DNA from: Leptodesmis sichuanensis A121 | GTDB taxonomy: Bacteria; Cyanobacteriota; Cyanobacteriia; Leptolyngbyales; Leptolyngbyaceae | Length of the DNA stretch: 64,000 nucleotides | Assembly: GCF_021379005.1 (NCBI RefSeq) | Contig: NZ_CP075171.1 | Location: forward strand, 5,208,001-5,272,000 | Direction of reading: 5' to 3' | Shown here: one piece after another, positions 1 through 64,000 of the stretch | How positions within the stretch are numbered: the first letter of the stretch is position 1 | Layout: each line of letters opens with the position of its first letter | Notes under the pieces: generated by a model | Database searches by the model: none | Seen by the model: the letters and a program-made list of their open reading frames with translations, nothing else | What the model was told of the DNA's origin: nothing | Translations under genes and position numbers: made by a program

Positions 1-410
1 GCTTCTGCCATTGCCAGCCCAACGGCATTAGCAATTCCCTGTCCGAGGGGGCCAGTGGTGACTTCTACCCCTGGGGTTTCAAAGTTTTCGGGGTGTCCTG
101 GCGTTCTGGATTCCCACTGACGGAACTGTTTAATGTCATCCAGCGTCACGCTGTCGTAGCCAGTCAGGTACATCAGGGCGTACTGCAACATACAGCCGTG
201 ACCTGCAGAGAGCACAAAGCGATCGCGGTTATACCATTTGGGATTTTTCGGGTTAAACCGCATAAATTGATCCCACAGCACAAAGGCCATCGGAGCCGCG
301 CCCATCGGTAGCCCTGGGTGGCCAGACTTGGCTTTCTCAACAGCGTCAATTGCCAGAAAGCGAATCGAATTAATGCACAGTTCTTCAAGTGTTTGAGTTG
401 CGACAGCCAT
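1..410 (-). CDS. tkt: Transketolase, N-terminal part (cut by window edge)
   Basis: Transketolase moves two-carbon ketol units between sugar phosphates with thiamine diphosphate, in the Calvin cycle and pentose phosphate pathway. About 136 residues are visible, starting [20 protein letters not shown] at the ATG complementary to 408-410. The segment [15 protein letters not shown] and later [20 protein letters not shown] are hallmark transketolase N-terminal (TPP pyrophosphate-binding) motifs. The frame stays open to base 1, so the C-terminal three quarters lie outside. It lies downstream of acpP and fabF on the same strand, an order I recall from many cyanobacteria. The 217 bases between it and fabF hold no gene, so it may have its own promoter. 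Identification is very safe. Confidence 0.95.
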
Positions 411-627
411 ATTCCTAGTTGGTGACGGGTTGTTGGAGACGGGTTAATGCAAACCTGAGATCTAAAAATCGGGTAGATAGACCACCCGATTGCTACTAAG
501 CCTATCATCCCATTATCAGAGGGAATAGGCAATAATCCCTATTGAAAAAACTAATAAGAGGTGGTTAATCCCCTTTCGTTGCATTCAAAGGGCAGAACAG
601 AGACGAGAGCAGGGAGGATGAGGGCTA

Positions 628-1881
628 CTATTCAACGAACTTCTTGAATACCAAGGTGACGTTGTGACCGCCAAACCCAAAGGAATTGGACAGTGCCACG
701 GTCACGGTTTGCTCACGGCTGGTATTGGGCACGTAATCCAGATCGCAATCAGGGTCAGGATTCTGCAAATTAATCGTGGGCGGGACGCGATCGTTCGCGA
801 TCGCCATCACGGTTGCCACGGCTTCAATGCCGCCCGACCCGCCTAACAGGTGGCCCGTCATCGACTTGGTTGAACTAATGGCGACTTGATAGGCGTGTTG
901 ACCCAACGCTTTCTTAATTGCAGCGGTTTCGGTAGAGTCGTTGGCGGGGGTACTGGTGCCATGAGCATTAATGTAACTCACCTGCTCTGGAGTGATATTG
1001 GCATCCTTCAAGGCCAGAGAAATGGCTCTGGCGGCTCCTTCACCACCAGGTACCGGGGAGGTCATGTGGTAAGCATCACAAGTCATCCCATAGCCGACGA
1101 TTTCGCCATAGATGCGGGCACCCCGTGAAAGGGCGTGTTCTAGAGACTCCAGTACCAGAATGCCGACCCCTTCACCCATGACAAAGCCATCCCGGTCTTG
1201 ATCAAAGGGACGGCTGGCATGGGTGGGATCATCGTTACGGGTGGACAGCGCCTTACAGGCGGCAAAGCCAGCCAGGGAAAGGGGAGTCACGGCTGCTTCC
1301 GTACCGCCACAAATCATGGCCTGGGCATACCCTTGCTGAATCAGACGAAAGGCATCCCCGATCGCATTGGATCCGGCAGCACAGGCCGTGACAGAACAGG
1401 AATTTGGCCCTTTTGCTCCCAAATGAATCGCCGTCAGACCAGCGGCCATATTGGCGATCATCATGGGAATCATGAACGGGCTACAGCGATCCGGCCCCTT
1501 GGTGAGATACACTTCCTGCTGGTCTTCTAGCACTTTCAGGCCGCCAATTCCCGTCCCAATCAAGACACCGATTTGCTCGGCGTTCAGGTCGTTGATCGTT
1601 AATTGGGCATCTGCGATCGCCTGCTTACTGGCGGATACTGCAAACTGGGCAAACCGATCCATCCGTTTCGCTTCCTTCCGATCCAGGTAAAGCAACGGGT
1701 CGTAACCTTTGACCTCCCCAGCAAACCGACAGTCATGCCGGGAAGCATCAAATAACGTAATCGGGCCAATACCATTGCGCCCACTCATCAACCCCTGCCA
1801 ATACTCGGCCAGGGTGTTTCCAATTGGTGTAATCGCGCCCAGTCCAGTGACGACAACGCGCTTACGATCAACATTTGCCAT
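628..1881 (-). CDS. fabF: 3-oxoacyl-[ACP] synthase II (KAS II)
   Basis: Condenses malonyl-ACP with a growing acyl-ACP in type II fatty acid synthesis in the cytosol. The 417-residue product has the usual length and a complete active site: nucleophile Cys167 in VTACAAGSN, His307 in [11 protein letters not shown] and His344 in [15 protein letters not shown] chose the ATG at 1879-1881 ([15 protein letters not shown]) because it matches the family N-terminus. An in-frame extension to 1923 would add 14 residues with no family counterpart. It follows acpP, which encodes its carrier substrate, after a 265-base spacer containing a hairpin and heptad repeats. Nothing is missing or unusual in the protein. 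Confidence 0.97.
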
Positions 1882-1970
1882 GATTTCAACGTCAGAAAGT
1901 GGAATACCGGGAACGCAAAACAAGTGCTAAGTGATGAGTTCTAAGCTTTAAGCCGAAGTCCTTAAGCAAT

Positions 1971-2125
1971 AAACTTAAAACTCAAAAATTTAAACCTTGC
2001 CCAAGTCCAGAAGCGTAGTTTCTCTTACAGGAAAACGACCGTTCTCTAGCTGGACTTGGTTTAGAACTACCCCTGGGTATTGAGTTTTGAGTTGAAGCCC
2101 TTGACGAACAAACTTAAAACTCAAA
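1971..2125. repeat. Heptad direct repeats and hairpin in the acpP-fabF spacer
   Basis: The 16-mer AAACTTAAAACTCAAA occurs at 1971-1986 and again at 2110-2125. A near-inverted version lies at 2080-2093. The unit reads as heptads (AACTTAA, AACTCAA). Between them an exact 10-bp inverted repeat CCAAGTCCAG (2001-2010) / CTGGACTTGG (2050-2059) can close a hairpin in the leader between acpP and fabF. Such heptad repeats are common in filamentous cyanobacteria. A role in setting the ratio of acpP to fabF message is only a guess. Confidence 0.7.
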
Positions 2126-2146
2126 GCTTAGCCCTGGGCAAAGGCC

Positions 2147-2398
2147 CTAAGCGGAAGCTGCGACCTTGTTGCTGATGTAGTCAACAGCCGCTTGAACAGT
2201 AGCGATTTCTTCTGCTGCTTCGTCGGGAATTTCAATGTCAAACTCCTCTTCGAGCGCCATTACAAGTTCAACTGTATCCAGGGAGTCAGCCCCCAGGTCA
2301 TTGGCAAAGCTGGCTTGAGGAGTCACCTCACTAACATCGACTCCTAATTGTTCAGCTACGATCTTCTGAACCTTCTCAAAAATTTCTGATTCGCTCAT
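2147..2398 (-). CDS. acpP: Acyl carrier protein
   Basis: Small acidic carrier that holds acyl intermediates on a phosphopantetheine arm during fatty acid synthesis. 83 residues, with the attachment serine at Ser39 in the invariant [18 protein letters not shown] motif. The ATG at 2396-2398 ([11 protein letters not shown]) is preceded by AGGGAG at good spacing. An upstream in-frame start would add nine residues foreign to the family. First gene of the acpP-fabF-tkt group. The AT-containing region upstream (2399-2600) should hold its promoter. Confidence 0.97.
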
Positions 2399-2755
2399 AA
2401 ACTCCCTCGTTGGATGCAGTGGCAATTACATACCCTTTGTTCGGATCTGCTCTCAGGTGCAGAACACAAGTCTGATCCCAGTCTCGTTATCCGCTATACC
2501 TTTTTGAGCATCTATACATATTATCTGAAAGCGCGATCGCTCAGTAGCACAGGTAGACGCTTTCCAGGAACCCGATTTTTTGCGAGAGACCCAGTTCCTT
2601 TCGCCAGGGCATCCTGCTTTCTGTAAGCAGCCCCTAGAAACCGGGTTTCTGGTTTCCTGACGAATTAATTAAGAATTTTGAAAAAACTTTCTTTAGGTAG
2701 GGATGATGGAGAGGAGGGGCAAAAATTCCTTAACACCCATCGCGGTTTTTATCTT
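2399..2755. other. Divergent intergenic region upstream of acpP and the HdrB-like gene
   Basis: A 357-base spacer with no supported gene. It must hold promoters for acpP (leftward) and the HdrB-like gene (rightward). It contains one HIP1 site near 2533 and the palindrome at 2636-2650. In-frame reading from a TTG at 2678 would extend the HdrB-like protein by 26 residues unlike the family, so I left it out. Confidence 0.6.
2636..2650. repeat. AGAAACC-G-GGTTTCT palindrome
   Basis: Perfect 7-bp arms around a central G. A degenerate relative (GGAACCCGATTTTTTGCGAG) lies about 70 bases upstream near 2568. This type of palindrome is frequent between genes in filamentous cyanobacteria; its function is unknown. 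Confidence 0.6.
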
Positions 2756-3661
2756 ATGGTCGCAAAATCTTTGAAATATGCCTATTTCCCTGGTTGTGTG
2801 GCTCAAGGAGCCTGTCGGGAACTGTACCAGAGTACCGAGAAGTTAACCCAAGCCCTGGGAATTGAACTGATTGAACTGAAAAAGGCTTCCTGCTGTGGTT
2901 CCGGTACGTTTAAAGAGGATTCTACTCTGCTGGAAGATACGGTCAATGCTCGTAATATTGCCTTAGCGGAAGAATTGAACCTTCCCCTGTTGACCCATTG
3001 CAGTACCTGTCAGGGGGTGATTGGGCACGTAGACGAACGGCTGAAACAAGCTCAACAGCGGAATCCCACTTATGTGGAGCAGGTGAATGACTTGCTGAAA
3101 CAGGAAGGATGTTCCCCTTACAAGGGCACCACGGAAGTCAAACACCTGCTTTGGGCTTTGGTGGGGGACTATGGACTGGAGGCTTTACAGGAGAAAGTTA
3201 CCCGGAAACTGGAAGGGCTGAACTGTGCGGCCTTTTATGGCTGCTATCTGTTGCGGGTTCAAGATCATTTGCCATTCGACGATCCCTATAATCCGCAATC
3301 GATGGAAAGTGTCTTCCGTGCAGTTGGTGCCACCCCCGTTGAGTACCAGGGACGTACCCAGTGTTGTGGCTGGCCGCTCTCCAGTTACGCCACAGAGCAG
3401 GCATTTCAGATGGCAGGCAAACATATTCAAGCGGCGATCGCGGCAGGTGCAGATTGCATCGTTACTCCCTGCCCCCTGTGTCACCTCAATTTAGATGCCC
3501 GTCAGCCAGAGGTGGAAAAAGCCATCGGCGATCGGCTGGGCTTACCGATTCTCCATTTACCTCAGTTGATTGCCTTAGCATTGGGGATCAGTTCTCAAGA
3601 ACTGGGACTCGATCGTCACATCGTCTCCACCCATTCCGTATTGACTAAATTAGGGTTGTAA
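2756..3661 (+). CDS. HdrB-like protein with two CCG domains (heterodisulfide reductase subunit B family)
   Basis: 301 residues from the ATG at 2756 (MVAKSLKYAYFPGCVAQG). Two cysteine-rich CCG domains are visible: CCGSGTFKE with a downstream CSTCQG in the N-terminal half, and CCGWPLS with TPCPLCHLN in the C-terminal half. In the heterodisulfide reductase/succinate dehydrogenase SdhE family these cysteines bind unusual iron-sulfur centres. In methanogens HdrB reduces CoM-S-S-CoB, but cyanobacteria do not make those thiols, so the substrate here is unknown. An electron-transfer or quinone-linked role is plausible. It converges on the Nif11-type gene, with a strong inverted repeat between them. 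The family call is firm; the function is open. Confidence 0.85.
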   Translation: MVAKSLKYAYFPGCVAQGACRELYQSTEKLTQALGIELIELKKASCCGSGTFKEDSTLLEDTVNARNIALAEELNLPLLTHCSTCQGVIGHVDERLKQAQQRNPTYVEQVNDLLKQEGCSPYKGTTEVKHLLWALVGDYGLEALQEKVTRKLEGLNCAAFYGCYLLRVQDHLPFDDPYNPQSMESVFRAVGATPVEYQGRTQCCGWPLSSYATEQAFQMAGKHIQAAIAAGADCIVTPCPLCHLNLDARQPEVEKAIGDRLGLPILHLPQLIALALGISSQELGLDRHIVSTHSVLTKLGL

Positions 3662-3678
3662 AACTTCGCGTCAGACCT

Positions 3679-3735
3679 GTCATTCGTCATTTGTCATGGG
3701 CATCATCATCTGACAAGGGACAAATGACGAATGAC
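3679..3735. repeat. 17-bp perfect inverted repeat between convergent genes
   Basis: GTCATTCGTCATTTGTC (3679-3695) is exactly complementary to GACAAATGACGAATGAC (3719-3735), with a 23-base loop. It sits between two converging genes, where it could act as a bidirectional terminator, although there is no T-run. The arm is made of heptads (AAATGAC, GAATGAC) that recur at 4748-4775 and 52689-52703. Confidence 0.8.
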
Positions 3736-3745
3736 CAACACCTGC

Positions 3746-4129
3746 TTATTCAAGGCCCAGGTAGGTCTTCAGAAACCACCTCTTTACCTTAGAAACTCCC
3801 AAGACTCCACCGCTCCCATCTTTTTCGGTCAGGGAAAAGCCGATCAGGTCTGCGAAATCCTTATCGGTGATCTCACCAGATTGGTGCTTCTGGAACGCAT
3901 CAACCACCTTGATGAGTTCATCCACTGAAAATGGATAGCCATTCTTAGCCGCAAAATCGGCGACAACAGGTGCTCGTTCTCCTTTAAGCGCTGCCGATTC
4001 CGCTGGATCTAATTCGGCTTCAGTACTGATATTGCCATCTCCGACCCCCAGCAACGCTTCCAACTGCTGGCGTAAAGTCTCATCTTCAGCGGTCTTCTGC
4101 ATGAATTTCAAAACGGTTGCAGTTGCCAT
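3746..4129 (-). CDS. Nif11-type small protein
   Basis: 127 residues from the ATG at 4127-4129. The N-terminus (VLKFMQKTAEDETLRQQLEAL) and later GYPFSVDELIKVVDAFQ fit the Nif11 domain, found in nitrogen-fixation clusters and as the leader of many cyanobacterial RiPP precursors. Between these two parts is an insertion rich in Ala, Glu and Pro that lengthens the domain. The protein ends with SGG followed by 18 residues, reminiscent of leader-GG-core organisation. No modifying enzyme or C39 transporter is adjacent; the nearest exporter is 16 kb away. It could therefore be a stand-alone Nif11 protein rather than a peptide precursor. Confidence 0.75.
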   Translation of the reverse strand: MATATVLKFMQKTAEDETLRQQLEALLGVGDGNISTEAELDPAESAALKGERAPVVADFAAKNGYPFSVDELIKVVDAFQKHQSGEITDKDFADLIGFSLTEKDGSGGVLGVSKVKRWFLKTYLGLE

Positions 4130-4325
4130 ACAAGCACATCCCACTTAATTTTGTTGCTCATATCATATCAAGGGAGCATTGGGCCACTTTCCTTTCTTTA
4201 CTTTCACGTAAGGCTTTCAACACTATTACGTTGTTTAAACTTTTGCGCCCTTTTGCTGAGAGTGTCTTCAACGGTAGGGTAAACTTAGCCTTGATCCAAA
4301 GGTTTGACGGCAAATGTGCTGTTAA

Positions 4326-4628
<303 letters not shown>

Positions 4629-4671
4629 AAAGCGCTTTTACGCGATCTTTTTGTATGTGGATCAAACGATT

Positions 4672-4697
4672 AAGGGGAGAATCGTTCTCCCCTTTTT
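4672..4697 (+). terminator. Rho-independent terminator of psaC
   Basis: AAGGGGAGAA, a 3-base loop TCG, then TTCTCCCCTT running into a T-tract. A ten-pair stem 44 bases after the psaC stop codon. Confidence 0.9.
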
Positions 4698-4747
4698 CAT
4701 TGTTTGGATTGCCTTCTTATCGGTATTGGGTGCCCCGCACCTGGCGT

Positions 4748-4775
4748 AAATGACCGATGATAAATGACCAATGAC
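4748..4775. repeat. Four tandem heptads of AAATGAC type
   Basis: Reads AAATGAC, CGATGAT, AAATGAC, CAATGAC. It sits between the psaC terminator and the end of the converging Hpt gene. Related to the arms at 3679-3735 and to the copy at 52689-52703. Confidence 0.65.
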
Positions 4776-4780
4776 AACGT

Positions 4781-5794
4781 TTACTGAATTGCTTTCATAA
4801 TAAAGTCTGCCAGTTCAATCAATTGCTCCTTGTTAAAGGTGTCTAGCAAAACCCTGGCTGCCGCCCGTGGCTCTAAAGGAATCGTGGTTTGATTGGCGCG
4901 ACTATGACTGGCAGATAACTCTGCCGGACGCACGACAGATTGAATTGGAGGTTGAATCGGCAGCAGAACTGGCATGGGAGGAGAGGGTGGGAAGTTGGGT
5001 AGGGGATTAAACCCTCCAGCCAATTTCTGTAAGCTGGTACTGGCAATTACTTCCCCTGGACGACCTGCTACCAGTAAATCTCCAGCCTGCTTAAGTTCCT
5101 TGATGATGACGGGAGCCAGCGCAGAGTAGGAGTTTTGAGAATTTCCGATCGCCTCTTTCGCGCATTGCAGCATTCCCCGCCACTCCGCTGCTGGACTCAA
5201 TGCCTCTAACCGCCCACATAACAGCGTGAGTTGCTGACGGGTGACTGGAGTATCGCCTTGCTTGAACAACTGCAGCATTTTCTTGAGGACTGCATGGATG
5301 AAGGCGGGAGCTTCTGCGCTCAGTTTGGCTGAATTGGGAGCCACTGGCTTTTGGGCAACCGCCCCTTTGCCAGCTTCTATGAGTCGATTTAGGTAGCTCT
5401 GTAAGTTAGAGAAGATCGGTTGCGAGGCTTTCATAATCTCTGCAGCCTGAGCTTCCTGGAAGCCATAGGGCGATTGCAGGGCTTCCACCAGTTCCTTTAA
5501 AGCATCAAATCCCTTAAGAAACAGATCTTCAAGCTGGCGATCGGGCTGCACAGAATTTTCTTTCAGAATTTTGAAATAATCCTCCAGGTGGTGAGCCACT
5601 CGATGAATGCTGTCAAAGCCCAACATCGCCGCGCCCCCCTTGATAGAATGAGCCGCCCGAAATAGCTCATTCAACTGCTCAGCATCGGCCAGCGTGGCCT
5701 GTAAATCCAGTAAGCCCTGTTCGATCGTATCGAGGTGTTCTTTCGCTTCCTCGATAAAAAATCCCATGATTTGCTGTTGTTTCGTCGCTTGCAC
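4781..5794 (-). CDS. Hpt-domain phosphotransfer protein
   Basis: 337 residues. Residues 8-110 form a histidine phosphotransfer (Hpt) domain with the phospho-accepting His49 in AAHSIKGGAAMLG. The rest is a proline-rich and helical tail without a CheA-like kinase or receiver domain. Hpt domains relay phosphate between hybrid histidine kinases and response regulators, and the large hybrid kinase encoded at 43830-50432 is a conceivable donor. The start is a GTG at 5792-5794 preceded by a G-rich stretch; an ATG nine codons in is possible but would trim helix 1. A stand-alone Hpt with a long tail of unknown role. Confidence 0.8.
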   Translation of the reverse strand: MQATKQQQIMGFFIEEAKEHLDTIEQGLLDLQATLADAEQLNELFRAAHSIKGGAAMLGFDSIHRVAHHLEDYFKILKENSVQPDRQLEDLFLKGFDALKELVEALQSPYGFQEAQAAEIMKASQPIFSNLQSYLNRLIEAGKGAVAQKPVAPNSAKLSAEAPAFIHAVLKKMLQLFKQGDTPVTRQQLTLLCGRLEALSPAAEWRGMLQCAKEAIGNSQNSYSALAPVIIKELKQAGDLLVAGRPGEVIASTSLQKLAGGFNPLPNFPPSPPMPVLLPIQPPIQSVVRPAELSASHSRANQTTIPLEPRAAARVLLDTFNKEQLIELADFIMKAIQ

Positions 5795-5973
5795 AGCCCC
5801 GTTTCCCCTTACGTGCTAACGTCGTTTACCTGAAAAGATTGAGTCTCTTTGATCTTGCCTTTTCAATATGCCCTGTGGTGGCCACTTCGTATCGCTTTAC
5901 AGGAACTTCATTGGAGGGTTGAGAGGAGGTGAGGGGGGAAGGGTGATGATGAGGTGAGGGAGTGATAGTTGGT

Positions 5974-6000
5974 GGAGACATTTCGCCGCAACGTCTCTAC
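5974..6000. repeat. GAGAC...GTCTC cyanobacterial intergenic repeat, copy 1
   Basis: GGAGACATTTCGCCGCAACG followed by TCTCTAC. An imperfect palindrome next to the ClpP-like gene stop codon. A second copy of the right half, TTCGCCGGAACGTCTCTAC, is at 12737-12755. Confidence 0.6.
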
Positions 6001-6746
6001 TTTAAGGGGCGGGTTGCAGAGGGCAACTGATTGATGGTTTGATCCACAATGCCATAGGTTTTTGCTTCCTGGGCAGACATATAAAAATCACGATCGGTAT
6101 CCACTTCAATCCGTTTCAAGGGTTGTCCGGTCAGTTCACTGAGCAGGCGATTGAGGACACTCCGGAGATACAAAATTTCCTTTGCTTTGATCGCAATATC
6201 ACTGGCTTGCCCTGTAACACCGTTCCACGGTTGATGAATCATAATGCGTGTGTTTGGTAGAACAACACGCTTGCCTTTTGTGCCACTAGCTAATAAGATA
6301 CTTGCCATTGAACTGGCCTCTCCCAATCCAACAGTTACAATGTCGGATTGCAAAGAACGAATAGCGTCGTAGATGGCTAAACCTGCGGTAATATCTCCAC
6401 CGGGGGAGTTGATGTATAGATAAATGGCTTTTCCCGGTGCTTTGCGATCGAGATAAAGCAGCCTGGAAATGACTAACTCTGCCAATTCAGGATTAATTTC
6501 CCCAGTGAGAAATATGACTCTTTCCTGATCGAACCACTCATTAATACCAACCTCTGCCTTGGTGTGGGAGTCAGTTGGAGTTGTCACCTTAGAAGTATCC
6601 GCAACTGCAAAGTGGGGGCCAGATTTCTTGATCTGCTGCCCTGCGAAGGCTGGAGGACTGAGCATTAACGTCAGCATTCCGATCGCAACGGCAGAGATAG
6701 AAAACGACACCCCACTGGAGTTTTTGCTGCTCATCAGATTACGCAT
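5997..6746 (-). CDS. ClpP-like serine peptidase with N-terminal signal peptide
   Basis: 249 residues. Residues 65-240 are a full ClpP fold with an intact triad: Ser146 (EASSMAS), His171 (MIHQPW) and Asp220 (DTDRD). The Ser-His and His-Asp spacings of 25 and 49 are the same as in E. coli ClpP. Unlike housekeeping ClpP, it begins with a basic stretch, a hydrophobic segment and PPAFA-G, a convincing Sec signal peptide with cleavage after residue 35. A spacer of about 30 residues follows. Export to periplasm or thylakoid lumen would separate it from the cytosolic ATPases ClpC and ClpX. Alternatively the segment could be a membrane anchor. No Clp ATPase gene is nearby. Family membership is certain; location and partner are inference. 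Confidence 0.88.
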   Translation of the reverse strand: MRNLMSSKNSSGVSFSISAVAIGMLTLMLSPPAFAGQQIKKSGPHFAVADTSKVTTPTDSHTKAEVGINEWFDQERVIFLTGEINPELAELVISRLLYLDRKAPGKAIYLYINSPGGDITAGLAIYDAIRSLQSDIVTVGLGEASSMASILLASGTKGKRVVLPNTRIMIHQPWNGVTGQASDIAIKAKEILYLRSVLNRLLSELTGQPLKRIEVDTDRDFYMSAQEAKTYGIVDQTINQLPSATRPLK

Positions 6747-6782
6747 CCTCCATCCCTTCTGGTAAAAGCCTTTTTCCTCGTC

Positions 6783-6922
6783 CGATTTTATGGGTGCATA
6801 TCACTTTTGCCCTCACCCAACTTGAGAGAGGGACTTTGAGATGGCTCGGCTCCCCTTCTCCCAACCTGGGAGAAGGGGCTGGGGGATGAGGGCCTGCAAA
6901 GGTGATATGCTCTCGATTTTAT
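6783..6922. repeat. MITE-like element with terminal inverted and flanking direct repeats
   Basis: Ends GCATATCACTTTTG (6796-6809) and CAAAGGTGATATGC (6897-6910) are inverted repeats with one mismatch. Inside lies a perfect 11-bp hairpin CCCCTTCTCCC (6852-6862) / GGGAGAAGGGG (6868-6878). The 9-mer CGATTTTAT occurs just outside each end (6783-6791 and 6914-6922), as a target duplication would. It has no coding capacity and sits between the ClpP-like and StyA-like genes. Confidence 0.6.
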
Positions 6923-6993
6923 CGCTTCGATGGAGATTTTTAAGATTGTTCAGGGCATTCCCAAAAGGGAGGGTAGGAAATGTCACCAGATTG

Positions 6994-8265
6994 TCAGGCA
7001 GCGATCAGTTCTTCACTCCGTAAATTCATCTCTGGTTTAGGAGCATTTCTCCGAGCCAGATAATTCTGGGTTGCTTCAGGAATAAAGAACCAGGGGAACA
7101 GGCTGGATGGATGAGTAATGCCATACAGATAGTCTCTAGCCACATCTGGATTATGGGAGGCTGCCACTAACACCTCCTGATGGTGGGCCTGGGGCATTAA
7201 CAGACAGTCAGACAGGCGATTGGCGTACTGCGCCTCCAGCCAAAACTCCTCGAAGACGGCCTGCATCCACCCGGCATCAAACTTGCGATCGCCTTTCTTA
7301 ATCACTCGCTGGGTCACCAGATGGGCCATTTTTGTAGCATTATTGGCTCCCTGTCCGGCTACCGGATCATTGAGAATCACGGTATCCCCGATCCCCAAGA
7401 CGATCGCTCCAGAGGGTAACTGACCTATGGGATGACGCACCACTGGAGTAATGGCTCCACACAGCCAGGCGCGATCGTCGAGCAGTTGCATCTCTTGAAC
7501 GACTGCGGCATTCCAGGGAGCGAATTGTTGAATCAGTTGCATACTCAGTTTCACAAAGTCCTGGCCCGTTTGTATGCCATCAAACTGATCCATCGGCCCC
7601 CCAGGGTAAGCTTCAAACCCGATCGCATAGGCATCCCTGCCACCCTGGCAGTAAAAAGGCTGGTGGAAAATTTCGCCAACTCCAGGCAGAATCATTTGCT
7701 GGAAGGTATGGGAATCTGTAGGATGGCTTCTCAATCCGGTGAAGATGCCTCCAGCCAGTCGGCGGGCGGGGTTTTTGTGAGTCGAGCGTTGAGCATCCCG
7801 CTGGAACAGGTTGGAAAGAGCACCTTTACCCGTCGCGACAACGACCAGATCATAAGCTTGGGCACAGTATTCCAAATCGGGGAGAGTCATTTCCTGCACT
7901 ACCAGCTTGCCTCCCCGCTTGACAAACTCCTGCATCCATCGGGAAAACTTCAGCCGCTGATCGATCGCTTGCCAGGGCCGGTCCAGATTGAAGGATAAGG
8001 TGAGAGCCGGATTTCCATCGGGGCCAGAAACACGGGTATGCAGGTTGTGACATCCGGAGAAGGACGGTTCCCAAAAGTTCAGTCCCAGATGCCGTTCAAT
8101 CTGGAGGGCTGGGTCAAACAAAGCGGCCAATGCGGTGGGTGTCCCGTGCAACATCGCTTCGGGGGTGCGATCGGAAAACAGCGTCACGCTGTAACCAGCT
8201 TCCAGTAAACCAAAGCCCAGCACCAGTCCGGCCTGACCCGCCCCAATAATTGCCACGTTTCGCAT
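6994..8265 (-). CDS. FAD-dependent monooxygenase of the styrene/indole monooxygenase (StyA) family
   Basis: 423 residues. The N-terminal Rossmann motif is AIIGAGQAGLVLGFGLLEAG, a central VVVATGKGAL follows, and the FAD-contacting NDPVAGQGANNAT sits near residue 300, all at the positions found in StyA. StyA enzymes epoxidise styrene or oxidise indole using FADH2 delivered by a separate reductase, StyB. No reductase gene lies nearby, so the electron source and substrate are unknown. It is transcribed alone, divergent from chlI. The fold and family are clear; the natural reaction in this organism is not. Confidence 0.82.
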   Translation of the reverse strand: MRNVAIIGAGQAGLVLGFGLLEAGYSVTLFSDRTPEAMLHGTPTALAALFDPALQIERHLGLNFWEPSFSGCHNLHTRVSGPDGNPALTLSFNLDRPWQAIDQRLKFSRWMQEFVKRGGKLVVQEMTLPDLEYCAQAYDLVVVATGKGALSNLFQRDAQRSTHKNPARRLAGGIFTGLRSHPTDSHTFQQMILPGVGEIFHQPFYCQGGRDAYAIGFEAYPGGPMDQFDGIQTGQDFVKLSMQLIQQFAPWNAAVVQEMQLLDDRAWLCGAITPVVRHPIGQLPSGAIVLGIGDTVILNDPVAGQGANNATKMAHLVTQRVIKKGDRKFDAGWMQAVFEEFWLEAQYANRLSDCLLMPQAHHQEVLVAASHNPDVARDYLYGITHPSSLFPWFFIPEATQNYLARRNAPKPEMNLRSEELIAA

Positions 8266-8684
8266 ACTGAATCCTACCTTCTGAATGGATATAGAGTTAC
8301 TTCACTCGTTGTTCTCAGGGATACGCACGTCAGGCAGATTTGGATTCAGGTGGGGATTGGGGATGAGGAATTAGGGAGTGGGTGGTATGTGGTGCATAAC
8401 GCGAGGGTGGGGAAGTAAGGGGATGGGCAAATGGTGCGAACGTGTCATGGGTCACTGGGACAGGTTTGTGTCCAACACAGGACGTATGACAAAGGACAGT
8501 TCAACCTTTAGAACTCAAAACGCCTAATTCAGTCCAGCATTCCATTGTCAGAGGGCAAATCGGTAGGGTCTGTGTGGCACAATGAAGAGCAGTCCTTATG
8601 ATTGTGTGCAAAAGCTACAGGAATAGTTGGCATCTAGTTTTTGCAGGCGATCGCACTCTACTGTCCAGTTCTTCAGGTAAGCCC
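8266..8684. other. Divergent intergenic region between the StyA-like gene and chlI
   Basis: 419 bases with no supported gene. In-frame codons upstream of the chosen chlI start run back to an ATG at 8598, so translation from there cannot be excluded. The G-rich run near 8340-8420 and the short repeats near 8440-8500 (GACAGG, GTCATGGGTCA) show no clear function. Promoters for both flanking genes should be here. Confidence 0.5.
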
Positions 8685-9797
8685 GTGAGTCCCACTGCGA
8701 ACGTAATTTCTACTGAAAATGGTCGGTCTGTTCACACGGCAGCGGCTGTGCGGCAGCGGCCCGTCTTTCCGTTTACGGCAATTGTTGGTCAGGAAGAAAT
8801 GAAACTGGCCCTATTGCTGAATGTGATTGATCCCAAGATCGGGGGCGTGATGATTATGGGCGATCGCGGCACGGGCAAGACGACGACCATTCGTGCCCTG
8901 GCGGATCTGCTACCAGAAATTGAAGTTGTGGCCGATGATCCCTTCAACAGTCACCCCAGCGACCCGGAACTGATGGGCGATGAGGTACGGCAACAGGTGG
9001 CCCAGGGAGTTGACTTGCCGATCGTGCTGAAAAAAGTGCCGATGGTGGATTTACCGCTGGGGGCGACGGAAGATCGGGTCTGCGGCACGATCGATATTGA
9101 AAAAGCTCTCTCAGAAGGGGTAAAAGCCTTTGAACCGGGACTGCTGGCCAAGGTGAACCGGGGCATTCTCTATGTAGACGAGGTGAACCTGCTGGACGAT
9201 CATCTGGTGGATGTGCTGCTCGATTCTGCGGCCTCTGGCTGGAACACGGTGGAACGGGAGGGGATTTCCGTGCGTCACCCAGCTCGCTTTGTGCTGGTGG
9301 GTTCTGGTAACCCGGAAGAAGGTGAATTGCGACCTCAGTTGCTTGATCGCTTCGGGATGCACGCGGAGATTCATACCGTGAAAGAACCAGCCTTACGGGT
9401 GCAAATCGTCGAACAACGCACCGAATTCGACCAGGATCCCCAGGCTTTTCTGGAACGCTATCAAGCGCAGCAAAATGAAATGCGGCAAAAACTGGTGGAT
9501 GCTCAAGCCCGACTCCGGCAGGTTGTGATTGATCCCGATCTGCGGGTGAAGATTTCCCAAGTCTGTGCCGACTTAGATGTAGATGGCTTGCGGGGAGATA
9601 TCGTCACCAATCGGGCGGCGAAAGCGCTGGCAGCCTTGGAAGGTCGGACTGAAGTCACCGTCAGTGATATTCGCCGGGTTGTAACCCTGTGTTTGCGCCA
9701 TCGCTTACGGAAGGATCCCCTAGAATCGATCGACTCGGGCTATAAGGTGGAAAAGGTCTTCAATCAAGTCTTTGGTGAAGCACCCACCGACACTTAA
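8685..9797 (+). CDS. chlI: Magnesium chelatase ATPase subunit I
   Basis: AAA+ subunit of the ChlD-ChlH-ChlI complex that inserts Mg2+ into protoporphyrin IX, the first committed step of chlorophyll synthesis. Walker A is GDRGTGKTTT, Walker B is GILYVDEVNLL, the sensor region is GSGNPEEGELRPQLLDRFG, and the C-terminal helical domain ends DPLESIDSGYKVEKVF. I prefer the GTG at 8685 (370 residues, starting SPTANVIS after the initiator, AGG upstream), because the family has about 355-375 residues. The ATG at 8598 would give 399. It is followed after 18 bases by an ABC importer gene, so read-through is possible though the functions are unrelated. Confidence 0.96.
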   Translation: MSPTANVISTENGRSVHTAAAVRQRPVFPFTAIVGQEEMKLALLLNVIDPKIGGVMIMGDRGTGKTTTIRALADLLPEIEVVADDPFNSHPSDPELMGDEVRQQVAQGVDLPIVLKKVPMVDLPLGATEDRVCGTIDIEKALSEGVKAFEPGLLAKVNRGILYVDEVNLLDDHLVDVLLDSAASGWNTVEREGISVRHPARFVLVGSGNPEEGELRPQLLDRFGMHAEIHTVKEPALRVQIVEQRTEFDQDPQAFLERYQAQQNEMRQKLVDAQARLRQVVIDPDLRVKISQVCADLDVDGLRGDIVTNRAAKALAALEGRTEVTVSDIRRVVTLCLRHRLRKDPLESIDSGYKVEKVFNQVFGEAPTDT

Positions 9798-9815
9798 TAT
9801 TGAGCCAGGTGAATT

Positions 9816-10748
9816 GTGAACAGTCCAACCTCAACTCCTTCAATTTGGCGGACGGTACAATTCTGGCGCTTTGTCGGACAGGCGATCGCAGTCATGTGTG
9901 TGATTGCCCTCCTGAGTTTTCTCTGGATTAACCTCACCCGCAACCTGCAGCGATTGGGATTGGGGCTGGGATTTGGTTTTCTTCGCTCTCAAGCCGGATT
10001 TACGATCGGTGAAAGTCTGATTCCCTACCAATCCTCAGACACCTACGGACAAGCATTGCTGGTGGGATTGGTCAACTCGCTGAGCGTGATCATGACCGGA
10101 ATCGGGCTGGCTACGGTCATCGGTCTGATTGCGGGAATTGCGCGACTGTCGAATAACTGGCTGGTGCGGCATCTGGCGCTGGTCTATGTAGAAGTGCTGC
10201 GAAATACTCCCCTGTTGCTGCAGCTTTTCTTCTGGTATTTCGCCGTGTTTCTGAGCCTGCCGAAACCGGATAATCCGGTGCGATGGTTGGGATTCAGCTT
10301 CAGCAATAGTGGCATTGCCTTACCAGGAGGCTGGCGGCTCACTCCCGAATTTTCAGCCTTACTGCTGGGCTTGGCCATTTACACAGGCACCTTCATTGCC
10401 GAAATTGTCCGGGGTGGGATTCAGTCTGTTCCCAAAGGCCAGTGGGAAGCGGCTCGATCGCTCGGCCTCAAATCGGACTTGACGATGCGATTGGTGATTC
10501 TCCCCCAGGCACTCCGGGCGATCATTCCACCGCTGGGGAATCAGTATTTGAATCTGGCGAAAAATTCCAGTTTAGCGATCGCCGTGGGCTTCCCCGATCT
10601 GTATGCCGTTGCCTCGACCACCTTCAACCAGACTGGGCGGGCCGTGGAAGTGATGATCTTGATTTCTGTCGCTTACCTCACCATTAGCCTCACCATTGCT
10701 CTGCTCCTGAATCTCTATAATCGCCGTGTGCAACTGGTAGAACGCTGA
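9816..10748 (+). CDS. natG: Amino-acid ABC transporter permease (NatG/AapQ type)
   Basis: 310 residues with a GTG start at 9816 preceded by AGGTGA. Membrane permease of the polar amino-acid family, with about six to eight hydrophobic helices. The cytoplasmic EAA loop, which docks to the ATPase, reads WEAARSLGLKSDLTMRLVILPQALR. The signature VEVLRNTPLLLQLFFWYF is typical of HisM/AapQ permeases. In Anabaena the N-II system (NatFGH-BgtA) takes up acidic and neutral polar amino acids. Here this gene and the next two give both permeases and the ATPase. The stop is one base before the next start, so the genes are translationally coupled. No periplasmic binding protein (NatF) is adjacent. Confidence 0.88.
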   Translation: MNSPTSTPSIWRTVQFWRFVGQAIAVMCVIALLSFLWINLTRNLQRLGLGLGFGFLRSQAGFTIGESLIPYQSSDTYGQALLVGLVNSLSVIMTGIGLATVIGLIAGIARLSNNWLVRHLALVYVEVLRNTPLLLQLFFWYFAVFLSLPKPDNPVRWLGFSFSNSGIALPGGWRLTPEFSALLLGLAIYTGTFIAEIVRGGIQSVPKGQWEAARSLGLKSDLTMRLVILPQALRAIIPPLGNQYLNLAKNSSLAIAVGFPDLYAVASTTFNQTGRAVEVMILISVAYLTISLTIALLLNLYNRRVQLVER

Positions 10749-10749
10749 T

Positions 10750-11856
10750 ATGGTTCCTCGCGATCGCCCCTTTCCTGCCAACCGTACCCCATCCAGTCCT
10801 CTTCGCTGGCTGCGCAAAAACCTGTTCGACGGCTGGTTCAACAGTCTGCTGACGCTGGTCTGTCTGTGGCTATTAATTCAGGGCGTAATCCGGTTTGCTG
10901 GCTGGATCTTCACTCAAGCCCAATGGACAGTTGTCACCAGCAACTTGCGGTTATTTTTTGTCGGACGCTACCCCCAGGATCAAGTATGGCGTTTGTGGAT
11001 TGTGCTGGCGATCGTCCTGGCATGGGTGGGATATGGAATCTGGCAGGCGGTGGGAAAAAGCAGCAAGCAGGAGAGGAGAGAGCGGGGGAGTGGAGGAGTG
11101 GAGGAGTGGAGGAGTGAAGGTTCAAAGTTGCCGCAACGCCTACTCCTGATTTTGTTCCCTGTCAGTCTCATAGGATGTTTATGGCTGATTGGGGGTGGGG
11201 TGGGGCTGAGTCGGGTGCCGACCAGTCTGTGGGGTGGGTTGATGCTGACGTTGTTGGTGTCGATCGCCAGTATTGTGCTGGCCTTTCCCCTGGGGGTGTT
11301 GCTGGCCCTGGGACGACAGAGTACCTTACCCGTCCTGAAGGGATTTTGTACCACCTATATTGAATTGATTCGAGGTTTGCCCCTTATTGGCATTTTGTTT
11401 ATGGCTCAGGTGATGCTGCCACTGGTCTTACCGGGACAGCCGAATATTGATCGGATTGTGCGGGCGATCGCGGGACTCGTCCTGTTCAATGCTGCCTACC
11501 TGGCCGAAAATGTGCGCGGTGGTTTACAGGCAATTCCCAGAGGCCAAACCGAAGCCGCCAAAGCTTTAGGGCTGAATACTTCCCTGATCCTGTCCTTCAT
11601 CGTATTACCCCAAGCCCTCCGGATTGCCGTCCCCGCGATCGTCGGCCAATTCATTTCCCTGTTCAAAGACACCTCCCTGCTCTCTCTCTTTGCCCTGGTT
11701 GAACTGACTGGGATAGCGCGATCGGTGCTGGCGCAACCCCAATTCCTGGGCCGCTATGCAGAAGTTTACCTGTTCATCGGGCTATTGTATTGGATATTTT
11801 GCTACACCATGTCTACCGTCAGTAAACGCCTGGAACACCCCGATCGCAGCAGGTAA
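10750..11856 (+). CDS. natH: Amino-acid ABC transporter permease (NatH/AapM type) with a repeat-expanded loop
   Basis: 368 residues, second permease of the importer. The EAA loop reads TEAAKALGLNTSLILSFIVLPQALR and the conserved YIELIRGLPLIGILFMAQ precedes it. Between the second and third hydrophobic segments is a Ser/Gly/Glu/Arg-rich stretch (residues about 107-125: QERRERGSGGVEEWRSEG). It is encoded by three perfect tandem copies of AGTGGAGG (11089-11112) plus degenerate neighbours. Because the unit is 8 bp, gain or loss of one copy would shift the frame, so this gene could be switched by slippage. Otherwise intact. Substrate assignment follows the neighbours and family, not direct evidence. 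Confidence 0.87.
   Translation: MVPRDRPFPANRTPSSPLRWLRKNLFDGWFNSLLTLVCLWLLIQGVIRFAGWIFTQAQWTVVTSNLRLFFVGRYPQDQVWRLWIVLAIVLAWVGYGIWQAVGKSSKQERRERGSGGVEEWRSEGSKLPQRLLLILFPVSLIGCLWLIGGGVGLSRVPTSLWGGLMLTLLVSIASIVLAFPLGVLLALGRQSTLPVLKGFCTTYIELIRGLPLIGILFMAQVMLPLVLPGQPNIDRIVRAIAGLVLFNAAYLAENVRGGLQAIPRGQTEAAKALGLNTSLILSFIVLPQALRIAVPAIVGQFISLFKDTSLLSLFALVELTGIARSVLAQPQFLGRYAEVYLFIGLLYWIFCYTMSTVSKRLEHPDRSR
11089..11112 (+). repeat. Three tandem AGTGGAGG octamers inside the natH coding sequence
   Basis: Perfect copies at 11089-11096, 11097-11104 and 11105-11112, flanked by the degenerate units AGCGGGGG (11081-11088) and AGTGAAGG (11113-11120). In frame within a cytoplasmic loop. Confidence 0.9.
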
Positions 11857-11860
11857 TACC

Positions 11861-11888
11861 ATTTTGGATTTTGGATTTGCGATTTTGG
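11861..11888 (+). repeat. Four ATTTTGG-type heptads between natH and the ATPase gene
   Basis: Reads ATTTTGG, ATTTTGG, ATTTGCG, ATTTTGG in tandem, ending about 50 bases before the ATPase start codon. Confidence 0.75.
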
Positions 11889-11937
11889 ATTGCAAAACAT
11901 CCTTGCCTCCCCTACTTCCTACTCCCACTCAAACCCC

Positions 11938-12684
11938 ATGTCCACCAACCCGATCCAACCGATCATCATCGCTGAAGACGTTCACAAGTGGTACGGCAAA
12001 TTTCACGTTTTGCAGGGAGTTAGCCTCACCGTCCAGCGAGGAGAAGTTGTTGTGATCATGGGGCCATCGGGTTCCGGAAAATCCACCTTCATCCGCACCT
12101 TTAATGCGCTGGAAGAATACCAGCAGGGCCGGATTCTGATTGATGGGATTGAACTGTCTCAGGATTTGCGGAATATTGAAGCGATTCGGCAGGAAGTAGG
12201 GATGGTGTTTCAGCAATTCAATCTATTTCCCCATCTGACGGTGCTGGAAAATATCACGCTGGCTCCCCGTTGGGTGCGGAAATGGAAGCAAGGTAAAGCT
12301 CAGGAAGTCGCACTGCAACTGCTGGAACGAGTCGGTATTTTGGAACAGGCTCACAAGTATCCTGGTCAACTGTCTGGCGGACAACAGCAGCGAGTAGCGA
12401 TCGCCCGTGCCCTGGCCATGCAACCCAAAATCATGCTGTTTGATGAACCGACTTCAGCCCTGGATCCAGAAATGGTGCGGGAAGTGCTGGATGTCATGCA
12501 GTCCTTAGCCCAATCGGGAATGACGATGGTGGTGGTGACGCATGAAGTGGGATTTGCTCGCGAAGTGGGCGATCGCGTGGTTTTAATGGCCGATGGCCAA
12601 ATCGTAGAAATTGCCCCACCCAGCGAGTTTTTTACCAATCCCCAACAGGAGCGATCGCAACGGTTTCTGTCACAAATTCTTTGA
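11938..12684 (+). CDS. bgtA: Amino-acid ABC transporter ATP-binding protein
   Basis: 248 residues, the usual length for GlnQ/HisP/BgtA ATPases. Walker A is GPSGSGKST, the Q-loop is [15 protein letters not shown], the signature is [17 protein letters not shown], Walker B is [14 protein letters not shown], and the H-loop is [14 protein letters not shown] chose the ATG at 11938 ([20 protein letters not shown]). An ATG at 11890 would add 16 residues read from the repeat-containing spacer. Energises uptake by the two permeases encoded upstream. In Anabaena BgtA serves two transport systems; whether that holds here cannot be seen. Confidence 0.93.
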
Positions 12685-12694
12685 TGTGGCGATC

Positions 12695-12796
12695 ATACCA
12701 ATTTAAATTGCGATCACGGCAGATCTCAGAGATTTTTCGCCGGAACGTCTCTACTACAAGGGTTTGTATGCCTTAGCAACGATTTGAATTGGTATC
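12695..12796. repeat. MITE-like element with ATACCAATT / AATTGGTAT ends
   Basis: ATACCAATTTAAATTGCGAT at 12695-12714 and CGATTTGAATTGGTAT at 12781-12796 (preceded by GCAA) form imperfect terminal inverted repeats about 102 bp apart. The interior carries TTCGCCGGAACGTCTCTAC, also present near 5981-6000. Non-coding, between the importer ATPase gene and pbpC. Confidence 0.55.
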
Positions 12797-12934
12797 AGAA
12801 CCAGGGTTTTATACGGAAAAGTAGTTGGACTAATCTATCTGTAAGGAGATTATGACGAATCAATTCAGATATCTGGATTAACTATGAAGGAGGAGGTATT
12901 CATTGACTACTGTCCGATCACGGAGTGATACGAG

Positions 12935-15316
12935 ATGAAACGAAGGGCGGCAAGGGTGATGCGATGGTGGAGACGATCGCCCATCTTCCTCAAAATAGTA
13001 ACCGTTGGATTCGTGTTGCTTCTCAGTGTGCGATCGCTGCCTTATTTCGCGCCAATCCGATCGTCTGACCTGATGCAACAGCAGCAAGCGGTAGAGTTTG
13101 TCGATCGTCATGGTCTGCCTCTGGGAACGATTCTCAGCCGAGATCAAAGCCATACTGTTGCCGTCTCTCTGGCTCAGGTGTCGCCTCATTTCCTCCAGGC
13201 GATCGTCGCGGCTGAGGACAAGCGGTTTTATCAGCATGGGGCATTGGATGAGCGGGCGATCGGGCGTGCGGCATTAGAAGCAGTTCAGGCGCGTCAAATT
13301 GTCAGTGGGGCTTCAACCATCACCATGCAACTGGCTCGCATGATTGATCCGGTTCCATTTGGCATTCTCGGTAAATTGCGCGAAATCTGGACATCCTGGC
13401 GATTGTTTGCAGGCATGGGTCGGGATGAGATTTTGCAGGCTTATGTGAATCGGTTGCCAATGGGTAGCAATATTTATGGGGTAGAAGCGGCTGCCCGTAC
13501 CTACTTTGGCATTCCGGCCAGTGACCTGACTCTGGCTCAAGCGAGTTTACTGGCTGGCATTCCCAATGATCCAAATAATTTGCAACCTTACGATCGCCTG
13601 ATTCCCCTCAAACGTCGGCAGACCTATGTGTTGAATCGGATGGTGGAGGATGGGTATATCACTCGTGCAGAGGGCGAGCGGGCCTACGCGGAAGAAGTGG
13701 CCTTGCAACCAAGAGCACAGGGAATTATCGCCGCTCCTCACTTTCAATTTTGGTTGGCACAACATTTACCAGAGAATCATCCGGCTCAGGTACAAACGAC
13801 CCTCGATCGTCCCCTGCAACAATTTGTTGAAACTCAAGTCCAGCAGGTCATTCAAAGTTTGTCATCGCATCACGTGCATCATGCTGCCGCCTTAGTTGTG
13901 GAGAATCAAACCGGAGCAGTGCTGGCTTACGTCGGTTCACCAGACTACTTTGCGGAAGCGCAAATGGGCAGAAATGATGGTGTGCAAGCCTTACGGCAAC
14001 CCGGTTCTACTCTGAAGCCCTTTGTCTATGAACTGGCTCTGGAACAACGAGTGATTCGTCCCAATACGATTCTGGCTGATGTGCCAACCCGCTACGCTAT
14101 TCCTGGTGCCCGCCTCTACAGCCCTTCCGACTACAGCGAAACTTTTCAAGGGCCAGTCCGAGTGCGTTATGCCTTAGCCAATTCTCTGAATATTCCTGCT
14201 GTTCGCACTCTGGAGCAAGTTGGCGTGAAAGCCTTTCTGGAACGGCTGCATCAACTCGGCTTCACCCACTTGACTGAAACCCCTGAACATTATGGTTTAG
14301 GACTGGCTCTTGGCAGTGGCGAAGTCAACCTGTGGGAATTAGCACGGGCCTATCTGGCGATCGCACGGCAGGGTGAACTCGTTGAATTAAAAAGCATCAG
14401 TTCTGCATCGAACAACGCTGTAATTCCAAATCCCAAATTCCAAATTCCAAATTCCTCTTCCTGGCAACTGATCACTGATATGCTGGCTGATTCCCATGCA
14501 CGGGCCAGAGCGTTTGGAGTCAATTCCTTACTGGCCTTACCCTTTCCAGCCGCCGTGAAAACGGGGACATCTTCCGATTACCGGGATACGTGGACTGTTG
14601 GATTCACAAGAGATTACACCGTTGCGGTATGGGTCGGCAACTTTGACAGCGCTCCCATGCAAAAGGTGTCCGGGGTAACGGGGGCGGCTCCATTGTGGAA
14701 TCGGATTATGCTGCATCTGCATGAAAGCCAGGAACCGCAGGCTTTCCCTCCCCCTGAAGGACTGGTTCAACGTCCGATCTGTGCTTTATCGGGTGCCCGT
14801 CCCACTCCAGCCTGCCCATCTGTGGTGCAGGAGTATTTGTTTCCTGAAGATCTGGCTGCCTATGACCAACAACCGGATCCCTTTTATCAGATGGCTACAG
14901 ATCAGAATGGTCGATCGCACTACCAACGGCACTTGCCTGCTGAATATAACGAATGGTTGGCGATGCAATCCTCCACGGAAGTCATTAGCCCGGTTTCGAC
15001 GAGCGATCGCCTGAAGATCATTTCCCCCCGCAACGGCGACTTTTTTGTGATTGGTAAGGCAGAAGAAGCGCAGAGTGCAGCGGCTCAACGATTGCAATTT
15101 CAGGTCGCTAATGATTCTGGTAAATCGATTGAATGGCGACTCAATGGTCAGTTGCTGACGACTCAAACCGCCAACTCCTGGTTCTGGACTCCCCAACCGG
15201 GAGCCTGGACGTTGCAGGTGAGCAGTGACGGCAACACCGACCAAGTGAACTTTGAGGTACACATGGCAGAAACTCAGCCAACTCGTCGGGGTTTTTCTTT
15301 CGCACCGCGATCGTAG
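12935..15316 (+). CDS. pbpC: Penicillin-binding protein 1C (bifunctional peptidoglycan synthase)
   Basis: 793 residues: a basic N-terminus, one transmembrane helix (about 18-38), a GT51 transglycosylase domain, a transpeptidase domain and a C-terminal PBP1C-type domain. The GT51 domain has catalytic Glu94 in VAAEDKRFYQHG plus GASTITMQLAR. The transpeptidase has nucleophile Ser358 in GSTLKPF, then SLN, then KTGTS near 541. It polymerises and crosslinks peptidoglycan on the outer face of the inner membrane. An insertion of about 12 residues (VIPNPKFQIPNS, near residue 500) is encoded by five tandem heptads and lies between conserved transpeptidase segments. The gene ends 15 bases from the convergent pseudokinase gene. 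Confidence 0.93.
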   Translation: MKRRAARVMRWWRRSPIFLKIVTVGFVLLLSVRSLPYFAPIRSSDLMQQQQAVEFVDRHGLPLGTILSRDQSHTVAVSLAQVSPHFLQAIVAAEDKRFYQHGALDERAIGRAALEAVQARQIVSGASTITMQLARMIDPVPFGILGKLREIWTSWRLFAGMGRDEILQAYVNRLPMGSNIYGVEAAARTYFGIPASDLTLAQASLLAGIPNDPNNLQPYDRLIPLKRRQTYVLNRMVEDGYITRAEGERAYAEEVALQPRAQGIIAAPHFQFWLAQHLPENHPAQVQTTLDRPLQQFVETQVQQVIQSLSSHHVHHAAALVVENQTGAVLAYVGSPDYFAEAQMGRNDGVQALRQPGSTLKPFVYELALEQRVIRPNTILADVPTRYAIPGARLYSPSDYSETFQGPVRVRYALANSLNIPAVRTLEQVGVKAFLERLHQLGFTHLTETPEHYGLGLALGSGEVNLWELARAYLAIARQGELVELKSISSASNNAVIPNPKFQIPNSSSWQLITDMLADSHARARAFGVNSLLALPFPAAVKTGTSSDYRDTWTVGFTRDYTVAVWVGNFDSAPMQKVSGVTGAAPLWNRIMLHLHESQEPQAFPPPEGLVQRPICALSGARPTPACPSVVQEYLFPEDLAAYDQQPDPFYQMATDQNGRSHYQRHLPAEYNEWLAMQSSTEVISPVSTSDRLKIISPRNGDFFVIGKAEEAQSAAAQRLQFQVANDSGKSIEWRLNGQLLTTQTANSWFWTPQPGAWTLQVSSDGNTDQVNFEVHMAETQPTRRGFSFAPRS
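14421..14455 (+). repeat. Five tandem heptads (AAATTCC type) inside pbpC
   Basis: TAATTCC, AAATCCC, then three perfect AAATTCC copies (14435-14455). In frame in pbpC, encoding a short Pro/Asn-rich insertion. The same heptad style is seen between genes elsewhere in the window. Confidence 0.9.
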
Positions 15317-15331
15317 TCATGACGTTGGTTT

Positions 15332-17476
15332 TTAGATGGCCTCACGGAGCTGACTGCCGGGGTTCAGATCCCGCAACGCGATCGTTTGCTGAGCCGCAGG
15401 TTGTTGCGCCACTGGGGATGCGGTCTGTTTATATTCTGCGAGCTTGTCTCGCGCTTGAGCATAGGCTGCGGTTCCCATCGGTACCTTTTCCAGAGCCGCT
15501 ACAACGGCTGCCGTGTCACCTGTTTCGGCTTGCAGAGTCGCTTGTTGCAGTTGGCGATCGGCCTGCTGGTTTAACTGCTGTGTGTATTGAGCCACGGTTG
15601 CTTCCACTTGGGAGTCCAGCGAGGTTCCTTTGGGAGCTTTCTCAAGTAACGTGAGGGCGGCCTGTAAGTTGTTTTGCTGAGCCTGATCACTCGCCGACTG
15701 CAGCAAGAATTTAACGTACTGTTCCTGCTTCTGGTTGTACTCAGCAATTTTCTGCTGCGCGATCTCATGGGCTGGGGTTCCCACGGGAATTTGCCAGAGG
15801 TAGGTCAGTGCCTGGGTGAAATCTTGCGCCTGGGCACGATCGAAAGCTCGTTGCAAATCGACCCAGGCTTTAATCACTTGCTTTTCGCTGTATTCCTTAA
15901 TTTTTCTTTGGGCAACCTCTGAAACGGATGTTTCCCGGGGAATTTGTTTTAGCGCTCGTAAGGCCGTAGTAAAGTCTTTGTCATAAGCATGTCTGTAGGC
16001 CGATTGCAGCAGTTGGTTGGCATCTGTTTCAGCACGGGCGATTGCCAATCTGGATAGCGTTTTTCCCCGGTCTTGCCAGTAAGGGATAGGAGGCATTTGC
16101 TGACTGAGCCTGCTGGCTTCCGCCCACTTCCCCAGATTGAAGGCCTCTTCTGCCCGCCGATATGCACTCTCTCCGGTTTGCCAATTTTTGCGCCACTCCT
16201 GCGTGACATCTGAAAAAGAATGACCCTCTTTCGTGTTGGCATCTGGCTCTGGCTGCTGGAACCGTTCCCAAATTCCGGCAACCTTCCCAGCCCAGCCAAC
16301 GGAAGATAACAACGACCAGCCGAGCGTGGCCAGCACTAACGTCGCAGCAGTTCCTCCGGCCCCAATTAAAACGGGGGGTTTAGACAAAGCAGAGAATAAT
16401 AAGCGCTGCACGTAGAAGCGGTAGTCCAGTTTTCGCGCCCCGGCAGGACTGGAATTCAGGCGATAGTCTGGTTTGACATCAACGGCTCGGGGAACCGTTT
16501 CTGCAGCACCCCCATGGGGGAGCACCGGATTGTTAGCAGTTTGACCAGCATCCTGAACTACGGTAGCGGCGATCGTCACCATCGGGGCTGAGGGTATTGG
16601 CGATGAAGCGACTTCCTGGATGGCGGTTAATGCTTCAGCCGCTGTTCCATAGCGTCGAGTTAAATCCCATTCGATCATGGTGTCGAGAATTTTGACCAGT
16701 TTCCCTTCCACCGCAGATTTTGGCTGATAGTGCTTGTGCCACACGACCTTTTTAGCCTCTAGATCAATCTTTAACTGGGCGGGTCGAACTCCTGTCAAAG
16801 CTTGAATGGCAATGATCCCGATCGCATAGACATCACTGGCCGGACACGGTAGTCCCTGCAATTGCTCCAGCGGTTGATAGCCTTGTTGAGCCGCTTCGGA
16901 ATAGGGAACGTGCTGCCCTGATGCGGCAATGAGTGATTCCTGAATCTGGAGAATACTGCCAAAGTCAGTCAAACACAGGCGGCCATCGTCGGCTCGTCGG
17001 ACGATGGCATTTGGGGTGATATTGCCATGAACCCCACCATGCACATGGACAAAGGAGAGCAACTCCAGAATTTCTTGTAAGAATTGGATCACCTGCTCTG
17101 CACTCCAGCCAGGTTTTGCCTGCAAGTCTGTCCCCAGAGTGATTCCAGGAATTGATTCCAGCACCACAAAAAAACCTTTATCACTCTCGAAGCAGGCCAG
17201 TATCCCTGGAATTTGTGAATGATTGCCCAATTCTGCCAGGAGATCAACCTCTCGGATTAGTAAAACCCGGACGGCCTCTTCAAAGGTCGAGCTATTTGGC
17301 AGCACCTGCAAATGGTAAACGATACACTCCGGCTGTCCGGGACGATGCAGATCTTGAGCCAGATACATTCGTCTGCAGAACTGGTTGACTAGAATTCTAT
17401 TAATTTTGAATCGGCCATCCAGGGCTTGATTCAAGATGGGCTTGTCAGCAGATTGACTGAAGGTAGAATTCGACAT
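15332..17476 (-). CDS. Membrane-anchored Ser/Thr pseudokinase with C-terminal helical repeats
   Basis: 714 residues from the ATG at 17474-17476; a TTG 14 codons upstream is the alternative. Residues 20-275 have a protein-kinase fold: LTDFG at 169-173 is kept. The catalytic loop HRDxKxxN reads HGNITPN (150-156), so the catalytic Asp is lost. The glycine loop is absent, and the VAIK lysine position reads VYHLQV. It is therefore probably a pseudokinase. A transmembrane helix (LIGAGGTAATLVLATLGWSL) follows. The outer C-terminal part holds four repeats built on AL..L...P.GT........I.EY, TPR-like helical pairs. It may sense or scaffold across the membrane; the partner is unknown. Convergent with pbpC. 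Confidence 0.8.
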   Translation of the reverse strand: MSNSTFSQSADKPILNQALDGRFKINRILVNQFCRRMYLAQDLHRPGQPECIVYHLQVLPNSSTFEEAVRVLLIREVDLLAELGNHSQIPGILACFESDKGFFVVLESIPGITLGTDLQAKPGWSAEQVIQFLQEILELLSFVHVHGGVHGNITPNAIVRRADDGRLCLTDFGSILQIQESLIAASGQHVPYSEAAQQGYQPLEQLQGLPCPASDVYAIGIIAIQALTGVRPAQLKIDLEAKKVVWHKHYQPKSAVEGKLVKILDTMIEWDLTRRYGTAAEALTAIQEVASSPIPSAPMVTIAATVVQDAGQTANNPVLPHGGAAETVPRAVDVKPDYRLNSSPAGARKLDYRFYVQRLLFSALSKPPVLIGAGGTAATLVLATLGWSLLSSVGWAGKVAGIWERFQQPEPDANTKEGHSFSDVTQEWRKNWQTGESAYRRAEEAFNLGKWAEASRLSQQMPPIPYWQDRGKTLSRLAIARAETDANQLLQSAYRHAYDKDFTTALRALKQIPRETSVSEVAQRKIKEYSEKQVIKAWVDLQRAFDRAQAQDFTQALTYLWQIPVGTPAHEIAQQKIAEYNQKQEQYVKFLLQSASDQAQQNNLQAALTLLEKAPKGTSLDSQVEATVAQYTQQLNQQADRQLQQATLQAETGDTAAVVAALEKVPMGTAAYAQARDKLAEYKQTASPVAQQPAAQQTIALRDLNPGSQLREAI

Positions 17477-17803
17477 CGGGGTGCTCGTCTGGTGAGAATT
17501 AGCCAGGTAGGCGTTCAATCAAACAGGTTAATGGGGCAGTGACTCCCTTTTACGAGGCCCAGTATCGTGGCTTAAGCCATTCCAGTGCAGGTGTACCTCG
17601 TATTTTTAGACTGCTACATTAGTTCATTCGACCTTTCCTGGGAATTACCCGGATTAACTTGATAAATTTCAACACACCAGGTGATGAAGTGAGTACAAAT
17701 TTTTATATGGGAAGAGTTTATTTGTGGTGGGGTATTGATTGGGGAAGCGGGGGCAGGGATCGAGGATTTGGGATTGTAAACGAGAGCGGGGGAATAGGAA
17801 AGG

Positions 17804-18931
17804 CTATAAATCTGACCAGAGGCGCATTGTGCGGAGGAGCGATCGCAGGATGGTTTCTCGGCGAGAGATAATGTCAGCCCTGACCTCCATTCCTGGTTGA
17901 ATTGGAAATGGACGGTCGGCAGTACCGAGATAGGGGCGATCGGGTTGAATAGTGACTTCGTAGTAAGAAGTGCTTGGCTCACTATTGTTTTCTCCAGCAG
18001 TCACCACATCCGGTGCGATCGCCTGTACCGTTCCTGTCAGAATGCCGTAGTCGGGATAGGGATAGGCCGTGATCCGCAACTGACTGGTCTGGCCCACTGC
18101 CACCTGGCTAATATCCTGGGTATTAACCCTGGCTTTCACCACCAGAGGCACGTTACGAGGCATAATTTGAGCCAGCACATCAGTGGGACGTGCCGCTTGA
18201 CCGCTTGCACTCGACCCCAGCCTTAAAATGGTGCCATCGACGGGAGATTGAATCGCTAACTGGCTTAAGTCTGCATTCACCTTCTGTAAAGTGGCTTGAT
18301 CCAGGTTGATCTGAGCAACCAGGCCACGCCGTTGTTCCAGCAGGCGATCGCGCTCCTGAGCCAACTGTTGGGCTTCTGGGGGGGCAGTTTGATTGATTTT
18401 CGCCAGGGCGGTCACAATATCGGCCTCTGTTAGCGATCCGGCCTGATCGCTGGGGGTGGGGGTGGGGGTGCCAGCACGGGACATGATCTTGGTATTAAGC
18501 TGTGCCAATTGAGTATCGACCTGATTGATCTGATCTTGATATTGGTTAATGTACTGTTGCACGTTGCTGCGCTGCGTCCGCAAGGCCAGCAGACGATTTT
18601 GATCTGGCACACCAATCTCAGCAATGACATCTCCTTGTCGGACAGATTGACTTTCTTGAACTAAAATCCGTCCGATCGTCACCCCAGGTGGAGCCTGTAC
18701 CACACTCAAATCGCCAGCCGGTCGAACACTGGCTGGAGCTTGCACCGTGACGTTGTACTCTATAACAGCCGCAAGCCCAACCATGCCTGCCATCACTCCA
18801 ATTAGCGCCATTGCCCCACCGCTCATCCAGCGACTCATGGGAGGTAGAAAATCATCTTCTTGAAAAGGTTGCAAAAACTCTGGATTTTGCAGAGTTGGAT
18901 TTTGCCGATCGGAATTGTGTTGTTCAAGCAT
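17804..18931 (-). CDS. HlyD-family membrane fusion (adaptor) protein of the peptide exporter
   Basis: 375 residues: cytosolic tail, one transmembrane helix (about 40-60), a barrel-sandwich/lipoyl half (APASVRPAGDLSVVQAPPG), a coiled-coil hairpin rich in Gln (YINQYQDQINQVDTQLAQL) and the matching second lipoyl half (LAIQSPVDGTILRLG). Adaptors of this kind link an ABC exporter to a TolC-type outer-membrane channel. It is divergent from the double-glycine precursor and the C39 transporter genes, across a 417-base spacer; the three probably form one export system. Three GGGGGT hexamers (18452-18469) encode a TPTPTP linker in the hairpin. No TolC gene is near. Confidence 0.88.
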   Translation of the reverse strand: MLEQHNSDRQNPTLQNPEFLQPFQEDDFLPPMSRWMSGGAMALIGVMAGMVGLAAVIEYNVTVQAPASVRPAGDLSVVQAPPGVTIGRILVQESQSVRQGDVIAEIGVPDQNRLLALRTQRSNVQQYINQYQDQINQVDTQLAQLNTKIMSRAGTPTPTPSDQAGSLTEADIVTALAKINQTAPPEAQQLAQERDRLLEQRRGLVAQINLDQATLQKVNADLSQLAIQSPVDGTILRLGSSASGQAARPTDVLAQIMPRNVPLVVKARVNTQDISQVAVGQTSQLRITAYPYPDYGILTGTVQAIAPDVVTAGENNSEPSTSYYEVTIQPDRPYLGTADRPFPIQPGMEVRADIISRRETILRSLLRTMRLWSDL

Positions 18932-19348
18932 GGATACTTCGTCAGTGAATTAGACACCCATAGATCCATTTTCATCAAGATTTGCTCAATTCCGCATTTT
19001 TTTAGCAACTTCACTGACTTTCCTGACAGGCCCTTGAGGCGACTTCTAAAAAAAATCTAAAAAAAGGGGGAACCGTCCGGATAAACACGGATAGAGGTGA
19101 AGTCTGTTTATATTCAACCACTCGACAGGAGCTTAGAAAGCCTCTTTCTCTTCTACTGCGGTTTGTGTAAACGCTTTAGAACCTTCTAGAAAGTCGTTTC
19201 GTCGGATTGAGTTAGAAGTTTTTGATAGTTTTCTAAGTTTTCCTGATTAATCTTTTGTTTTGTTGTTACTGTATACAGCTTCACCCTTGAACTAGGGCAA
19301 GAAGCCTATCAAATTTGTTCTCATCTGGAGTTTTTGGAGAATCACACT
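18932..19348. other. Divergent promoter region between HlyD and precursor peptide genes
   Basis: 417 bases without a supported gene. It is AT-rich, with A-tracts at 19047-19065. TATACA at 19272-19277, 72 bases before the precursor start, is a candidate -10 element without a convincing -35. The long leader suggests control of the precursor message, but no known riboswitch was recognised. Confidence 0.5.
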
Positions 19349-19537
19349 ATGGACACCAACAATAAGTCTGAATTGTTTACCGATCTGTCGCAAGAACAAT
19401 CCGAAACTGTTCAAGGGGGTTGCCACCGCTACTATCGGTCTTACTACTATCGGCCCTACTCCCACTACTACTACGAGCCTCGTGGTTACTACTACCGGCC
19501 CTATTCCTACCGCCGTTGCAGACGGTGGTACTACTAA
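19349..19537 (+). CDS. Double-glycine peptide precursor with Tyr/Arg-rich core
   Basis: 62 residues from the ATG at 19349, with GGAG eight bases upstream. The leader is 24 residues, MDTNNKSELFTDLSQEQ then SETVQGG, matching the LSxEQSExVxGG leader type cut by C39 peptidases. The predicted core of 38 residues begins at Cys25. It contains 16 Tyr, 9 Arg, 2 His, 2 Cys and one Trp, with YYYRPYS occurring twice. The two cysteines are at core positions 1 and 33 and could form a disulfide. It would be strongly cationic and aromatic. The transporter gene follows 216 bases downstream on the same strand. No modifying enzyme is encoded nearby, so an unmodified bacteriocin-like or surface-binding peptide is my best guess. 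I know of no close relative of the core. Confidence 0.85.
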   Translation: MDTNNKSELFTDLSQEQSETVQGGCHRYYRSYYYRPYSHYYYEPRGYYYRPYSYRRCRRWYY

Positions 19538-19599
19538 ACCGCTTGACCAGGGTTTGTTCTCAAGCACTGGTTTCCGGTTGGGATAAGTGAGATAAGGCT

Positions 19600-19637
19600 G
19601 AGTGCTGAGAACTGAAGATTATTCTTTCTCAGCACTC
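19600..19637 (+). terminator. 12-bp perfect hairpin after the precursor gene
   Basis: GAGTGCTGAGAA (19600-19611), a 14-base loop, then TTCTCAGCACTC (19626-19637), followed by ATTTCTTT. A stable stem with a weak T-run: a terminator or an mRNA-stabilising 3' end for the abundant short precursor transcript. Confidence 0.65.
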
Positions 19638-19664
19638 ATTTCTTTGCACTACTAAAGTCTACGG

Positions 19665-19698
19665 AAAGGCACCCATTCACTTGGGTGTCTTTCTTTTA
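19665..19698 (+). terminator. Second terminator-like hairpin before the transporter gene
   Basis: AAAGGCACCC (19665-19674), an 8-base loop, GGGTGTCTTT (19683-19692; one G-T wobble), then CTTTT. It ends about 55 bases before the transporter ATG. In series with the hairpin at 19600, it could make the transporter message a minor read-through product. Confidence 0.65.
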
Positions 19699-19753
19699 CG
19701 GATGTCATCCCAGAGAACGTGAATTAAACTCAATAGACAATCAGGTTGAATCC

Positions 19754-21901
19754 ATGAAGTACGCTGTTTTTCTTCAACACACCGAAACGGATTGTGGAGC
19801 CGCTTGCCTGGGGGCGATCGCCAAGCACCACGGGCTGACCTTAACCCTCAATCGTCTGCGTGAATCTGTGGGAACTGGACAGCAGGGCACCACACTACTG
19901 GGATTGCAACGGGGAGCCGATACATTAGGGTTCAATGCTCGCAGTGTGCGAGCGGCACCGGAAGTTTTACAGCGGTTAAATGAAGCTCCGTTGCCTGCAA
20001 TCATTCATTGGCAGGGCACCCACTGGGTTGTGTTGTATGGACGGCAGAAGCAGCAGTATGTGGTGATGGATCCTGCAGTGGGGCTGCGCTATCTGTCTGA
20101 GGAAGAACTCCGCAAAGGGTGGACAGATTGGGTAATGTTGCTGCTGGATCCGGATGCGGCTCGCTTCTCAAAGGAGGGCAGCAGCGATCGCCCCAGTGTC
20201 TTAAAAAATTCTCTGCGCCGGATGTGGGCAGCCCGTACCCTGCTGTTGCAGATTTTGCTGATTAACGTCGTACTGGGTTTTCTGTCGATTGCTACCCCAT
20301 TTCTGATTCAAATCCTCACAGATGATATTTTGGTGCGGGGAGATCTGCGGTTGCTGAATACGTTCGCGATCGCAGTCATTATTCTCAACTTCTTTAGTAG
20401 TGGTTTAGGGCTGGTGCAGGCCAATCTCACCGCCTACTTTGCTCAAAAATTAGAACTGGGTCTGGTGATGGAATTTGGGCGGGCGATTCTCAACCTGCCC
20501 CTCACCTATTACGAAACTCATCGCAGTGGAGAAATTGTCAGCCGTTTGCGTGATATTGAATCCCTGAATCAACTGGTCGCTGAGGTGATCGTCAGCCTGC
20601 CCAGTCAGGTATTCATTGCCCTAATTTCGCTTGTCTTTATGGCGATTTTCAGTTGGAAGCTCACCTTGCTGGCAATTTTCCTGGCGATTTTAATGACCAT
20701 TTCGACTGTGGCCTTCCTGCCCACCTTGCAACGCAAAACCCGCGATTTGCTGGTGTTGGATGCCGAAAATCAGGGCGTTCTGGTAGAAAACTTTAAGGGC
20801 GCACTGACCGTTAAAACCACCACCGCTGTACCGCAACTCTGGGAAGAATTACAAGGTCGATTTGGGCGGTTAGCAAATCTGAGTTTCCGCACGAATCAAA
20901 TTGGCATTACCAACAATATTTTTTCCGGCCTGGTGTCGGGAATTGGGGCGGTGATTTTGCTCTGGTTTGGCAGCACACTGGTGATTGGGAAAGAACTGTC
21001 GATCGGGCAATTGCTGGCGTTTATTAGCTTTAATACCAATTTCACATCCCTGATCACGACAGTTGTGAAATTTGTCGATGAGTTTACCCGTGTGAAAACC
21101 GCATCCGAACGGTTAGCGGAAGTGATCGACCATGAATCGGAGCAGACTGGCAAATCAACCAAACCCTCCGTCTCTCTACCTGCCGATGCCCCGATCACCT
21201 GCCATCAACTGTCGTTCCACTATCCGGGACGGGCAGATTTACTGGAATCATTTTCACTGACCATTCCGGGTGGTCGAGTGGTAGCTCTCGTAGGCAGGTC
21301 TGGCTGTGGCAAGAGCACCCTGGCTAAATTGCTGGCTGGTCTGTATCCTCTCCAGGTAGGCAATATTCGGATTGGCTCCTATAATCTGCCCGATTTGGCG
21401 CTGGAGTGTGTGCGTCAGCAAATTGTCTTAATCCCTCAGGAACCCCATTTCTGGAGCCGCTCCATTCTGGAAAACTTTCAACTTGCAGTACCCGGCGTGA
21501 CCTTTGAGGAGGTGGTCAGAGTTTGCCAGATTGCCGGAGCCGATGAATTTATTAGCCGACTTCCTGAAAAATATCAAACAATTCTGGGAGAATTTGGAGC
21601 CAACCTCTCCGGCGGCCAACGGCAACGGTTAGCGATCGCTCGTGCGCTGCTGAGCAATCCTCCTGTGCTAATCCTGGATGAATCAACTGCTAATCTGGAT
21701 CCAGCCAGCGAGGCAGACGTGCTGAGTGAGTTGCTGGCCTATCGTCGAGGCATGACTACAATCTTAATCAGCCATCGTCCACGAGTTGTGGAACGGGCCG
21801 ATTGGATTATTGTTCTGGATCAGGGTAGAGTTGTTTTAGAGGGCGATCCCGCAGATCTACGGACAAAACCAGGCAACTATTTGAACTTCCTCAATCCTTA
21901 G
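19754..21901 (+). CDS. Peptidase-containing ABC transporter (C39 peptidase-permease-ATPase)
   Basis: 715 residues from the ATG at 19754 (MKYAVFLQHTETDCGAACLG, AGG upstream). Residues 1-135 are a C39 cysteine peptidase with intact Gln8, Cys14, His90 (GTHWVVLYG) and Asp106 (VMDPAVG). It cleaves after the GG of leader peptides. Residues 165-460 form the six-helix exporter core. The C-terminal ATPase has Walker A GRSGCGKST, signature LSGGQRQR and Walker B LILDESTANLD. It should mature and export the peptide encoded at 19349-19537 together with the HlyD protein encoded at 17804-18931. An upstream in-frame start at 19685 lies in the terminator-like hairpin and is unlikely. Confidence 0.94.
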   Translation: MKYAVFLQHTETDCGAACLGAIAKHHGLTLTLNRLRESVGTGQQGTTLLGLQRGADTLGFNARSVRAAPEVLQRLNEAPLPAIIHWQGTHWVVLYGRQKQQYVVMDPAVGLRYLSEEELRKGWTDWVMLLLDPDAARFSKEGSSDRPSVLKNSLRRMWAARTLLLQILLINVVLGFLSIATPFLIQILTDDILVRGDLRLLNTFAIAVIILNFFSSGLGLVQANLTAYFAQKLELGLVMEFGRAILNLPLTYYETHRSGEIVSRLRDIESLNQLVAEVIVSLPSQVFIALISLVFMAIFSWKLTLLAIFLAILMTISTVAFLPTLQRKTRDLLVLDAENQGVLVENFKGALTVKTTTAVPQLWEELQGRFGRLANLSFRTNQIGITNNIFSGLVSGIGAVILLWFGSTLVIGKELSIGQLLAFISFNTNFTSLITTVVKFVDEFTRVKTASERLAEVIDHESEQTGKSTKPSVSLPADAPITCHQLSFHYPGRADLLESFSLTIPGGRVVALVGRSGCGKSTLAKLLAGLYPLQVGNIRIGSYNLPDLALECVRQQIVLIPQEPHFWSRSILENFQLAVPGVTFEEVVRVCQIAGADEFISRLPEKYQTILGEFGANLSGGQRQRLAIARALLSNPPVLILDESTANLDPASEADVLSELLAYRRGMTTILISHRPRVVERADWIIVLDQGRVVLEGDPADLRTKPGNYLNFLNP

Positions 21902-22122
21902 GATCGCCAGTTACAGCAATTGTCAGATGGGTTTGCTGCAGCCCCGGGCTTGGGAAATGGGGGTAGGAGGTGAGGTGGGGAGAAGTGATCTTCACAGAAT
22001 CTTGAGGGAAATGGCAGGATAATTCCGGGAATCCACTGAACCTTTAGAGTAGTATGTAAGCGAAGGGGTGCAGGATAGTCAAGAAAGGGATGAAGTTCTA
22101 TTGAGTTCAGTGGGAGGGCTAT

Positions 22123-22617
22123 ATGCGTCGATTGAGTGTTCTTGCCTCTTTAAGTGCGATCGCTTTAATGGCTGTAGGTTGCACCTCTACAAAAAACCCT
22201 GAAATCCTTGCCAAAGCTCCTATTGAATTGGATGCGAAAGATGCAGTCGGTTCCATTCTGTTTGATCAGAAGACCTACTTCCTGGAAAACGATACATTTG
22301 CAACTTCCATCCAATCTCTCAAAACCAGCGTTTTACCAGAAACCCAAAGTTACAGATACAAACTAACTGCAAAGCCCAATCCGGCTCAAGGTGTTGTGAT
22401 TACGGCAACTTCTAAGCAACCGACTCTCAAAAGCTTCACGGGAGTGGTATTTGCGGTGAAATCAAAGAAGGGGTTGATGACTGTTTCCCAGATTTGCGAA
22501 ACTGTAAAACCTTCCACGGTGGCTCCCACTGCCCCCTCCATTCCCAAACAATCCTCTGATCAACTGCGTTGCCCAACAGGATCGCGATCGACACTGGATG
22601 TTTTGGCCATGCAGTGA
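22123..22617 (+). CDS. Type IV pilin-like G/H lipoprotein
   Basis: 164 residues with a lipoprotein signal: basic start, a hydrophobic stretch and lipobox LMAVGC, giving a lipid-anchored Cys20. The body contains KTYFLENDTFATSIQSL, typical of the pilin-like G/H proteins of cyanobacteria, which resemble type II secretion pseudopilins but lack the prepilin cleavage site. The start has a strong GGGAGGG ribosome site. The tail is Pro/Ser/Thr-rich. Function unknown; surface or periplasmic location is expected. It is a single-gene unit convergent with the TldD/PmbA gene. Confidence 0.78.
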   Translation: MRRLSVLASLSAIALMAVGCTSTKNPEILAKAPIELDAKDAVGSILFDQKTYFLENDTFATSIQSLKTSVLPETQSYRYKLTAKPNPAQGVVITATSKQPTLKSFTGVVFAVKSKKGLMTVSQICETVKPSTVAPTAPSIPKQSSDQLRCPTGSRSTLDVLAMQ

Positions 22618-22724
22618 TGGCGGGGTGATGACATAACACTGATGAAAAGCACAATGATGATGAGATGACGAGAACAAAGCAGGGTTAAACTATCCTACCC
22701 TCTCATCCTCCCATCATCCCACGA

Positions 22725-24089
22725 TTAATCTCCAGTAACCGACAACTCCTCTACCCAAATATAGGGACAAATTCCGGCGGGGGTTAAATGGCCTTCCGGT
22801 TCCACGTAAATGATGGATTTCAGTAGTTCCAGAAAATCTCCTGCGATCGTGGCCGATTCAATACTGGTACGCTGCCCTTTGTTCACCAGCCAGCCGTCAA
22901 AGGGAAGAGAAAACGATCCCTGAAGAGCTTTGACTCCGGCATGGAGTGCATGTACATCATCCACCAGCACCACATTTTCAGCCGTATCCAGACTATAGGT
23001 TTGAGCAGGCGCTTCCCCTGGAAAGACATGGTAGAAATGGGGACTAATAGTGACTTTGGCCCCAATATTGGCATGACCTGTGGGTTGGGTATTGAACCGT
23101 TGCGCCGTCCCAGCACTGTGCAAAAAGTTGGTGAGCACGCCATCGGTAATTAAGGGAGTACGGCGGGTGGGTGTGCCTTCGCCATCAAAGGTGGTGGCAG
23201 CGACATTCTCTGGGTGACGGGCATCATCACACACGGAGAGCAGGGGCGAGGCAATCTGGGTGCCCAAAGATTCTGGAGTGGAAAGGCTTTGCCGATCGAG
23301 CACACTCTGGGCATTAAATAGATTGGAGAACGCCCCCAGTAAGCTGAGAAACGCTTCTGGGGAAAAGACGACCCGATATTTGCCTGTCGGGATCTTTTCG
23401 TAGTTGAGATGACTGATGGTTTTGTCTGCTGTTTCCTTGAGGCAGCCTTCAATGTCTAAATCCTGCAAGCCATGAGCCACGCGAAAGGCTCCGGCACTAC
23501 GGGGTTTCTTGCCTGCTTCTTCAGTTTTGCTATAGAGATAGATGGAGGCCGTCGAGCGGGTTTCTTGCCGCAGGGCACCAGCACTATTGAGGTAGAAGCG
23601 ATCGCTCCATCGTTGTGCCAGACCGTTGTAAGGCACGCTGACGATCGCTGGATGCACTGCCAGCAAATCTTTTTCAGCCGCAATCAATTTTTCCAGCAGG
23701 TCAGAAACGGGCACCGGAGGCGTAACCTCGCTGGTAGAGGGTTCGATGGGAGCGGTGGCTTCCGGGCTGAAATCCGGTACATTTTCCTTTACTCCAAAGA
23801 AACTTGCTTCATAAGCCGTTTTCAAGGCCAATTCCAGACCCGCAGGATCCACATCCGTTGTGGAAGTTACGCCCATCGTTTGCTGATCATTCCAGACCCG
23901 CACAGTTACACTGGAACGATTCGAGGCTTTGACCTGATCGGCTTTTCCCTGGTCAACCTTGACGCTGGTTTCATCGACCGTCGCGCCGTATACATCGAAT
24001 TTCTGAATTCCCAGGCGATCGGCGATTGCTTTTGCCTGAGTAGCCAAATTTTGAATATCCGCCACAGTCTCTTCCTCATCCTGACTCAT
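22725..24089 (-). CDS. TldD/PmbA (TldE)-family metallopeptidase-like protein
   Basis: 454 residues from the ATG at 24087-24089. TldD/TldE heterodimers degrade unfolded peptides and trim RiPP leaders such as microcin B17. Seen here are the N-terminal A-fold (ADRLGIQKFDVYGATVDE), the strand YRVVFSPEAFLSLLGAFSNLF and the C-terminal block DGVLTNFLHSAGTAQRFN, which fit the PmbA/TldE subunit. The zinc-binding HExxxH motif of TldD is absent, as expected for TldE. The partner tldD is not in the window. Its closeness to the peptide-export locus (less than 1 kb from the transporter, opposite strand, one gene between) is suggestive but may be chance. Confidence 0.85.
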   Translation of the reverse strand: MSQDEEETVADIQNLATQAKAIADRLGIQKFDVYGATVDETSVKVDQGKADQVKASNRSSVTVRVWNDQQTMGVTSTTDVDPAGLELALKTAYEASFFGVKENVPDFSPEATAPIEPSTSEVTPPVPVSDLLEKLIAAEKDLLAVHPAIVSVPYNGLAQRWSDRFYLNSAGALRQETRSTASIYLYSKTEEAGKKPRSAGAFRVAHGLQDLDIEGCLKETADKTISHLNYEKIPTGKYRVVFSPEAFLSLLGAFSNLFNAQSVLDRQSLSTPESLGTQIASPLLSVCDDARHPENVAATTFDGEGTPTRRTPLITDGVLTNFLHSAGTAQRFNTQPTGHANIGAKVTISPHFYHVFPGEAPAQTYSLDTAENVVLVDDVHALHAGVKALQGSFSLPFDGWLVNKGQRTSIESATIAGDFLELLKSIIYVEPEGHLTPAGICPYIWVEELSVTGD

Positions 24090-24290
24090 CAATAGGCAAC
24101 TGAAAGGAACTCATTCCTTCTCCGCTGCCTTTTCATATTAACCAGTATGAACGACAGACCGACGAGCAGGGGAAGGAGAGTCAAGGCGATCGCGTGCAGC
24201 TAAAGTTGAAGTTTTTACCTGACCTGCAAGATTTCATCCGGAGTTGCCTCAACCCCCGTCGATAAATGGAAGGTATTTCCCCGTGTGGTT

Positions 24291-24734
24291 ATGCCACCAA
24301 AAGTCGAGCTACATCCCTATCTCACGCTTCAGGAGTTAAAAGTTCGCTATCGTCAGGCGACCAGCATTTCTGAAGCCCGTCGCTGGCAACTGTTGCATTT
24401 AGTCGCTCAGAATTGGACGATTAAGCGAGCGGCTCAGGCCGTTGACCTGAACTATGATTACGCTAAGGAAATTGTTCGACGGTACAACCAGAAAGGCCCA
24501 GAAGCCATTGCATCTCGTACTTGCCAGCACAAAGTCTCCGCCCGATCGCTGCTCACCGCCGAACAACAACAGGAATTACAACAGCTTCTCCAACAAGCGG
24601 CGGCAGATGGCGAGGAATGGTCTGGCCCCAAAGTCGCTCAATGGATCGCCGAAAAAACTGGCCGATCGCACGTCTGGCCCCAGCGCGGTTGGGATTATTT
24701 ACGACGACTCAATAATGGGAATCAGCCCAATTAG
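24291..24734 (+). CDS. Helix-turn-helix protein, probable IS630-type transposase N-terminal remnant
   Basis: 147 residues (MPPKVELHPYLTLQELKVRY). It contains an HTH (IKRAAQAVDLNYDYAKEIVRRYNQKGPEAI) and a winged second half (EEWSGPKVAQWIAEKTG, then PQRGWDYLRRL). This is the layout of the first reading frame of IS630-family transposases, whose DDE domain normally follows after LRRLG. Here the sequence leaves the family pattern right after LRRL and stops, and no DDE remnant follows. It is either a broken transposase or a domesticated DNA-binding protein. No terminal inverted repeats were found. Confidence 0.6.
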   Translation: MPPKVELHPYLTLQELKVRYRQATSISEARRWQLLHLVAQNWTIKRAAQAVDLNYDYAKEIVRRYNQKGPEAIASRTCQHKVSARSLLTAEQQQELQQLLQQAAADGEEWSGPKVAQWIAEKTGRSHVWPQRGWDYLRRLNNGNQPN

Positions 24735-24866
24735 GGCTGTCCCTGCGGGGACACCTGCCTGCCGATAACGCCCCAGGGCATTGGTTCAACTTTTAGGCAG
24801 AGACCACCACGGCCCCTTGATTTCTCAGGTGCTCTACCCCGTATAGTATCTTTATCAAACTTGCCC

Positions 24867-25646
24867 CTATTTGATTTCGTCGCCAAGCTGACTCAATGCT
24901 TGTTCATTGGCGATGGCTTCATTGAGGCCAACCTGATGCAATAACGAGTAAAAATCTGCTCGAATTGATTCATTCGCCGGATCAGATGCATTGGCTTTAG
25001 CCAGAGTAGCCAGGGCATCGTACCATAATCCTGCCTCGGCATAAATCCGGCTGCGCTCCTGATCGGATTTGGCAGCAGCCAGTTGCTGTTCCAATCGGGC
25101 AGAAGCGGGGAGCCGTTTAATAAATGCCTGAGTATAGGCAGTGTCCTGAGTCCGCCGTTTGGGATTACAGACAACAGCTACCGACCAGCGGTATTCCTGA
25201 CCAGGCTGTAAAGCGGGTGCATTATCTGGAAAGTTCACTTGAACAATTCCGGGGTTATGAATTTGCACCGTTTGTTCAAAAATGGGTTTAGCGACCCCTG
25301 GCTGCACCAGTGTCACTTCTACAGACTTCGCTCCAGCTACATACCATAACAATGGAGGACGATCGGAAACCGTCTGACCAATATGGCGATCGGGAACCAG
25401 GGGCAGCAGGGTAGCCGTTTTATCCATAGCACAGCCTACGGTACGAGAACCAGTGCCTGCCGTACGAACTGGGCCAGGTAAGGTAGGCGGTTTATAGCGA
25501 ATAGGGTCTTTAGCCGCAGCGGGGGTAGCAAATCCTAAAAATCCGAAGCCATTGGCTGAATTCACAGGAAGGATACCAGGAGAGGTCAGCAATACCGTGG
25601 AAGCAACCCCTGCGGTTAAAAATTTGATAGTGCGGAAGCTTACCAT
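24867..25646 (-). CDS. DUF928 family secreted protein
   Basis: 259 residues with an N-terminal signal sequence (basic start, VASTVLLTSPGILPVNS) and the conserved TVGCAMDKTATLLPLVPDRHIGQTVSDRPPLLWYV block typical of DUF928. A C-terminal helical part has TPR-like spacing (YAEAGLWYDALATLAKANASDP). The ATG at 25644-25646 has GGAG upstream. DUF928 proteins often occur near CHAT, TPS or CHASE2 genes in cyanobacteria, and here the CHASE2 cyclase gene lies 104 bases upstream on the same strand. Periplasmic; function unknown. Confidence 0.82.
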   Translation of the reverse strand: MVSFRTIKFLTAGVASTVLLTSPGILPVNSANGFGFLGFATPAAAKDPIRYKPPTLPGPVRTAGTGSRTVGCAMDKTATLLPLVPDRHIGQTVSDRPPLLWYVAGAKSVEVTLVQPGVAKPIFEQTVQIHNPGIVQVNFPDNAPALQPGQEYRWSVAVVCNPKRRTQDTAYTQAFIKRLPASARLEQQLAAAKSDQERSRIYAEAGLWYDALATLAKANASDPANESIRADFYSLLHQVGLNEAIANEQALSQLGDEIK

Positions 25647-25750
25647 AGCAATTCTCCGGTTTGGTAGCGCTGGAAATAGGAAAACAGTTTAGAAGTAAGA
25701 CAAAACAGACTTTTCTATTGTGGCTTTTTGGGCTGCAATTTACGAGAAAT

Positions 25751-27706
25751 CTACAGGGTGTTTTGTGATGATTCCAACAAGATTTGGTAAATTTTCGTGA
25801 TTTGCGATCGTCCCTTTAATTGCACTGTGGCGATGAACTGGATGGGAAACTGATCCTGCACAAATTCATAAGTAGTCTCACTGATCAAAATTCGGCAGAG
25901 ACCGGGACTGAGTGTTTTATCGTATCCCTCCAACCGGGAAGCCACATTCACACAATCGCCGATGGTAGTGTAATCGATACGTTGTTGGCCGCCTAAGCTT
26001 CCGGTGACGACTGGCCCTGTGGCAATCCCCACCCGCATACTGGTGGTTGGGCGGCTCTGACTGTCCCACCTGGCATTCAAGGCTTCCAACACGGAGGCCA
26101 TACGAATGGCACAACTGATGGCTTGATGGGCATCCTGAGCGATCGCTGCAGACGTGGTTCGTGGAATTGGCACTCCAAACACGGCCATGATCGAGTCTCC
26201 AATGAACTTGTCTACGATGCCACCATGTTCCAGCACCACCTGAGTCATGGCTTCCATGTATTCATTCAGCCAGGACATTAAGTGCTCCGGAGGAATTCGC
26301 TCGGAGACAGAACTGAAATCTTTTAAGTCAGTAAAGAGTACGGTCGCGGTCATCCGTCGTCCCATCAGTCGTCCCTGCCGCAGGATCTGGTTGCGATCGC
26401 GCCAGATAGCTTCAGCAATTTCGGGAGTCACATGCCGTCCGAAAATATTCATGATGGTACGCCGTTCTGTCCGTTCTAAATACGCGATGTAGGTGGTGAG
26501 AATGCCAGCAGAGGACATCATTGCCAGGGCGGGTGGGATCAGGGGAATCCACCATCCAGCCAGAAAGGCGACATAGCAGATCAGCACCAAACTTCCGAGG
26601 GTGGCCATCATGCTGGCGATCGCCCAGCGCAGCGATCGGGGAACCCAACCGAGTGCTGCTCCGATAAAAGCCCACAGCAAAACCCAGGCCCACTCTGCCG
26701 ATACTGTCCAGACTTGAATCCCCGATCGGTTTTCTAATGCTGAACTGATTACCTGGCTGGCAATATTGGCCTGAATTTCTACTCCAGGCATGGTTTCTGG
26801 AGTTGTGAGCGAGTTACCACTGTAGGGTGTGTGAAACAGGTCTTTAATGCTATAGGCAGTGGGGCCAATTAACACAATGCGATCGCGCATCATCTCTGCA
26901 GGCACCCTATCTTGCAGGATATCCATGACGGAGATGCGATGAAATGTTCTGGATGCTCCCCGAAAATTCAAGATGGTTTGATAGCCGCCCGCATCCGCCT
27001 GAGCGTATCCCCCATCGTTTTCCTTAAAGGGACGAAAAATGGTTTTTCCCAGCTTTAAGTAGCCTGTCCCTGCTTCCGCCTCTGGAAAAACTTGTTGGGT
27101 TGCCAAATAATCCAAAGCCAGTCGCATTCCTAAACATTCTTGACAATCTTTGCCATCTGGACTGGTCCAGTACAAGAGTCCCCGCCGGATTTTGCCGTCC
27201 TGATCCATGACAACGTCATTACAGGCAACCTGACCAAGGGCTTTTAAGGCGGGGGGGGACGCAACCGGAATGTCTTCCCGTCCACCTCGTTTTTCAATGC
27301 CAATTAGATTCGACGTGGTTTTGAAAACCTCGACCAGGGATTGATGCCCAGGTTCAATGGGAAAGTCTCGATGTAAGTCTAATCCGATAACCGTCGGATT
27401 TTTCTGTCTGATTTTTTGCAGTGCTGTGGCTAGCGTGCCATCATCGATCGGCCAGCGTTTCAACTGACGCAGATCCGTTTCCGCAATTTCGACAATCACA
27501 ATCCGGGAATCAGGAGTTTCTGCGGGACGGGAGCGGAAAAATTGATCCAGAGCCATCCAGGAATAGGGTTGTAGCCAGCCCAGCGATCGCAGAGACAGCA
27601 CCAATCCCGCCACAATGGGAGCCGTCAACCAGACCGCCCGACTTTCCCAGAGTCGTTTCCGCGCTCCTGTCCAACGGTGGGTAGGAATTTGCCACGGCTT
27701 GTTCAT
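25751..27706 (-). CDS. CHASE2-domain adenylate cyclase
   Basis: 651 residues: an N-terminal transmembrane helix, a large periplasmic CHASE2 sensor (about 40-330), two or three further helices (WVLLWAFIGAALGWV, LVLICYVAFLAGWW) and a cytosolic class III cyclase domain (about 430-640). Both metal-binding aspartates are present (LFTDLKDF and IGDSIMAVFG). The Lys of VDKFIGD and the TTIGDCVNVASRLE segment point to ATP rather than GTP, so the product should be cAMP. The ATG at 27704-27706 is six bases past the tpsA stop; a GTG overlapping that stop is also possible. Either way it is likely translated with tpsA, suggesting that adhesin export and cAMP sensing are linked. Confidence 0.9.
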   Translation of the reverse strand: MNKPWQIPTHRWTGARKRLWESRAVWLTAPIVAGLVLSLRSLGWLQPYSWMALDQFFRSRPAETPDSRIVIVEIAETDLRQLKRWPIDDGTLATALQKIRQKNPTVIGLDLHRDFPIEPGHQSLVEVFKTTSNLIGIEKRGGREDIPVASPPALKALGQVACNDVVMDQDGKIRRGLLYWTSPDGKDCQECLGMRLALDYLATQQVFPEAEAGTGYLKLGKTIFRPFKENDGGYAQADAGGYQTILNFRGASRTFHRISVMDILQDRVPAEMMRDRIVLIGPTAYSIKDLFHTPYSGNSLTTPETMPGVEIQANIASQVISSALENRSGIQVWTVSAEWAWVLLWAFIGAALGWVPRSLRWAIASMMATLGSLVLICYVAFLAGWWIPLIPPALAMMSSAGILTTYIAYLERTERRTIMNIFGRHVTPEIAEAIWRDRNQILRQGRLMGRRMTATVLFTDLKDFSSVSERIPPEHLMSWLNEYMEAMTQVVLEHGGIVDKFIGDSIMAVFGVPIPRTTSAAIAQDAHQAISCAIRMASVLEALNARWDSQSRPTTSMRVGIATGPVVTGSLGGQQRIDYTTIGDCVNVASRLEGYDKTLSPGLCRILISETTYEFVQDQFPIQFIATVQLKGRSQITKIYQILLESSQNTL

Positions 27707-27711
27707 AAGTT

Positions 27712-30700
27712 TCACTTGCGGGTGGACGAGTCAAAGTCACAGACCAGATCCTGAGCCTGCATTATGGCGGTCAGTTGGGGAGCAGTACCCAGAACGACCC
27801 GGCCATCCGGAGTGGTGATCAATCCCTGGGCCTCCTGAATCGGATCTCCAGGTTTCCAGGCCAGATAGGGAGTTTGGGGAGATGGGGCAGATGGGGATGG
27901 AGAAACGTGATTCATCGGGCCTCTACTGGAAGAAGCAGGGGAGGTAACAGGTTGGACGGGGGCGATATCATAACGGCCAGTCATTTGCGAATAGGGACTA
28001 CGGGCTAATCCCCCGGTGCCAGTAACGACGAAACTCCCCCGCTGAGCATTCCGACGAGTCAGGCAACTTCCTGCAACAATCTGGTCGGAGTTGACAAAGT
28101 CTTCGGGAAGAGCGTTGAGGGAATACTGGATAAAGCTGATGTCCGGGATCCGCACCGTTCCACTCATGCCGGAGACGGAGGAGGCTGAAATATCGACGCG
28201 GCCATTGCCCCGAAACCGAGAAAAGTCTCGCCCTGGATTGCGACCCACTGTGGCAAACAAATCGGCAATAAATACGGGTGCGCCGATCGTAATCGTGCCT
28301 CCATCCCCAAACTGGGAATTGGCGAGAATGTCACTGTCTTCAAAGGCTAGAAAAATCTTACTAGCCCGAATGCTAATATTACCGCCACCACCGCTACCAT
28401 CGGAGACGCTGCTGCTAATCAGACTGCTGTTTGTGAGCAAAATGTCGCGTGCAGTAATGTCAATGCGTCCGCCGCCGCCCTGCGCTGAGGAGGCAGCAAT
28501 TTCCCCAGCACTCAGCCGCAGGCGATCGCGCAAGTTGATGGTAATGGAGCCAGCGTTTCCTTGAGCGGTGCTGCGGCTAACAATTCTGCCCCCGTCATTG
28601 AGCAACAGGGAATTAGCCCGGATGCCGATCTGTCCTGCGTTTCCCCTACCTGTAGAGGCAGTTGAGATCTCGGCTCCATTACGAATTGTCAGATCTTCTC
28701 TGACCGCAAGTTGAATATTGCCGCCATTGCCATCGACCGTATCTGCGGCTAATCGCCCCCCCCGATCGAGCATGACGGAGCGGGCTGCGATGTCCAAATT
28801 TCCGGCATTCCCTGAACCGGAACTGCTGACGGTAGCCTGGGCACCGGTTTGTACCTGGAAGCGATCGGCGGCGATCGTCAGACTACCAGCGGCTCCACTG
28901 CCAGCGGATCGAGCGGCCAGTCGCCCACCGTTGTCTAGCAAGACCGAGTCAGATGCATTCACCGTTAAGATGCCGCCCCGTCCCTCTGCTTCTGTGGAGG
29001 CCGAGATTTCCGCATGACTGAGCACTCGTAGCTGTTGTGTACTGACGGTTAGTCGTCCTGCTGCGCCACTGCTTTGAGTCGCTACGGAAATTTCAGCTCC
29101 ATCCTGTACCAGAAGATTCGGTGTCGTCAGGGTTAAGTTCCCCGCTGCCCCGCTACCTGTCGATTGGGCAAACAGGCCACTGCTGGAGGCTCCATTCCTT
29201 CCGGATACCGTTATGCCCTGAGTGGCGTTGATTGTAATACTGCCTGCTGCTCCGGCTCCACTGGTAGAACTAACCAGTTGCCCACCATTTAGCAAATTCA
29301 AGCGATCAACATCGACTGTAATTTCGCCGCCCTGGCCTGCTGCACCTTCAGCCGTCGTACTGATCTTGCTGGCATTGGTCACTAGCAAGGAACCATTCCT
29401 GGCATTGACTGTGACATTTCCGCCTGAACCCGCACTGAAGGTTTTGGCATTTACCTCTGACCCATTCACCAGGGAAATAGATGGCCCGGTTAACTGAATA
29501 TTACCTCCCGATCCCGTGCCAAAGGTATCTGCATCAACCCTGACCCCGTCCAGATTAATAGTTCTACCCGACAGGATAATATTGCCCCCCGCAGCGGCTC
29601 CGCCCGGTTTGACAGTGGTTGTTACTTGACTGCCCTGGCTCAATGACAGACGATCGCTGGCGGTCAGGGAGACATTACCGCCAATGCCTGTGCTGGATGC
29701 GCTGGCGGTTGTTGCATCAATGACACTATTCCCAGACAGGTCAATGGATGCGCCGCGTATCGCGATCGTGCCGCCCCATCCTGTTCCGGTATCTTCCACG
29801 GAGGTGCGGAGAATACTGCCATTTTCTAAAGACACTTGTTGAGTGGCATCGATGGTAATGTTGCGGCCATTGACCGCGCCCCGATTGGGGGCTTGCAGTT
29901 GGAAATTGTTGAGGGTGACATTGCCGCCCTGAATCGTAATGTCGCCCCCATTGCCAGGATTGGCGGGGAAGGTGTCGGCATAAAAGCTCCCCCCCGATAA
30001 GTACACAGTTCCGTTATGGGTTGCGCTGACTGAGATATTGCCGTTCCGGCCAGGGCCAAAGGCCGCCGCGTTGATCGTCGAGTCAACCAGCCCAATACCA
30101 TTAGCCGTCAGGCTGACATTCCCTGCGCTGCCCGCTCCAGAGGTGGTGGTATCAATGATGCTGTTGGTTGCAGCGATCGTCCCATTCAGAGCAGTCAGGG
30201 TAACATTTCCTCCCGCTCCATCTCCGCCATCTACGCTGGTGAACAGGCCAGAATTGGGTTGTAAGGTAATGGATCCAGCCGTGAAATCAATGCTTCCGGC
30301 TGCTCCCGTACCACTGGCTGCGACGGCTGTTTGTACCTGACTGCCGCTGGCGATCGTGATGCTTCCTGTTGCCGCCGCCTGAATCTCAATATTGCCGGAA
30401 TTCCCCGTCCCTGAGCTATTGGCATAGACTAATGTATTGCTCCCCAAGGTGAAGGATTGACCCGCGATCGTAATATTTCCGGCGGCTCCCGGCCCAAAGG
30501 TGCTGGTATCCAGAATCGCATCAGGAGTCACCAGCACGGAACCGTCACCTGTAAAGCGAATTGCCCCTCCGCCTCCCAAACTACCGCCATACGTCCGAAT
30601 CGTTCCGGTTGTAAGATCGTTCCTGGCAGTCAGGGTAACGGCTCCCCCATTCCCCCCAGCCTGAGCTGCGAAAGCATTCAGACTGCCAAGAGCGGCACTA

Positions 30701-32568
30701 ATATTGCCTGATCGACTGGTGAGGGTAATGTTGCCTGCGTTGCCATTTACCGATGAAGTATCGATTCCCTGGCTGGTAATGTCTTGATTGGCCGTGACAT
30801 TAACAGATCCCCCATTCCCCACTGCCAGCGAGGAGGCATTCACTGGGCCAAGGTTCGCTGTACTGCCCGCCTGAACTGCGATCGCACCTGCAGTCCCATT
30901 AGCTGCGGAACTGGTGATGCTGTTTGCCACAGTCACCGCCCCCCCGGTAGAGGTCAGTTGGACACTGCCCCCATTGCCCACGGCTGCCGTCGATCCGCTA
31001 TTAATTGCTGTGGCAGTCAGATTACCACCTGCACTCAAGCTCACTGAACCGCCGTTTCCGGTGGCCGAGGAGGTGTCGATAATACCCACCGCGATCGTGC
31101 CAGGGGTAGTAAGGCGAAAGGACGGGCCAGTGAAGTTACCAAAGGTGACATTGCCTGCACTTTGAATAGACAATCCTGCTGCACTGCTGATGGGAATGGT
31201 GCTGGAAACTGGACCATTGCTGCTAATCAATTCCACACTACTGCCACTCTGAAGCAGACTATTCGGATTCACGGTGGCCATCGTAATTCCCTGGTTGCCC
31301 TGCACCAGCAGATTGCTGCCAGCACTGGCCGTCAATGGGGTGATGGGCGTGTCTTGAACTTGCAGAACTCCCTGGGTGGCGATCGTCAGGGTGCCAGCCG
31401 CGGTCAGTTGATTGCTTGTCAGCCCCAGGTTACTGCCTGCCAGGAGAGTTAGATTTCCCCCGGTACTGGTGATCTGCCCTCCCGTGGTCGTCAGGGTAGT
31501 TCCGGCGAAGAGAGTCGCATTGCCGCTGCTGGTTAACCGTCCATTTGCCAAGATGGCACCGCTGGGACTGCTCACCGATAGGGAACCCGCCGTTTGCATC
31601 AGACTGGCTGGGTTCCTTAAGCTGTCAATTACGACCCCTTGATCGCCCTGAATGGTGAGATTGCCGCCTGCTGTCAAATTGCTCGGATTAATGGCGGTAT
31701 CTGCCAGTTGCACGGTGTTTTGGGCAGTCAGCGATAAGTCACCCGTTGTGGTGATCTGGCTGCTGAACAGATTCAGAGTATTGCTGGCCGAGAGGGTCGC
31801 CGTCTGAGCGTTCACCGTCTGTACCGTAGCATTTCCGGCAGTGGCAGAAACCGTCACGCCTCCCGCAGGAGCCAGGAGTGAGCCGCTACTGTTGACAGTG
31901 TTGCCCTGCAAAGTTAAATTCTGACCTGCCTGAAGGGAGCCGCCGTTGGTAATCGTATTGGAGATCAGGGAGAGATTTTGGCCAGCTTGCAGAGCGGCCT
32001 GATTGGTAATGGCTTGATTTGCCAGGGCATTGAGGAATAACGCTCCGGGTTCAACGGCGACTAAAGTGCTGCTGGCCGGACTGGTGGCACTAAACAGACC
32101 CGTAGTTCCCAGTTGAATGCCGCTTGCCGTCGTGGCCAGAAAGGAGCCTTGTACATTCAGACTGGCATTTGGCCCAAAAAGGATGCCATTGGGATTGATC
32201 AGGTACAAATTAGCTGGCCCCAGTACACCCAATGTGCCAAAAATGTTAGAGGGATTGGTGCCTGTAACGCGGGTGAGAATGTTGGAAACGCCGGCAGGAT
32301 TGGCAAAGTAAACGCCCCGATCGGCCCCAACATTAAACTCCTGAAAACTGTGGAACAGGTTAATCCCCCGCACTGCACCGCCGCCAATGACGTTACTGGG
32401 TAGGCCGTTAATCAATTGTTCGGCCCCGACAGCAGACGATTCTGCTCCGAGGGTGCCATCGGGCAGAAGTTGAGCCTGCAGGGGAGAAGGATTGACGGCG
32501 ATCGCCCCCAGAGCCAATCCTCCTATCAGCCATAAGTCCCATCCCGGCCTGCTGCCATCGGCTGTCAT
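27712..32568 (-). CDS. Filamentous haemagglutinin-like TpsA adhesin
   Basis: 1618 residues. Signal peptide (about 1-33, ending PSPLQAQ), then the TPS secretion domain with AVRGINLFHSFQEFNV, FANPAG and NLYLINPNGILFGPNASL, as in all two-partner exoproteins. About 1200 residues of Gly/Asn/Ser/Thr-rich beta-helix repeats follow (recurrent GSGAAGN and GGNI steps). The C-terminal block, with CLTRRNAQRGSFVVTGTGGL and AQDLVCDF, is characteristic of the cyanobacterial subgroup. Secreted through the TpsB pore encoded at 35843-37594. The start has GGGAG upstream. It is probably a surface adhesin; ligand unknown. Confidence 0.92.
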   Translation of the reverse strand: MTADGSRPGWDLWLIGGLALGAIAVNPSPLQAQLLPDGTLGAESSAVGAEQLINGLPSNVIGGGAVRGINLFHSFQEFNVGADRGVYFANPAGVSNILTRVTGTNPSNIFGTLGVLGPANLYLINPNGILFGPNASLNVQGSFLATTASGIQLGTTGLFSATSPASSTLVAVEPGALFLNALANQAITNQAALQAGQNLSLISNTITNGGSLQAGQNLTLQGNTVNSSGSLLAPAGGVTVSATAGNATVQTVNAQTATLSASNTLNLFSSQITTTGDLSLTAQNTVQLADTAINPSNLTAGGNLTIQGDQGVVIDSLRNPASLMQTAGSLSVSSPSGAILANGRLTSSGNATLFAGTTLTTTGGQITSTGGNLTLLAGSNLGLTSNQLTAAGTLTIATQGVLQVQDTPITPLTASAGSNLLVQGNQGITMATVNPNSLLQSGSSVELISSNGPVSSTIPISSAAGLSIQSAGNVTFGNFTGPSFRLTTPGTIAVGIIDTSSATGNGGSVSLSAGGNLTATAINSGSTAAVGNGGSVQLTSTGGAVTVANSITSSAANGTAGAIAVQAGSTANLGPVNASSLAVGNGGSVNVTANQDITSQGIDTSSVNGNAGNITLTSRSGNISAALGSLNAFAAQAGGNGGAVTLTARNDLTTGTIRTYGGSLGGGGAIRFTGDGSVLVTPDAILDTSTFGPGAAGNITIAGQSFTLGSNTLVYANSSGTGNSGNIEIQAAATGSITIASGSQVQTAVAASGTGAAGSIDFTAGSITLQPNSGLFTSVDGGDGAGGNVTLTALNGTIAATNSIIDTTTSGAGSAGNVSLTANGIGLVDSTINAAAFGPGRNGNISVSATHNGTVYLSGGSFYADTFPANPGNGGDITIQGGNVTLNNFQLQAPNRGAVNGRNITIDATQQVSLENGSILRTSVEDTGTGWGGTIAIRGASIDLSGNSVIDATTASASSTGIGGNVSLTASDRLSLSQGSQVTTTVKPGGAAAGGNIILSGRTINLDGVRVDADTFGTGSGGNIQLTGPSISLVNGSEVNAKTFSAGSGGNVTVNARNGSLLVTNASKISTTAEGAAGQGGEITVDVDRLNLLNGGQLVSSTSGAGAAGSITINATQGITVSGRNGASSSGLFAQSTGSGAAGNLTLTTPNLLVQDGAEISVATQSSGAAGRLTVSTQQLRVLSHAEISASTEAEGRGGILTVNASDSVLLDNGGRLAARSAGSGAAGSLTIAADRFQVQTGAQATVSSSGSGNAGNLDIAARSVMLDRGGRLAADTVDGNGGNIQLAVREDLTIRNGAEISTASTGRGNAGQIGIRANSLLLNDGGRIVSRSTAQGNAGSITINLRDRLRLSAGEIAASSAQGGGGRIDITARDILLTNSSLISSSVSDGSGGGGNISIRASKIFLAFEDSDILANSQFGDGGTITIGAPVFIADLFATVGRNPGRDFSRFRGNGRVDISASSVSGMSGTVRIPDISFIQYSLNALPEDFVNSDQIVAGSCLTRRNAQRGSFVVTGTGGLARSPYSQMTGRYDIAPVQPVTSPASSSRGPMNHVSPSPSAPSPQTPYLAWKPGDPIQEAQGLITTPDGRVVLGTAPQLTAIMQAQDLVCDFDSSTRK

Positions 32569-32797
32569 CGACGTAATCTCCCTTGAGGTAGTGAATCGGC
32601 GTTGGTGATTGTAGAGGTGTGGTTTTAGAGTTTGAATTTTCTCTAGCCTCTACACAATGGGTAAAGGCCATCCCGGAAACTCGATCAAGAATTTATGAAT
32701 AATTTTCCGTGAAAGTACGGGGAGCGGGCCAGGATAAGCAGGAAGCTTCATGAGGGGCTTATGAAGGGTTGAGCAGGGTTAAGATTGGGTCAAGGGA

Positions 32798-35638
32798 CTA
32801 CATCCAATTGCCAATCAAGATAAACGGTGACCAGACGGCGGGATGGTTGTACTGGAGATCGCCGATTAATTTCACCTGTGCCCGTTGTAAGGCTTCGGCT
32901 TTGGTGGTTCCGGGTTTCAACAACTGGGTATAAAACTCCTCAATCAGGGGCACGGTGGCTTCATCGTTGATGAACCAGAGGGTGGCGATCGCACTTTTCA
33001 CGCCAGCCCGTACTGCGACTCCGGCAATTCCCAGAGCGGCGCGATCGTCTCCGGCAGCGGTCTGGCAGGCGCTGAGGGTGAGAAGTTCAACGGTTTGATC
33101 GCCCGATCGAGTTCGCAAGAGTTCGTCAAGTTGATCAATCGTGATGCGATCGCTGTAGCTGAGCAGGAAGGTATTCGCCGCATCTGGCCCAAATTTTCCA
33201 TGGGTTGCCATGTGAATGATCGGGTAACTGTTGTTCTTCAACCGTTCCTGCATCCGGTTTAAGGTGAACTCTCGATCGATGAGCTGGGTACCTCCCACAA
33301 TTCCTTGCACTTCAATCACCTCGGTTTTGACATTGGGCAGAGCCGCGAAGGGAGGCTGTTCCAGCGTTAGCCCCATCACCAGTGCTCTCAAGTTGGAGCG
33401 GTTGAACGGACGGCGACTGGTCAAACTCAGGCTGGGAGTCGTTGCTAAGGGATATTTTTGAATTAAAAACTGCTGGCCATCATGCAGGGCGGCCATGGGC
33501 ACCTTCCGCAATACCCCATCGTTAATAAACACCAGAGTGGAAGGTTTGGCGGCCTGTAAATCGGCTGCTAACGGACGCAGCAAGGCATCATAAATGAGTC
33601 GAGCAGCCGCCAGATATTCTTCGGTAGAGCGCTTTTCCAGTAAGGCTCTTAATTGGTTAATTGCGGCTTGCAGGCGTTCTCGGCTGGCGGGAATGGGCTG
33701 GCCCTTTTGCTCTAGCAAAACAGGATACTTTTTCAGCGATCCGTTGGGAAGTTGCAGCAGCATATAAGTCCGGTCTTCTAGCACGATCGAATAAATGACC
33801 GCCGCCTGGGGATCGATCGCTTGAGCCATCGCTTTGACCGTACTGGATTGCCCTTTTCTGCCCAGGCCAGGCTGTTCTTTGGCCGTCTCTTCTTTTGCCG
33901 CCTGCACACAGTCGTCGCCAAAGAAGTTTTGTAGTTCAGCTAGTTTCAGCAATTCCAGGATATTGAGGACTTTTTCCAGGTTGGGAACTGGGGGTGGGGG
34001 AGTGGAGGCGTAGAGGGTAGGGGTGGAGGAAATGGGGGAGGAATCTGTTTCCAGTAAAAGCCCAATGAGTTCGCGGTAGACGGGTTCAACGGAATCGCGA
34101 AAGTCGAATTGCAGATCCTGGTTGGCGAGAATGAGGTCACTGCGGATGGTTTGGAGGGTGGCGATCGCCTGCTTGTAGGCCGCGATCGCTCGTTCTGGCT
34201 GTCCGGTAGCTTTCAGCAATCGCCCAATCTGCCACTGCCAGCGGTACAGGCTATCGGCGGCGTTGACTCCTTCAGCAGCCCTCTGAGCCTGACGGGTTAA
34301 TTCCATTGATCGTTCCAATTGCCCCATTTGTTCATACAGTCGTCCTAAGGTTCCCAAAGCAAAGGATTCTGCTCTGGCATCGTTAATCTTGCGGGCGACG
34401 GTGAGGGCTTGATCGAGCAGGGTTTGCACCTGTTCCTGGGCGACCTTTGGTGGATTCTGGCTATTCCCAGATAACGGGGTTCCCGATCCCTGGCTTGCAG
34501 CGATCTCAGAGAGCATGGTATTAGCCAGATTGATGTATCCGTAGGCTTTATCGCGGGAGGCGGGTTCTGCCTCTAACCGGGCAAGAATCTGGGAGGTGTT
34601 CAGCGATCGTCTGGTTGAGTTCGGGATAGTTGGCGCTGCCACCGCTTTGGGATCTGGCGTTTGGGTAGCTCGAACCGGAGGTTGAGAAGCAGAGGCCGCT
34701 GTTTGGGCTGCTGTGAATAGGGCGGAGAAGTTCAACTGGGGACAGGTTAATTCTGGAAAGGAGGGAATGGCAGAGTTCGCTGGCAGGTCTTTTAATAGGC
34801 GGTTGAGATTCAGTAGAGCCTGGGCTTGCAGCGATCCATTTCCGCCCATCGCTGTTTGTTTGGCACTTTGCTGATAAGCGGCCAGCGCAATCCTTACATC
34901 CCGATCGGCAAACTGGATCAGTTGGGCTTCTGCTGAACTATCTCCTTCCAGACTGGCGGTGCTGGCCTGGTAGCGAAACCGTTCTGCCCGACTGACGAAG
35001 ACATTGCCTAAGTTATTCAGCGCAGTTGCAATGAAATCTGGGCGATCGCTCTGGCAGGCCAGGGTCAGGCTTTTTTGGTGAGCGGTTAATGCCTCCTCAT
35101 AATTTCCTAAAGCCCACTGAGCATTACCCAGTGCCCCCAGTGCTGCGGCTGCAGTGACAGAATCCTGGTTTTTCTGCGCCTGAGCGATCGCCGTGGTGGC
35201 CCGTTCGATCGCCACCGGATGCTGACCCAAATCGCTGTAGGCCTGGGCCTGTTCGGTCAACAGGCGAGGAATGGCCTGACGATTTTCCGCCGTTTGATTG
35301 GCCTGATAAAGGTTGATCGCGGCTTCCCACTGCGCGATCGCCCGATCTAAACGGCCCACTTGTCGGTAGGCTTGTCCCAGGTTGGTATACAGCACGGCCC
35401 GTTCTTGAGGCTGGGTGAGGGTAGGAAGAGTTTGCTCCCAGAGGGCGATCGCCTCTAAAAACTGACCCGCTTGATAGCGCTGCCATCCTGCATCCGTTGA
35501 GCGAGGTAGGGAAGGAGACTGGGCGATCGCAGGAGGAAATACCAGCCTGTTTCCCATTCCGTGTAGACACAGGCAAACACTCAGTCCCAGCAGAAATAAG
35601 ACAATCCGGCGAAACCAGCAGTAACCGATCTGGGCCAT
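32798..35638 (-). CDS. TPR-CHAT domain protease-like protein
   Basis: 946 residues with an N-terminal signal or anchor segment (IVLFLLGLSVCLCLHGMG), two blocks of TPRs (about 45-260 and 360-520) and a C-terminal CHAT caspase-like domain (about 620-946). The catalytic pair is visible: His near 811 in HMATHGKFG and Cys near 856 in LSACQTAAG. The end, HPAVWSPFILIGNW, is typical. CHAT proteins in cyanobacteria often accompany TpsA/TpsB genes, and here it lies directly upstream of tpsA and divergent from tpsB. It may process or survey the exported adhesin, or be an independent protease; which is not visible from sequence. Confidence 0.9.
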   Translation of the reverse strand: MAQIGYCWFRRIVLFLLGLSVCLCLHGMGNRLVFPPAIAQSPSLPRSTDAGWQRYQAGQFLEAIALWEQTLPTLTQPQERAVLYTNLGQAYRQVGRLDRAIAQWEAAINLYQANQTAENRQAIPRLLTEQAQAYSDLGQHPVAIERATTAIAQAQKNQDSVTAAAALGALGNAQWALGNYEEALTAHQKSLTLACQSDRPDFIATALNNLGNVFVSRAERFRYQASTASLEGDSSAEAQLIQFADRDVRIALAAYQQSAKQTAMGGNGSLQAQALLNLNRLLKDLPANSAIPSFPELTCPQLNFSALFTAAQTAASASQPPVRATQTPDPKAVAAPTIPNSTRRSLNTSQILARLEAEPASRDKAYGYINLANTMLSEIAASQGSGTPLSGNSQNPPKVAQEQVQTLLDQALTVARKINDARAESFALGTLGRLYEQMGQLERSMELTRQAQRAAEGVNAADSLYRWQWQIGRLLKATGQPERAIAAYKQAIATLQTIRSDLILANQDLQFDFRDSVEPVYRELIGLLLETDSSPISSTPTLYASTPPPPVPNLEKVLNILELLKLAELQNFFGDDCVQAAKEETAKEQPGLGRKGQSSTVKAMAQAIDPQAAVIYSIVLEDRTYMLLQLPNGSLKKYPVLLEQKGQPIPASRERLQAAINQLRALLEKRSTEEYLAAARLIYDALLRPLAADLQAAKPSTLVFINDGVLRKVPMAALHDGQQFLIQKYPLATTPSLSLTSRRPFNRSNLRALVMGLTLEQPPFAALPNVKTEVIEVQGIVGGTQLIDREFTLNRMQERLKNNSYPIIHMATHGKFGPDAANTFLLSYSDRITIDQLDELLRTRSGDQTVELLTLSACQTAAGDDRAALGIAGVAVRAGVKSAIATLWFINDEATVPLIEEFYTQLLKPGTTKAEALQRAQVKLIGDLQYNHPAVWSPFILIGNWM

Positions 35639-35842
35639 GAGCGTGACGACTTCAATACCTTAAGCTTGTGTGGATTACCCCTAGAAATTGATTGTGATTC
35701 ATCGGGATTTCAAAGATCTGTAGAAAATTCATGAATATTCCGCTGAGAGTATGTTATTTCGATGAATGGCCGCGCTCAATACAGCATTTGAGTGAGAGAA
35801 CTGTAGCCCCCCTTTTGAAGTTCCTGATGAGATTGATCGTTC

Positions 35843-37594
35843 ATGAAAAAGCTCTCTGTCCTGTCTACCTGTTGCGGCACCCTATGGTTGAGTGTGGTAG
35901 CTCCTGCGATCGCCAGTCCCCCCATTGCTGTACCTGAAACGATCGCCCAAACGCTTCCCTCTGGCGATCGTCAGGCTCCCACCGATCCTCTGTATCAACC
36001 TCGGCCCGGCCTGGAACCCCTGCCCACAATTCCTCCTGGTGCTCCCCTGCCATCCCCCTTAGAGTCCCCCACCCCTGCTCCGACTCCTGGGCAATCCATT
36101 CCCGGTCGAGAAACCAAAATTGCCGTTAAAAAAATTGTTGTGCTGGGCAGCACGGTCTTGTCAGAGGCTGAATTGGCGGCAGTGGTGCGGCCCTACGAAA
36201 ATCAATGTCTGACTTTTGAACAGTTATTGGAAATTCGCACAATAATTACCCGTCTGTATACCGAACGCGGGTATGTCACCTCTGGAGCTTTTTTGCCGCC
36301 CCAGGATGACTTAGCCAGCGGGGTGATCAAAGTTCAGGTGATTGAAGGTGAGTTGGAGCGGTTGGATATTAAAGGACTAGAGCGTGTGCGCGATCGCTAT
36401 GTACGGCGCAGATTGGAGCGAGCCGCCAAACCCCCCTTAAACCTGCGCGAGTTGGAAGCGACCCTACAACTGCTGCAACAGAATCCCTTATTTAGTCTGG
36501 TGCGAGCAGAATTGAAGGCGGGCACGGCTCCAGGACGAAGTGTGCTGACGGTAACGCTGCAGGAAGCCAGAGCGTTTCATGCCGCCGCCTTGCTGGAAAA
36601 TCGGGATTCGCCCAGTGTCGGTTCCATTCGCGGCACCTTGATTCTCAGGCATGATAATGTTCTGGGCTTTGGCGATCGCTTCAGCACTGACCTGGGGCTA
36701 AGTTCTGGAGTCACTGATTTCAATGTGGGCTATGCCTTGCCAGTCAACGCCCGCGATGGTGCCCTATTGCTACGCTATCAACGTACCCGCAGCCAGATCG
36801 TTGAGCCGCCCTTTTCCATCCTGGATATCAACAGTAACAGTCACACTTTCTCGGTTGGGTTGCGTCAGCCGATCGTGCGCACTCCCAACACTGAATTTGC
36901 GTTGGCGCTATCATTCGACTTGCGCCAGAGTCAGACCTTTCTGTTTGGTAATGAACCCTTTTCGTTTTCACCAGGGCCAGAGCAGGGAGAATCTAAAGTA
37001 CGGGTACTGCGTTTCACCCAAGATTGGATTATGCGCAATCCGCAGCGGGTACTGGCGGCGCGATCGCAATTCAGCTTTGGTTTACCCATCTTCGGGGCGA
37101 CTCAGAATGACACTGGGATTGATGGTCGGTTTTTTAGCTGGGTGGGGCAGTTTCAATGGGTACAGGCATTTAGCCGGAATGTGATTGCGATCGCGCGAGT
37201 GGCTGCCCAACTCACGCCCGATGCCCTATTGCCATTAGAGCAATTCAGCATTGGCGGTTTAGATACTGTGCGAGGCTATCGGCAAAATTTTCGAGTAGGG
37301 GATAATGGTATAGTGGGATCCCTGGAATTGCGCTTCCCGATTCTGCAACAGGCCGATGGCATTGGTACGGTACAACTGGTTCCCTTTGTCGATGTGGGTA
37401 AGGTATGGAACAAGACCTTTCCCATCTCCAGTCCTCAACTGCTGGCCAGTACAGGCTTGGGATTGAACTGGCAGGTTGGTTCTGCTTTTTCTGCTCGTCT
37501 CGACTGGGGCATTCCGCTGGTGTCCGTAGAACGGCAGGGCAACACCTTGCAGGATTCTGGAGTTGTGTTCTCAATCCGGTTACAGTTTTTCTAG
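35843..37594 (+). CDS. TpsB outer-membrane transporter (ShlB/FhaC/HecB family)
   Basis: 583 residues. Signal peptide (residues 1-24), a proline-rich linker (about 45-95) and two POTRA domains (first ending about 175 with VIKVQVIEGELERLDIKG, second to about 250). A 16-strand barrel follows with the conserved FSIGGLDTVRGYRQN motif near 480 and a terminal aromatic strand ending LQFF. It recognises the TPS domain of TpsA in the periplasm and threads it across the outer membrane; the natural client is the protein encoded at 27712-32568. It is on the opposite strand from tpsA with the CHAT gene between, so the two are separately promoted. Confidence 0.93.
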   Translation: MKKLSVLSTCCGTLWLSVVAPAIASPPIAVPETIAQTLPSGDRQAPTDPLYQPRPGLEPLPTIPPGAPLPSPLESPTPAPTPGQSIPGRETKIAVKKIVVLGSTVLSEAELAAVVRPYENQCLTFEQLLEIRTIITRLYTERGYVTSGAFLPPQDDLASGVIKVQVIEGELERLDIKGLERVRDRYVRRRLERAAKPPLNLRELEATLQLLQQNPLFSLVRAELKAGTAPGRSVLTVTLQEARAFHAAALLENRDSPSVGSIRGTLILRHDNVLGFGDRFSTDLGLSSGVTDFNVGYALPVNARDGALLLRYQRTRSQIVEPPFSILDINSNSHTFSVGLRQPIVRTPNTEFALALSFDLRQSQTFLFGNEPFSFSPGPEQGESKVRVLRFTQDWIMRNPQRVLAARSQFSFGLPIFGATQNDTGIDGRFFSWVGQFQWVQAFSRNVIAIARVAAQLTPDALLPLEQFSIGGLDTVRGYRQNFRVGDNGIVGSLELRFPILQQADGIGTVQLVPFVDVGKVWNKTFPISSPQLLASTGLGLNWQVGSAFSARLDWGIPLVSVERQGNTLQDSGVVFSIRLQFF

Positions 37595-37671
37595 AGTAGG
37601 GGAAAATAGAAGGCACACTGTAACCGACTGATCAGGATTGCAGCGGTAGGACAACCAGAAACCCGTAAGCT

Positions 37672-40600
37672 ATGAGTTACAGCGATCGCATTCCCTCCAT
37701 CCCTGGCTACTGCATCACCCAACTGGTACATCGGGGTAGTAGGACTTTGGTCTATCGAGGCATCCGTTTGGCGGACGAGCAACCAGTGGTGTTGAAACTG
37801 CCCAACAGCGACTTTCCCTCCCTGCAAGACTTGTTGCGCTTCCGGAACTACTACACGATCAGCAACAACCTGCACCTGCCAGGAATTGTCCATCCGCTGA
37901 GCCTGGAACCCTACGGGCATGGCTTCGTCCTGGTGCTGCCGGATCAGGGAGCGCTCTCGCTCTCCGATTACCTGGCCGACCATTCCTTGTCCCTCCCGGA
38001 CATCCTGAAGCTTGCCATCCAACTGACGGAGGTCTTGCACTATCTTTACCAGCAACGGGTAATTCACAAAGACCTCAAGCCCAGCAACCTGCTGATTCAT
38101 CCCCAGTCCCAACAGATTCAGGTGATCGACTTTGGCATTGCCTCCCTGCTGCCTAAAGAAACGGAAGCGGTCAAACATCCAACGGTCTTAGAAGGGACCC
38201 TGGCCTATCTAGCTCCAGAGCAAACCGGACGGATGAATCGCGGGATTGATTATCGCACTGATTTCTATGCGTTGGGTGTGACGTTATTTGAACTGCTGAC
38301 GGGACAATTGCCCTTCCGATCTGAGGATCCATTGGAACTGATTCATTGCCATATTGCCCGGTCTGCTCCTGAAGTGTGTGAGATCAAGCCAGAGATGCCA
38401 GTTGTGATCGGGCAGATGGTCCGGAAGTTGATGGCGAAGAATGCAGAAGACCGCTACCAGAGTGCATTGGGATTGAAGTACGACCTGGAGTTAGCCCTGC
38501 ATCACCTGGAAAGCAGCGGCACGATTCCCCCGTTTGAGTTAGGCAGCCGGGATATGAGCGATCGCTTTTTGATTCCTGAGAAGCTGTACGGGCGGGAACA
38601 GGAAGTGCAAATTCTGCTGCAAGCCTTTGAGCGAGTGGCAGCGGGCAGCAGTGAACTGATGCTGGTGGCAGGCTACTCGGGGATTGGCAAAACGGCGGTG
38701 ATTCATGAAGTCCACAAGCCGACCGTCAAACAGCGGGGTTATTTCATCAAAGGGAAGTTTGACCAGTTTAATCGCAACATTCCGTTTTCGGCGTTTGTGC
38801 AGGCCCTGCGCGACTTAATGGGGCAATTGCTGTCTGAATCCGATGAGCAACTGGAGCAGTGGCGAACTAAAATTCTGGAAACTGTAGGTGACAACGGACA
38901 GGTGCTGATTGAGGTAATTCCGGAACTGGAGCGCATCATTGGCAAACAACCGCCTGTGCCAGACCTATCTGGAATCGAAGCTCAAAATCGATTTAACTTA
39001 TTGTTCCAAAAGTTTATTGCCATTTTTGCCACCCGGCAGCATCCCCTGGTGATGTTTCTGGATGACTTGCAATGGGTTGATCTAGCTTCTCTGCAGTTGA
39101 TCAGACTGCTCATGGCTGATCACAACCATTTCCTCTTATTAGGAGCCTATCGCGACAATGAGGTGTCATCGGTTCATCCCTTTATTTTGACTGTAGAGGA
39201 ACTCAGACAAGCTGGTACAACGATCGATACGATTACCCTGGCTCCTCTTGGTTTTGAGGATACGAATCAGTTAGTGGCGGATACCTTGCATTGTTCAACG
39301 CTGCGATCGCGCCCACTTACGGAATTAGTGATTCGCAAAACCCAAGGCAATCCCTTTTTTATCACCCAGTTTCTCAAAGCCTTACACGAAGATGGGCAGA
39401 TTATGTTCAATCATGATCAGGGCTATTGGGAATGTGATCTGGTCAAAGTCAATACGCTGTCCCTCACCGAAGATGTGGTGGCATTCATGGCCCAGCAGTT
39501 GCAAAAACTACCTGCAGCGACACAAGCGATTCTGAAGTTGGCCGCCTGTATGGGCAACCAGTTTGATTTAAGGACACTGGCGATCGTTGCTGAAAAATCG
39601 GAAGTGGATACCGCAACCGTTTTATGGAAAGCTTTACAGGAAGAGCTGATTCTACCACAAAGCGAAGTGTATAAGTTCTATGTCGGCCAGACTGAGGAGC
39701 CGGATATCAACCCTGGCGGCATCGAAAATGTTACCTATCGGTTTCTCCACGATCGCGTGCAGCAAGCGGCCTATTCTCTGATTCCAGAAATGCAAAAGCA
39801 AATGACCCATTACCACATTGGGCAACTGCTTCTGCACCAACTCTCGCCCACTGCTAGAGAAGAACGCATTTTTGAATTGGTCAATCAGTTAAATTATGGC
39901 ATATCACTGATTACCGCACAGTCAGAGCGAGATGAATTGGCCCAACTCAATCTCCTGGCAGGTCGTAAAGCCAAAGCGGCAACGGCTTATCAGGCCGCCC
40001 AGACCTACGCCACGATCGGACTCGCCCTGCTGGGAACCGATGCCTGGAGCCATCAATATGAAATAACGTTAGCCCTGCATGAACTGGCGGCTGAGGTGGC
40101 AGCGTTAAATAGTGAATTTGAGCAGATGGATCAGTGGATCGCAGCCGTCATCCATCACGCTAAAACCCCGCTTGACCAGGCCCGTTCTTATCAGATCAAA
40201 ATTCAGTCGCTGAACTCCCGCAATGCTTTTTTGGAGTCGATCGCGACCGGGAAGTTTGTCCTACAACAACTGGGAGTCAGCTTGCCCGAGCAACCGACCC
40301 AGGAGGATGTGCAGCGAGTCATGCAGGAAATTGATCAGTTGATTGTCAGGGGTGTGACTGGCGATCAGTCTGGCACCATTGAGGACTTACTTCACCTCCC
40401 CAGAATGGCAGCCGCCCAGCCACTGGCGATCATGCACATTGCTGCGAACATTACCCCAGCCTGCTACATGACCGGATCGCCGCTCTACCCTTTAGTAGTC
40501 GCTCTCCAGGTGCAACATTCGATTCAGTTTGGCAATAGTCTCTTTTCTCCCTATAGTTATGCCAGTTACGCCTTCCAAATGAAACTACTTTGGGATGATA

Positions 40601-43600
40601 TTGCCGTTGCCCAGCAGTTTGGCCGATTGGCCTACCGCCTTGCGATAGAACCAGAGTTCAAAAACAGCCGTGCTGTCACCTTTGTTCTACTGGGGGGATA
40701 CGTTTACCACTGCACTGCCCCATTAAGAGAAACCCTGCCGATCTTGCAAGCAGGTTATCAAGCGGGGGTAGAGACGGGGAGCCTGGAATTTGTTGTTTAT
40801 AACGTGCAGCTATTTGCCTTAAATGCCTTTTGGTCAGGGTTAGGGCTATCTGAAGTCGAATCCCAAATCCGTTTCTATCATCAGCATTTACAGGAACTGA
40901 AGCAAGTAACTACTGCCAAACACTATTTAATTTACTGGGAAACGGTACTCATCCTACTTGGTCATTCAGAGGATGAGGTGCCCTTCCGTCAAGACTCTTA
41001 TGAAGCACTCTTAGTATCAGAAGTAGAAGTCTCTAAGGATATATATCGGTTGTGTGCCTTTTACTTTCACCGATTGGTTTTGAATTTCTGGTTAGGAGAT
41101 ACGGTTAAAGCAGAACAAGATGCCGTTCAGACCAAACAGCATATCACTGCCTGTGTGGGAACTGTGATTGAACCTGTTTTTTACTTCTATGATGCTTTGC
41201 TGGCCCTGGCTCCATTCGCGGCGGCAGGAGAAACGATTCCGGATGCTCAATGGCAGCGACTAGAGGAGAATCAAACCCTTTTGCAGCATTGGGCGCACCA
41301 CGCTCCCATGAACCATCAACATAGAGCGGATCTAGTGGAGGCTGAACGCTGTCGGGTGTTGGGACAAACGCTGGAGGCGATTGAGTTGTACGATCGCGCG
41401 ATCGTGGGTGCAAGAGCCAACGGTTTTCTGCAAGACGAAGCCTTAGCGAATGAACTGGCGGCCAAATTCTACCTGAACTGGGGGAAACAAACCATTGCCG
41501 AAGCCTACTTGAAAAAAGCCTATTACGCCTATGCCCGTTGGGGGGCCACAGCCAAAGTTGACCATTTAGAACACCAGTATCCCCATCTGCTGTCATCGAT
41601 CTTGAATATCGTCACTCCCCCAATTCTGACCCAAGATACAACTGCCACATCCCAAACTGTAAGTACTCTCTCGGCTTCCCTGGATCTCAACACCATTCTC
41701 CAGGCTTCCCAGGCCATCTCCAGTGAAATCCAGTTGGAGCAACTGCTGCAAACCCTGATCCAGCTGGTGATTACCAATGCCGGAGCCGATAAAGCCGCGC
41801 TGTTTCTCAATGTGGACGGCACGCTGAAAGTAGGAATTAAGTATTTTGACAATGCCGTGCAACCCCTGGAGCGCAAACCTGTGGATGAGTGCAAACAGGT
41901 GCCTCTGGCTCTGATTCATTACGTGGAGCGCACCCTGGAAACGGTGATTACCGACTACAAAACCCATCCCAGTACCCTGAGCGATCCCTACTGCCTCCAG
42001 TACCGGCCCCAAAGCTTACTGTGTACCCCCCTTCTCAATCAGGGACGGTTGATGGCTGTGTTGTATCTGGAAAATAGGATTGCTGCAGGTGCGTTTACTG
42101 ACGATCGCGTCGAACTGTTGAAAGTACTGTGTACCCAGGCGGCGATCTCCCTGGAAAATGCCCGGTTATATCAGCAATCCCAGACGGATGCTGAGCAATT
42201 AGAAACATCCTTGCGCCAGTTACAGGAAAGTGAAACCCGCTTCCGCCATCTGGCTACCAACATCCCAGGGATGATTTACCAATTGCACATTGCGCCGGAT
42301 GGAACTATTTCTGTACTCTATGCCAGTTCAGGTTGCTACGACCTGTACGAGGTGAGTGCCGAGGAAATGATGTCGGGTCAGTACAGTTTCCGAGACTTTG
42401 AACACCCAGAAGACCGCTCCGCGATTGATCAAAGACTGGCAAGCATCGGAGAAACGCTGCAAGCGAAGAGTTTAGAATTTCGGATTGTCACCCGTTCGGG
42501 AAAAGAGAAGTGGATCCAGGTTGTCTCCCATCCCAGCCGATGTCCAGATGGTTCTATTCTCTATGATGGTTTGGTGATCGATATTAGCGATCGTAAACAA
42601 GCCGAATGCGATCGCAAGGCTGCCGAAGCCCAACTCCAGGCTCAGGCTGATCAGCTCGAACAGGCCAATCGCCAGTTGGCCGAGTATTCCCAAACCCTGG
42701 AGCAACGGGTAGAAGCCCGGACGCAAGAACTGTCCCAGGCACTCGCAGACCTGCAAGCCACCCAGCAAGACCTGATCCACTCCGAAAAAATGGCCGCCCT
42801 GGGACAACTGACCGCCAGTGTGGCACACGAAATCAATACCCCACTGGGGGTGATTCGCAGTGCCGCCAGCAACATTACCGCCGCCTTCCAGGTCTCCTTA
42901 GAGCAGTTACCTGCCCTGTTACAGCAACTGTCCAGTCAGCAATATGCCGATTTTCTGACCCTGATCACCACCGCCCTGCAACAGCCCTCACTGTCTACCC
43001 AGGCAGAACGGCAGCGGCGACAGCAGTGGCACAGCCAATTGCAGGCGGCGGGGATCGGCAATGCAGCCCGGTTAGCCAACCAACTGACCCTGTTGCGGTT
43101 AGCCCCGGATGGTCACTCTTACCCGTCGTTGCTCCTGGATAGCAAGGTCTCAGAGATTCTGGACGTAGCTTACCATCTGGTTTCGCAACATCAAAATGTC
43201 AGCAGTATTCAACAGGAGGTAGACCGGGCCGCCAAGATTGTGTTTGCGCTGAAAACCTATAGCTATCAAAATCCGGCTGGAGAGCAAAGTCTGGTGGCGG
43301 TTACAGACAGCCTGGAAGTGGCCTTAACCCTGTTTCACAATCGGTTGAAACAGGGAATTCAGGTGATCCGTCGCTACGATGCTCATGTTCCGCTGCTGTT
43401 GTGCAATCCGGACGAATTGACACAGGTGTGGGTCAATCTCATTGACAATGCGCTCTATGCCATGGGTCAACAGGGCAGTCTGGAAATTGTAGTGGCTCAA
43501 CGGCACGATCGCATTGTCGTGGAAATTACCGACTCTGGCTGTGGCATTCCGCTAGAAACTCAAACCCGCATCTTTGAGCCATTTTTCACCACCAAACCAA

Positions 43601-43728
43601 GGGGGGAAGGCAGTGGATTAGGGCTGGATATTGTGCGCCAGATTGTCCAAAAGCATAACGGCGACATTCAGGTGCAGAGCCAACCCGGTCGCACCACGTT
43701 CACGCTGTTGCTACCAATCATGAGCTGA
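37672..43728 (+). CDS. Giant Ser/Thr kinase-ATPase-GAF-PAS-histidine kinase
   Basis: 2018 residues. An N-terminal Ser/Thr kinase (1-275) has an intact catalytic loop HKDLKPSN (near 131) and VIDFG (near 152). An AAA/STAND-like ATPase follows with Walker A GYSGIGKTA near 334 and LVMFLDDLQWVD. Helical repeats fill about 700-1290, GAF about 1340-1490 and PAS about 1510-1640. A coiled coil leads to a histidine kinase with His near 1717 (ASVAHEINTPLG), N-box VNLIDNALYAM and G-boxes DSGCGIP and GSGLGLD. Such three-function kinases (PknB-HK) are known from cyanobacteria, e.g. heterocyst or stress signalling. Cytosolic: no transmembrane segments. Followed after 101 bases by another giant kinase gene. 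Confidence 0.93.
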   Translation: MSYSDRIPSIPGYCITQLVHRGSRTLVYRGIRLADEQPVVLKLPNSDFPSLQDLLRFRNYYTISNNLHLPGIVHPLSLEPYGHGFVLVLPDQGALSLSDYLADHSLSLPDILKLAIQLTEVLHYLYQQRVIHKDLKPSNLLIHPQSQQIQVIDFGIASLLPKETEAVKHPTVLEGTLAYLAPEQTGRMNRGIDYRTDFYALGVTLFELLTGQLPFRSEDPLELIHCHIARSAPEVCEIKPEMPVVIGQMVRKLMAKNAEDRYQSALGLKYDLELALHHLESSGTIPPFELGSRDMSDRFLIPEKLYGREQEVQILLQAFERVAAGSSELMLVAGYSGIGKTAVIHEVHKPTVKQRGYFIKGKFDQFNRNIPFSAFVQALRDLMGQLLSESDEQLEQWRTKILETVGDNGQVLIEVIPELERIIGKQPPVPDLSGIEAQNRFNLLFQKFIAIFATRQHPLVMFLDDLQWVDLASLQLIRLLMADHNHFLLLGAYRDNEVSSVHPFILTVEELRQAGTTIDTITLAPLGFEDTNQLVADTLHCSTLRSRPLTELVIRKTQGNPFFITQFLKALHEDGQIMFNHDQGYWECDLVKVNTLSLTEDVVAFMAQQLQKLPAATQAILKLAACMGNQFDLRTLAIVAEKSEVDTATVLWKALQEELILPQSEVYKFYVGQTEEPDINPGGIENVTYRFLHDRVQQAAYSLIPEMQKQMTHYHIGQLLLHQLSPTAREERIFELVNQLNYGISLITAQSERDELAQLNLLAGRKAKAATAYQAAQTYATIGLALLGTDAWSHQYEITLALHELAAEVAALNSEFEQMDQWIAAVIHHAKTPLDQARSYQIKIQSLNSRNAFLESIATGKFVLQQLGVSLPEQPTQEDVQRVMQEIDQLIVRGVTGDQSGTIEDLLHLPRMAAAQPLAIMHIAANITPACYMTGSPLYPLVVALQVQHSIQFGNSLFSPYSYASYAFQMKLLWDDIAVAQQFGRLAYRLAIEPEFKNSRAVTFVLLGGYVYHCTAPLRETLPILQAGYQAGVETGSLEFVVYNVQLFALNAFWSGLGLSEVESQIRFYHQHLQELKQVTTAKHYLIYWETVLILLGHSEDEVPFRQDSYEALLVSEVEVSKDIYRLCAFYFHRLVLNFWLGDTVKAEQDAVQTKQHITACVGTVIEPVFYFYDALLALAPFAAAGETIPDAQWQRLEENQTLLQHWAHHAPMNHQHRADLVEAERCRVLGQTLEAIELYDRAIVGARANGFLQDEALANELAAKFYLNWGKQTIAEAYLKKAYYAYARWGATAKVDHLEHQYPHLLSSILNIVTPPILTQDTTATSQTVSTLSASLDLNTILQASQAISSEIQLEQLLQTLIQLVITNAGADKAALFLNVDGTLKVGIKYFDNAVQPLERKPVDECKQVPLALIHYVERTLETVITDYKTHPSTLSDPYCLQYRPQSLLCTPLLNQGRLMAVLYLENRIAAGAFTDDRVELLKVLCTQAAISLENARLYQQSQTDAEQLETSLRQLQESETRFRHLATNIPGMIYQLHIAPDGTISVLYASSGCYDLYEVSAEEMMSGQYSFRDFEHPEDRSAIDQRLASIGETLQAKSLEFRIVTRSGKEKWIQVVSHPSRCPDGSILYDGLVIDISDRKQAECDRKAAEAQLQAQADQLEQANRQLAEYSQTLEQRVEARTQELSQALADLQATQQDLIHSEKMAALGQLTASVAHEINTPLGVIRSAASNITAAFQVSLEQLPALLQQLSSQQYADFLTLITTALQQPSLSTQAERQRRQQWHSQLQAAGIGNAARLANQLTLLRLAPDGHSYPSLLLDSKVSEILDVAYHLVSQHQNVSSIQQEVDRAAKIVFALKTYSYQNPAGEQSLVAVTDSLEVALTLFHNRLKQGIQVIRRYDAHVPLLLCNPDELTQVWVNLIDNALYAMGQQGSLEIVVAQRHDRIVVEITDSGCGIPLETQTRIFEPFFTTKPRGEGSGLGLDIVRQIVQKHNGDIQVQSQPGRTTFTLLLPIMS

Positions 43729-43829
43729 TGCTGTATATCTGCCCCGATGGATGTCGCTTCTCATAAGATGTCGATTCTTATAATTTATATGCTTCGATCA
43801 TAAATTAAGGCTCAGTTAAAGAAACACCC

Positions 43830-46800
43830 ATGAACACCCCTACCATCCTCTGTGTGGATGACGAACGCAATGTTCTCCTCACCCTGAGAACCCAGTTAAT
43901 GCGGCATTTCCCTGACTACGCGATCGAAATTGCCGAAAGTGGGGATGAAGCACTGGCATTGGTCGATCAACTGAGGGCGGAAGGCATAGAGGTTCCCCTG
44001 GTGATTGCCGATCAAATCATGCCAGGGATGCATGGTGATCAACTTTTAATCGAACTCCATGCCCGTTATCCAGAGATCTTAAAAGTAATGCTGACGGGAC
44101 AGGCCAGGGCAGAGGACGTGGGGAATGTCGTCAATCGGGGTAGCCTTTATCGCTTTATTGCCAAACCCTGGGATGAAACCGATCTGAACCTGACTGTAAG
44201 CGAGGCCCTGCGCTGCTATCGGCAAGAACAGCAACTAGCGCAACAGCAGGCCGCCCTAGAGCAAGCGAACCGGGAACTATTAGCCTTAAATGCCGAGCTG
44301 GAGCAACAGGTGCAGGAGCGCACCCAGGAACTCCGACAACGCGAACAACAACTGCGTCTCTTTGTGCAACATACTCCCCTGGCGGTGGCTATGTTCGATC
44401 GCCAGATGCGCTATCTGGTGGCCAGCGAACGGTGGATAAAAGATTACAACCTGGACGCTCAAGCGATTCTGGGAAAATGCCACTACGAGTTATTTCCCAA
44501 TCTTCCTGATGATTGGCGAGAGATTCACCAACGCGGACTGAATGGCTTTGTCGAACGGAGTGAAAGAGATCTGTACATCCGGCCAGATGGCCGCCAGGAG
44601 TGGGTGCGGTGGGAAGTCCGTCCCTGGTATGACCTTAACCATACCATCGGTGGAATCATCGTTTTTGGCGAAATCATTACCGATCGCATCCAGATTGAAC
44701 TGGCCCTCCAAGACAGTGAAGAACGTTATCGCCTTTTGTCAGAAGTGAACCCCGTAGGGATTTTTCGCAATGACCTGCAGGGACGTTGCATCTATGCCAA
44801 TGCTAAAACTCTGGAAATTACCGGCCTGTCTCTGGAGGAAAACCTGGGAGAAGGATGGGGCCGGCATTTGCATCCGGACGATCACGATCGGATGTATGCT
44901 GCCTGGTCTAACTTTGTTCAACAGACGAATCTGGGTCATGAAGCAGAATACAAGGTTGAACAATGCTACCGCTACCCCGATGGTTCCATGAAATGGGCGT
45001 TTGCTCAAGCCGTTCCGGAATACAATTCTGCTGGGGAGTTAGTAGGATTTATCGGCTCGGTGGTTGATATCACTGACCGCAAACTGACCGAAATCGCCCT
45101 CCTGGAAGCTCAACGGATTGCCCACATTGGCAGTTGGGAATTTGATCTACAGACCCAGGTCATTACATGGTCAGAGGAACTTTATCACATGTTTGGGCTG
45201 GATCCCTCCCGACCAGTCCCTCCCTATGAGGAGTATCTGCAAAAAATTCACCCCGATGATCGGCCCAAATTGTTGCAATGTGTAGAACAAGCGATCGCCA
45301 GCGGCACGCCCTATCTCATCGACTACCGGATAATCCTCCCGGATGGCTCCATCCGCTACCAGGAAGGGCGGGGAGAAGTAATTCGGAATGCCCAGGGACG
45401 GGTTGTGAAGCTGCGTGGCACGGCTCTGGATATCAGCGATCGCAAACAGGCAGAAGCTGCACTGCAGGAGAAACAGCAGCAACTAACCTCACTGCTGAAT
45501 AACATTCCTCACATTGCCTGGTTGAAGGATCGGGAGAGCCGCTTTCTCGCGGTCAACGAACCCTTTGCTCAGGCGTGCGGCTATTCCCCGTCTCAATTAG
45601 TAGGACTGACTGACCTCGATATTTGGCCCGCCCACTTAGCAGCCGCCTACCGCCAGGACGATCACGAGGTGATGGCTTCCCGCCAGCCAAAGCGGGTTGA
45701 GGAACCGTTACGCACGGCAACCGGAGTAGAGCAATGGATTGAAACGATTAAAACACCGATCTTGAATGAGCTGGGAGAGGCTATTGGGACGGCTGGAATT
45801 GCAATGGACATTACCGATCGTAAACAAGCTGAACTGGCCCTGCAGCAACTGAATGAAGAATTAGAACAGCGGGTGCAGCAACGGACTCAGGAGTTAGCCC
45901 AGTCTGAGCAAGATTTACGCACCATTTTTAACCATGTGTATGATGCCATTTTCATTCACGACCTGGATGGCACAATTTTGGATGTCAACGATCGTGCGCT
46001 GGAACTTCACGGTGCCACACGAGAACAACTGATTGGGGGCAGCATTTCCGATTTATCCGCCCCCGATGCTTCCTTCGATCTCGTACCTGAAATCTTGCAA
46101 CGGGTGCAAGCAGGAGAAAATCTGCGATTTGAATGGCAAGGGCGACGGTTTGACAATGGCTCTATTTTTGATGCAGAAGTTTTTCTGCAGCAAGTAACCC
46201 TGGGCAATCGGCCTGTTTTGATTGCTGGGGCGCGGGACATCAGCGATCGTAAGCAGGCGGAATCACAACTGGCAGAGAGTGAAGCAAAATTCCGGCGTCT
46301 AGTTGAATCAGCCAACGATCTGGTCTACATGATTGGGCTAGATGGTTGCTTTACCTATCTTTCACCCCAATTTCGAGAGATGTGGGGCTATGAAATAGCC
46401 GACTGTCTGGGCAAACCCTTTACCAGAATTGTACATCCAGAGGATCTGCCTAAAGTTAATGACGTTGCACAATGGGTGCTACAGAACCAACAACGGAGTT
46501 CTGGGTTAGAGTTTCGTACTCAGCGTCAGGATGGTTCCTGGTTCTGGATCGTTTGTAATAGTGCGCCCATTGTTGATGCCAAAGGTGACGTGGTTGGCTT
46601 GCAAGGCATTGCTCGAGATTTGAGCGATCGCAAACAGGCAGAAGAGGCGATCCGGTCTAGCCAAGAGCAAATGCAACTGGCTTTAGAGGGATCGGGGGAT
46701 GGTTTGTGGGATTGGCATATCTCGACTGGATATGTCTATTTGAGTCCTCGCTGGCTGGGAATCTTGGAGTATGAGGTAGGCGACCTGGCAGAGCATATCG

Positions 46801-49800
46801 ATAGCTGGGAATTGCTGATTCATCCTGAGGATAAAGCCTCGGTGATGGAGGTACTGAATGCCCACCTGCAAGATAGCTCAGTCCCCTATCAAGTCGAATA
46901 TCGCGCCCGGACTAAAACTGGGAAATGGAAGTGGATCGCCAATTATGGCAAAGTTGTCAGTCGTGATGCTCAGGGAATTCCATTACGCATGGTTGGGCTG
47001 CAACGAGACATCAGCGATCGCAAACAAGCCGAAATTGATCTGCGTGAATCCCAAAAATTCCTGCAAACGGTGATTGATACGTTTCCTCTGGTTGTCTTTT
47101 GGAAGGATCGGCAGTCTGTGTACTTAGGGTGTAACTCGAAGAGTGCAATAGTTGCTGGTTTGTCCTCCCCCACCGAGATTATTGGCAAGACTGACTATGA
47201 TATGCCCTGGGCGGCAGCGGAAGCGGAGCTTTACCGGGCTGACGATCGCGAGGTGATGGAATCGGGCCATGCAAAACTCGGCATTATCGAGACGCAGCTA
47301 CGGGCAGATGGTTCCAAAGTCTGGATCGAAACGAACAAGTTGCCATTGCGTAACCTCAATGGCGAAGTGATTGGGGTGCTGGGAACGTATCAAGACATTA
47401 CCGATCGCAAACAGGCTGAAGCAGATCTCCGGAATAGCGAAGAACGGTTTCGTGCCGCCTTTGAACAAGCCGCCGTTGGCATGGTTCAGGTGGACTTGGA
47501 AGGGCGCTTTACCCAAATGAATCAGAAATTCTGTGACATTGTGGGTTACTCAGAATCTGAACTGCTGCTTAAATCTTTTGGCGAGATCACCCATCCCGAC
47601 GATCTGGCAGCGGACGAGGCGAATGTCAGACGTTTACTGGCAGGAGAAGCGTCTACCTTTGTGATGGAGAAGCGCTATTTTCGCAAAAATGGAACGATCG
47701 TCTGGGTGAATCTCTCTGTCTCGTTAGTGAAAAATAGTGCTGGAGAGCCTCAGTATTTTATTGCTGTGATTGAAGATATCAGCAGTCGCAAACAAGCTGA
47801 ACAACAACTTCGGGCTGAACGATTGCGCTTAAAACTGGCCCTGGAAGCGGCTGACATGGGCACCTGGGAATCGAATCTGGAAACAGGGATCTGGTCAGCA
47901 CGTACTGAAGAGATTTTTGGCTATGCGCCAGGTACATTTCCGGGCGATCGCGAGGCGTTCCTCAGACTGGTGCATATCGATGATCAGGAACGGGTGTTTG
48001 CTGCTTTATTCCACAGTTTTGCAACCAGATCCCCCTATAAAGTGGAATATCGAATTAATCATCTGAATGGGGAACTGCGCTGGGTTGCTGTTAATGGCAA
48101 AGTGGTTGAGAGCGAGGATGGATCTGGACTCCGCATTGTAGGGGTGGCTCTGGACATTACAGAACGCAAACAGGCAGAAGCAGCCCTGCGCGATAGCGAA
48201 GAACGCCTGCGTCTAGCCCTCGCAGCCGCTAATCAGGGACTTTATGACCTGAATGTGCAAACAGGGAAAGCGATCGTTAGTCCTGAATATGCCGCCATGC
48301 TGGGTTATGATCCAGCAACCTTTGAAGAGACGAATGCAAAATGGATTGAGCGATTACATCCCGATGATATAGAACCTATTGCTGCTACCTATCGTGCTTA
48401 CGTGGCTGGAGAAATTCCCGACTACCGTGTGGAGTTTCGTCAGCGTGCCCAGGAAGGGGATTGGAAATGGATTCTTTCTCTAGGTAAAATTGTTGCCTGG
48501 GATGAAGCAGGTCAGCCCCTACGAATGTTGGGAACTCATACGGACATTGACGATCGTAAACGAGTAGAGGAAGAACTGCGCCAGGCTATCAGCATCAACC
48601 AGGCACTTCTGAATGCCATTCCCGATCTGATTTTACGAATGAGTCGGGATGGCATCTATCGGGATTGCATTCCTAGTTATAACGTAATACTATTAACCCC
48701 CCATGATGAATTAGTGGGTAAGAGTATATGGGAGATCCTGCCTGCGGATTTAGCTCAACAACGATTGGATGCGATCGAACGGGCGTTCCAAACGGGTTTG
48801 CCCCAAATTCATGAGTATCAAATCTATATCGACGGGGAATTGCGGTATGAGGAAGCTCGTTGTGTTGTCTGTCGAGATGATGAAGCAATGGTGCTGGTGC
48901 GAGATATTACCGATCGCAAACGCGCTGAAATTGCTTTGCAACAACTGAATCAAGAACTGGAACAGCGGATTCACGATCGTACTCTGGAACTTCAGAAAGC
49001 CATGGAGGCGGCAAAGTCTGCGAATCTTGCCAAAAGTACGTTTCTAGCCAACATGAGCCATGAACTGCGGACACCGCTCAACGCGATTCTGGGGTTTGCT
49101 CAATTACTGTCTCGCGATGTGACAATGGCCGCCGAGCAACGCCATCAACTGGCCATCATCAATAACAGCGGCAAACATCTGCTGAACCTGATTAACGACA
49201 TTCTGGAAATGTCCAAAATTGAAGCCGGCCGAATTCAATTTGAAGCCAGCAGCTTTGACTTATCCCTGCTGCTCGACCTGCTGGAAGAAATGTTTCAGAT
49301 GCGTGCCCGCGAAAAAGGATTGCACCTGATCGTAGAGCGTGCAGCCGGACTGCCGCGATATGTGCGAACCGATGAACACAAATTGCGGCAAGTACTGATC
49401 AACCTGCTGGGTAACGCGATCAAATTCACCCTTGCCGGACAAGTGGAACTGCACATTCGGCCTAGTGCTGGAGGATTGGCCTCAGAATTGGGACTTGAGT
49501 TTCAAGTGTGTGACACCGGCATTGGGATTGCGTCAGACGAACTAGAGAGCTTGTTTGAACCGTTTACGCAGTCCCGCAGTCGGCAGGTATTTCAGGAAGG
49601 CACAGGCTTGGGGTTGTCGATCAGCCGCCAGTTTGTGCAATTATTGGGAGGAGACTTGCGCGTCACCAGTACACAGGGAGTGGGTTCGAGCTTTAGCTTT
49701 AGCATCCCCGTCCAGCCAGTAGAGGGGGCAGAGTGTCCCAGCACCGCCAGTGGGCCAACGATTCTGGGACTCGCCGCGAATCAACCGAGCTACCGGATTC

Positions 49801-50432
49801 TGGTGGCCGAAGATATAGAGACGAATCGCCTGCTGATGGTGCAGTTGCTGCAATCGCTGGGATTTGCAGTGCAGTCAGCGGGAACAGGAGAAGAAGCCAT
49901 CGCCGTTTGGGAGCACTGGCAACCGCAGTTGATCTGGATGGATATGCGGATGCCAGGGATGGATGGCTATGAAGCGACGCGACAGATTCGGGCGAGAGAA
50001 CGGCAACGCGGTGGGGAGTTCGTGCCGACGATTATCATCGCCTTAACGGCGAGTGCCTTTGAAGAAGACCGGGCGCGGGTGTTAGCGGCTGGGTGTGATG
50101 ACTTTGTGCGGAAGCCGTTTCAGGAAGCGGAGTTATTGGAGAAGATGGCAGTGTATCTGGGCGTGGAGTATGTGTATGCGGCGGTGGCGGCAGCGGAGAA
50201 CCCGGTGGTGGCCAGTGAGTTGGATGTGAATGCGGCCTTGCAGTCTTTACCGTTGCCGTTATTGCAGCAACTGTATCAAGCGACGCTGGAATTAGACAGT
50301 AAACAGTTGACAGGGCTGCTGCAGGGGTTAGCGGCAGAGCACCCGCAGTTAGCGACCTTGCTGCTGGAGAAGTTGGAGAACTTTGACCTGGAAGAAATTC
50401 TGCATCTACTCCAGCAGGCGATGAAACTTTAG
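43830..50432 (+). CDS. Hybrid histidine kinase: REC, twelve PAS domains, HK, REC
   Basis: 2200 residues. N-terminal receiver (1-125) with DD at 10-11, phospho-acceptor Asp61 and Lys112. A coiled coil and twelve PAS/PAC units follow, each closing with a DITDRKQAE-like linker. HisKA has His1744 (NMSHELRTPLNAILG). HATPase has NLLGNAIKFT, DTGIGI and GTGLGLS. The C-terminal receiver has phospho-acceptor Asp2038 (WMDMRMPGMDG) and Lys in VRKPF. A short helical tail ends in LEEILHLLQQAMKL. No membrane helix; a soluble multi-input sensor. Having receivers at both ends lets it both accept and pass on phosphate. Probably co-transcribed with the kinase gene upstream. No output transcription factor is adjacent. 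Confidence 0.94.
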   Translation: MNTPTILCVDDERNVLLTLRTQLMRHFPDYAIEIAESGDEALALVDQLRAEGIEVPLVIADQIMPGMHGDQLLIELHARYPEILKVMLTGQARAEDVGNVVNRGSLYRFIAKPWDETDLNLTVSEALRCYRQEQQLAQQQAALEQANRELLALNAELEQQVQERTQELRQREQQLRLFVQHTPLAVAMFDRQMRYLVASERWIKDYNLDAQAILGKCHYELFPNLPDDWREIHQRGLNGFVERSERDLYIRPDGRQEWVRWEVRPWYDLNHTIGGIIVFGEIITDRIQIELALQDSEERYRLLSEVNPVGIFRNDLQGRCIYANAKTLEITGLSLEENLGEGWGRHLHPDDHDRMYAAWSNFVQQTNLGHEAEYKVEQCYRYPDGSMKWAFAQAVPEYNSAGELVGFIGSVVDITDRKLTEIALLEAQRIAHIGSWEFDLQTQVITWSEELYHMFGLDPSRPVPPYEEYLQKIHPDDRPKLLQCVEQAIASGTPYLIDYRIILPDGSIRYQEGRGEVIRNAQGRVVKLRGTALDISDRKQAEAALQEKQQQLTSLLNNIPHIAWLKDRESRFLAVNEPFAQACGYSPSQLVGLTDLDIWPAHLAAAYRQDDHEVMASRQPKRVEEPLRTATGVEQWIETIKTPILNELGEAIGTAGIAMDITDRKQAELALQQLNEELEQRVQQRTQELAQSEQDLRTIFNHVYDAIFIHDLDGTILDVNDRALELHGATREQLIGGSISDLSAPDASFDLVPEILQRVQAGENLRFEWQGRRFDNGSIFDAEVFLQQVTLGNRPVLIAGARDISDRKQAESQLAESEAKFRRLVESANDLVYMIGLDGCFTYLSPQFREMWGYEIADCLGKPFTRIVHPEDLPKVNDVAQWVLQNQQRSSGLEFRTQRQDGSWFWIVCNSAPIVDAKGDVVGLQGIARDLSDRKQAEEAIRSSQEQMQLALEGSGDGLWDWHISTGYVYLSPRWLGILEYEVGDLAEHIDSWELLIHPEDKASVMEVLNAHLQDSSVPYQVEYRARTKTGKWKWIANYGKVVSRDAQGIPLRMVGLQRDISDRKQAEIDLRESQKFLQTVIDTFPLVVFWKDRQSVYLGCNSKSAIVAGLSSPTEIIGKTDYDMPWAAAEAELYRADDREVMESGHAKLGIIETQLRADGSKVWIETNKLPLRNLNGEVIGVLGTYQDITDRKQAEADLRNSEERFRAAFEQAAVGMVQVDLEGRFTQMNQKFCDIVGYSESELLLKSFGEITHPDDLAADEANVRRLLAGEASTFVMEKRYFRKNGTIVWVNLSVSLVKNSAGEPQYFIAVIEDISSRKQAEQQLRAERLRLKLALEAADMGTWESNLETGIWSARTEEIFGYAPGTFPGDREAFLRLVHIDDQERVFAALFHSFATRSPYKVEYRINHLNGELRWVAVNGKVVESEDGSGLRIVGVALDITERKQAEAALRDSEERLRLALAAANQGLYDLNVQTGKAIVSPEYAAMLGYDPATFEETNAKWIERLHPDDIEPIAATYRAYVAGEIPDYRVEFRQRAQEGDWKWILSLGKIVAWDEAGQPLRMLGTHTDIDDRKRVEEELRQAISINQALLNAIPDLILRMSRDGIYRDCIPSYNVILLTPHDELVGKSIWEILPADLAQQRLDAIERAFQTGLPQIHEYQIYIDGELRYEEARCVVCRDDEAMVLVRDITDRKRAEIALQQLNQELEQRIHDRTLELQKAMEAAKSANLAKSTFLANMSHELRTPLNAILGFAQLLSRDVTMAAEQRHQLAIINNSGKHLLNLINDILEMSKIEAGRIQFEASSFDLSLLLDLLEEMFQMRAREKGLHLIVERAAGLPRYVRTDEHKLRQVLINLLGNAIKFTLAGQVELHIRPSAGGLASELGLEFQVCDTGIGIASDELESLFEPFTQSRSRQVFQEGTGLGLSISRQFVQLLGGDLRVTSTQGVGSSFSFSIPVQPVEGAECPSTASGPTILGLAANQPSYRILVAEDIETNRLLMVQLLQSLGFAVQSAGTGEEAIAVWEHWQPQLIWMDMRMPGMDGYEATRQIRARERQRGGEFVPTIIIALTASAFEEDRARVLAAGCDDFVRKPFQEAELLEKMAVYLGVEYVYAAVAAAENPVVASELDVNAALQSLPLPLLQQLYQATLELDSKQLTGLLQGLAAEHPQLATLLLEKLENFDLEEILHLLQQAMKL

Positions 50433-50480
50433 TACAGTTTCTACAGCTTTAGGATCAGGCATATCTCCACTCTTCCCGCC

Positions 50481-52226
50481 TCATCCTGCTGCAGTTAACG
50501 CTTTTACCTGCCAGGTTTTGTCCTGGGAGAGTTCCAATACCAATTGATGATAATGGGTCAGGGAGGTGCGATGACCGACACTGAGAAAGGTTGTGCCCAT
50601 TGCTTGCAAGTGGTGATATAAGCCTTCCTCGTTACGGATATCCAGAGCGCTGGTTGCTTCATCCAGAATGGCGTACCGGGGTTTGTTGAGCAGTAAGCGG
50701 GCAAAGGTCAGCCGTTGCTGTTCTCCCAATGAGAGGACATCAGCCCAATCTTCCTCGGCCTCAAAGCCTCCAAAGCGATCGTCCAATCCCGCCAAATTTA
50801 CCTGTTCCAGGACTTGTTTTAAGTGTTGATCGTCAACTTCTAAATGAGTATTGGGGTAGAGGAGTTGATCCCGAAGAGTTCCCAGAACCATATAGGGGCG
50901 CTGCGGCAGAAACAGGATTTGATCAGCATCAGGCCGGACGATCGTTCCCTTGCCAGAGTTCCACAAGCCTGCGATCGCCCGTAATAGAGAACTCTTGCCG
51001 CATCCACTCGGCCCCATTACCAGTAATCCTTTGCCGGCGGGCAACTCGACCGATAAATCCTCAACCAGGGTGCGTTGATAATTCGGTGTCTGCAGGCTAA
51101 GTTGTTCGATGGCAATCCGATCGCCCTCCCGGATATGAATTTTCGGCTGTGGGGTTGGTGTTTCTGGGGTCGTATCCGAGGTGACAGTGGGCGATGCATC
51201 AGAGGTGAAAGCGGCTTCCCGCTGGGCCAGGAATTCAGCAAAGGTGTACAGACGATTAATTCCGGCCCCAAAGGTCGTTAATGCCTGGAAGCGGGCTACT
51301 ACCACGTTAAGCGAGAAAAAGACGCGAATAAACGCTCCCTGCGCTTCAGAGACTTTTCCCACCTCTATCTCACCTGCAAAAATGGCTGGCGCTACAACCA
51401 GAGCCGGCAGGATGAAGGGAATAAATTCATAGGTATTCGTCAGGGCATTCAAATTTAATTCCCAGATCAGCAGCCGTTTCACATTGTCAAAAACATCCAG
51501 GAAGCGATATTTCACCTGATGGGATTCTCGCTCCTCACCGCGATAAAAGGCGATCGCTTCGGCATTCTCCCGCACCCGCACCAGGCTAAACCGGAGATTG
51601 GCTTCTCTTTTAAGCTGCTCAAAGTTGAGTCGCACCAGCGGTTTACCAAAGACAACTGATGTAACCAGGGTGCCAATCAGGGCATACAGCACCAGAAATG
51701 CCACCAGCGATCGGGAAATGCCCCACAGAACGCTACTAAAGGCAACGATCGCCAGCACCGATTCCACCAACACCAGCAGAAAGGTAAGGGATTCCTGGGT
51801 AAAGCTGCGAATATCCTCGGCAATCCGTTGATCTGGGTTGTCAATTTCGGTATGGGTAATTTGCAAATCGTAGTAAGCCCGATCGCAAAGATAGCGATCG
51901 ACAAATTGATGCGTCAACCAGCGTCGCCATTGCAAACTCAGGCGATCGCGCAGGTAATTATATCCAGCCAGCAGCGGCGCATAGACCACCAGCACGCCCA
52001 GAAAAATCAGAATCGTTTGCCAGAAACGCGGTTCATCCTGGGCAGACAGGGCGGAAATCAGCACCCCCCGCTTGTTGTTCAGCACCACGCTCAACCCCGT
52101 ATAGGTCAACAACAACAGCACCACTCCCAGCAAAAAGCCTCTGGCCTGCCATTTTTCATCCCCAAACCAATAGGGTTTGGCGATCGTCCAAAACTGCTGG
52201 AATACTTGAAAATTTAATCGATCCAT
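50481..52226 (-). CDS. ABC transporter, fused permease-ATPase of the SbmA/ABCD (YddA) type
   Basis: 581 residues. The membrane part (about 1-340) carries the ABC_membrane_2/SbmA-like motif WRRWLTHQFVDRYLCDRAYYDLQ and NPDQRIAEDIRSFTQ, as in peroxisomal ABCD and bacterial YddA proteins. The ATPase has Walker A GPSGCGKSS, a slightly altered signature LSLGEQQRL and Walker B YAILDEATSALD. The start ATG at 52224-52226 has AAGGAATG upstream. Relatives import or export fatty acyl, peptide or vitamin-like molecules; the substrate here is not deducible. It ends close to, and converges with, the hybrid kinase gene. Confidence 0.88.
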   Translation of the reverse strand: MDRLNFQVFQQFWTIAKPYWFGDEKWQARGFLLGVVLLLLTYTGLSVVLNNKRGVLISALSAQDEPRFWQTILIFLGVLVVYAPLLAGYNYLRDRLSLQWRRWLTHQFVDRYLCDRAYYDLQITHTEIDNPDQRIAEDIRSFTQESLTFLLVLVESVLAIVAFSSVLWGISRSLVAFLVLYALIGTLVTSVVFGKPLVRLNFEQLKREANLRFSLVRVRENAEAIAFYRGEERESHQVKYRFLDVFDNVKRLLIWELNLNALTNTYEFIPFILPALVVAPAIFAGEIEVGKVSEAQGAFIRVFFSLNVVVARFQALTTFGAGINRLYTFAEFLAQREAAFTSDASPTVTSDTTPETPTPQPKIHIREGDRIAIEQLSLQTPNYQRTLVEDLSVELPAGKGLLVMGPSGCGKSSLLRAIAGLWNSGKGTIVRPDADQILFLPQRPYMVLGTLRDQLLYPNTHLEVDDQHLKQVLEQVNLAGLDDRFGGFEAEEDWADVLSLGEQQRLTFARLLLNKPRYAILDEATSALDIRNEEGLYHHLQAMGTTFLSVGHRTSLTHYHQLVLELSQDKTWQVKALTAAG

Positions 52227-52318
52227 CGGTCATTCCTTACAAGGCAAACGGCAGAGAGCAAAAGGTGAAAACTTCGGCCATTTTGAAATTATGGGGCAAA
52301 GTTCTCAGGTAGTGATCG

Positions 52319-52567
52319 ATGAATTTAGTTTGGACCCCTGCTTTCAGTCGAGCTTTCAAACGGTTAATTCGACAAAATCCTCAACTGCCTCCTCAGATTG
52401 AAGCTACTCTTGAGCAATGACTTGAAGATCCCTTTCATCCGACCTTGAAGACACATAACCTTAAAGGTGATTTGCAAGGGCGATGGTCATGTTCTATTGA
52501 TTACAATAATCGAGTTGTTTTTAAGTTTGTCACTAATTCTGATTCTGGCACTTGGTTGACTGACTAA
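52319..52567 (+). pseudogene. RelE/YafQ-like toxin gene with an in-frame stop
   Basis: Read from the ATG at 52319 the frame gives MNLVWTPAFSRAFKRLIRQN and continues to TLEQ. A TGA at 52418-52420 replaces codon 34. Beyond it the same frame reads LEDPFHPTLKTHNLKGDLQG, then RWSCSIDYNNRVVFKFVTN, ending at TAA 52565-52567. LKTHxLKGxLxGxWSCSxDYxxRxxF is the RelE/ParE-superfamily mRNase toxin core, so the gene is recognisable but broken. The end after DSG also departs from the family, suggesting a second lesion. No antitoxin gene was found upstream. Confidence 0.7.
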
Positions 52568-52688
52568 TCTTCTGAACACCCGCTACATCACCAGGAAATC
52601 AACAGAGACATGAGCGTTTCAGAACTTTTGTCAGTCAATCAGTTCTGATACTTTCCTGATGAAGTGTACTGAGTCATAGGAATGAGGG

Positions 52689-52703
52689 CAAATGACGAAT
52701 GAC
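52689..52703. repeat. CAAATGACGAATGAC heptad pair upstream of ilvA
   Basis: Identical to the right arm of the inverted repeat at 3719-3735 (same 15 bases at 3721-3735). Confidence 0.7.
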
Positions 52704-52762
52704 GATCGCCGTTGCTGTAAAATTGGACTCCATCTAACCTTTCGCACCCTCGATCGCCCTCC

Positions 52763-54274
52763 ATGCTGTGTGATTATTTGCAACTGATTCTGACGGCTCG
52801 CGTGTATGATGTCGCTCAGGAAACCCCACTGGAAGTAGCTCCCAACCTCTCAGCGCGGCTAAACAACAAACTGCTGCTAAAGCGGGAAGATATGCAGTCT
52901 GTCTTCTCCTTCAAGTTGCGGGGAGCCTATAACAAAATGGCCAAGTTGCCACCCGATCAACTGGCTCAGGGCGTGATCGCGGCCTCTGCGGGAAACCATG
53001 CCCAGGGAGTCGCACTCGGTGCCTGCCAACTGGGAACCAGAACCATGATTGTGATGCCTGTGACCACGCCGCAGGTGAAAGTAGATGCAGTGAAAGCCCG
53101 GGGAGGAGAGGTGATCTTACATGGCGATACTTACGATGATGCCTATGCCTATGCCCGTCAACTGGAGGAGGAAAAAGGCTTGACCTTCATTCATCCCTTT
53201 GATGACCCGGATGTGATTGCTGGACAGGGGACGATCGGCATGGAAATTCTCCGGCAATGGCAGCAACCGATTCATGCGATTTTTGTCGCGATCGGTGGCG
53301 GCGGGTTAATTTCCGGGATTGCCGCCTACGTGAAGCGCATTCGTCCAGAGATCAAAATCATCGGTGTAGAACCTGTGGATGCCGATGCCATGGCCCAGTC
53401 CTTAAAGGCAGGACATCGGGTACGCCTGCCCCAGGTGGGATTATTTGCCGATGGGGTAGCGGTGCGGGAAGTGGGGGAAGAAACCTTTCGCCTCTGTCAG
53501 CAGTATGTGGATGAAATCATCCTGGTGGATACGGATGATACCTGTGCCGCGATTAAGGATGTATTTGAAGACACCCGATCGATTCTGGAACCTGCCGGGG
53601 CACTGGCGATCGCAGGGGCCAAGGCTTATGTAGAACGGGAGCAAATCCACGATCAAACCCTGGTGGCTGTGGCCTGTGGCGCGAATATGAACTTCGATCG
53701 CCTGCGATTTGTGGCGGAACGGGCCGAACTGGGCGAACGCCGGGAAGCCATTTTTGCCGTCACCATTCCCGAAACGCCAGGGAGCCTGCGCAAGTTTTGC
53801 GAATGTATGGGCAAACGCAGTCTGACGGAGTTTAACTACCGGATTGCCGATCGCCAGGAAGCACACATTTTTGTTGGTGTACAGATTGAGAATCGAGCAG
53901 ATGCCGCCCGCATGGTAGAAAGCTTTGAACAGTGTGGCTTTAAGACGATCGACTTGACGGATGATGAACTGACCAAGCTCCATCTGCGGCACATGGTCGG
54001 TGGCCATTCTGCCCTGGCTCATGATGAATTGCTGTACCGCTTTGAATTTCCAGAGCGTCCAGGAGCCTTGATGAAGTTCGTCAGTTGCATGAGTCCCGAT
54101 TGGAATATCAGCCTGTTCCATTACCGCAACAACGGGGCCGATTACGGGCGCATCGTCGTGGGTATGCAGGTGCCGCCCCACGAAATGGCCGAATGGCAAA
54201 GTTTTCTGGATACACTTGGCTATCGCTATTGGGATGAAAGTCAGAACCCAGCCTACAAATTGTTTTTGGGCTAA
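52763..54274 (+). CDS. ilvA: Threonine ammonia-lyase (dehydratase), biosynthetic
   Basis: Converts threonine to 2-oxobutanoate and ammonia, the first step of isoleucine synthesis; PLP-dependent and feedback-inhibited by isoleucine. 503 residues: a catalytic domain (1-320) with PLP-Lys51 in FSFKLRGAYN, SAGNHAQGVA, the glycine loop IGGGGLISG and ACGANMNF, then two ACT-like regulatory domains (about 335-410 and 425-500, e.g. RFEFPERPGALMKFVS). The full length with both ACT-like domains marks the allosteric biosynthetic form. A HIP1-rich, typical host gene with no sign of damage. Confidence 0.97.
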   Translation: MLCDYLQLILTARVYDVAQETPLEVAPNLSARLNNKLLLKREDMQSVFSFKLRGAYNKMAKLPPDQLAQGVIAASAGNHAQGVALGACQLGTRTMIVMPVTTPQVKVDAVKARGGEVILHGDTYDDAYAYARQLEEEKGLTFIHPFDDPDVIAGQGTIGMEILRQWQQPIHAIFVAIGGGGLISGIAAYVKRIRPEIKIIGVEPVDADAMAQSLKAGHRVRLPQVGLFADGVAVREVGEETFRLCQQYVDEIILVDTDDTCAAIKDVFEDTRSILEPAGALAIAGAKAYVEREQIHDQTLVAVACGANMNFDRLRFVAERAELGERREAIFAVTIPETPGSLRKFCECMGKRSLTEFNYRIADRQEAHIFVGVQIENRADAARMVESFEQCGFKTIDLTDDELTKLHLRHMVGGHSALAHDELLYRFEFPERPGALMKFVSCMSPDWNISLFHYRNNGADYGRIVVGMQVPPHEMAEWQSFLDTLGYRYWDESQNPAYKLFLG

Positions 54275-54329
54275 GAGAGTATCGACTCAAGCACCCCTAC
54301 GATCGCCCTGCTTGTTAGATACGGCCTGG

Positions 54330-54455
54330 TTAACCCAGGATCGTCTTCAACCATTGCTGTTCGGCATCAGACAAGGGCGGCGGTGAATGATACCCCCTCG
54401 TTCTGTGGTCCCGCGATCGCGCCTGGTCGTTGATAATGAGCATGATTCTCGCCAT
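54330..54455 (-). CDS. Very short ORF, possible remnant (41 residues)
   Basis: ATG at 54453-54455 reads MARIMLIINDQARSRDHRTR, continues GYHSPPPLSDAEQQWLKTIL and one Gly, and stops at 54330. The ending looks like the C-terminus of a real protein, but the frame upstream is closed by a TGA nine codons before. Not recognised. It lies in the gene-poor stretch 54275-54507 between ilvA and the hpt remnant. Low confidence; it could be chance. Confidence 0.2.
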   Translation of the reverse strand: MARIMLIINDQARSRDHRTRGYHSPPPLSDAEQQWLKTILG

Positions 54456-54507
54456 GCTGCAGGGAGTCCTCTGATGCTTTCAACGATAGGTCATAGTGGT
54501 CAAACCA

Positions 54508-54802
54508 ATGGATCGAAAACTCGTTTGCCTCATTTCTCAGTCAGAAATCGCTGCCATCGTCAAACAACTGGCTCAATGTGGATACCGGGATTACCACTAC
54601 AACCGTTTTGGCTTACTTGGAGCGCTATCAACCTGCGTCCCTAAAGCTGTGCTCCTTGCTCGACAAACCTGCTCGCCGACGAGTGCCCGTCACGATCGAC
54701 TATCTGGGATTCACGGTTCCCGATCGCTTCATCGTGGGCTACGGAATCGATTATGCCCAGCAATATCGGCAACTTCCCGAAATTTATGCCCTGGAGGAAT
54801 AG
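54508..54802 (+). pseudogene. hpt: Hypoxanthine phosphoribosyltransferase gene with internal deletion
   Basis: The ATG at 54508 gives MDRKLVCLISQSEIAAIVKQ followed by LAQ, an HPRT N-terminus. About base 54577 the homology jumps to another frame reading VDTGITTTTVLAYLERYQPA, then LCSLLDKPARRRVPVTIDYL and DRFIVGYGIDYAQQYRQLPE, ending LEE at TAA 54800-54802. This is the HPRT C-terminal half, beginning inside the PRPP loop (usually EDIVDTG). About 75 residues of the core are missing and the parts are out of frame, so the enzyme cannot be made. HPRT salvages hypoxanthine and guanine with PRPP. Confidence 0.8.
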
Positions 54803-54874
54803 CATAGAGGTAGAGAGCCTTGGGTTTAAACATAAATCACCTGTTGCAGGAAAGGATGAAGGAGGAACTCGTCG

Positions 54875-55123
54875 ATGCTGACCTTTCATACGATGCTGGA
54901 GCCGGAGGAACATTGGAGCGATTTGCTGGATAAAGAGGTAATTTACCTGGGGGATGAAGCTTCTCCGATCGAGATTGTGGCGATGCCGGGAGGGATGGCA
55001 TCGGGGCGTACCAGCATCAGTATGCGGCTGGATTTACCAGATGGGCGGGTGGTGATTGTGGAGACAGCGCTGTATGAGTTGGCGAATGCGGTGCGGCAAA
55101 TTCAAGAACGGTTTGGGGAATAG
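54875..55123 (+). CDS. Small conserved-looking hypothetical protein
   Basis: 82 residues, acidic, beginning MLTFHTMLEPEEHWSDLLDK and ending VRQIQERFGE. A strong ribosome site GGAGGA lies eight bases before the ATG. Alternating hydrophobic pattern (EVIYLG, IEIVAMPGG, ISMRLDLPDGRVVIVETALYEL) suggests a small beta-rich fold with a C-terminal helix. No membrane segment or known motif. I do not recognise the family. It follows the hpt remnant after 72 bases and may once have been co-transcribed with it. Confidence 0.6.
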   Translation: MLTFHTMLEPEEHWSDLLDKEVIYLGDEASPIEIVAMPGGMASGRTSISMRLDLPDGRVVIVETALYELANAVRQIQERFGE

Positions 55124-55277
55124 TTCTGGGAGATTCATCTGGAGGCATTGTCCAGCAGACCATCGATGTCTGTTCGAAACGGCGATCGCACAGAATCCCC
55201 TTGAGTTGTCTGGGCAACGGCGAGGGGCAACCAGGGGGCGGGCGGTTCCTTGAGGCTGCCGATCCTCTGCAGGGAGG

Positions 55278-55618
55278 TTAAGGGGGAGGAGCCTCTGTCT
55301 GAGTGGGCGCAGGGGGCAATGCAGCAGGATTTGCAGAAGACTTAGCAGGAGGGGCAGGCGGATGGGAATCTGGCGGAGATGTCGTTGGGAAAGCTGCAGA
55401 AGTGGGTGATGGAGGCGGGGCGGTAGGCGCTACAGGTACAAACTTTGTTGTAAAAAGACTGCTTTTTATTGCAGAAAGGATACTTTTTCCAGGGGGATCA
55501 CTAAACTGATAGGTAGAAATGCACGCACATCATCAGTATTTCCAGGAGGATCTAGAGTGCGGAACCTGTCCATTGGTTGGTAGGTGGCCGTGAAGCTTTG
55601 AGCTTTTGAGGGTTTCAA
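55278..55618 (-). pseudogene. Frameshifted ORF with proline-rich C-terminus
   Basis: Frame A, from a TTG at 55616-55618, reads MKPSKAQSFTATYQPMDRFR, then TLDPPGNTDDVRAFLPISLV and IPLEKVSFLQ, and stops at 55466-55468. A one-base shift at about 55470 opens frame B, which continues AIKSSLFTTKFVPVAPTAPP and a Pro/Ala/Ser/Thr-rich tail to TAA at 55278-55280. Both halves look like coding sequence and join naturally, so a single-base indel has probably broken one gene. No ATG start is visible. Family not recognised. Some chance that this is not a gene at all. Confidence 0.4.
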
Positions 55619-55712
55619 GTTGCATGAGCGCTTTGAGGCAATAAGCTATGACCTGCCTATGAATTGTTGGACTGAAGGAAGGGACTAGAAGCGGTTTCAG
55701 CAGGGGGGGTCT

Positions 55713-56285
55713 ATGGCGGAGGAGCAACGGCAAAGGCTGGATGTCTATCTTCAGGAGTACGGCAAGCTAAAGGATGAGCAGGCTCAGCGGATTGGCTTTC
55801 GGGACAATCTGCTGTATGTGACGCTGGCGGTATTTGGGGCGGTGCTGGCGTTGGCGATGGGCGAGTATGCAAATCCCTATGCGCTGCTGGTGCTTCCGTG
55901 GGCCAGTCTGGTGTTGGGTTGGACATACCTGGTTAATGATTGGAAGATTACAGCGATCGGCCAGTACATTCGCTACACGCTGGTTGAGAAAGTCAGTGAG
56001 CTGACGGGTGAAGCCGATAAAGGCATTGAAGCAGTTGAATCGCTTTTTGGCTGGGAACTGGCTAACAGACGCGATCCACAGCGTAAACTCCGCAAGATCC
56101 AGCAATTGATTGTGGATGAAATTGCATTTGTCCTGTCCGGCATGGTGGCGTTGGTCGCCTTTTGGAAACAGATGCCACCTGCAATACCATTAGAGGCGCA
56201 AGTTTTGAGCTGGATAGAGCTTGTCCTTCTGGTGATTTTAGGAATACAGATTTTTACTTATGCTGACTTGGGAAAGGGGAAATAG
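55713..56285 (+). CDS. Four-helix membrane protein of the conflict-system cassette
   Basis: 190 residues: a charged N-terminal helix (EEQRQRLDVYLQEYGKLKDE), two adjacent transmembrane helices (LLYVTLAVFGAVLALAMG and LLVLPWASLVLGWTYLV), a cytosolic loop of about 60 residues, and two more helices (EIAFVLSGMVALVAFW and WIELVLLVILGIQIFTYA). Conserved-looking WTYLVNDWKI follows helix 2. No enzyme motif. It starts at an ATG with a G-rich site just upstream and precedes the nucleosidase gene by 64 bases on the same strand. In such cassettes membrane proteins often act as the pore-forming or membrane-sensing component; that role here is inference. Confidence 0.78.
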   Translation: MAEEQRQRLDVYLQEYGKLKDEQAQRIGFRDNLLYVTLAVFGAVLALAMGEYANPYALLVLPWASLVLGWTYLVNDWKITAIGQYIRYTLVEKVSELTGEADKGIEAVESLFGWELANRRDPQRKLRKIQQLIVDEIAFVLSGMVALVAFWKQMPPAIPLEAQVLSWIELVLLVILGIQIFTYADLGKGK

Positions 56286-56349
56286 CATCAATTGTTTCAC
56301 TGTTTGAAAATCTTTTATAAATTTTCTTCGAAAAGGAGATTGCTAAAAT

Positions 56350-57453
56350 ATGTCATCAGTTGACTTCGTTATTATTACGCCCCTTCCCGAGGAAAGAGAT
56401 GCAATTCTCAAAAAGCTTGAGAAGTTTTGCACCTGCAAGAAGGGAGATCCTGATCAACAAGATATCCAGATTTACTATTCTTGTGACTTACCTGTGAATT
56501 TCCCCTCAGGGAAGCAAGGAGCTTATAAAGTTGTTGTTATGCCTCTATTGGGGATGGGGCGATCGGGGGCTAGTGTTGCAACAGTGAATGCTATTCATCG
56601 GTGGCACCCCCGCTATGTCATTCTTGTGGGTATTGCAGGAGGAAATGTTGAGAGGAATATCAAGCTTGGAGATGTTCTCGCACCAGGGCAAATTGTAGAT
56701 TATGAATTACAGAAGTTAACTTCTGATGGAGTGGAAGTTCGTTGGCAAGCTTATCCTACAGATCAAAGATTACTAGGAGCAGTTCAGAACTTCACAGATA
56801 GGAATGCTTGGCAGGAATTGATAATAACCCCAAGATCAGATGATAGCTTACCACAATGTTATCACGATGGCTCGGTCGCCTCAGGAGACAAAGTAGATGC
56901 TGTTCGTAGGGTATTTACTCAATACAAGAAAGTGTGGCCTAAGCTCCTTGGCATAGAAATGGAGGCTGGTGGTGTTGAAATTGCCACAATTCAAGCAGCC
57001 CACAGTCCAGGTTTCTTTATGATCCGTGGTGTTTCTGACCTGGCTGATGAGGAAAAGGATTCGGAAGAGGTAAAGAAATGGCGACTTTATGCCTGTGATG
57101 TTGCAGCAGCCTACACAGTTGCACTGCTCAGAAGTGGGCCAGTTCCATTGCAAACTCCTCCAGATGCAAATGGTTCTATCATTCCTAATAAAGAGGAGTT
57201 TTTAAAAGCAGTAAGCGAATGTTCCACAATGAAGGATCGTCACAAACGAGAAACTTTAGTTAAAAGCTTACCTCCTCATATCAGGGATAACATAACGCGA
57301 CGGGATGCTACCCTCAGCGACGTTGCAGAAATTGTTGAGACTTGCTCTGAATATCCTACTGGAATCGAAGAACTTGTGCGAAGAATAGAATTTTATGAGA
57401 ACGGAACGATTGCCATGAGCAATATTCGTAAATTGTTTGAGCAGGCACATTGA
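56350..57453 (+). CDS. MTA/SAH-type nucleosidase with C-terminal adaptor (effector-associated) domain
   Basis: 367 residues. Residues 1-265 are a purine/MTA-SAH nucleosidase-phosphorylase fold: VDFVIITPLPEERDAI, the phosphate or ribose loop ILVGIAGG, the catalytic Glu region IEMEAGGVEIA and FMIRGVSDLAD with the acid/base Asp. Residues 280-367 form a separate helical domain (EFLKAVSECSTMKDRHKR, then SDVAEIVETC and GIEELVRRIEFYE). It matches two domains in the next gene's product and resembles the death-like effector-associated domains (EAD2 type, as I recall them). The nucleosidase would cleave an N-glycosidic bond in a nucleotide or nucleoside. As a tethered effector it may deplete an essential nucleotide on activation. 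AGGAG lies 13 bases before the ATG. Confidence 0.88.
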   Translation: MSSVDFVIITPLPEERDAILKKLEKFCTCKKGDPDQQDIQIYYSCDLPVNFPSGKQGAYKVVVMPLLGMGRSGASVATVNAIHRWHPRYVILVGIAGGNVERNIKLGDVLAPGQIVDYELQKLTSDGVEVRWQAYPTDQRLLGAVQNFTDRNAWQELIITPRSDDSLPQCYHDGSVASGDKVDAVRRVFTQYKKVWPKLLGIEMEAGGVEIATIQAAHSPGFFMIRGVSDLADEEKDSEEVKKWRLYACDVAAAYTVALLRSGPVPLQTPPDANGSIIPNKEEFLKAVSECSTMKDRHKRETLVKSLPPHIRDNITRRDATLSDVAEIVETCSEYPTGIEELVRRIEFYENGTIAMSNIRKLFEQAH

Positions 57454-57504
57454 CAATAGTGCTTGTCTCGCTCAATGAAATTGATTCCCCGCCAGAGGTA
57501 GAGC

Positions 57505-59292
57505 ATGATTTCAATAGATAATCCTACAACTAGGTTCGAGTTTGACCTAGATAATAACTGGGAAGAGTTCTACAAGCTCTTATCCAAGTGTTCACCATTT
57601 GGAGATCGTAAGAAGCGAGACACTATACTTAAACACCCCCACTTAATAGATCTTGATCCAACTCGCAGTGACGCAGGGGATATTTATGACATCACCGAGA
57701 TTGTCAACTGTTTCATGCAGCATCGTGGCAAAATCAATGAATTGATTTACCTCATTGTTAGCTATGAATCGTCAAATTTTTCCATTCCAGTTAAAAATTT
57801 ACTTGCATTTTGGAAATATAAATGTCCAAGAGGATGGAAGAAATGGAAAAAAATGTATTATGCGCAAATAATTGATAATTCACTTGAGCTTTTTAAGGGG
57901 ATTTTAGTAGAGTTTCCAGAAATAAAGTTTGTTAGCATTGTAAATGCTTTGAAAGAGTGTAGCATAACAAGTGATCATCAAAAAATAGAAAAGATCATTT
58001 CTGACCTTGGCTTGAATGGAATCGGTGAATTCGATGATGTTTGGGATGAGTTAGATGAAATTGTCTTACGAATACATTCTTCGTCTGGCAGCATTAAGTC
58101 TCTGATTGATGCAATTTATAGCTTTAAGGAAGGAGATCTTCTTCCAATTCTAAAAGTGTTGAAGGAATGGGAGCAAATCCTCCCTGAGGATTACAAGGAA
58201 TGGCAACAACAGAATCTTGAGGATCTCAAGCAAGATGAGAGCCTTCAAGAAAAAGAAAACATAGATTTTATCAAAGAAAACCTTCCTACTCTTTTCAACT
58301 TACTGCAAGAAAACCAGACCAAGCAGAAGTTTACTACTTTTCCTACTATCACTTTTTCAGAAGACAAGGAGAAGAAAACACCTGCTGAAAAGAAAATATC
58401 TACAATAGGTACTAGTGCCACTGAAAGCCTTAAGTCCCTGCCTAGTAGGCCTGTCATAAGTGAGATAGGAAAAGCAGTACATTATGATACCTATGAGATT
58501 GTTAGCGAGTTCTATGGCATGGTTCAAGATAGCCTGAACCGAGACAAAGAGATAAAACATGTAATTTTAGGTGTGCATGGTCCCAGAGCCACGGGCTTTT
58601 CAAGTTTAGTAGAACGGCTTAAGATAATTTGCAAGGAAATACCCTCCTCACAAACTAAATTGTTATATTCGAATCTTAATCTTGAGCATGCTCAGCAGGT
58701 TAATAAAAACTTTATATTGACGCTTATCTCTTCAATTCAAAATAAAGCTGAGTTGTGTTCAAGCATGAATGCAATCTATCAAACAAATGATCTTGATGAA
58801 ACATATGAGAAATTAGAAGATAGTGTAAAACCATCAGAGAATGAATTGTGCAAGAATCTTACAGAATGTCTCAATAACTTTTCACAGAAGAATGGATGTA
58901 TAGTCATCCTTTTCTTTAAAGGTTTTGAGAAAGTTAAAGATAAGCCCGTTGGAAGGCTATTAATCTCTTGGCTTCAACGTTATGCATGGAAACTGGCAGG
59001 CAAGCTTATTGTCGTCATTACTAGTGAAAAAACATCAATTGAGAAATCAGGTCTAGAAGATTTAGGTGAGAAAACTGAATTTAAAATCATCTTAATGGAA
59101 CCTAAGAAAATTATGGATTTTAAAGATTACTTGGAATGGGCCAATTACCTTGGCTACAAGTGGATTAAACAAGGTGATCTTGAGTTTATCAATAAGCTTA
59201 GTCCTAATGATGAAATTAATCCGGACAACTTTCGTGAAAAGCTTGAAAATCTAGATAAATATCTGCATCCAAAAGACAATACTGTCTGTTGA
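57505..59292 (+). CDS. Two adaptor domains plus degenerate (inactive) STAND-like P-loop domain
   Basis: 595 residues. Two copies of the adaptor domain lie at about 12-100 (FYKLLSKCSPFGDRKKRDT) and 140-235 (IVNALKECSITSDHQKIEK), then a Lys/Glu-rich linker (about 245-310). A P-loop NTPase-like domain fills 320-590. Its Walker A position reads VHGPRATGFSSL (near 355), lacking the essential GK[ST]. The Walker B strand IVILFFKGFEKV (near 463) lacks the acidic pair. This matches the inactive-STAND class described in bacterial conflict systems. No other recognisable domain. Strongly AT-rich, without HIP1 sites. The stop is 14 bases before the next start. It probably bridges the nucleosidase (through adaptor pairing) and the TPR protein. 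Confidence 0.8.
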   Translation: MISIDNPTTRFEFDLDNNWEEFYKLLSKCSPFGDRKKRDTILKHPHLIDLDPTRSDAGDIYDITEIVNCFMQHRGKINELIYLIVSYESSNFSIPVKNLLAFWKYKCPRGWKKWKKMYYAQIIDNSLELFKGILVEFPEIKFVSIVNALKECSITSDHQKIEKIISDLGLNGIGEFDDVWDELDEIVLRIHSSSGSIKSLIDAIYSFKEGDLLPILKVLKEWEQILPEDYKEWQQQNLEDLKQDESLQEKENIDFIKENLPTLFNLLQENQTKQKFTTFPTITFSEDKEKKTPAEKKISTIGTSATESLKSLPSRPVISEIGKAVHYDTYEIVSEFYGMVQDSLNRDKEIKHVILGVHGPRATGFSSLVERLKIICKEIPSSQTKLLYSNLNLEHAQQVNKNFILTLISSIQNKAELCSSMNAIYQTNDLDETYEKLEDSVKPSENELCKNLTECLNNFSQKNGCIVILFFKGFEKVKDKPVGRLLISWLQRYAWKLAGKLIVVITSEKTSIEKSGLEDLGEKTEFKIILMEPKKIMDFKDYLEWANYLGYKWIKQGDLEFINKLSPNDEINPDNFREKLENLDKYLHPKDNTVC

Positions 59293-59306
59293 AAGGAGTA
59301 AAGAAT

Positions 59307-62300
59307 ATGTCTTCAGGTTTAACGGAAGCTGAGATTTCATTCATAAGTATTACAAGTGAAATTCTACAGAATGTTGCTCAAAATGATAATGCATTCTATC
59401 GAGCAGTTTTCGTCTGCTCCATCCCCCGCTGGCTTAACAGAGACGTTATAGCGGGTATGTGCATCCCTGAGGTAGAAGAGTTTTCAGCTGAAGAAATATT
59501 GGAAAAGGTTCAATCTCTCCCTTTTTGCCAATCGCACTCAACTCGACAATCTACCTGGGTATTAAATCCATTATTTCGAGATTATTTGATTAACAATCAA
59601 TCAAACACTGAGCAGAAAAAATTACACTCACGAGCAGCGACAGTCTTCAAGCAGTTGTTAGATGCAAAAAGACTGAGTAGTGAGAAGAAGTTTCAAGACT
59701 TGGACTGGCAAGAGATTGCCACGGAATGGGTATATCATCTCTTGCACGTTAACCCCGATGAAGGGCTAAAAACGGTACGTTGGCTCTGTGCCCAGGCGCT
59801 AGCACAACCTGTGTATGGCCCGATGTGGGAGGTAGATTTTTGTCTTCAGTTCTTGAATGGTCTGGATTGGCCGTCAGAGGCGACGCAGGTTGAGGCATCA
59901 ATTCGTCAGTTGAAAGACGGGTTCAAGGCACTGGCTGCGTATCAAGATGTGAAAGCTCTGGCCATGGCTAAGAGCTTGGCTGAAGTCCCTGAGTTGACCC
60001 TGGAAGAAAAGGCAGAACTCCACTACTGGATCGGAACGGTTCATTTGTATCAGGAAGGGCGTTTGGCACCTGCTCTGGAAGAACTTGAACAGGCCCTGGA
60101 CTGCAACCAAAAACTCAGGGCTGCCCAATCAAACACCTCAGAGAAAGAGCGAAAAATTAATGCTGATGCAGCACGAATCCATGCTGCGATCGCAGATGTT
60201 TATGCGCCTAATCCTTCTGTAGCTCGCTACGATCTGGCTCTCAGGCACGCTGAAATGGCGCGAGATCTGGCTCCCGATCGAGTGACTGGCTATCTTGCTT
60301 TAGGTAATACCTACGCCGCTCAAGAAAAGTGGCATCAAGCAGAAGAATTTTACAAGGAAGCAACTAGAGTTGAGCCAGAGAATGCTGATGGCTATTGGGC
60401 ACTCAGTAGAGTTTATCAAGCCACCAAGCAAGTGGACAAGGCGCGAGCCCACATTAAAAAAGCTGTCAAAAAAGATTGCAGCTACTATTACGATGCATTG
60501 ATCCGCAGGGGAGACACATACTTTGGTGTCCGGCAGTTTGACGAGGCTAGAAAAAAATATAGCCAAGCGAAAAAAGAATTCCCCGATCGCATTGACGCAT
60601 ACATCGCTTTAGCTCAACTATATTCTAGCTACGGGAGTATGTATCCCAATGTGGGGCAGTCAGACCGGGCAGAAAGGCTTTATCAAGAAGCGATTAAGAA
60701 GGCTCCCGATATGGCTGATGGATATACGGCTCTGGCAACAATGTACGAGAACCAGGGAAAGTGGGAACGTGCGATTCATATTTGCCAGCAAGCCATAGAG
60801 AAGGGAGTGAATAACCAGAAACAAATTTATCTCATTCTTAGCCGAATCTATCGTCAACAGGATCGCTTATGTGATTTGATAAAAACCCAAAACACAATCG
60901 TTGCAGATCCCTTATGTGGTGATGCTTTTGAGAAGTATGCGGCTTGTTGTGCTGTAGGTGACGCTTACTTGGCTAAGGCTTGGAAACTAAGAAGTGGCCC
61001 TGGAGCGCAAGGGGGTAATCCTGAGCAACAGACTAAGTTTAAAGCTTTAGCCAGAGAACAGTTTGAAAAGGCATTACAAGTTGATGACCACCGTGCCTGG
61101 GCTTATTTATCCCTGGTTCGTTTGGCAGTATTGTGCAAAGATGAGTCAGAGATTCAGAAGTGGAAAGCGCAGGTCAGGGAGAAAGTGCCTTGGGCGCAAT
61201 ATGATCTTTTAGTCGGTTTAGGAGAAGCTTACAAAGATAACTTTCAGGGTGAAGCTTCTGAAAAATGTCTGAAAGATGCAATCGCTATGGCTCATGAATG
61301 TGAGCATGATTGTAAAATCGCCTGGAGTGATCTTGCCAACCTCTATCAATGGCAAGGCAATTTAACTGCTTGTGAGGATGCCTGGCAACATCTCGTCGAA
61401 GCTGATCCGACGTTGCAGTATGAGCGTTTTATTACCTTAGGCCAAGCCTTTGGCAGTGTCGGGAACGACCAAAAAGCGCGTGAGCTTTATGAGGCAGCAA
61501 AAGCTTTAGAATCCAAAACCGCTGATGCCTATCTGTATCTAGCAGTGCTGGATGAACAAGCGGGAGATTGGGGTGCGGCTGTGAAAAATTATTACAGAGC
61601 AGCAACTTTAGCACCAGACTTTGCAGCATTTTGCTATGGAAGCATTTCAAATATCTACTGGAAGCAGCAAGACTATGACAATGCTAAATCTTTCGCTGAA
61701 ATTGCCATCCAATTTGATGCAGAACAAGTTGATGGTCATCTTGCGCTGGCCAAGGCTAACATTATGCAGTCTGCTTTAGAGGCTATTCAAACTAATAGAA
61801 GGCTTTTAGAGTCAGGAGTCTCTCCTGATGAACTTGATAAAATCTATCGTTCTAGCTTGGACTTTGTTCAACCAGATAGGAAGCGATTGGATAAATGGTT
61901 CTCTGCTGATGAACTCTACAATTTTGACCTTGAGATCGCCAACTTTTTTAACTCAGAGTTGCAAGCTTATCAAATCGCTCAGGAACTTTACGAAAAACTT
62001 ATCGAATGCACCCCTAAAAATAATCAGAAGCCTGATTCCTACATTGGCCTAGCACAGGCAATGCTGGCACAGAAGCAGCCTCAAGAAGCAACGAATCTCC
62101 TGGTCTTCTGGTGGAAATGGTATTTAAAGATACAGAAAGAGCGACCCCTGAAACCGGAGGTGCTTGACTTTTGGTCTATTAGTCTTGCTTATCACCTCAC
62201 ATCCAGAAGCAGCGAAGCAACAAGACAATACTGGTCACTGATTCATCGGTATTTAACTCAAGCCTTAAAGATCGATGGTGTCAATGTCAATGCGTATGTG

Positions 62301-63503
62301 ACCCTGGGTAATTTTTACTTTGCAAAAGGCGATTTGAAGAAGGGACTAAATGCATATAAATGGGTCTATGAAATAGAGCCGACGCAAAAATATAATGCCT
62401 ATTTGGCAATGGGAAATGCCTGTGAAGCCAACCGGCATTTTCAAGATGCCAGGGAGTATTATCAAAAAGCAATTGATTTAGCTCCGTGGAGGCAAGCTGC
62501 CTATATTAACCTCGCTGTTCTGCTGATTGAATGGGAGAAACACAATGAAGCAAAGCAGGTCTTTAGAGCCGCCAATCAAGCTGCTGGCTTGAGCTATTCC
62601 CAATGGGCTTCTCATTTCGAGAGCATCGGTAAGCTGGATGAGGCGATCAGACTCTGTTGTCTTGGAGAACAAGAGGGGTCAGAGCAAGAACAGCGAGAAA
62701 CTTGCAAGTGTGAGCTGAAACTTTTGGTTCAACATGGAAGAGCAGAAGATGCCTTTCGGATATGCCGTGAGATACCCTCTGAACAAGCGAAACTCAAGTA
62801 CGAGTTATACCTTTCAACCGGCGATTCTCTAATTGAACTGGGTGATTTCTACATTAGCCAGCAAAGATCTGATGCCGCTGAACGGGCTTATGATCAGGCA
62901 GAGCGTGCCTATGGACGGGCAATTCGAGAAAATTCAGATCTCCCGGATGCCTACCTGCGTTTAGGGCAACTATTGGCAGATCGCAACCGTCTGGATGAAG
63001 CCCTGAAAGTTTGCAATCAAATGGCACAACGATCTGAACGTAACCAATACAGTGCTTTTATATCGCAGGGAAATTTGTGGGCTACCAAGGAACAATATGA
63101 GGAGGCAAAAGATGCGTATCAGCAGGCAATTACTCTAGACCCAGATTGCCCGGATGCCTATCGTTATCTTGCTCAACTTTATGAAGGTCTTCAACATTTT
63201 GAAGATGCTATCCAATTTTACCAAAAAGCAATAGACGTATCTCCTGAAAAAGCACAAATATTACCCTGGTATCAAGAACTTGGCGATCTATTCGTTCAGC
63301 AGCAACGATTTTCTGAAGCTGCAGAAGCCTTACAACAAGCAGTTCAGCATAGTAATAAAGATAGTGATAAAGAGAATCAGGAAAATGCACAATTCAGCTT
63401 GGGTGAAGCCTATTTTTATTGGGGTAATGATTATGAACAGCAATGGGAATTTGATCGAGTGCATCCCAGTTTTGTAAGACTCATTTTGAGAATTGCCCAT
63501 TAA
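59307..63503 (+). CDS. Winged-helix plus TPR protein (sensor arm), C-terminus altered by an IS
   Basis: 1398 residues from the ATG at 59307, with AAAGGAG upstream. Residues 10-125 look like the winged helix that follows the NTPase in STAND proteins (CSIPRWLNRDVIAGM, LPFCQSHSTRQSTWVLNPLF, RDYLI). The rest is a long array of tetratricopeptide repeats (YLALGNTYAAQEKWHQAEEF, YTALATMYENQGKWERAI and many others), the usual ligand-sensing superhelix. The STAND architecture thus seems split: adaptor plus P-loop in the preceding gene, winged helix plus TPR here. The last residues after EQQWEFD come from the end of an ISKra4-type element, so the native C-terminus has been replaced. Whether it still works is unknown. 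Confidence 0.85.
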   Translation: MSSGLTEAEISFISITSEILQNVAQNDNAFYRAVFVCSIPRWLNRDVIAGMCIPEVEEFSAEEILEKVQSLPFCQSHSTRQSTWVLNPLFRDYLINNQSNTEQKKLHSRAATVFKQLLDAKRLSSEKKFQDLDWQEIATEWVYHLLHVNPDEGLKTVRWLCAQALAQPVYGPMWEVDFCLQFLNGLDWPSEATQVEASIRQLKDGFKALAAYQDVKALAMAKSLAEVPELTLEEKAELHYWIGTVHLYQEGRLAPALEELEQALDCNQKLRAAQSNTSEKERKINADAARIHAAIADVYAPNPSVARYDLALRHAEMARDLAPDRVTGYLALGNTYAAQEKWHQAEEFYKEATRVEPENADGYWALSRVYQATKQVDKARAHIKKAVKKDCSYYYDALIRRGDTYFGVRQFDEARKKYSQAKKEFPDRIDAYIALAQLYSSYGSMYPNVGQSDRAERLYQEAIKKAPDMADGYTALATMYENQGKWERAIHICQQAIEKGVNNQKQIYLILSRIYRQQDRLCDLIKTQNTIVADPLCGDAFEKYAACCAVGDAYLAKAWKLRSGPGAQGGNPEQQTKFKALAREQFEKALQVDDHRAWAYLSLVRLAVLCKDESEIQKWKAQVREKVPWAQYDLLVGLGEAYKDNFQGEASEKCLKDAIAMAHECEHDCKIAWSDLANLYQWQGNLTACEDAWQHLVEADPTLQYERFITLGQAFGSVGNDQKARELYEAAKALESKTADAYLYLAVLDEQAGDWGAAVKNYYRAATLAPDFAAFCYGSISNIYWKQQDYDNAKSFAEIAIQFDAEQVDGHLALAKANIMQSALEAIQTNRRLLESGVSPDELDKIYRSSLDFVQPDRKRLDKWFSADELYNFDLEIANFFNSELQAYQIAQELYEKLIECTPKNNQKPDSYIGLAQAMLAQKQPQEATNLLVFWWKWYLKIQKERPLKPEVLDFWSISLAYHLTSRSSEATRQYWSLIHRYLTQALKIDGVNVNAYVTLGNFYFAKGDLKKGLNAYKWVYEIEPTQKYNAYLAMGNACEANRHFQDAREYYQKAIDLAPWRQAAYINLAVLLIEWEKHNEAKQVFRAANQAAGLSYSQWASHFESIGKLDEAIRLCCLGEQEGSEQEQRETCKCELKLLVQHGRAEDAFRICREIPSEQAKLKYELYLSTGDSLIELGDFYISQQRSDAAERAYDQAERAYGRAIRENSDLPDAYLRLGQLLADRNRLDEALKVCNQMAQRSERNQYSAFISQGNLWATKEQYEEAKDAYQQAITLDPDCPDAYRYLAQLYEGLQHFEDAIQFYQKAIDVSPEKAQILPWYQELGDLFVQQQRFSEAAEALQQAVQHSNKDSDKENQENAQFSLGEAYFYWGNDYEQQWEFDRVHPSFVRLILRIAH

Positions 63504-64000
63504 GGTAAGCACAGCGTTGCTTCAGCACCTGTGGTACGTTACCCTTTTCCCACTGCGCCCCCGATATCTTGACGCGCCGCCCGACTTGTTTGACCGTTGA
63601 TTCAATTGCACCAGAACCAATGGAAATGCCTTCGGCTTGATAATAGCCATAGTTGACAATCCGCTGTCGATGCTTGTTGAGATAGGCAATGAAAGTCGCA
63701 ACCCGCTCGTGTTGCCAATCCTCAAACTGGATGATCGCTCCCTCGACATCGCCCTGCCACAAGCAGGCTTCCACCACCGCTAAACGTTGCTGGGAACCAC
63801 CCACCTTGCCCAAATTCTCGATGAGGTGATACCAATCCAAAATCTCCCGTCTTTGGGTCGTGGTGCCGATCTGGGCATAAATATTCCAGATCCCATCGTG
63901 CCCATCTCCTAAGCAAGTGAGCGGGTCAGACAAGGGTTGAGGGTTGACCCAGTTAACCAATTGCTCGTTATCCTGGAAAAAAGCAGCCACACAGCACTCG
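63458..64000. mobile_element. ISKra4-type insertion sequence, left-hand portion
   Basis: The homology to TPR coding ends about 63458. From there the sequence GAGTGCATCCCAGTTTTGTA leads directly into the 3' end of a transposase gene on the minus strand, as in an IS end. The element continues past the window edge, so the other terminal repeat and any target duplication cannot be seen; the exact boundary is an estimate. Confidence 0.7.
63481..64000 (-). CDS. ISKra4-family transposase, C-terminal part (cut by window edge)
   Basis: At least 172 residues, open to base 64000, so the N-terminal part is outside. Diagnostic ISKra4 blocks are LTCLGDGHDGIWNIYAQIG (a catalytic-Asp block), REILDWYHLIENLGKVGG, YYQAEGISIGSGAIESTVKQ and a final KISGAQWEKGNVPQVLKQRC, YLNG. 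The Glu of GSGAIES probably completes the DDE triad. The reading frame is intact as far as visible, so the element may be active. Its insertion seems to define the present 3' end of the TPR gene. Confidence 0.88.
   Translation of the reverse strand, partial: ECCVAAFFQDNEQLVNWVNPQPLSDPLTCLGDGHDGIWNIYAQIGTTTQRREILDWYHLIENLGKVGGSQQRLAVVEACLWQGDVEGAIIQFEDWQHERVATFIAYLNKHRQRIVNYGYYQAEGISIGSGAIESTVKQVGRRVKISGAQWEKGNVPQVLKQRCAYLNGQFSK

Follow-up and report, generated by a model that had tools for sequence, protein, structure and literature searches.

A small open reading frame between the genes of a peptidase-containing exporter and its adaptor in the filamentous cyanobacterium Leptodesmis sichuanensis A121 raises the question of what is exported from this locus, and for what use outside the cell. 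All positions given here refer to the window, that is, the whole stretch of 64,000 nucleotides analysed.

Architecture of the export locus

The open reading frame (19349-19537, + strand) encodes a 62-residue precursor, annotated from the frame itself and its homologs, whose translation reads MDTNNKSELFTDLSQEQSETVQGG for the leader and CHRYYRSYYYRPYSHYYYEPRGYYYRPYSYRRCRRWYY for the core. The double-glycine leader covers 24 residues (19349-19420) and ends in LFTDLSQEQSETVQGG, being followed by a putative mature core of 38 residues (19421-19534) with 16 Tyr (42%), 9 Arg (24%), 2 Cys and a net charge of about +8. As described in the original prediction, YYYRPYS occurs twice in the core; the DNA copies, starting at 19442 and 19487, differ at two synonymous sites only. 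Leader positions L9, F10 and G23 are invariant among relatives. Moreover, leader residues 5-24 match the CTB family bacteriocin model NF038167 (E-value of 9.5e-4), with a score of 19.3 that lies under the cut-off of 32 and an alignment confined to the leader, the core having no match to this model; the nearest relatives of the peptide likewise fall below the cut-off. Structure prediction gives a pLDDT of about 50 for the core, which is thus predicted to be disordered.

Downstream on the same strand, a C39 peptidase-ABC exporter of 715 residues (19754-21901, ATG at 19754) shows the Pfam domains Peptidase_C39, ABC_membrane and ABC_tran. The claim that the catalytic residues of this transporter are intact holds, with Q8, C14, H90, D106 and H674 present, together with a Walker A motif (GRSGCGKS at 514), LSGGQ at 618 and LILDE at 639; these catalytic and ATPase positions are largely invariant across nine relatives. 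The adjacent adaptor is also confirmed: a HlyD-type periplasmic protein of 375 residues (17804-18931, - strand; Pfam HlyD_3 and HlyD_D23, with a TIGR01843 match below its cut-off) is encoded divergently from the peptide gene, and its orthologs hold the same divergent position in relatives. The region between both genes (18932-19348) would contain the promoters of hlyD and of the peptide gene, and neither a sigma-70-like site nor a remnant of a second double-glycine peptide was seen in it. TolC-type OEP genes are present in the A121 genome outside the locus.

Two terminator-like hairpins occupy the gap between the peptide and exporter genes on the + strand, at 19599-19638 (z of -5.1) and at 19663-19694 (GGCACCC..GGGTGTC followed by a T-rich stretch), the second type being present at the equivalent spot in most relatives. 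A terminator-like hairpin was found between the peptide and exporter genes in all 21 loci examined, and, over 17 loci taken together, the hairpins are more stable than 135 of 136 shuffles. These results come from separate hairpin analyses, apart from a generic terminator scan of 18800-22200, which missed the hairpins and returned fewer sites than in shuffled sequence. The Rfam search gave no match.

Beyond the exporter, a gene follows on the same strand (22123-22617) whose product has a Pilin_GH domain and possibly a lipoprotein signal, and this gene is the downstream neighbour of the exporter in the six distinct loci of the subclade to which the A121 locus belongs; its participation in the secretion system is uncertain. 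A PmbA/TldD metallopeptidase is encoded at 22725-24092 (- strand). Given that EbfE is described as "microcin processing peptidase-like", this enzyme was considered for maturation of the peptide, and it was dropped, being near none of the relative loci. No RiPP enzyme was recognized among those neighbours, up to about 9 kb away, that were tested or read, and no LanC homolog (LANC_like) occurs in the whole A121 genome, so that a lanthipeptide synthetase of the LanM/LanC type is not indicated. This agrees with the earlier proposal of a C39-processed exported peptide that would lack a dedicated modifying enzyme.

A family of Tyr/Arg-rich peptides in cyanobacteria

The original prediction knew no similar peptide, and this did not stand. 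Loci of the same layout, with hlyD, one or more double-glycine peptides and the exporter, are found in Leptolyngbyaceae, Microcoleus, Phormidium, Okeania and Trichodesmium, each with one to four Tyr/Arg-rich peptides. Homologous peptides occur in frame at the equivalent position in other genera, the opposite of the lack of in-frame conservation that was to count against the prediction. From 23 loci, 39 distinct Tyr/Arg cores were assembled. A search of genome contigs with the peptide alone gave no match, whereas alignment with the exporter succeeded; the plasmid collection search yielded no match.

The pooled cores contain 28.6% Tyr and 20% Arg but, since they were selected for these two residues, only the depletion of Lys, Leu, Ile and Glu carries independent information. 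Lys appears 4 times against 336 Arg, while the exporters encoded in these loci hold 885 Lys and 1258 Arg (binomial, 3e-71), and Leu, Ile and Glu are almost absent. At the level of composition, this bias would fit Arg-Tyr contacts better than a general requirement for positive charge. The family uses 304 TAC and 176 TAT codons for Tyr and all six Arg codons, which argues against a DNA repeat; this mixed usage, along with the synonymous differences between the two YYYRPYS copies, rules out a repeat artefact. In the clearest ortholog pair (L124/L125), a dN/dS of 0.20 for the core indicates purifying selection. Homologs and selection together rule out an orphan or spurious frame.

The number and spacing of His and Cys are not conserved among the cores. 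Cys residues number 0, 1, 2, 3 and 4 in 4, 15, 12, 7 and 1 members, respectively, which rules out an intramolecular disulfide as a rule of the family and leaves the suggestion of a disulfide-linked product weak. The A121 peptide is one member of an uncharacterised family of Tyr/Arg-rich double-glycine peptides from many cyanobacteria, mat- and colony-formers.

Comparison with the PteB/EbfG system and other secreted peptides

The export system is of a described type. The A121 exporter is 52% identical over all 715 residues to the C39 protein of the Synechococcus elongatus locus that encodes PteB (L122). The open reading frames of the latter contain TTYNPPSYPYPSYPK, SGYSIPTYPK and LLQTANSVAAAIAK, corresponding to the EbfG1, EbfG2 and EbfG4 peptides that mass spectrometry detected immediately following GG/GA (PMC4997328), and also LAFNIG, the published amyloid hotspot of EbfG2 (PMC9981879). 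In that organism, biofilm formation needs EbfG1-4 and the PteB cysteine, EbfG is exported by PteB with HlyD, EbfG1-3 form amyloid, and EbfG4 is located at the surface and in the matrix (PMC4997328, PMC9981879, PMC12647202). In both systems, small GG or GA precursors adjoin a short C39-ABC exporter and HlyD, and a dedicated modification enzyme, absent from the A121 locus, is not reported for EbfG either. Like the Tyr-rich A121 core, the mature N-termini of EbfG1/2 are rich in Tyr and Pro (TTYNPPSYPYPSYPK). The A121 locus, with its PteB-related exporter bearing C14, H90 and D106, HlyD, and a GG precursor directly upstream of the exporter, thus has the features of a PteB/EbfG-type unit.

However, EbfG cores are longer and not Tyr/Arg-rich overall, EbfG4 is not Tyr-rich, and hlyD is downstream and co-directional in S. 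elongatus but divergent in A121. The amyloid motif of EbfG (A-phi-N-I; AFNI/ALNI/AINI) is absent from the A121 core, and profile comparison of EbfG with the Tyr/Arg relatives (hhalign, 10.7%) aligned the leader only, with no detectable homology between the cores, which sets the peptide outside the EbfG family. An SVxQ tail, seen in the closest relatives of the A121 peptide and missing from its own core, resembles SVKQSV/SVQQSV of EbfG1/2 (shuffle p of about 0.01 each); homology of these tails was rejected, the profile comparison being limited to the leader, and the motif is kept as a lead only.

The cyanobacterial bacteriocin cluster groups of Wang et al. 2011 include one group III cluster for S. 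elongatus (PMC3140520). Group III resembles the A121 locus in having a short C39 exporter, HlyD and GG precursors without a lanthionine synthetase, but the text consulted describes cores with much Gly, Cys, Ser and Thr and never mentions tyrosine, and an antibacterial function is assumed for clusters whose cores differ from the Tyr/Arg-rich ones of A121 type. The CTB family bacteriocins, as seen above, share the leader and not the core. By analogy only, the core recalls mussel foot proteins and Arg/Tyr sticker condensates, which are also short, disordered and rich in Tyr and Arg; mussel foot proteins are nonetheless eukaryotic, carry DOPA modification and have no homology to the A121 peptide. 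For sticker condensates, the likeness is one of composition without homology (PMC9845597). Composition alone is weak evidence, as illustrated by the diatom Tyr-rich protein AC3362, which was picked for its likeness to mussel adhesives and proved to be a cell-wall protein (PMC4220933).

Function of the exported peptide

Export of the peptide is well supported. The C39 domain of the exporter would cut the leader after GG, and the exporter, HlyD and a TolC-type channel encoded elsewhere would secrete the 38-residue core, which is predicted to be disordered; the hairpin before the exporter gene may allow far more peptide than exporter to be made. Outside, the peptide would be a structural component of the matrix or cell surface, where multivalent contacts between Tyr and Arg, of cation-pi and pi-pi type and perhaps joined by Cys or Tyr cross-links, could provide stickiness towards the peptide itself, anionic sheath polysaccharide or co-secreted peptides. 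We give about an even chance to this reading, in which a PteB/EbfG-type unit secretes a disordered peptide, rich in cation-pi contacts, for the matrix or the surface. The locus, the peptide family, selection on the peptide and the kinship of the exporter with PteB can be read from the sequences; cleavage, secretion, the matrix role and the cation-pi mechanism are inferred. Since the same type of machine exports the Synechococcus biofilm matrix peptides, a matrix or surface peptide is more likely than an antibiotic. Of the roles first suggested, cell-surface glue consequently fits best and bacteriocin less well. On the other hand, the cargo of this exporter family differs greatly in other clades, and kinship of the exporter therefore does not fix the function of its cargo.

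A cationic bacteriocin or antimicrobial, released through a class II bacteriocin type C39 transporter against competitors' membranes or an intracellular anionic target, seems unlikely. The double-glycine leader, its weak leader-only match to the CTB model and the charge, up to +12 in relatives, would agree with this function, and such clusters are catalogued as bacteriocin clusters (PMC3140520). However, the nine closest loci hold no conserved small immunity-like frame, and the loci share only peptide, exporter and HlyD, plus Pilin_GH in one subclade. Also, typical amphipathic membrane-active peptides are unlike these cores, nearly devoid of Lys, Leu and Ile. Selection is purifying, not diversifying, and the closest system to have been studied produces biofilm matrix (PMC4997328). 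It is very improbable that the peptide is a signal or pheromone secreted for sister cells to sense, or that it regulates in this way their motility or the behaviour of filaments. In other bacteria, C39 exporters do process peptides for quorum sensing (ComA structures are among the PDB matches), and HetC is described as a peptidase exporter of Nostoc cell differentiation (PMC10986499), but no receptor or two-component system is adjacent, a locus may encode up to four different Tyr/Arg peptides, the core is low-complexity and predicted disordered, and the hairpin layout suggests bulk expression.

Binding of heme or metal via Tyr, His and Cys, of extracellular DNA, or of silica/carbonate would suit Arg-rich peptides most of which also contain Tyr, His and Cys, and AC3362 is a cell wall-associated protein (PMC4220933); the variable number and spacing of His and Cys and a locus devoid of uptake or metal genes make it improbable, although polymer binding is compatible with a matrix role. 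Enzymatic cross-linking or modification in trans (dityrosine, DOPA or a disulfide ladder), leading to a covalent sheath protein, would fit the very high Tyr and the frequent terminal Cys of the family (CW/CY ends). This appears slightly less probable still, as the locus holds no oxidase or RiPP enzyme, the genome no LanC, and a search that had no positive control found no tyrosinase.

With regard to the matrix or surface reading, the Tyr/Arg labels of the cargo cluster on the exporter tree, with 7 changes against 15.1 after shuffling and none of 500 shuffles as low. Tentatively, and with less confidence than for a matrix role in general, these peptides could be extracellular stickers, short, disordered and with Lys and aliphatic residues excluded. 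Arg-Tyr contacts would make them condense, and cyanobacteria that build mats and colonies, among them Microcoleus, Okeania and Trichodesmium, would use them as a wet adhesive or glue of the matrix, exported by a dedicated clade of C39 transporters.

Finally, cyanobacterial double-glycine peptides are routinely labelled bacteriocins, whereas the studied case of S. elongatus makes biofilm matrix. The type of export system is known and the Tyr/Arg-rich cargo appears to be new, no description of such GG peptides having been found in the literature searched. Between clades of one exporter family, the class of cargo changes and the machinery for export is retained. The Tyr/Arg family, with strict exclusion of Lys in mat builders and Trichodesmium-type colony formers, offers a concrete, testable candidate for filament cohesion, and also a short material, encoded genetically, of mussel-adhesive-like composition.

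Peptide locus and its relatives in other cyanobacteria

The precursor is encoded by an ORF of 62 codons (19349-19537, plus strand), with a double-glycine (GG) leader followed by the 38-residue core CHRYYRSYYYRPYSHYYYEPRGYYYRPYSYRRCRRWYY, which contains 16 Tyr, 9 Arg, and 2 Cys, as in the original prediction. Divergent from this gene is hlyD (17804-18931, minus strand). The adjacent C39 peptidase-ABC exporter (19754-21901, plus strand) has all three domains and intact catalytic and ATPase motifs, bearing out the predicted peptidase-transporter, and among solved structures its closest full-length relatives are peptidase transporters of the bacteriocin type (4ry2 and relatives). According to a profile search, this is the only peptide of the Tyr/Arg GG kind in the Leptodesmis sichuanensis A121 genome (one 5.35 Mb contig, 99.9% complete), which encodes four C39 proteins, TolC-type OEP domains elsewhere, and, in its entirety, no LanC homolog.

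The original prediction knew of nothing like this peptide, yet a search of the kind it proposed, for Tyr/Arg-rich cores after GG leaders near C39 transporters in cyanobacterial genomes, recovered loci of the same layout. The peptide was compared with 390 genomes of the class and neighborhoods were read, complemented by a leader model and by a search of named genomes using aligned exporters. The conserved order is a divergent hlyD, one to several GG peptides, and the exporter, being found in Leptolyngbya (locus L038), Microcoleus (L048, L052, L059), Okeania (L045, L046), Trichodesmium (L047), and Phormidium sp. LEGE 05292 (L056), the last with three tandem peptide copies of 42-44% Tyr. The best peptide-profile matches (E < 1e-8, 390 genomes) nearly always adjoin exporter matches, with exceptions in genomes G300 and G320. 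At locus L025 (G320, contig C100), hlyD accompanies four Tyr-rich GG peptides, and the 18 kb read there contains no gene for a C39 exporter; this genome has its exporter on another contig. Also, a distant locus of Cyanobacteria bacterium FACHB-502 (L095, 5508-5669) encodes a 29-residue Tyr/Arg core with four Cys.

Exporter family and cargo class

In a 106-exporter tree, 7 changes suffice to explain the distribution of the label "Tyr/Arg peptide with divergent hlyD", compared with 15.1 after shuffling, and none of the 500 shuffles was as low. Nearly all Tyr/Arg loci fall within one group of 29 rows, with modest branch support (82). The GG peptides that accompany exporters of other clades, mostly from Nostocales in which hlyD lies downstream in the same direction, are of quite different kinds; thus, judged from sequence, cargo class tracks exporter clade.

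Two small genomes hold exporters 52% and 51% identical to that of the window over the whole length. In one of the two, at locus L122, the ORFs upstream of the exporter contain exactly TTYNPPSYPYPSYPK, SGYSIPTYPK, and LLQTANSVAAAIAK, the peptides detected by mass spectrometry directly after GG/GA in EbfG1, EbfG2, and EbfG4 of Synechococcus elongatus (PMC4997328), together with LAFNIG, the EbfG2 hotspot (PMC9981879), which identifies L122 as the ebfG-pteB-hlyD locus. In S. elongatus, biofilm formation needs the GG motifs and the cysteine of the exporter PteB, EbfG1-3 form amyloid, and EbfG4 is located at the cell surface and in the matrix (PMC4997328, PMC9981879); secretion involves HlyD (PMC12647202). 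The exporter of the window is likewise a member of the PteB family, whereas its cargo lies outside the EbfG family. The literature searched, whose coverage was partial and included few subscription-journal papers, yielded no account of GG peptides rich in Tyr and Arg. The export system is of a known kind, and the cargo class appears to be undescribed.

Neighboring genes and other GG peptides

Directly downstream of the exporter is a gene for a Pilin_GH-domain protein with a possible lipoprotein signal (22123-22617, plus strand), one of four Pilin_GH genes in the genome. It follows the exporter in all six distinct loci of the Leptolyngbyaceae subclade (window, L024, L026, L028, L029, L038) and is absent beside it in the sister subclade loci L027, L124, and L125. 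Several Pilin_GH-bearing loci share a kinase gene upstream of hlyD, so conserved chromosomal context accounts for part of this conservation, and any functional link to the export system would be putative. The PmbA/TldD metallopeptidase gene beside the locus (22725-24092, minus strand) is a tempting processing partner but adjoins the exporter in no relative locus. Further along, 27712-32568 (minus strand) encodes a 1618-residue protein that looks, by eye, like a two-partner-secretion exoprotein of the filamentous-haemagglutinin type.

A second GG peptide type (L024-L029, L038) has a Tyr/Trp/Gly-rich N-terminal part and, in the alignment, an invariant-looking tail SVxQ[ST][VT]NVNVx[IVY][DEN]D, similar to an S-V-x-Q-S-V stretch of EbfG1-3. 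Microcoleus-type loci (L030, L040, L048, L050, L052, L057, L058, L059, L126) encode another strongly conserved GG peptide that is not Tyr/Arg-rich and ends in ..LFFLPQPSQLYLYDP..RPYKTLVV; the one member tested matched no known family. Nostoc GG peptides (L061, 4596-4856; L066, 4392-4733) contain V/I-x-Q-x-A-x-N-V repeat units reminiscent of amyloid-type repeats, and the one tested had no Pfam match.

Composition, expression, and possible role

Cores with at least 15% Tyr and at least 35% Tyr+Arg comprise 39 distinct sequences from 23 loci. Pooled, they contain 28.6% Tyr, 20.0% Arg, and 10.9% Gly, with 0.2% Lys, 0.5% Leu, 0.4% Ile, and 0.5% Glu; the high Tyr and Arg are a product of the thresholds, the remaining composition is not. 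Arg:Lys is 336:4 in the cores, compared with 1258:885 for the exporters and HlyD adaptors encoded at these loci (binomial 3e-71, overstated because related sequences are not independent), and the bias persists where genomic G+C is 33-34%. Codon usage is mixed, with both codons for Tyr and the full six for Arg represented. For the core of the ortholog pair L124/L125, dN/dS is 0.20 (13.75 synonymous versus 8.25 non-synonymous differences), and at L056 eight synonymous changes and one non-synonymous change separate two of the tandem copies; the dN/dS of other pairs, in short, low-complexity alignments, ranges from 0.1 to above 1, with one above 3.

In all 21 Tyr-rich loci scanned, the gap separating the exporter gene from the last peptide contains a terminator-like hairpin with T after it, usually in the form RCACCC..GGGTGY, and as stable a hairpin arose in only 1 of 136 shuffled gaps (17 loci). 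The window has two (19599-19638 and 19663-19694). Such a layout suggests that the peptide is made from a short transcript of high abundance, with limited read-through.

Cleavage of the leader after GG by the exporter, followed by export of the core, would be the first fate of the precursor, and family membership supports it well. An abundant message would suit a bulk product and is also compatible with a bacteriocin. The latter is less likely, given that Arg in place of Lys, combined with no abundant aromatic other than Tyr, is unusual for membrane-active cationic peptides. These features are what selection for cation-pi and pi-pi association would produce, and the core is predicted to be disordered (mean pLDDT 53); on both grounds, a structural peptide of the matrix or surface is the reading we favor, at about an even chance. 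A Tyr-rich diatom protein picked because it resembled mussel adhesives was found to be a protein of the cell wall (PMC4220933), which cautions against reading "adhesive" from composition alone; a structural role of the Tyr/Arg-rich peptides at the cell surface would still be in line with this precedent.
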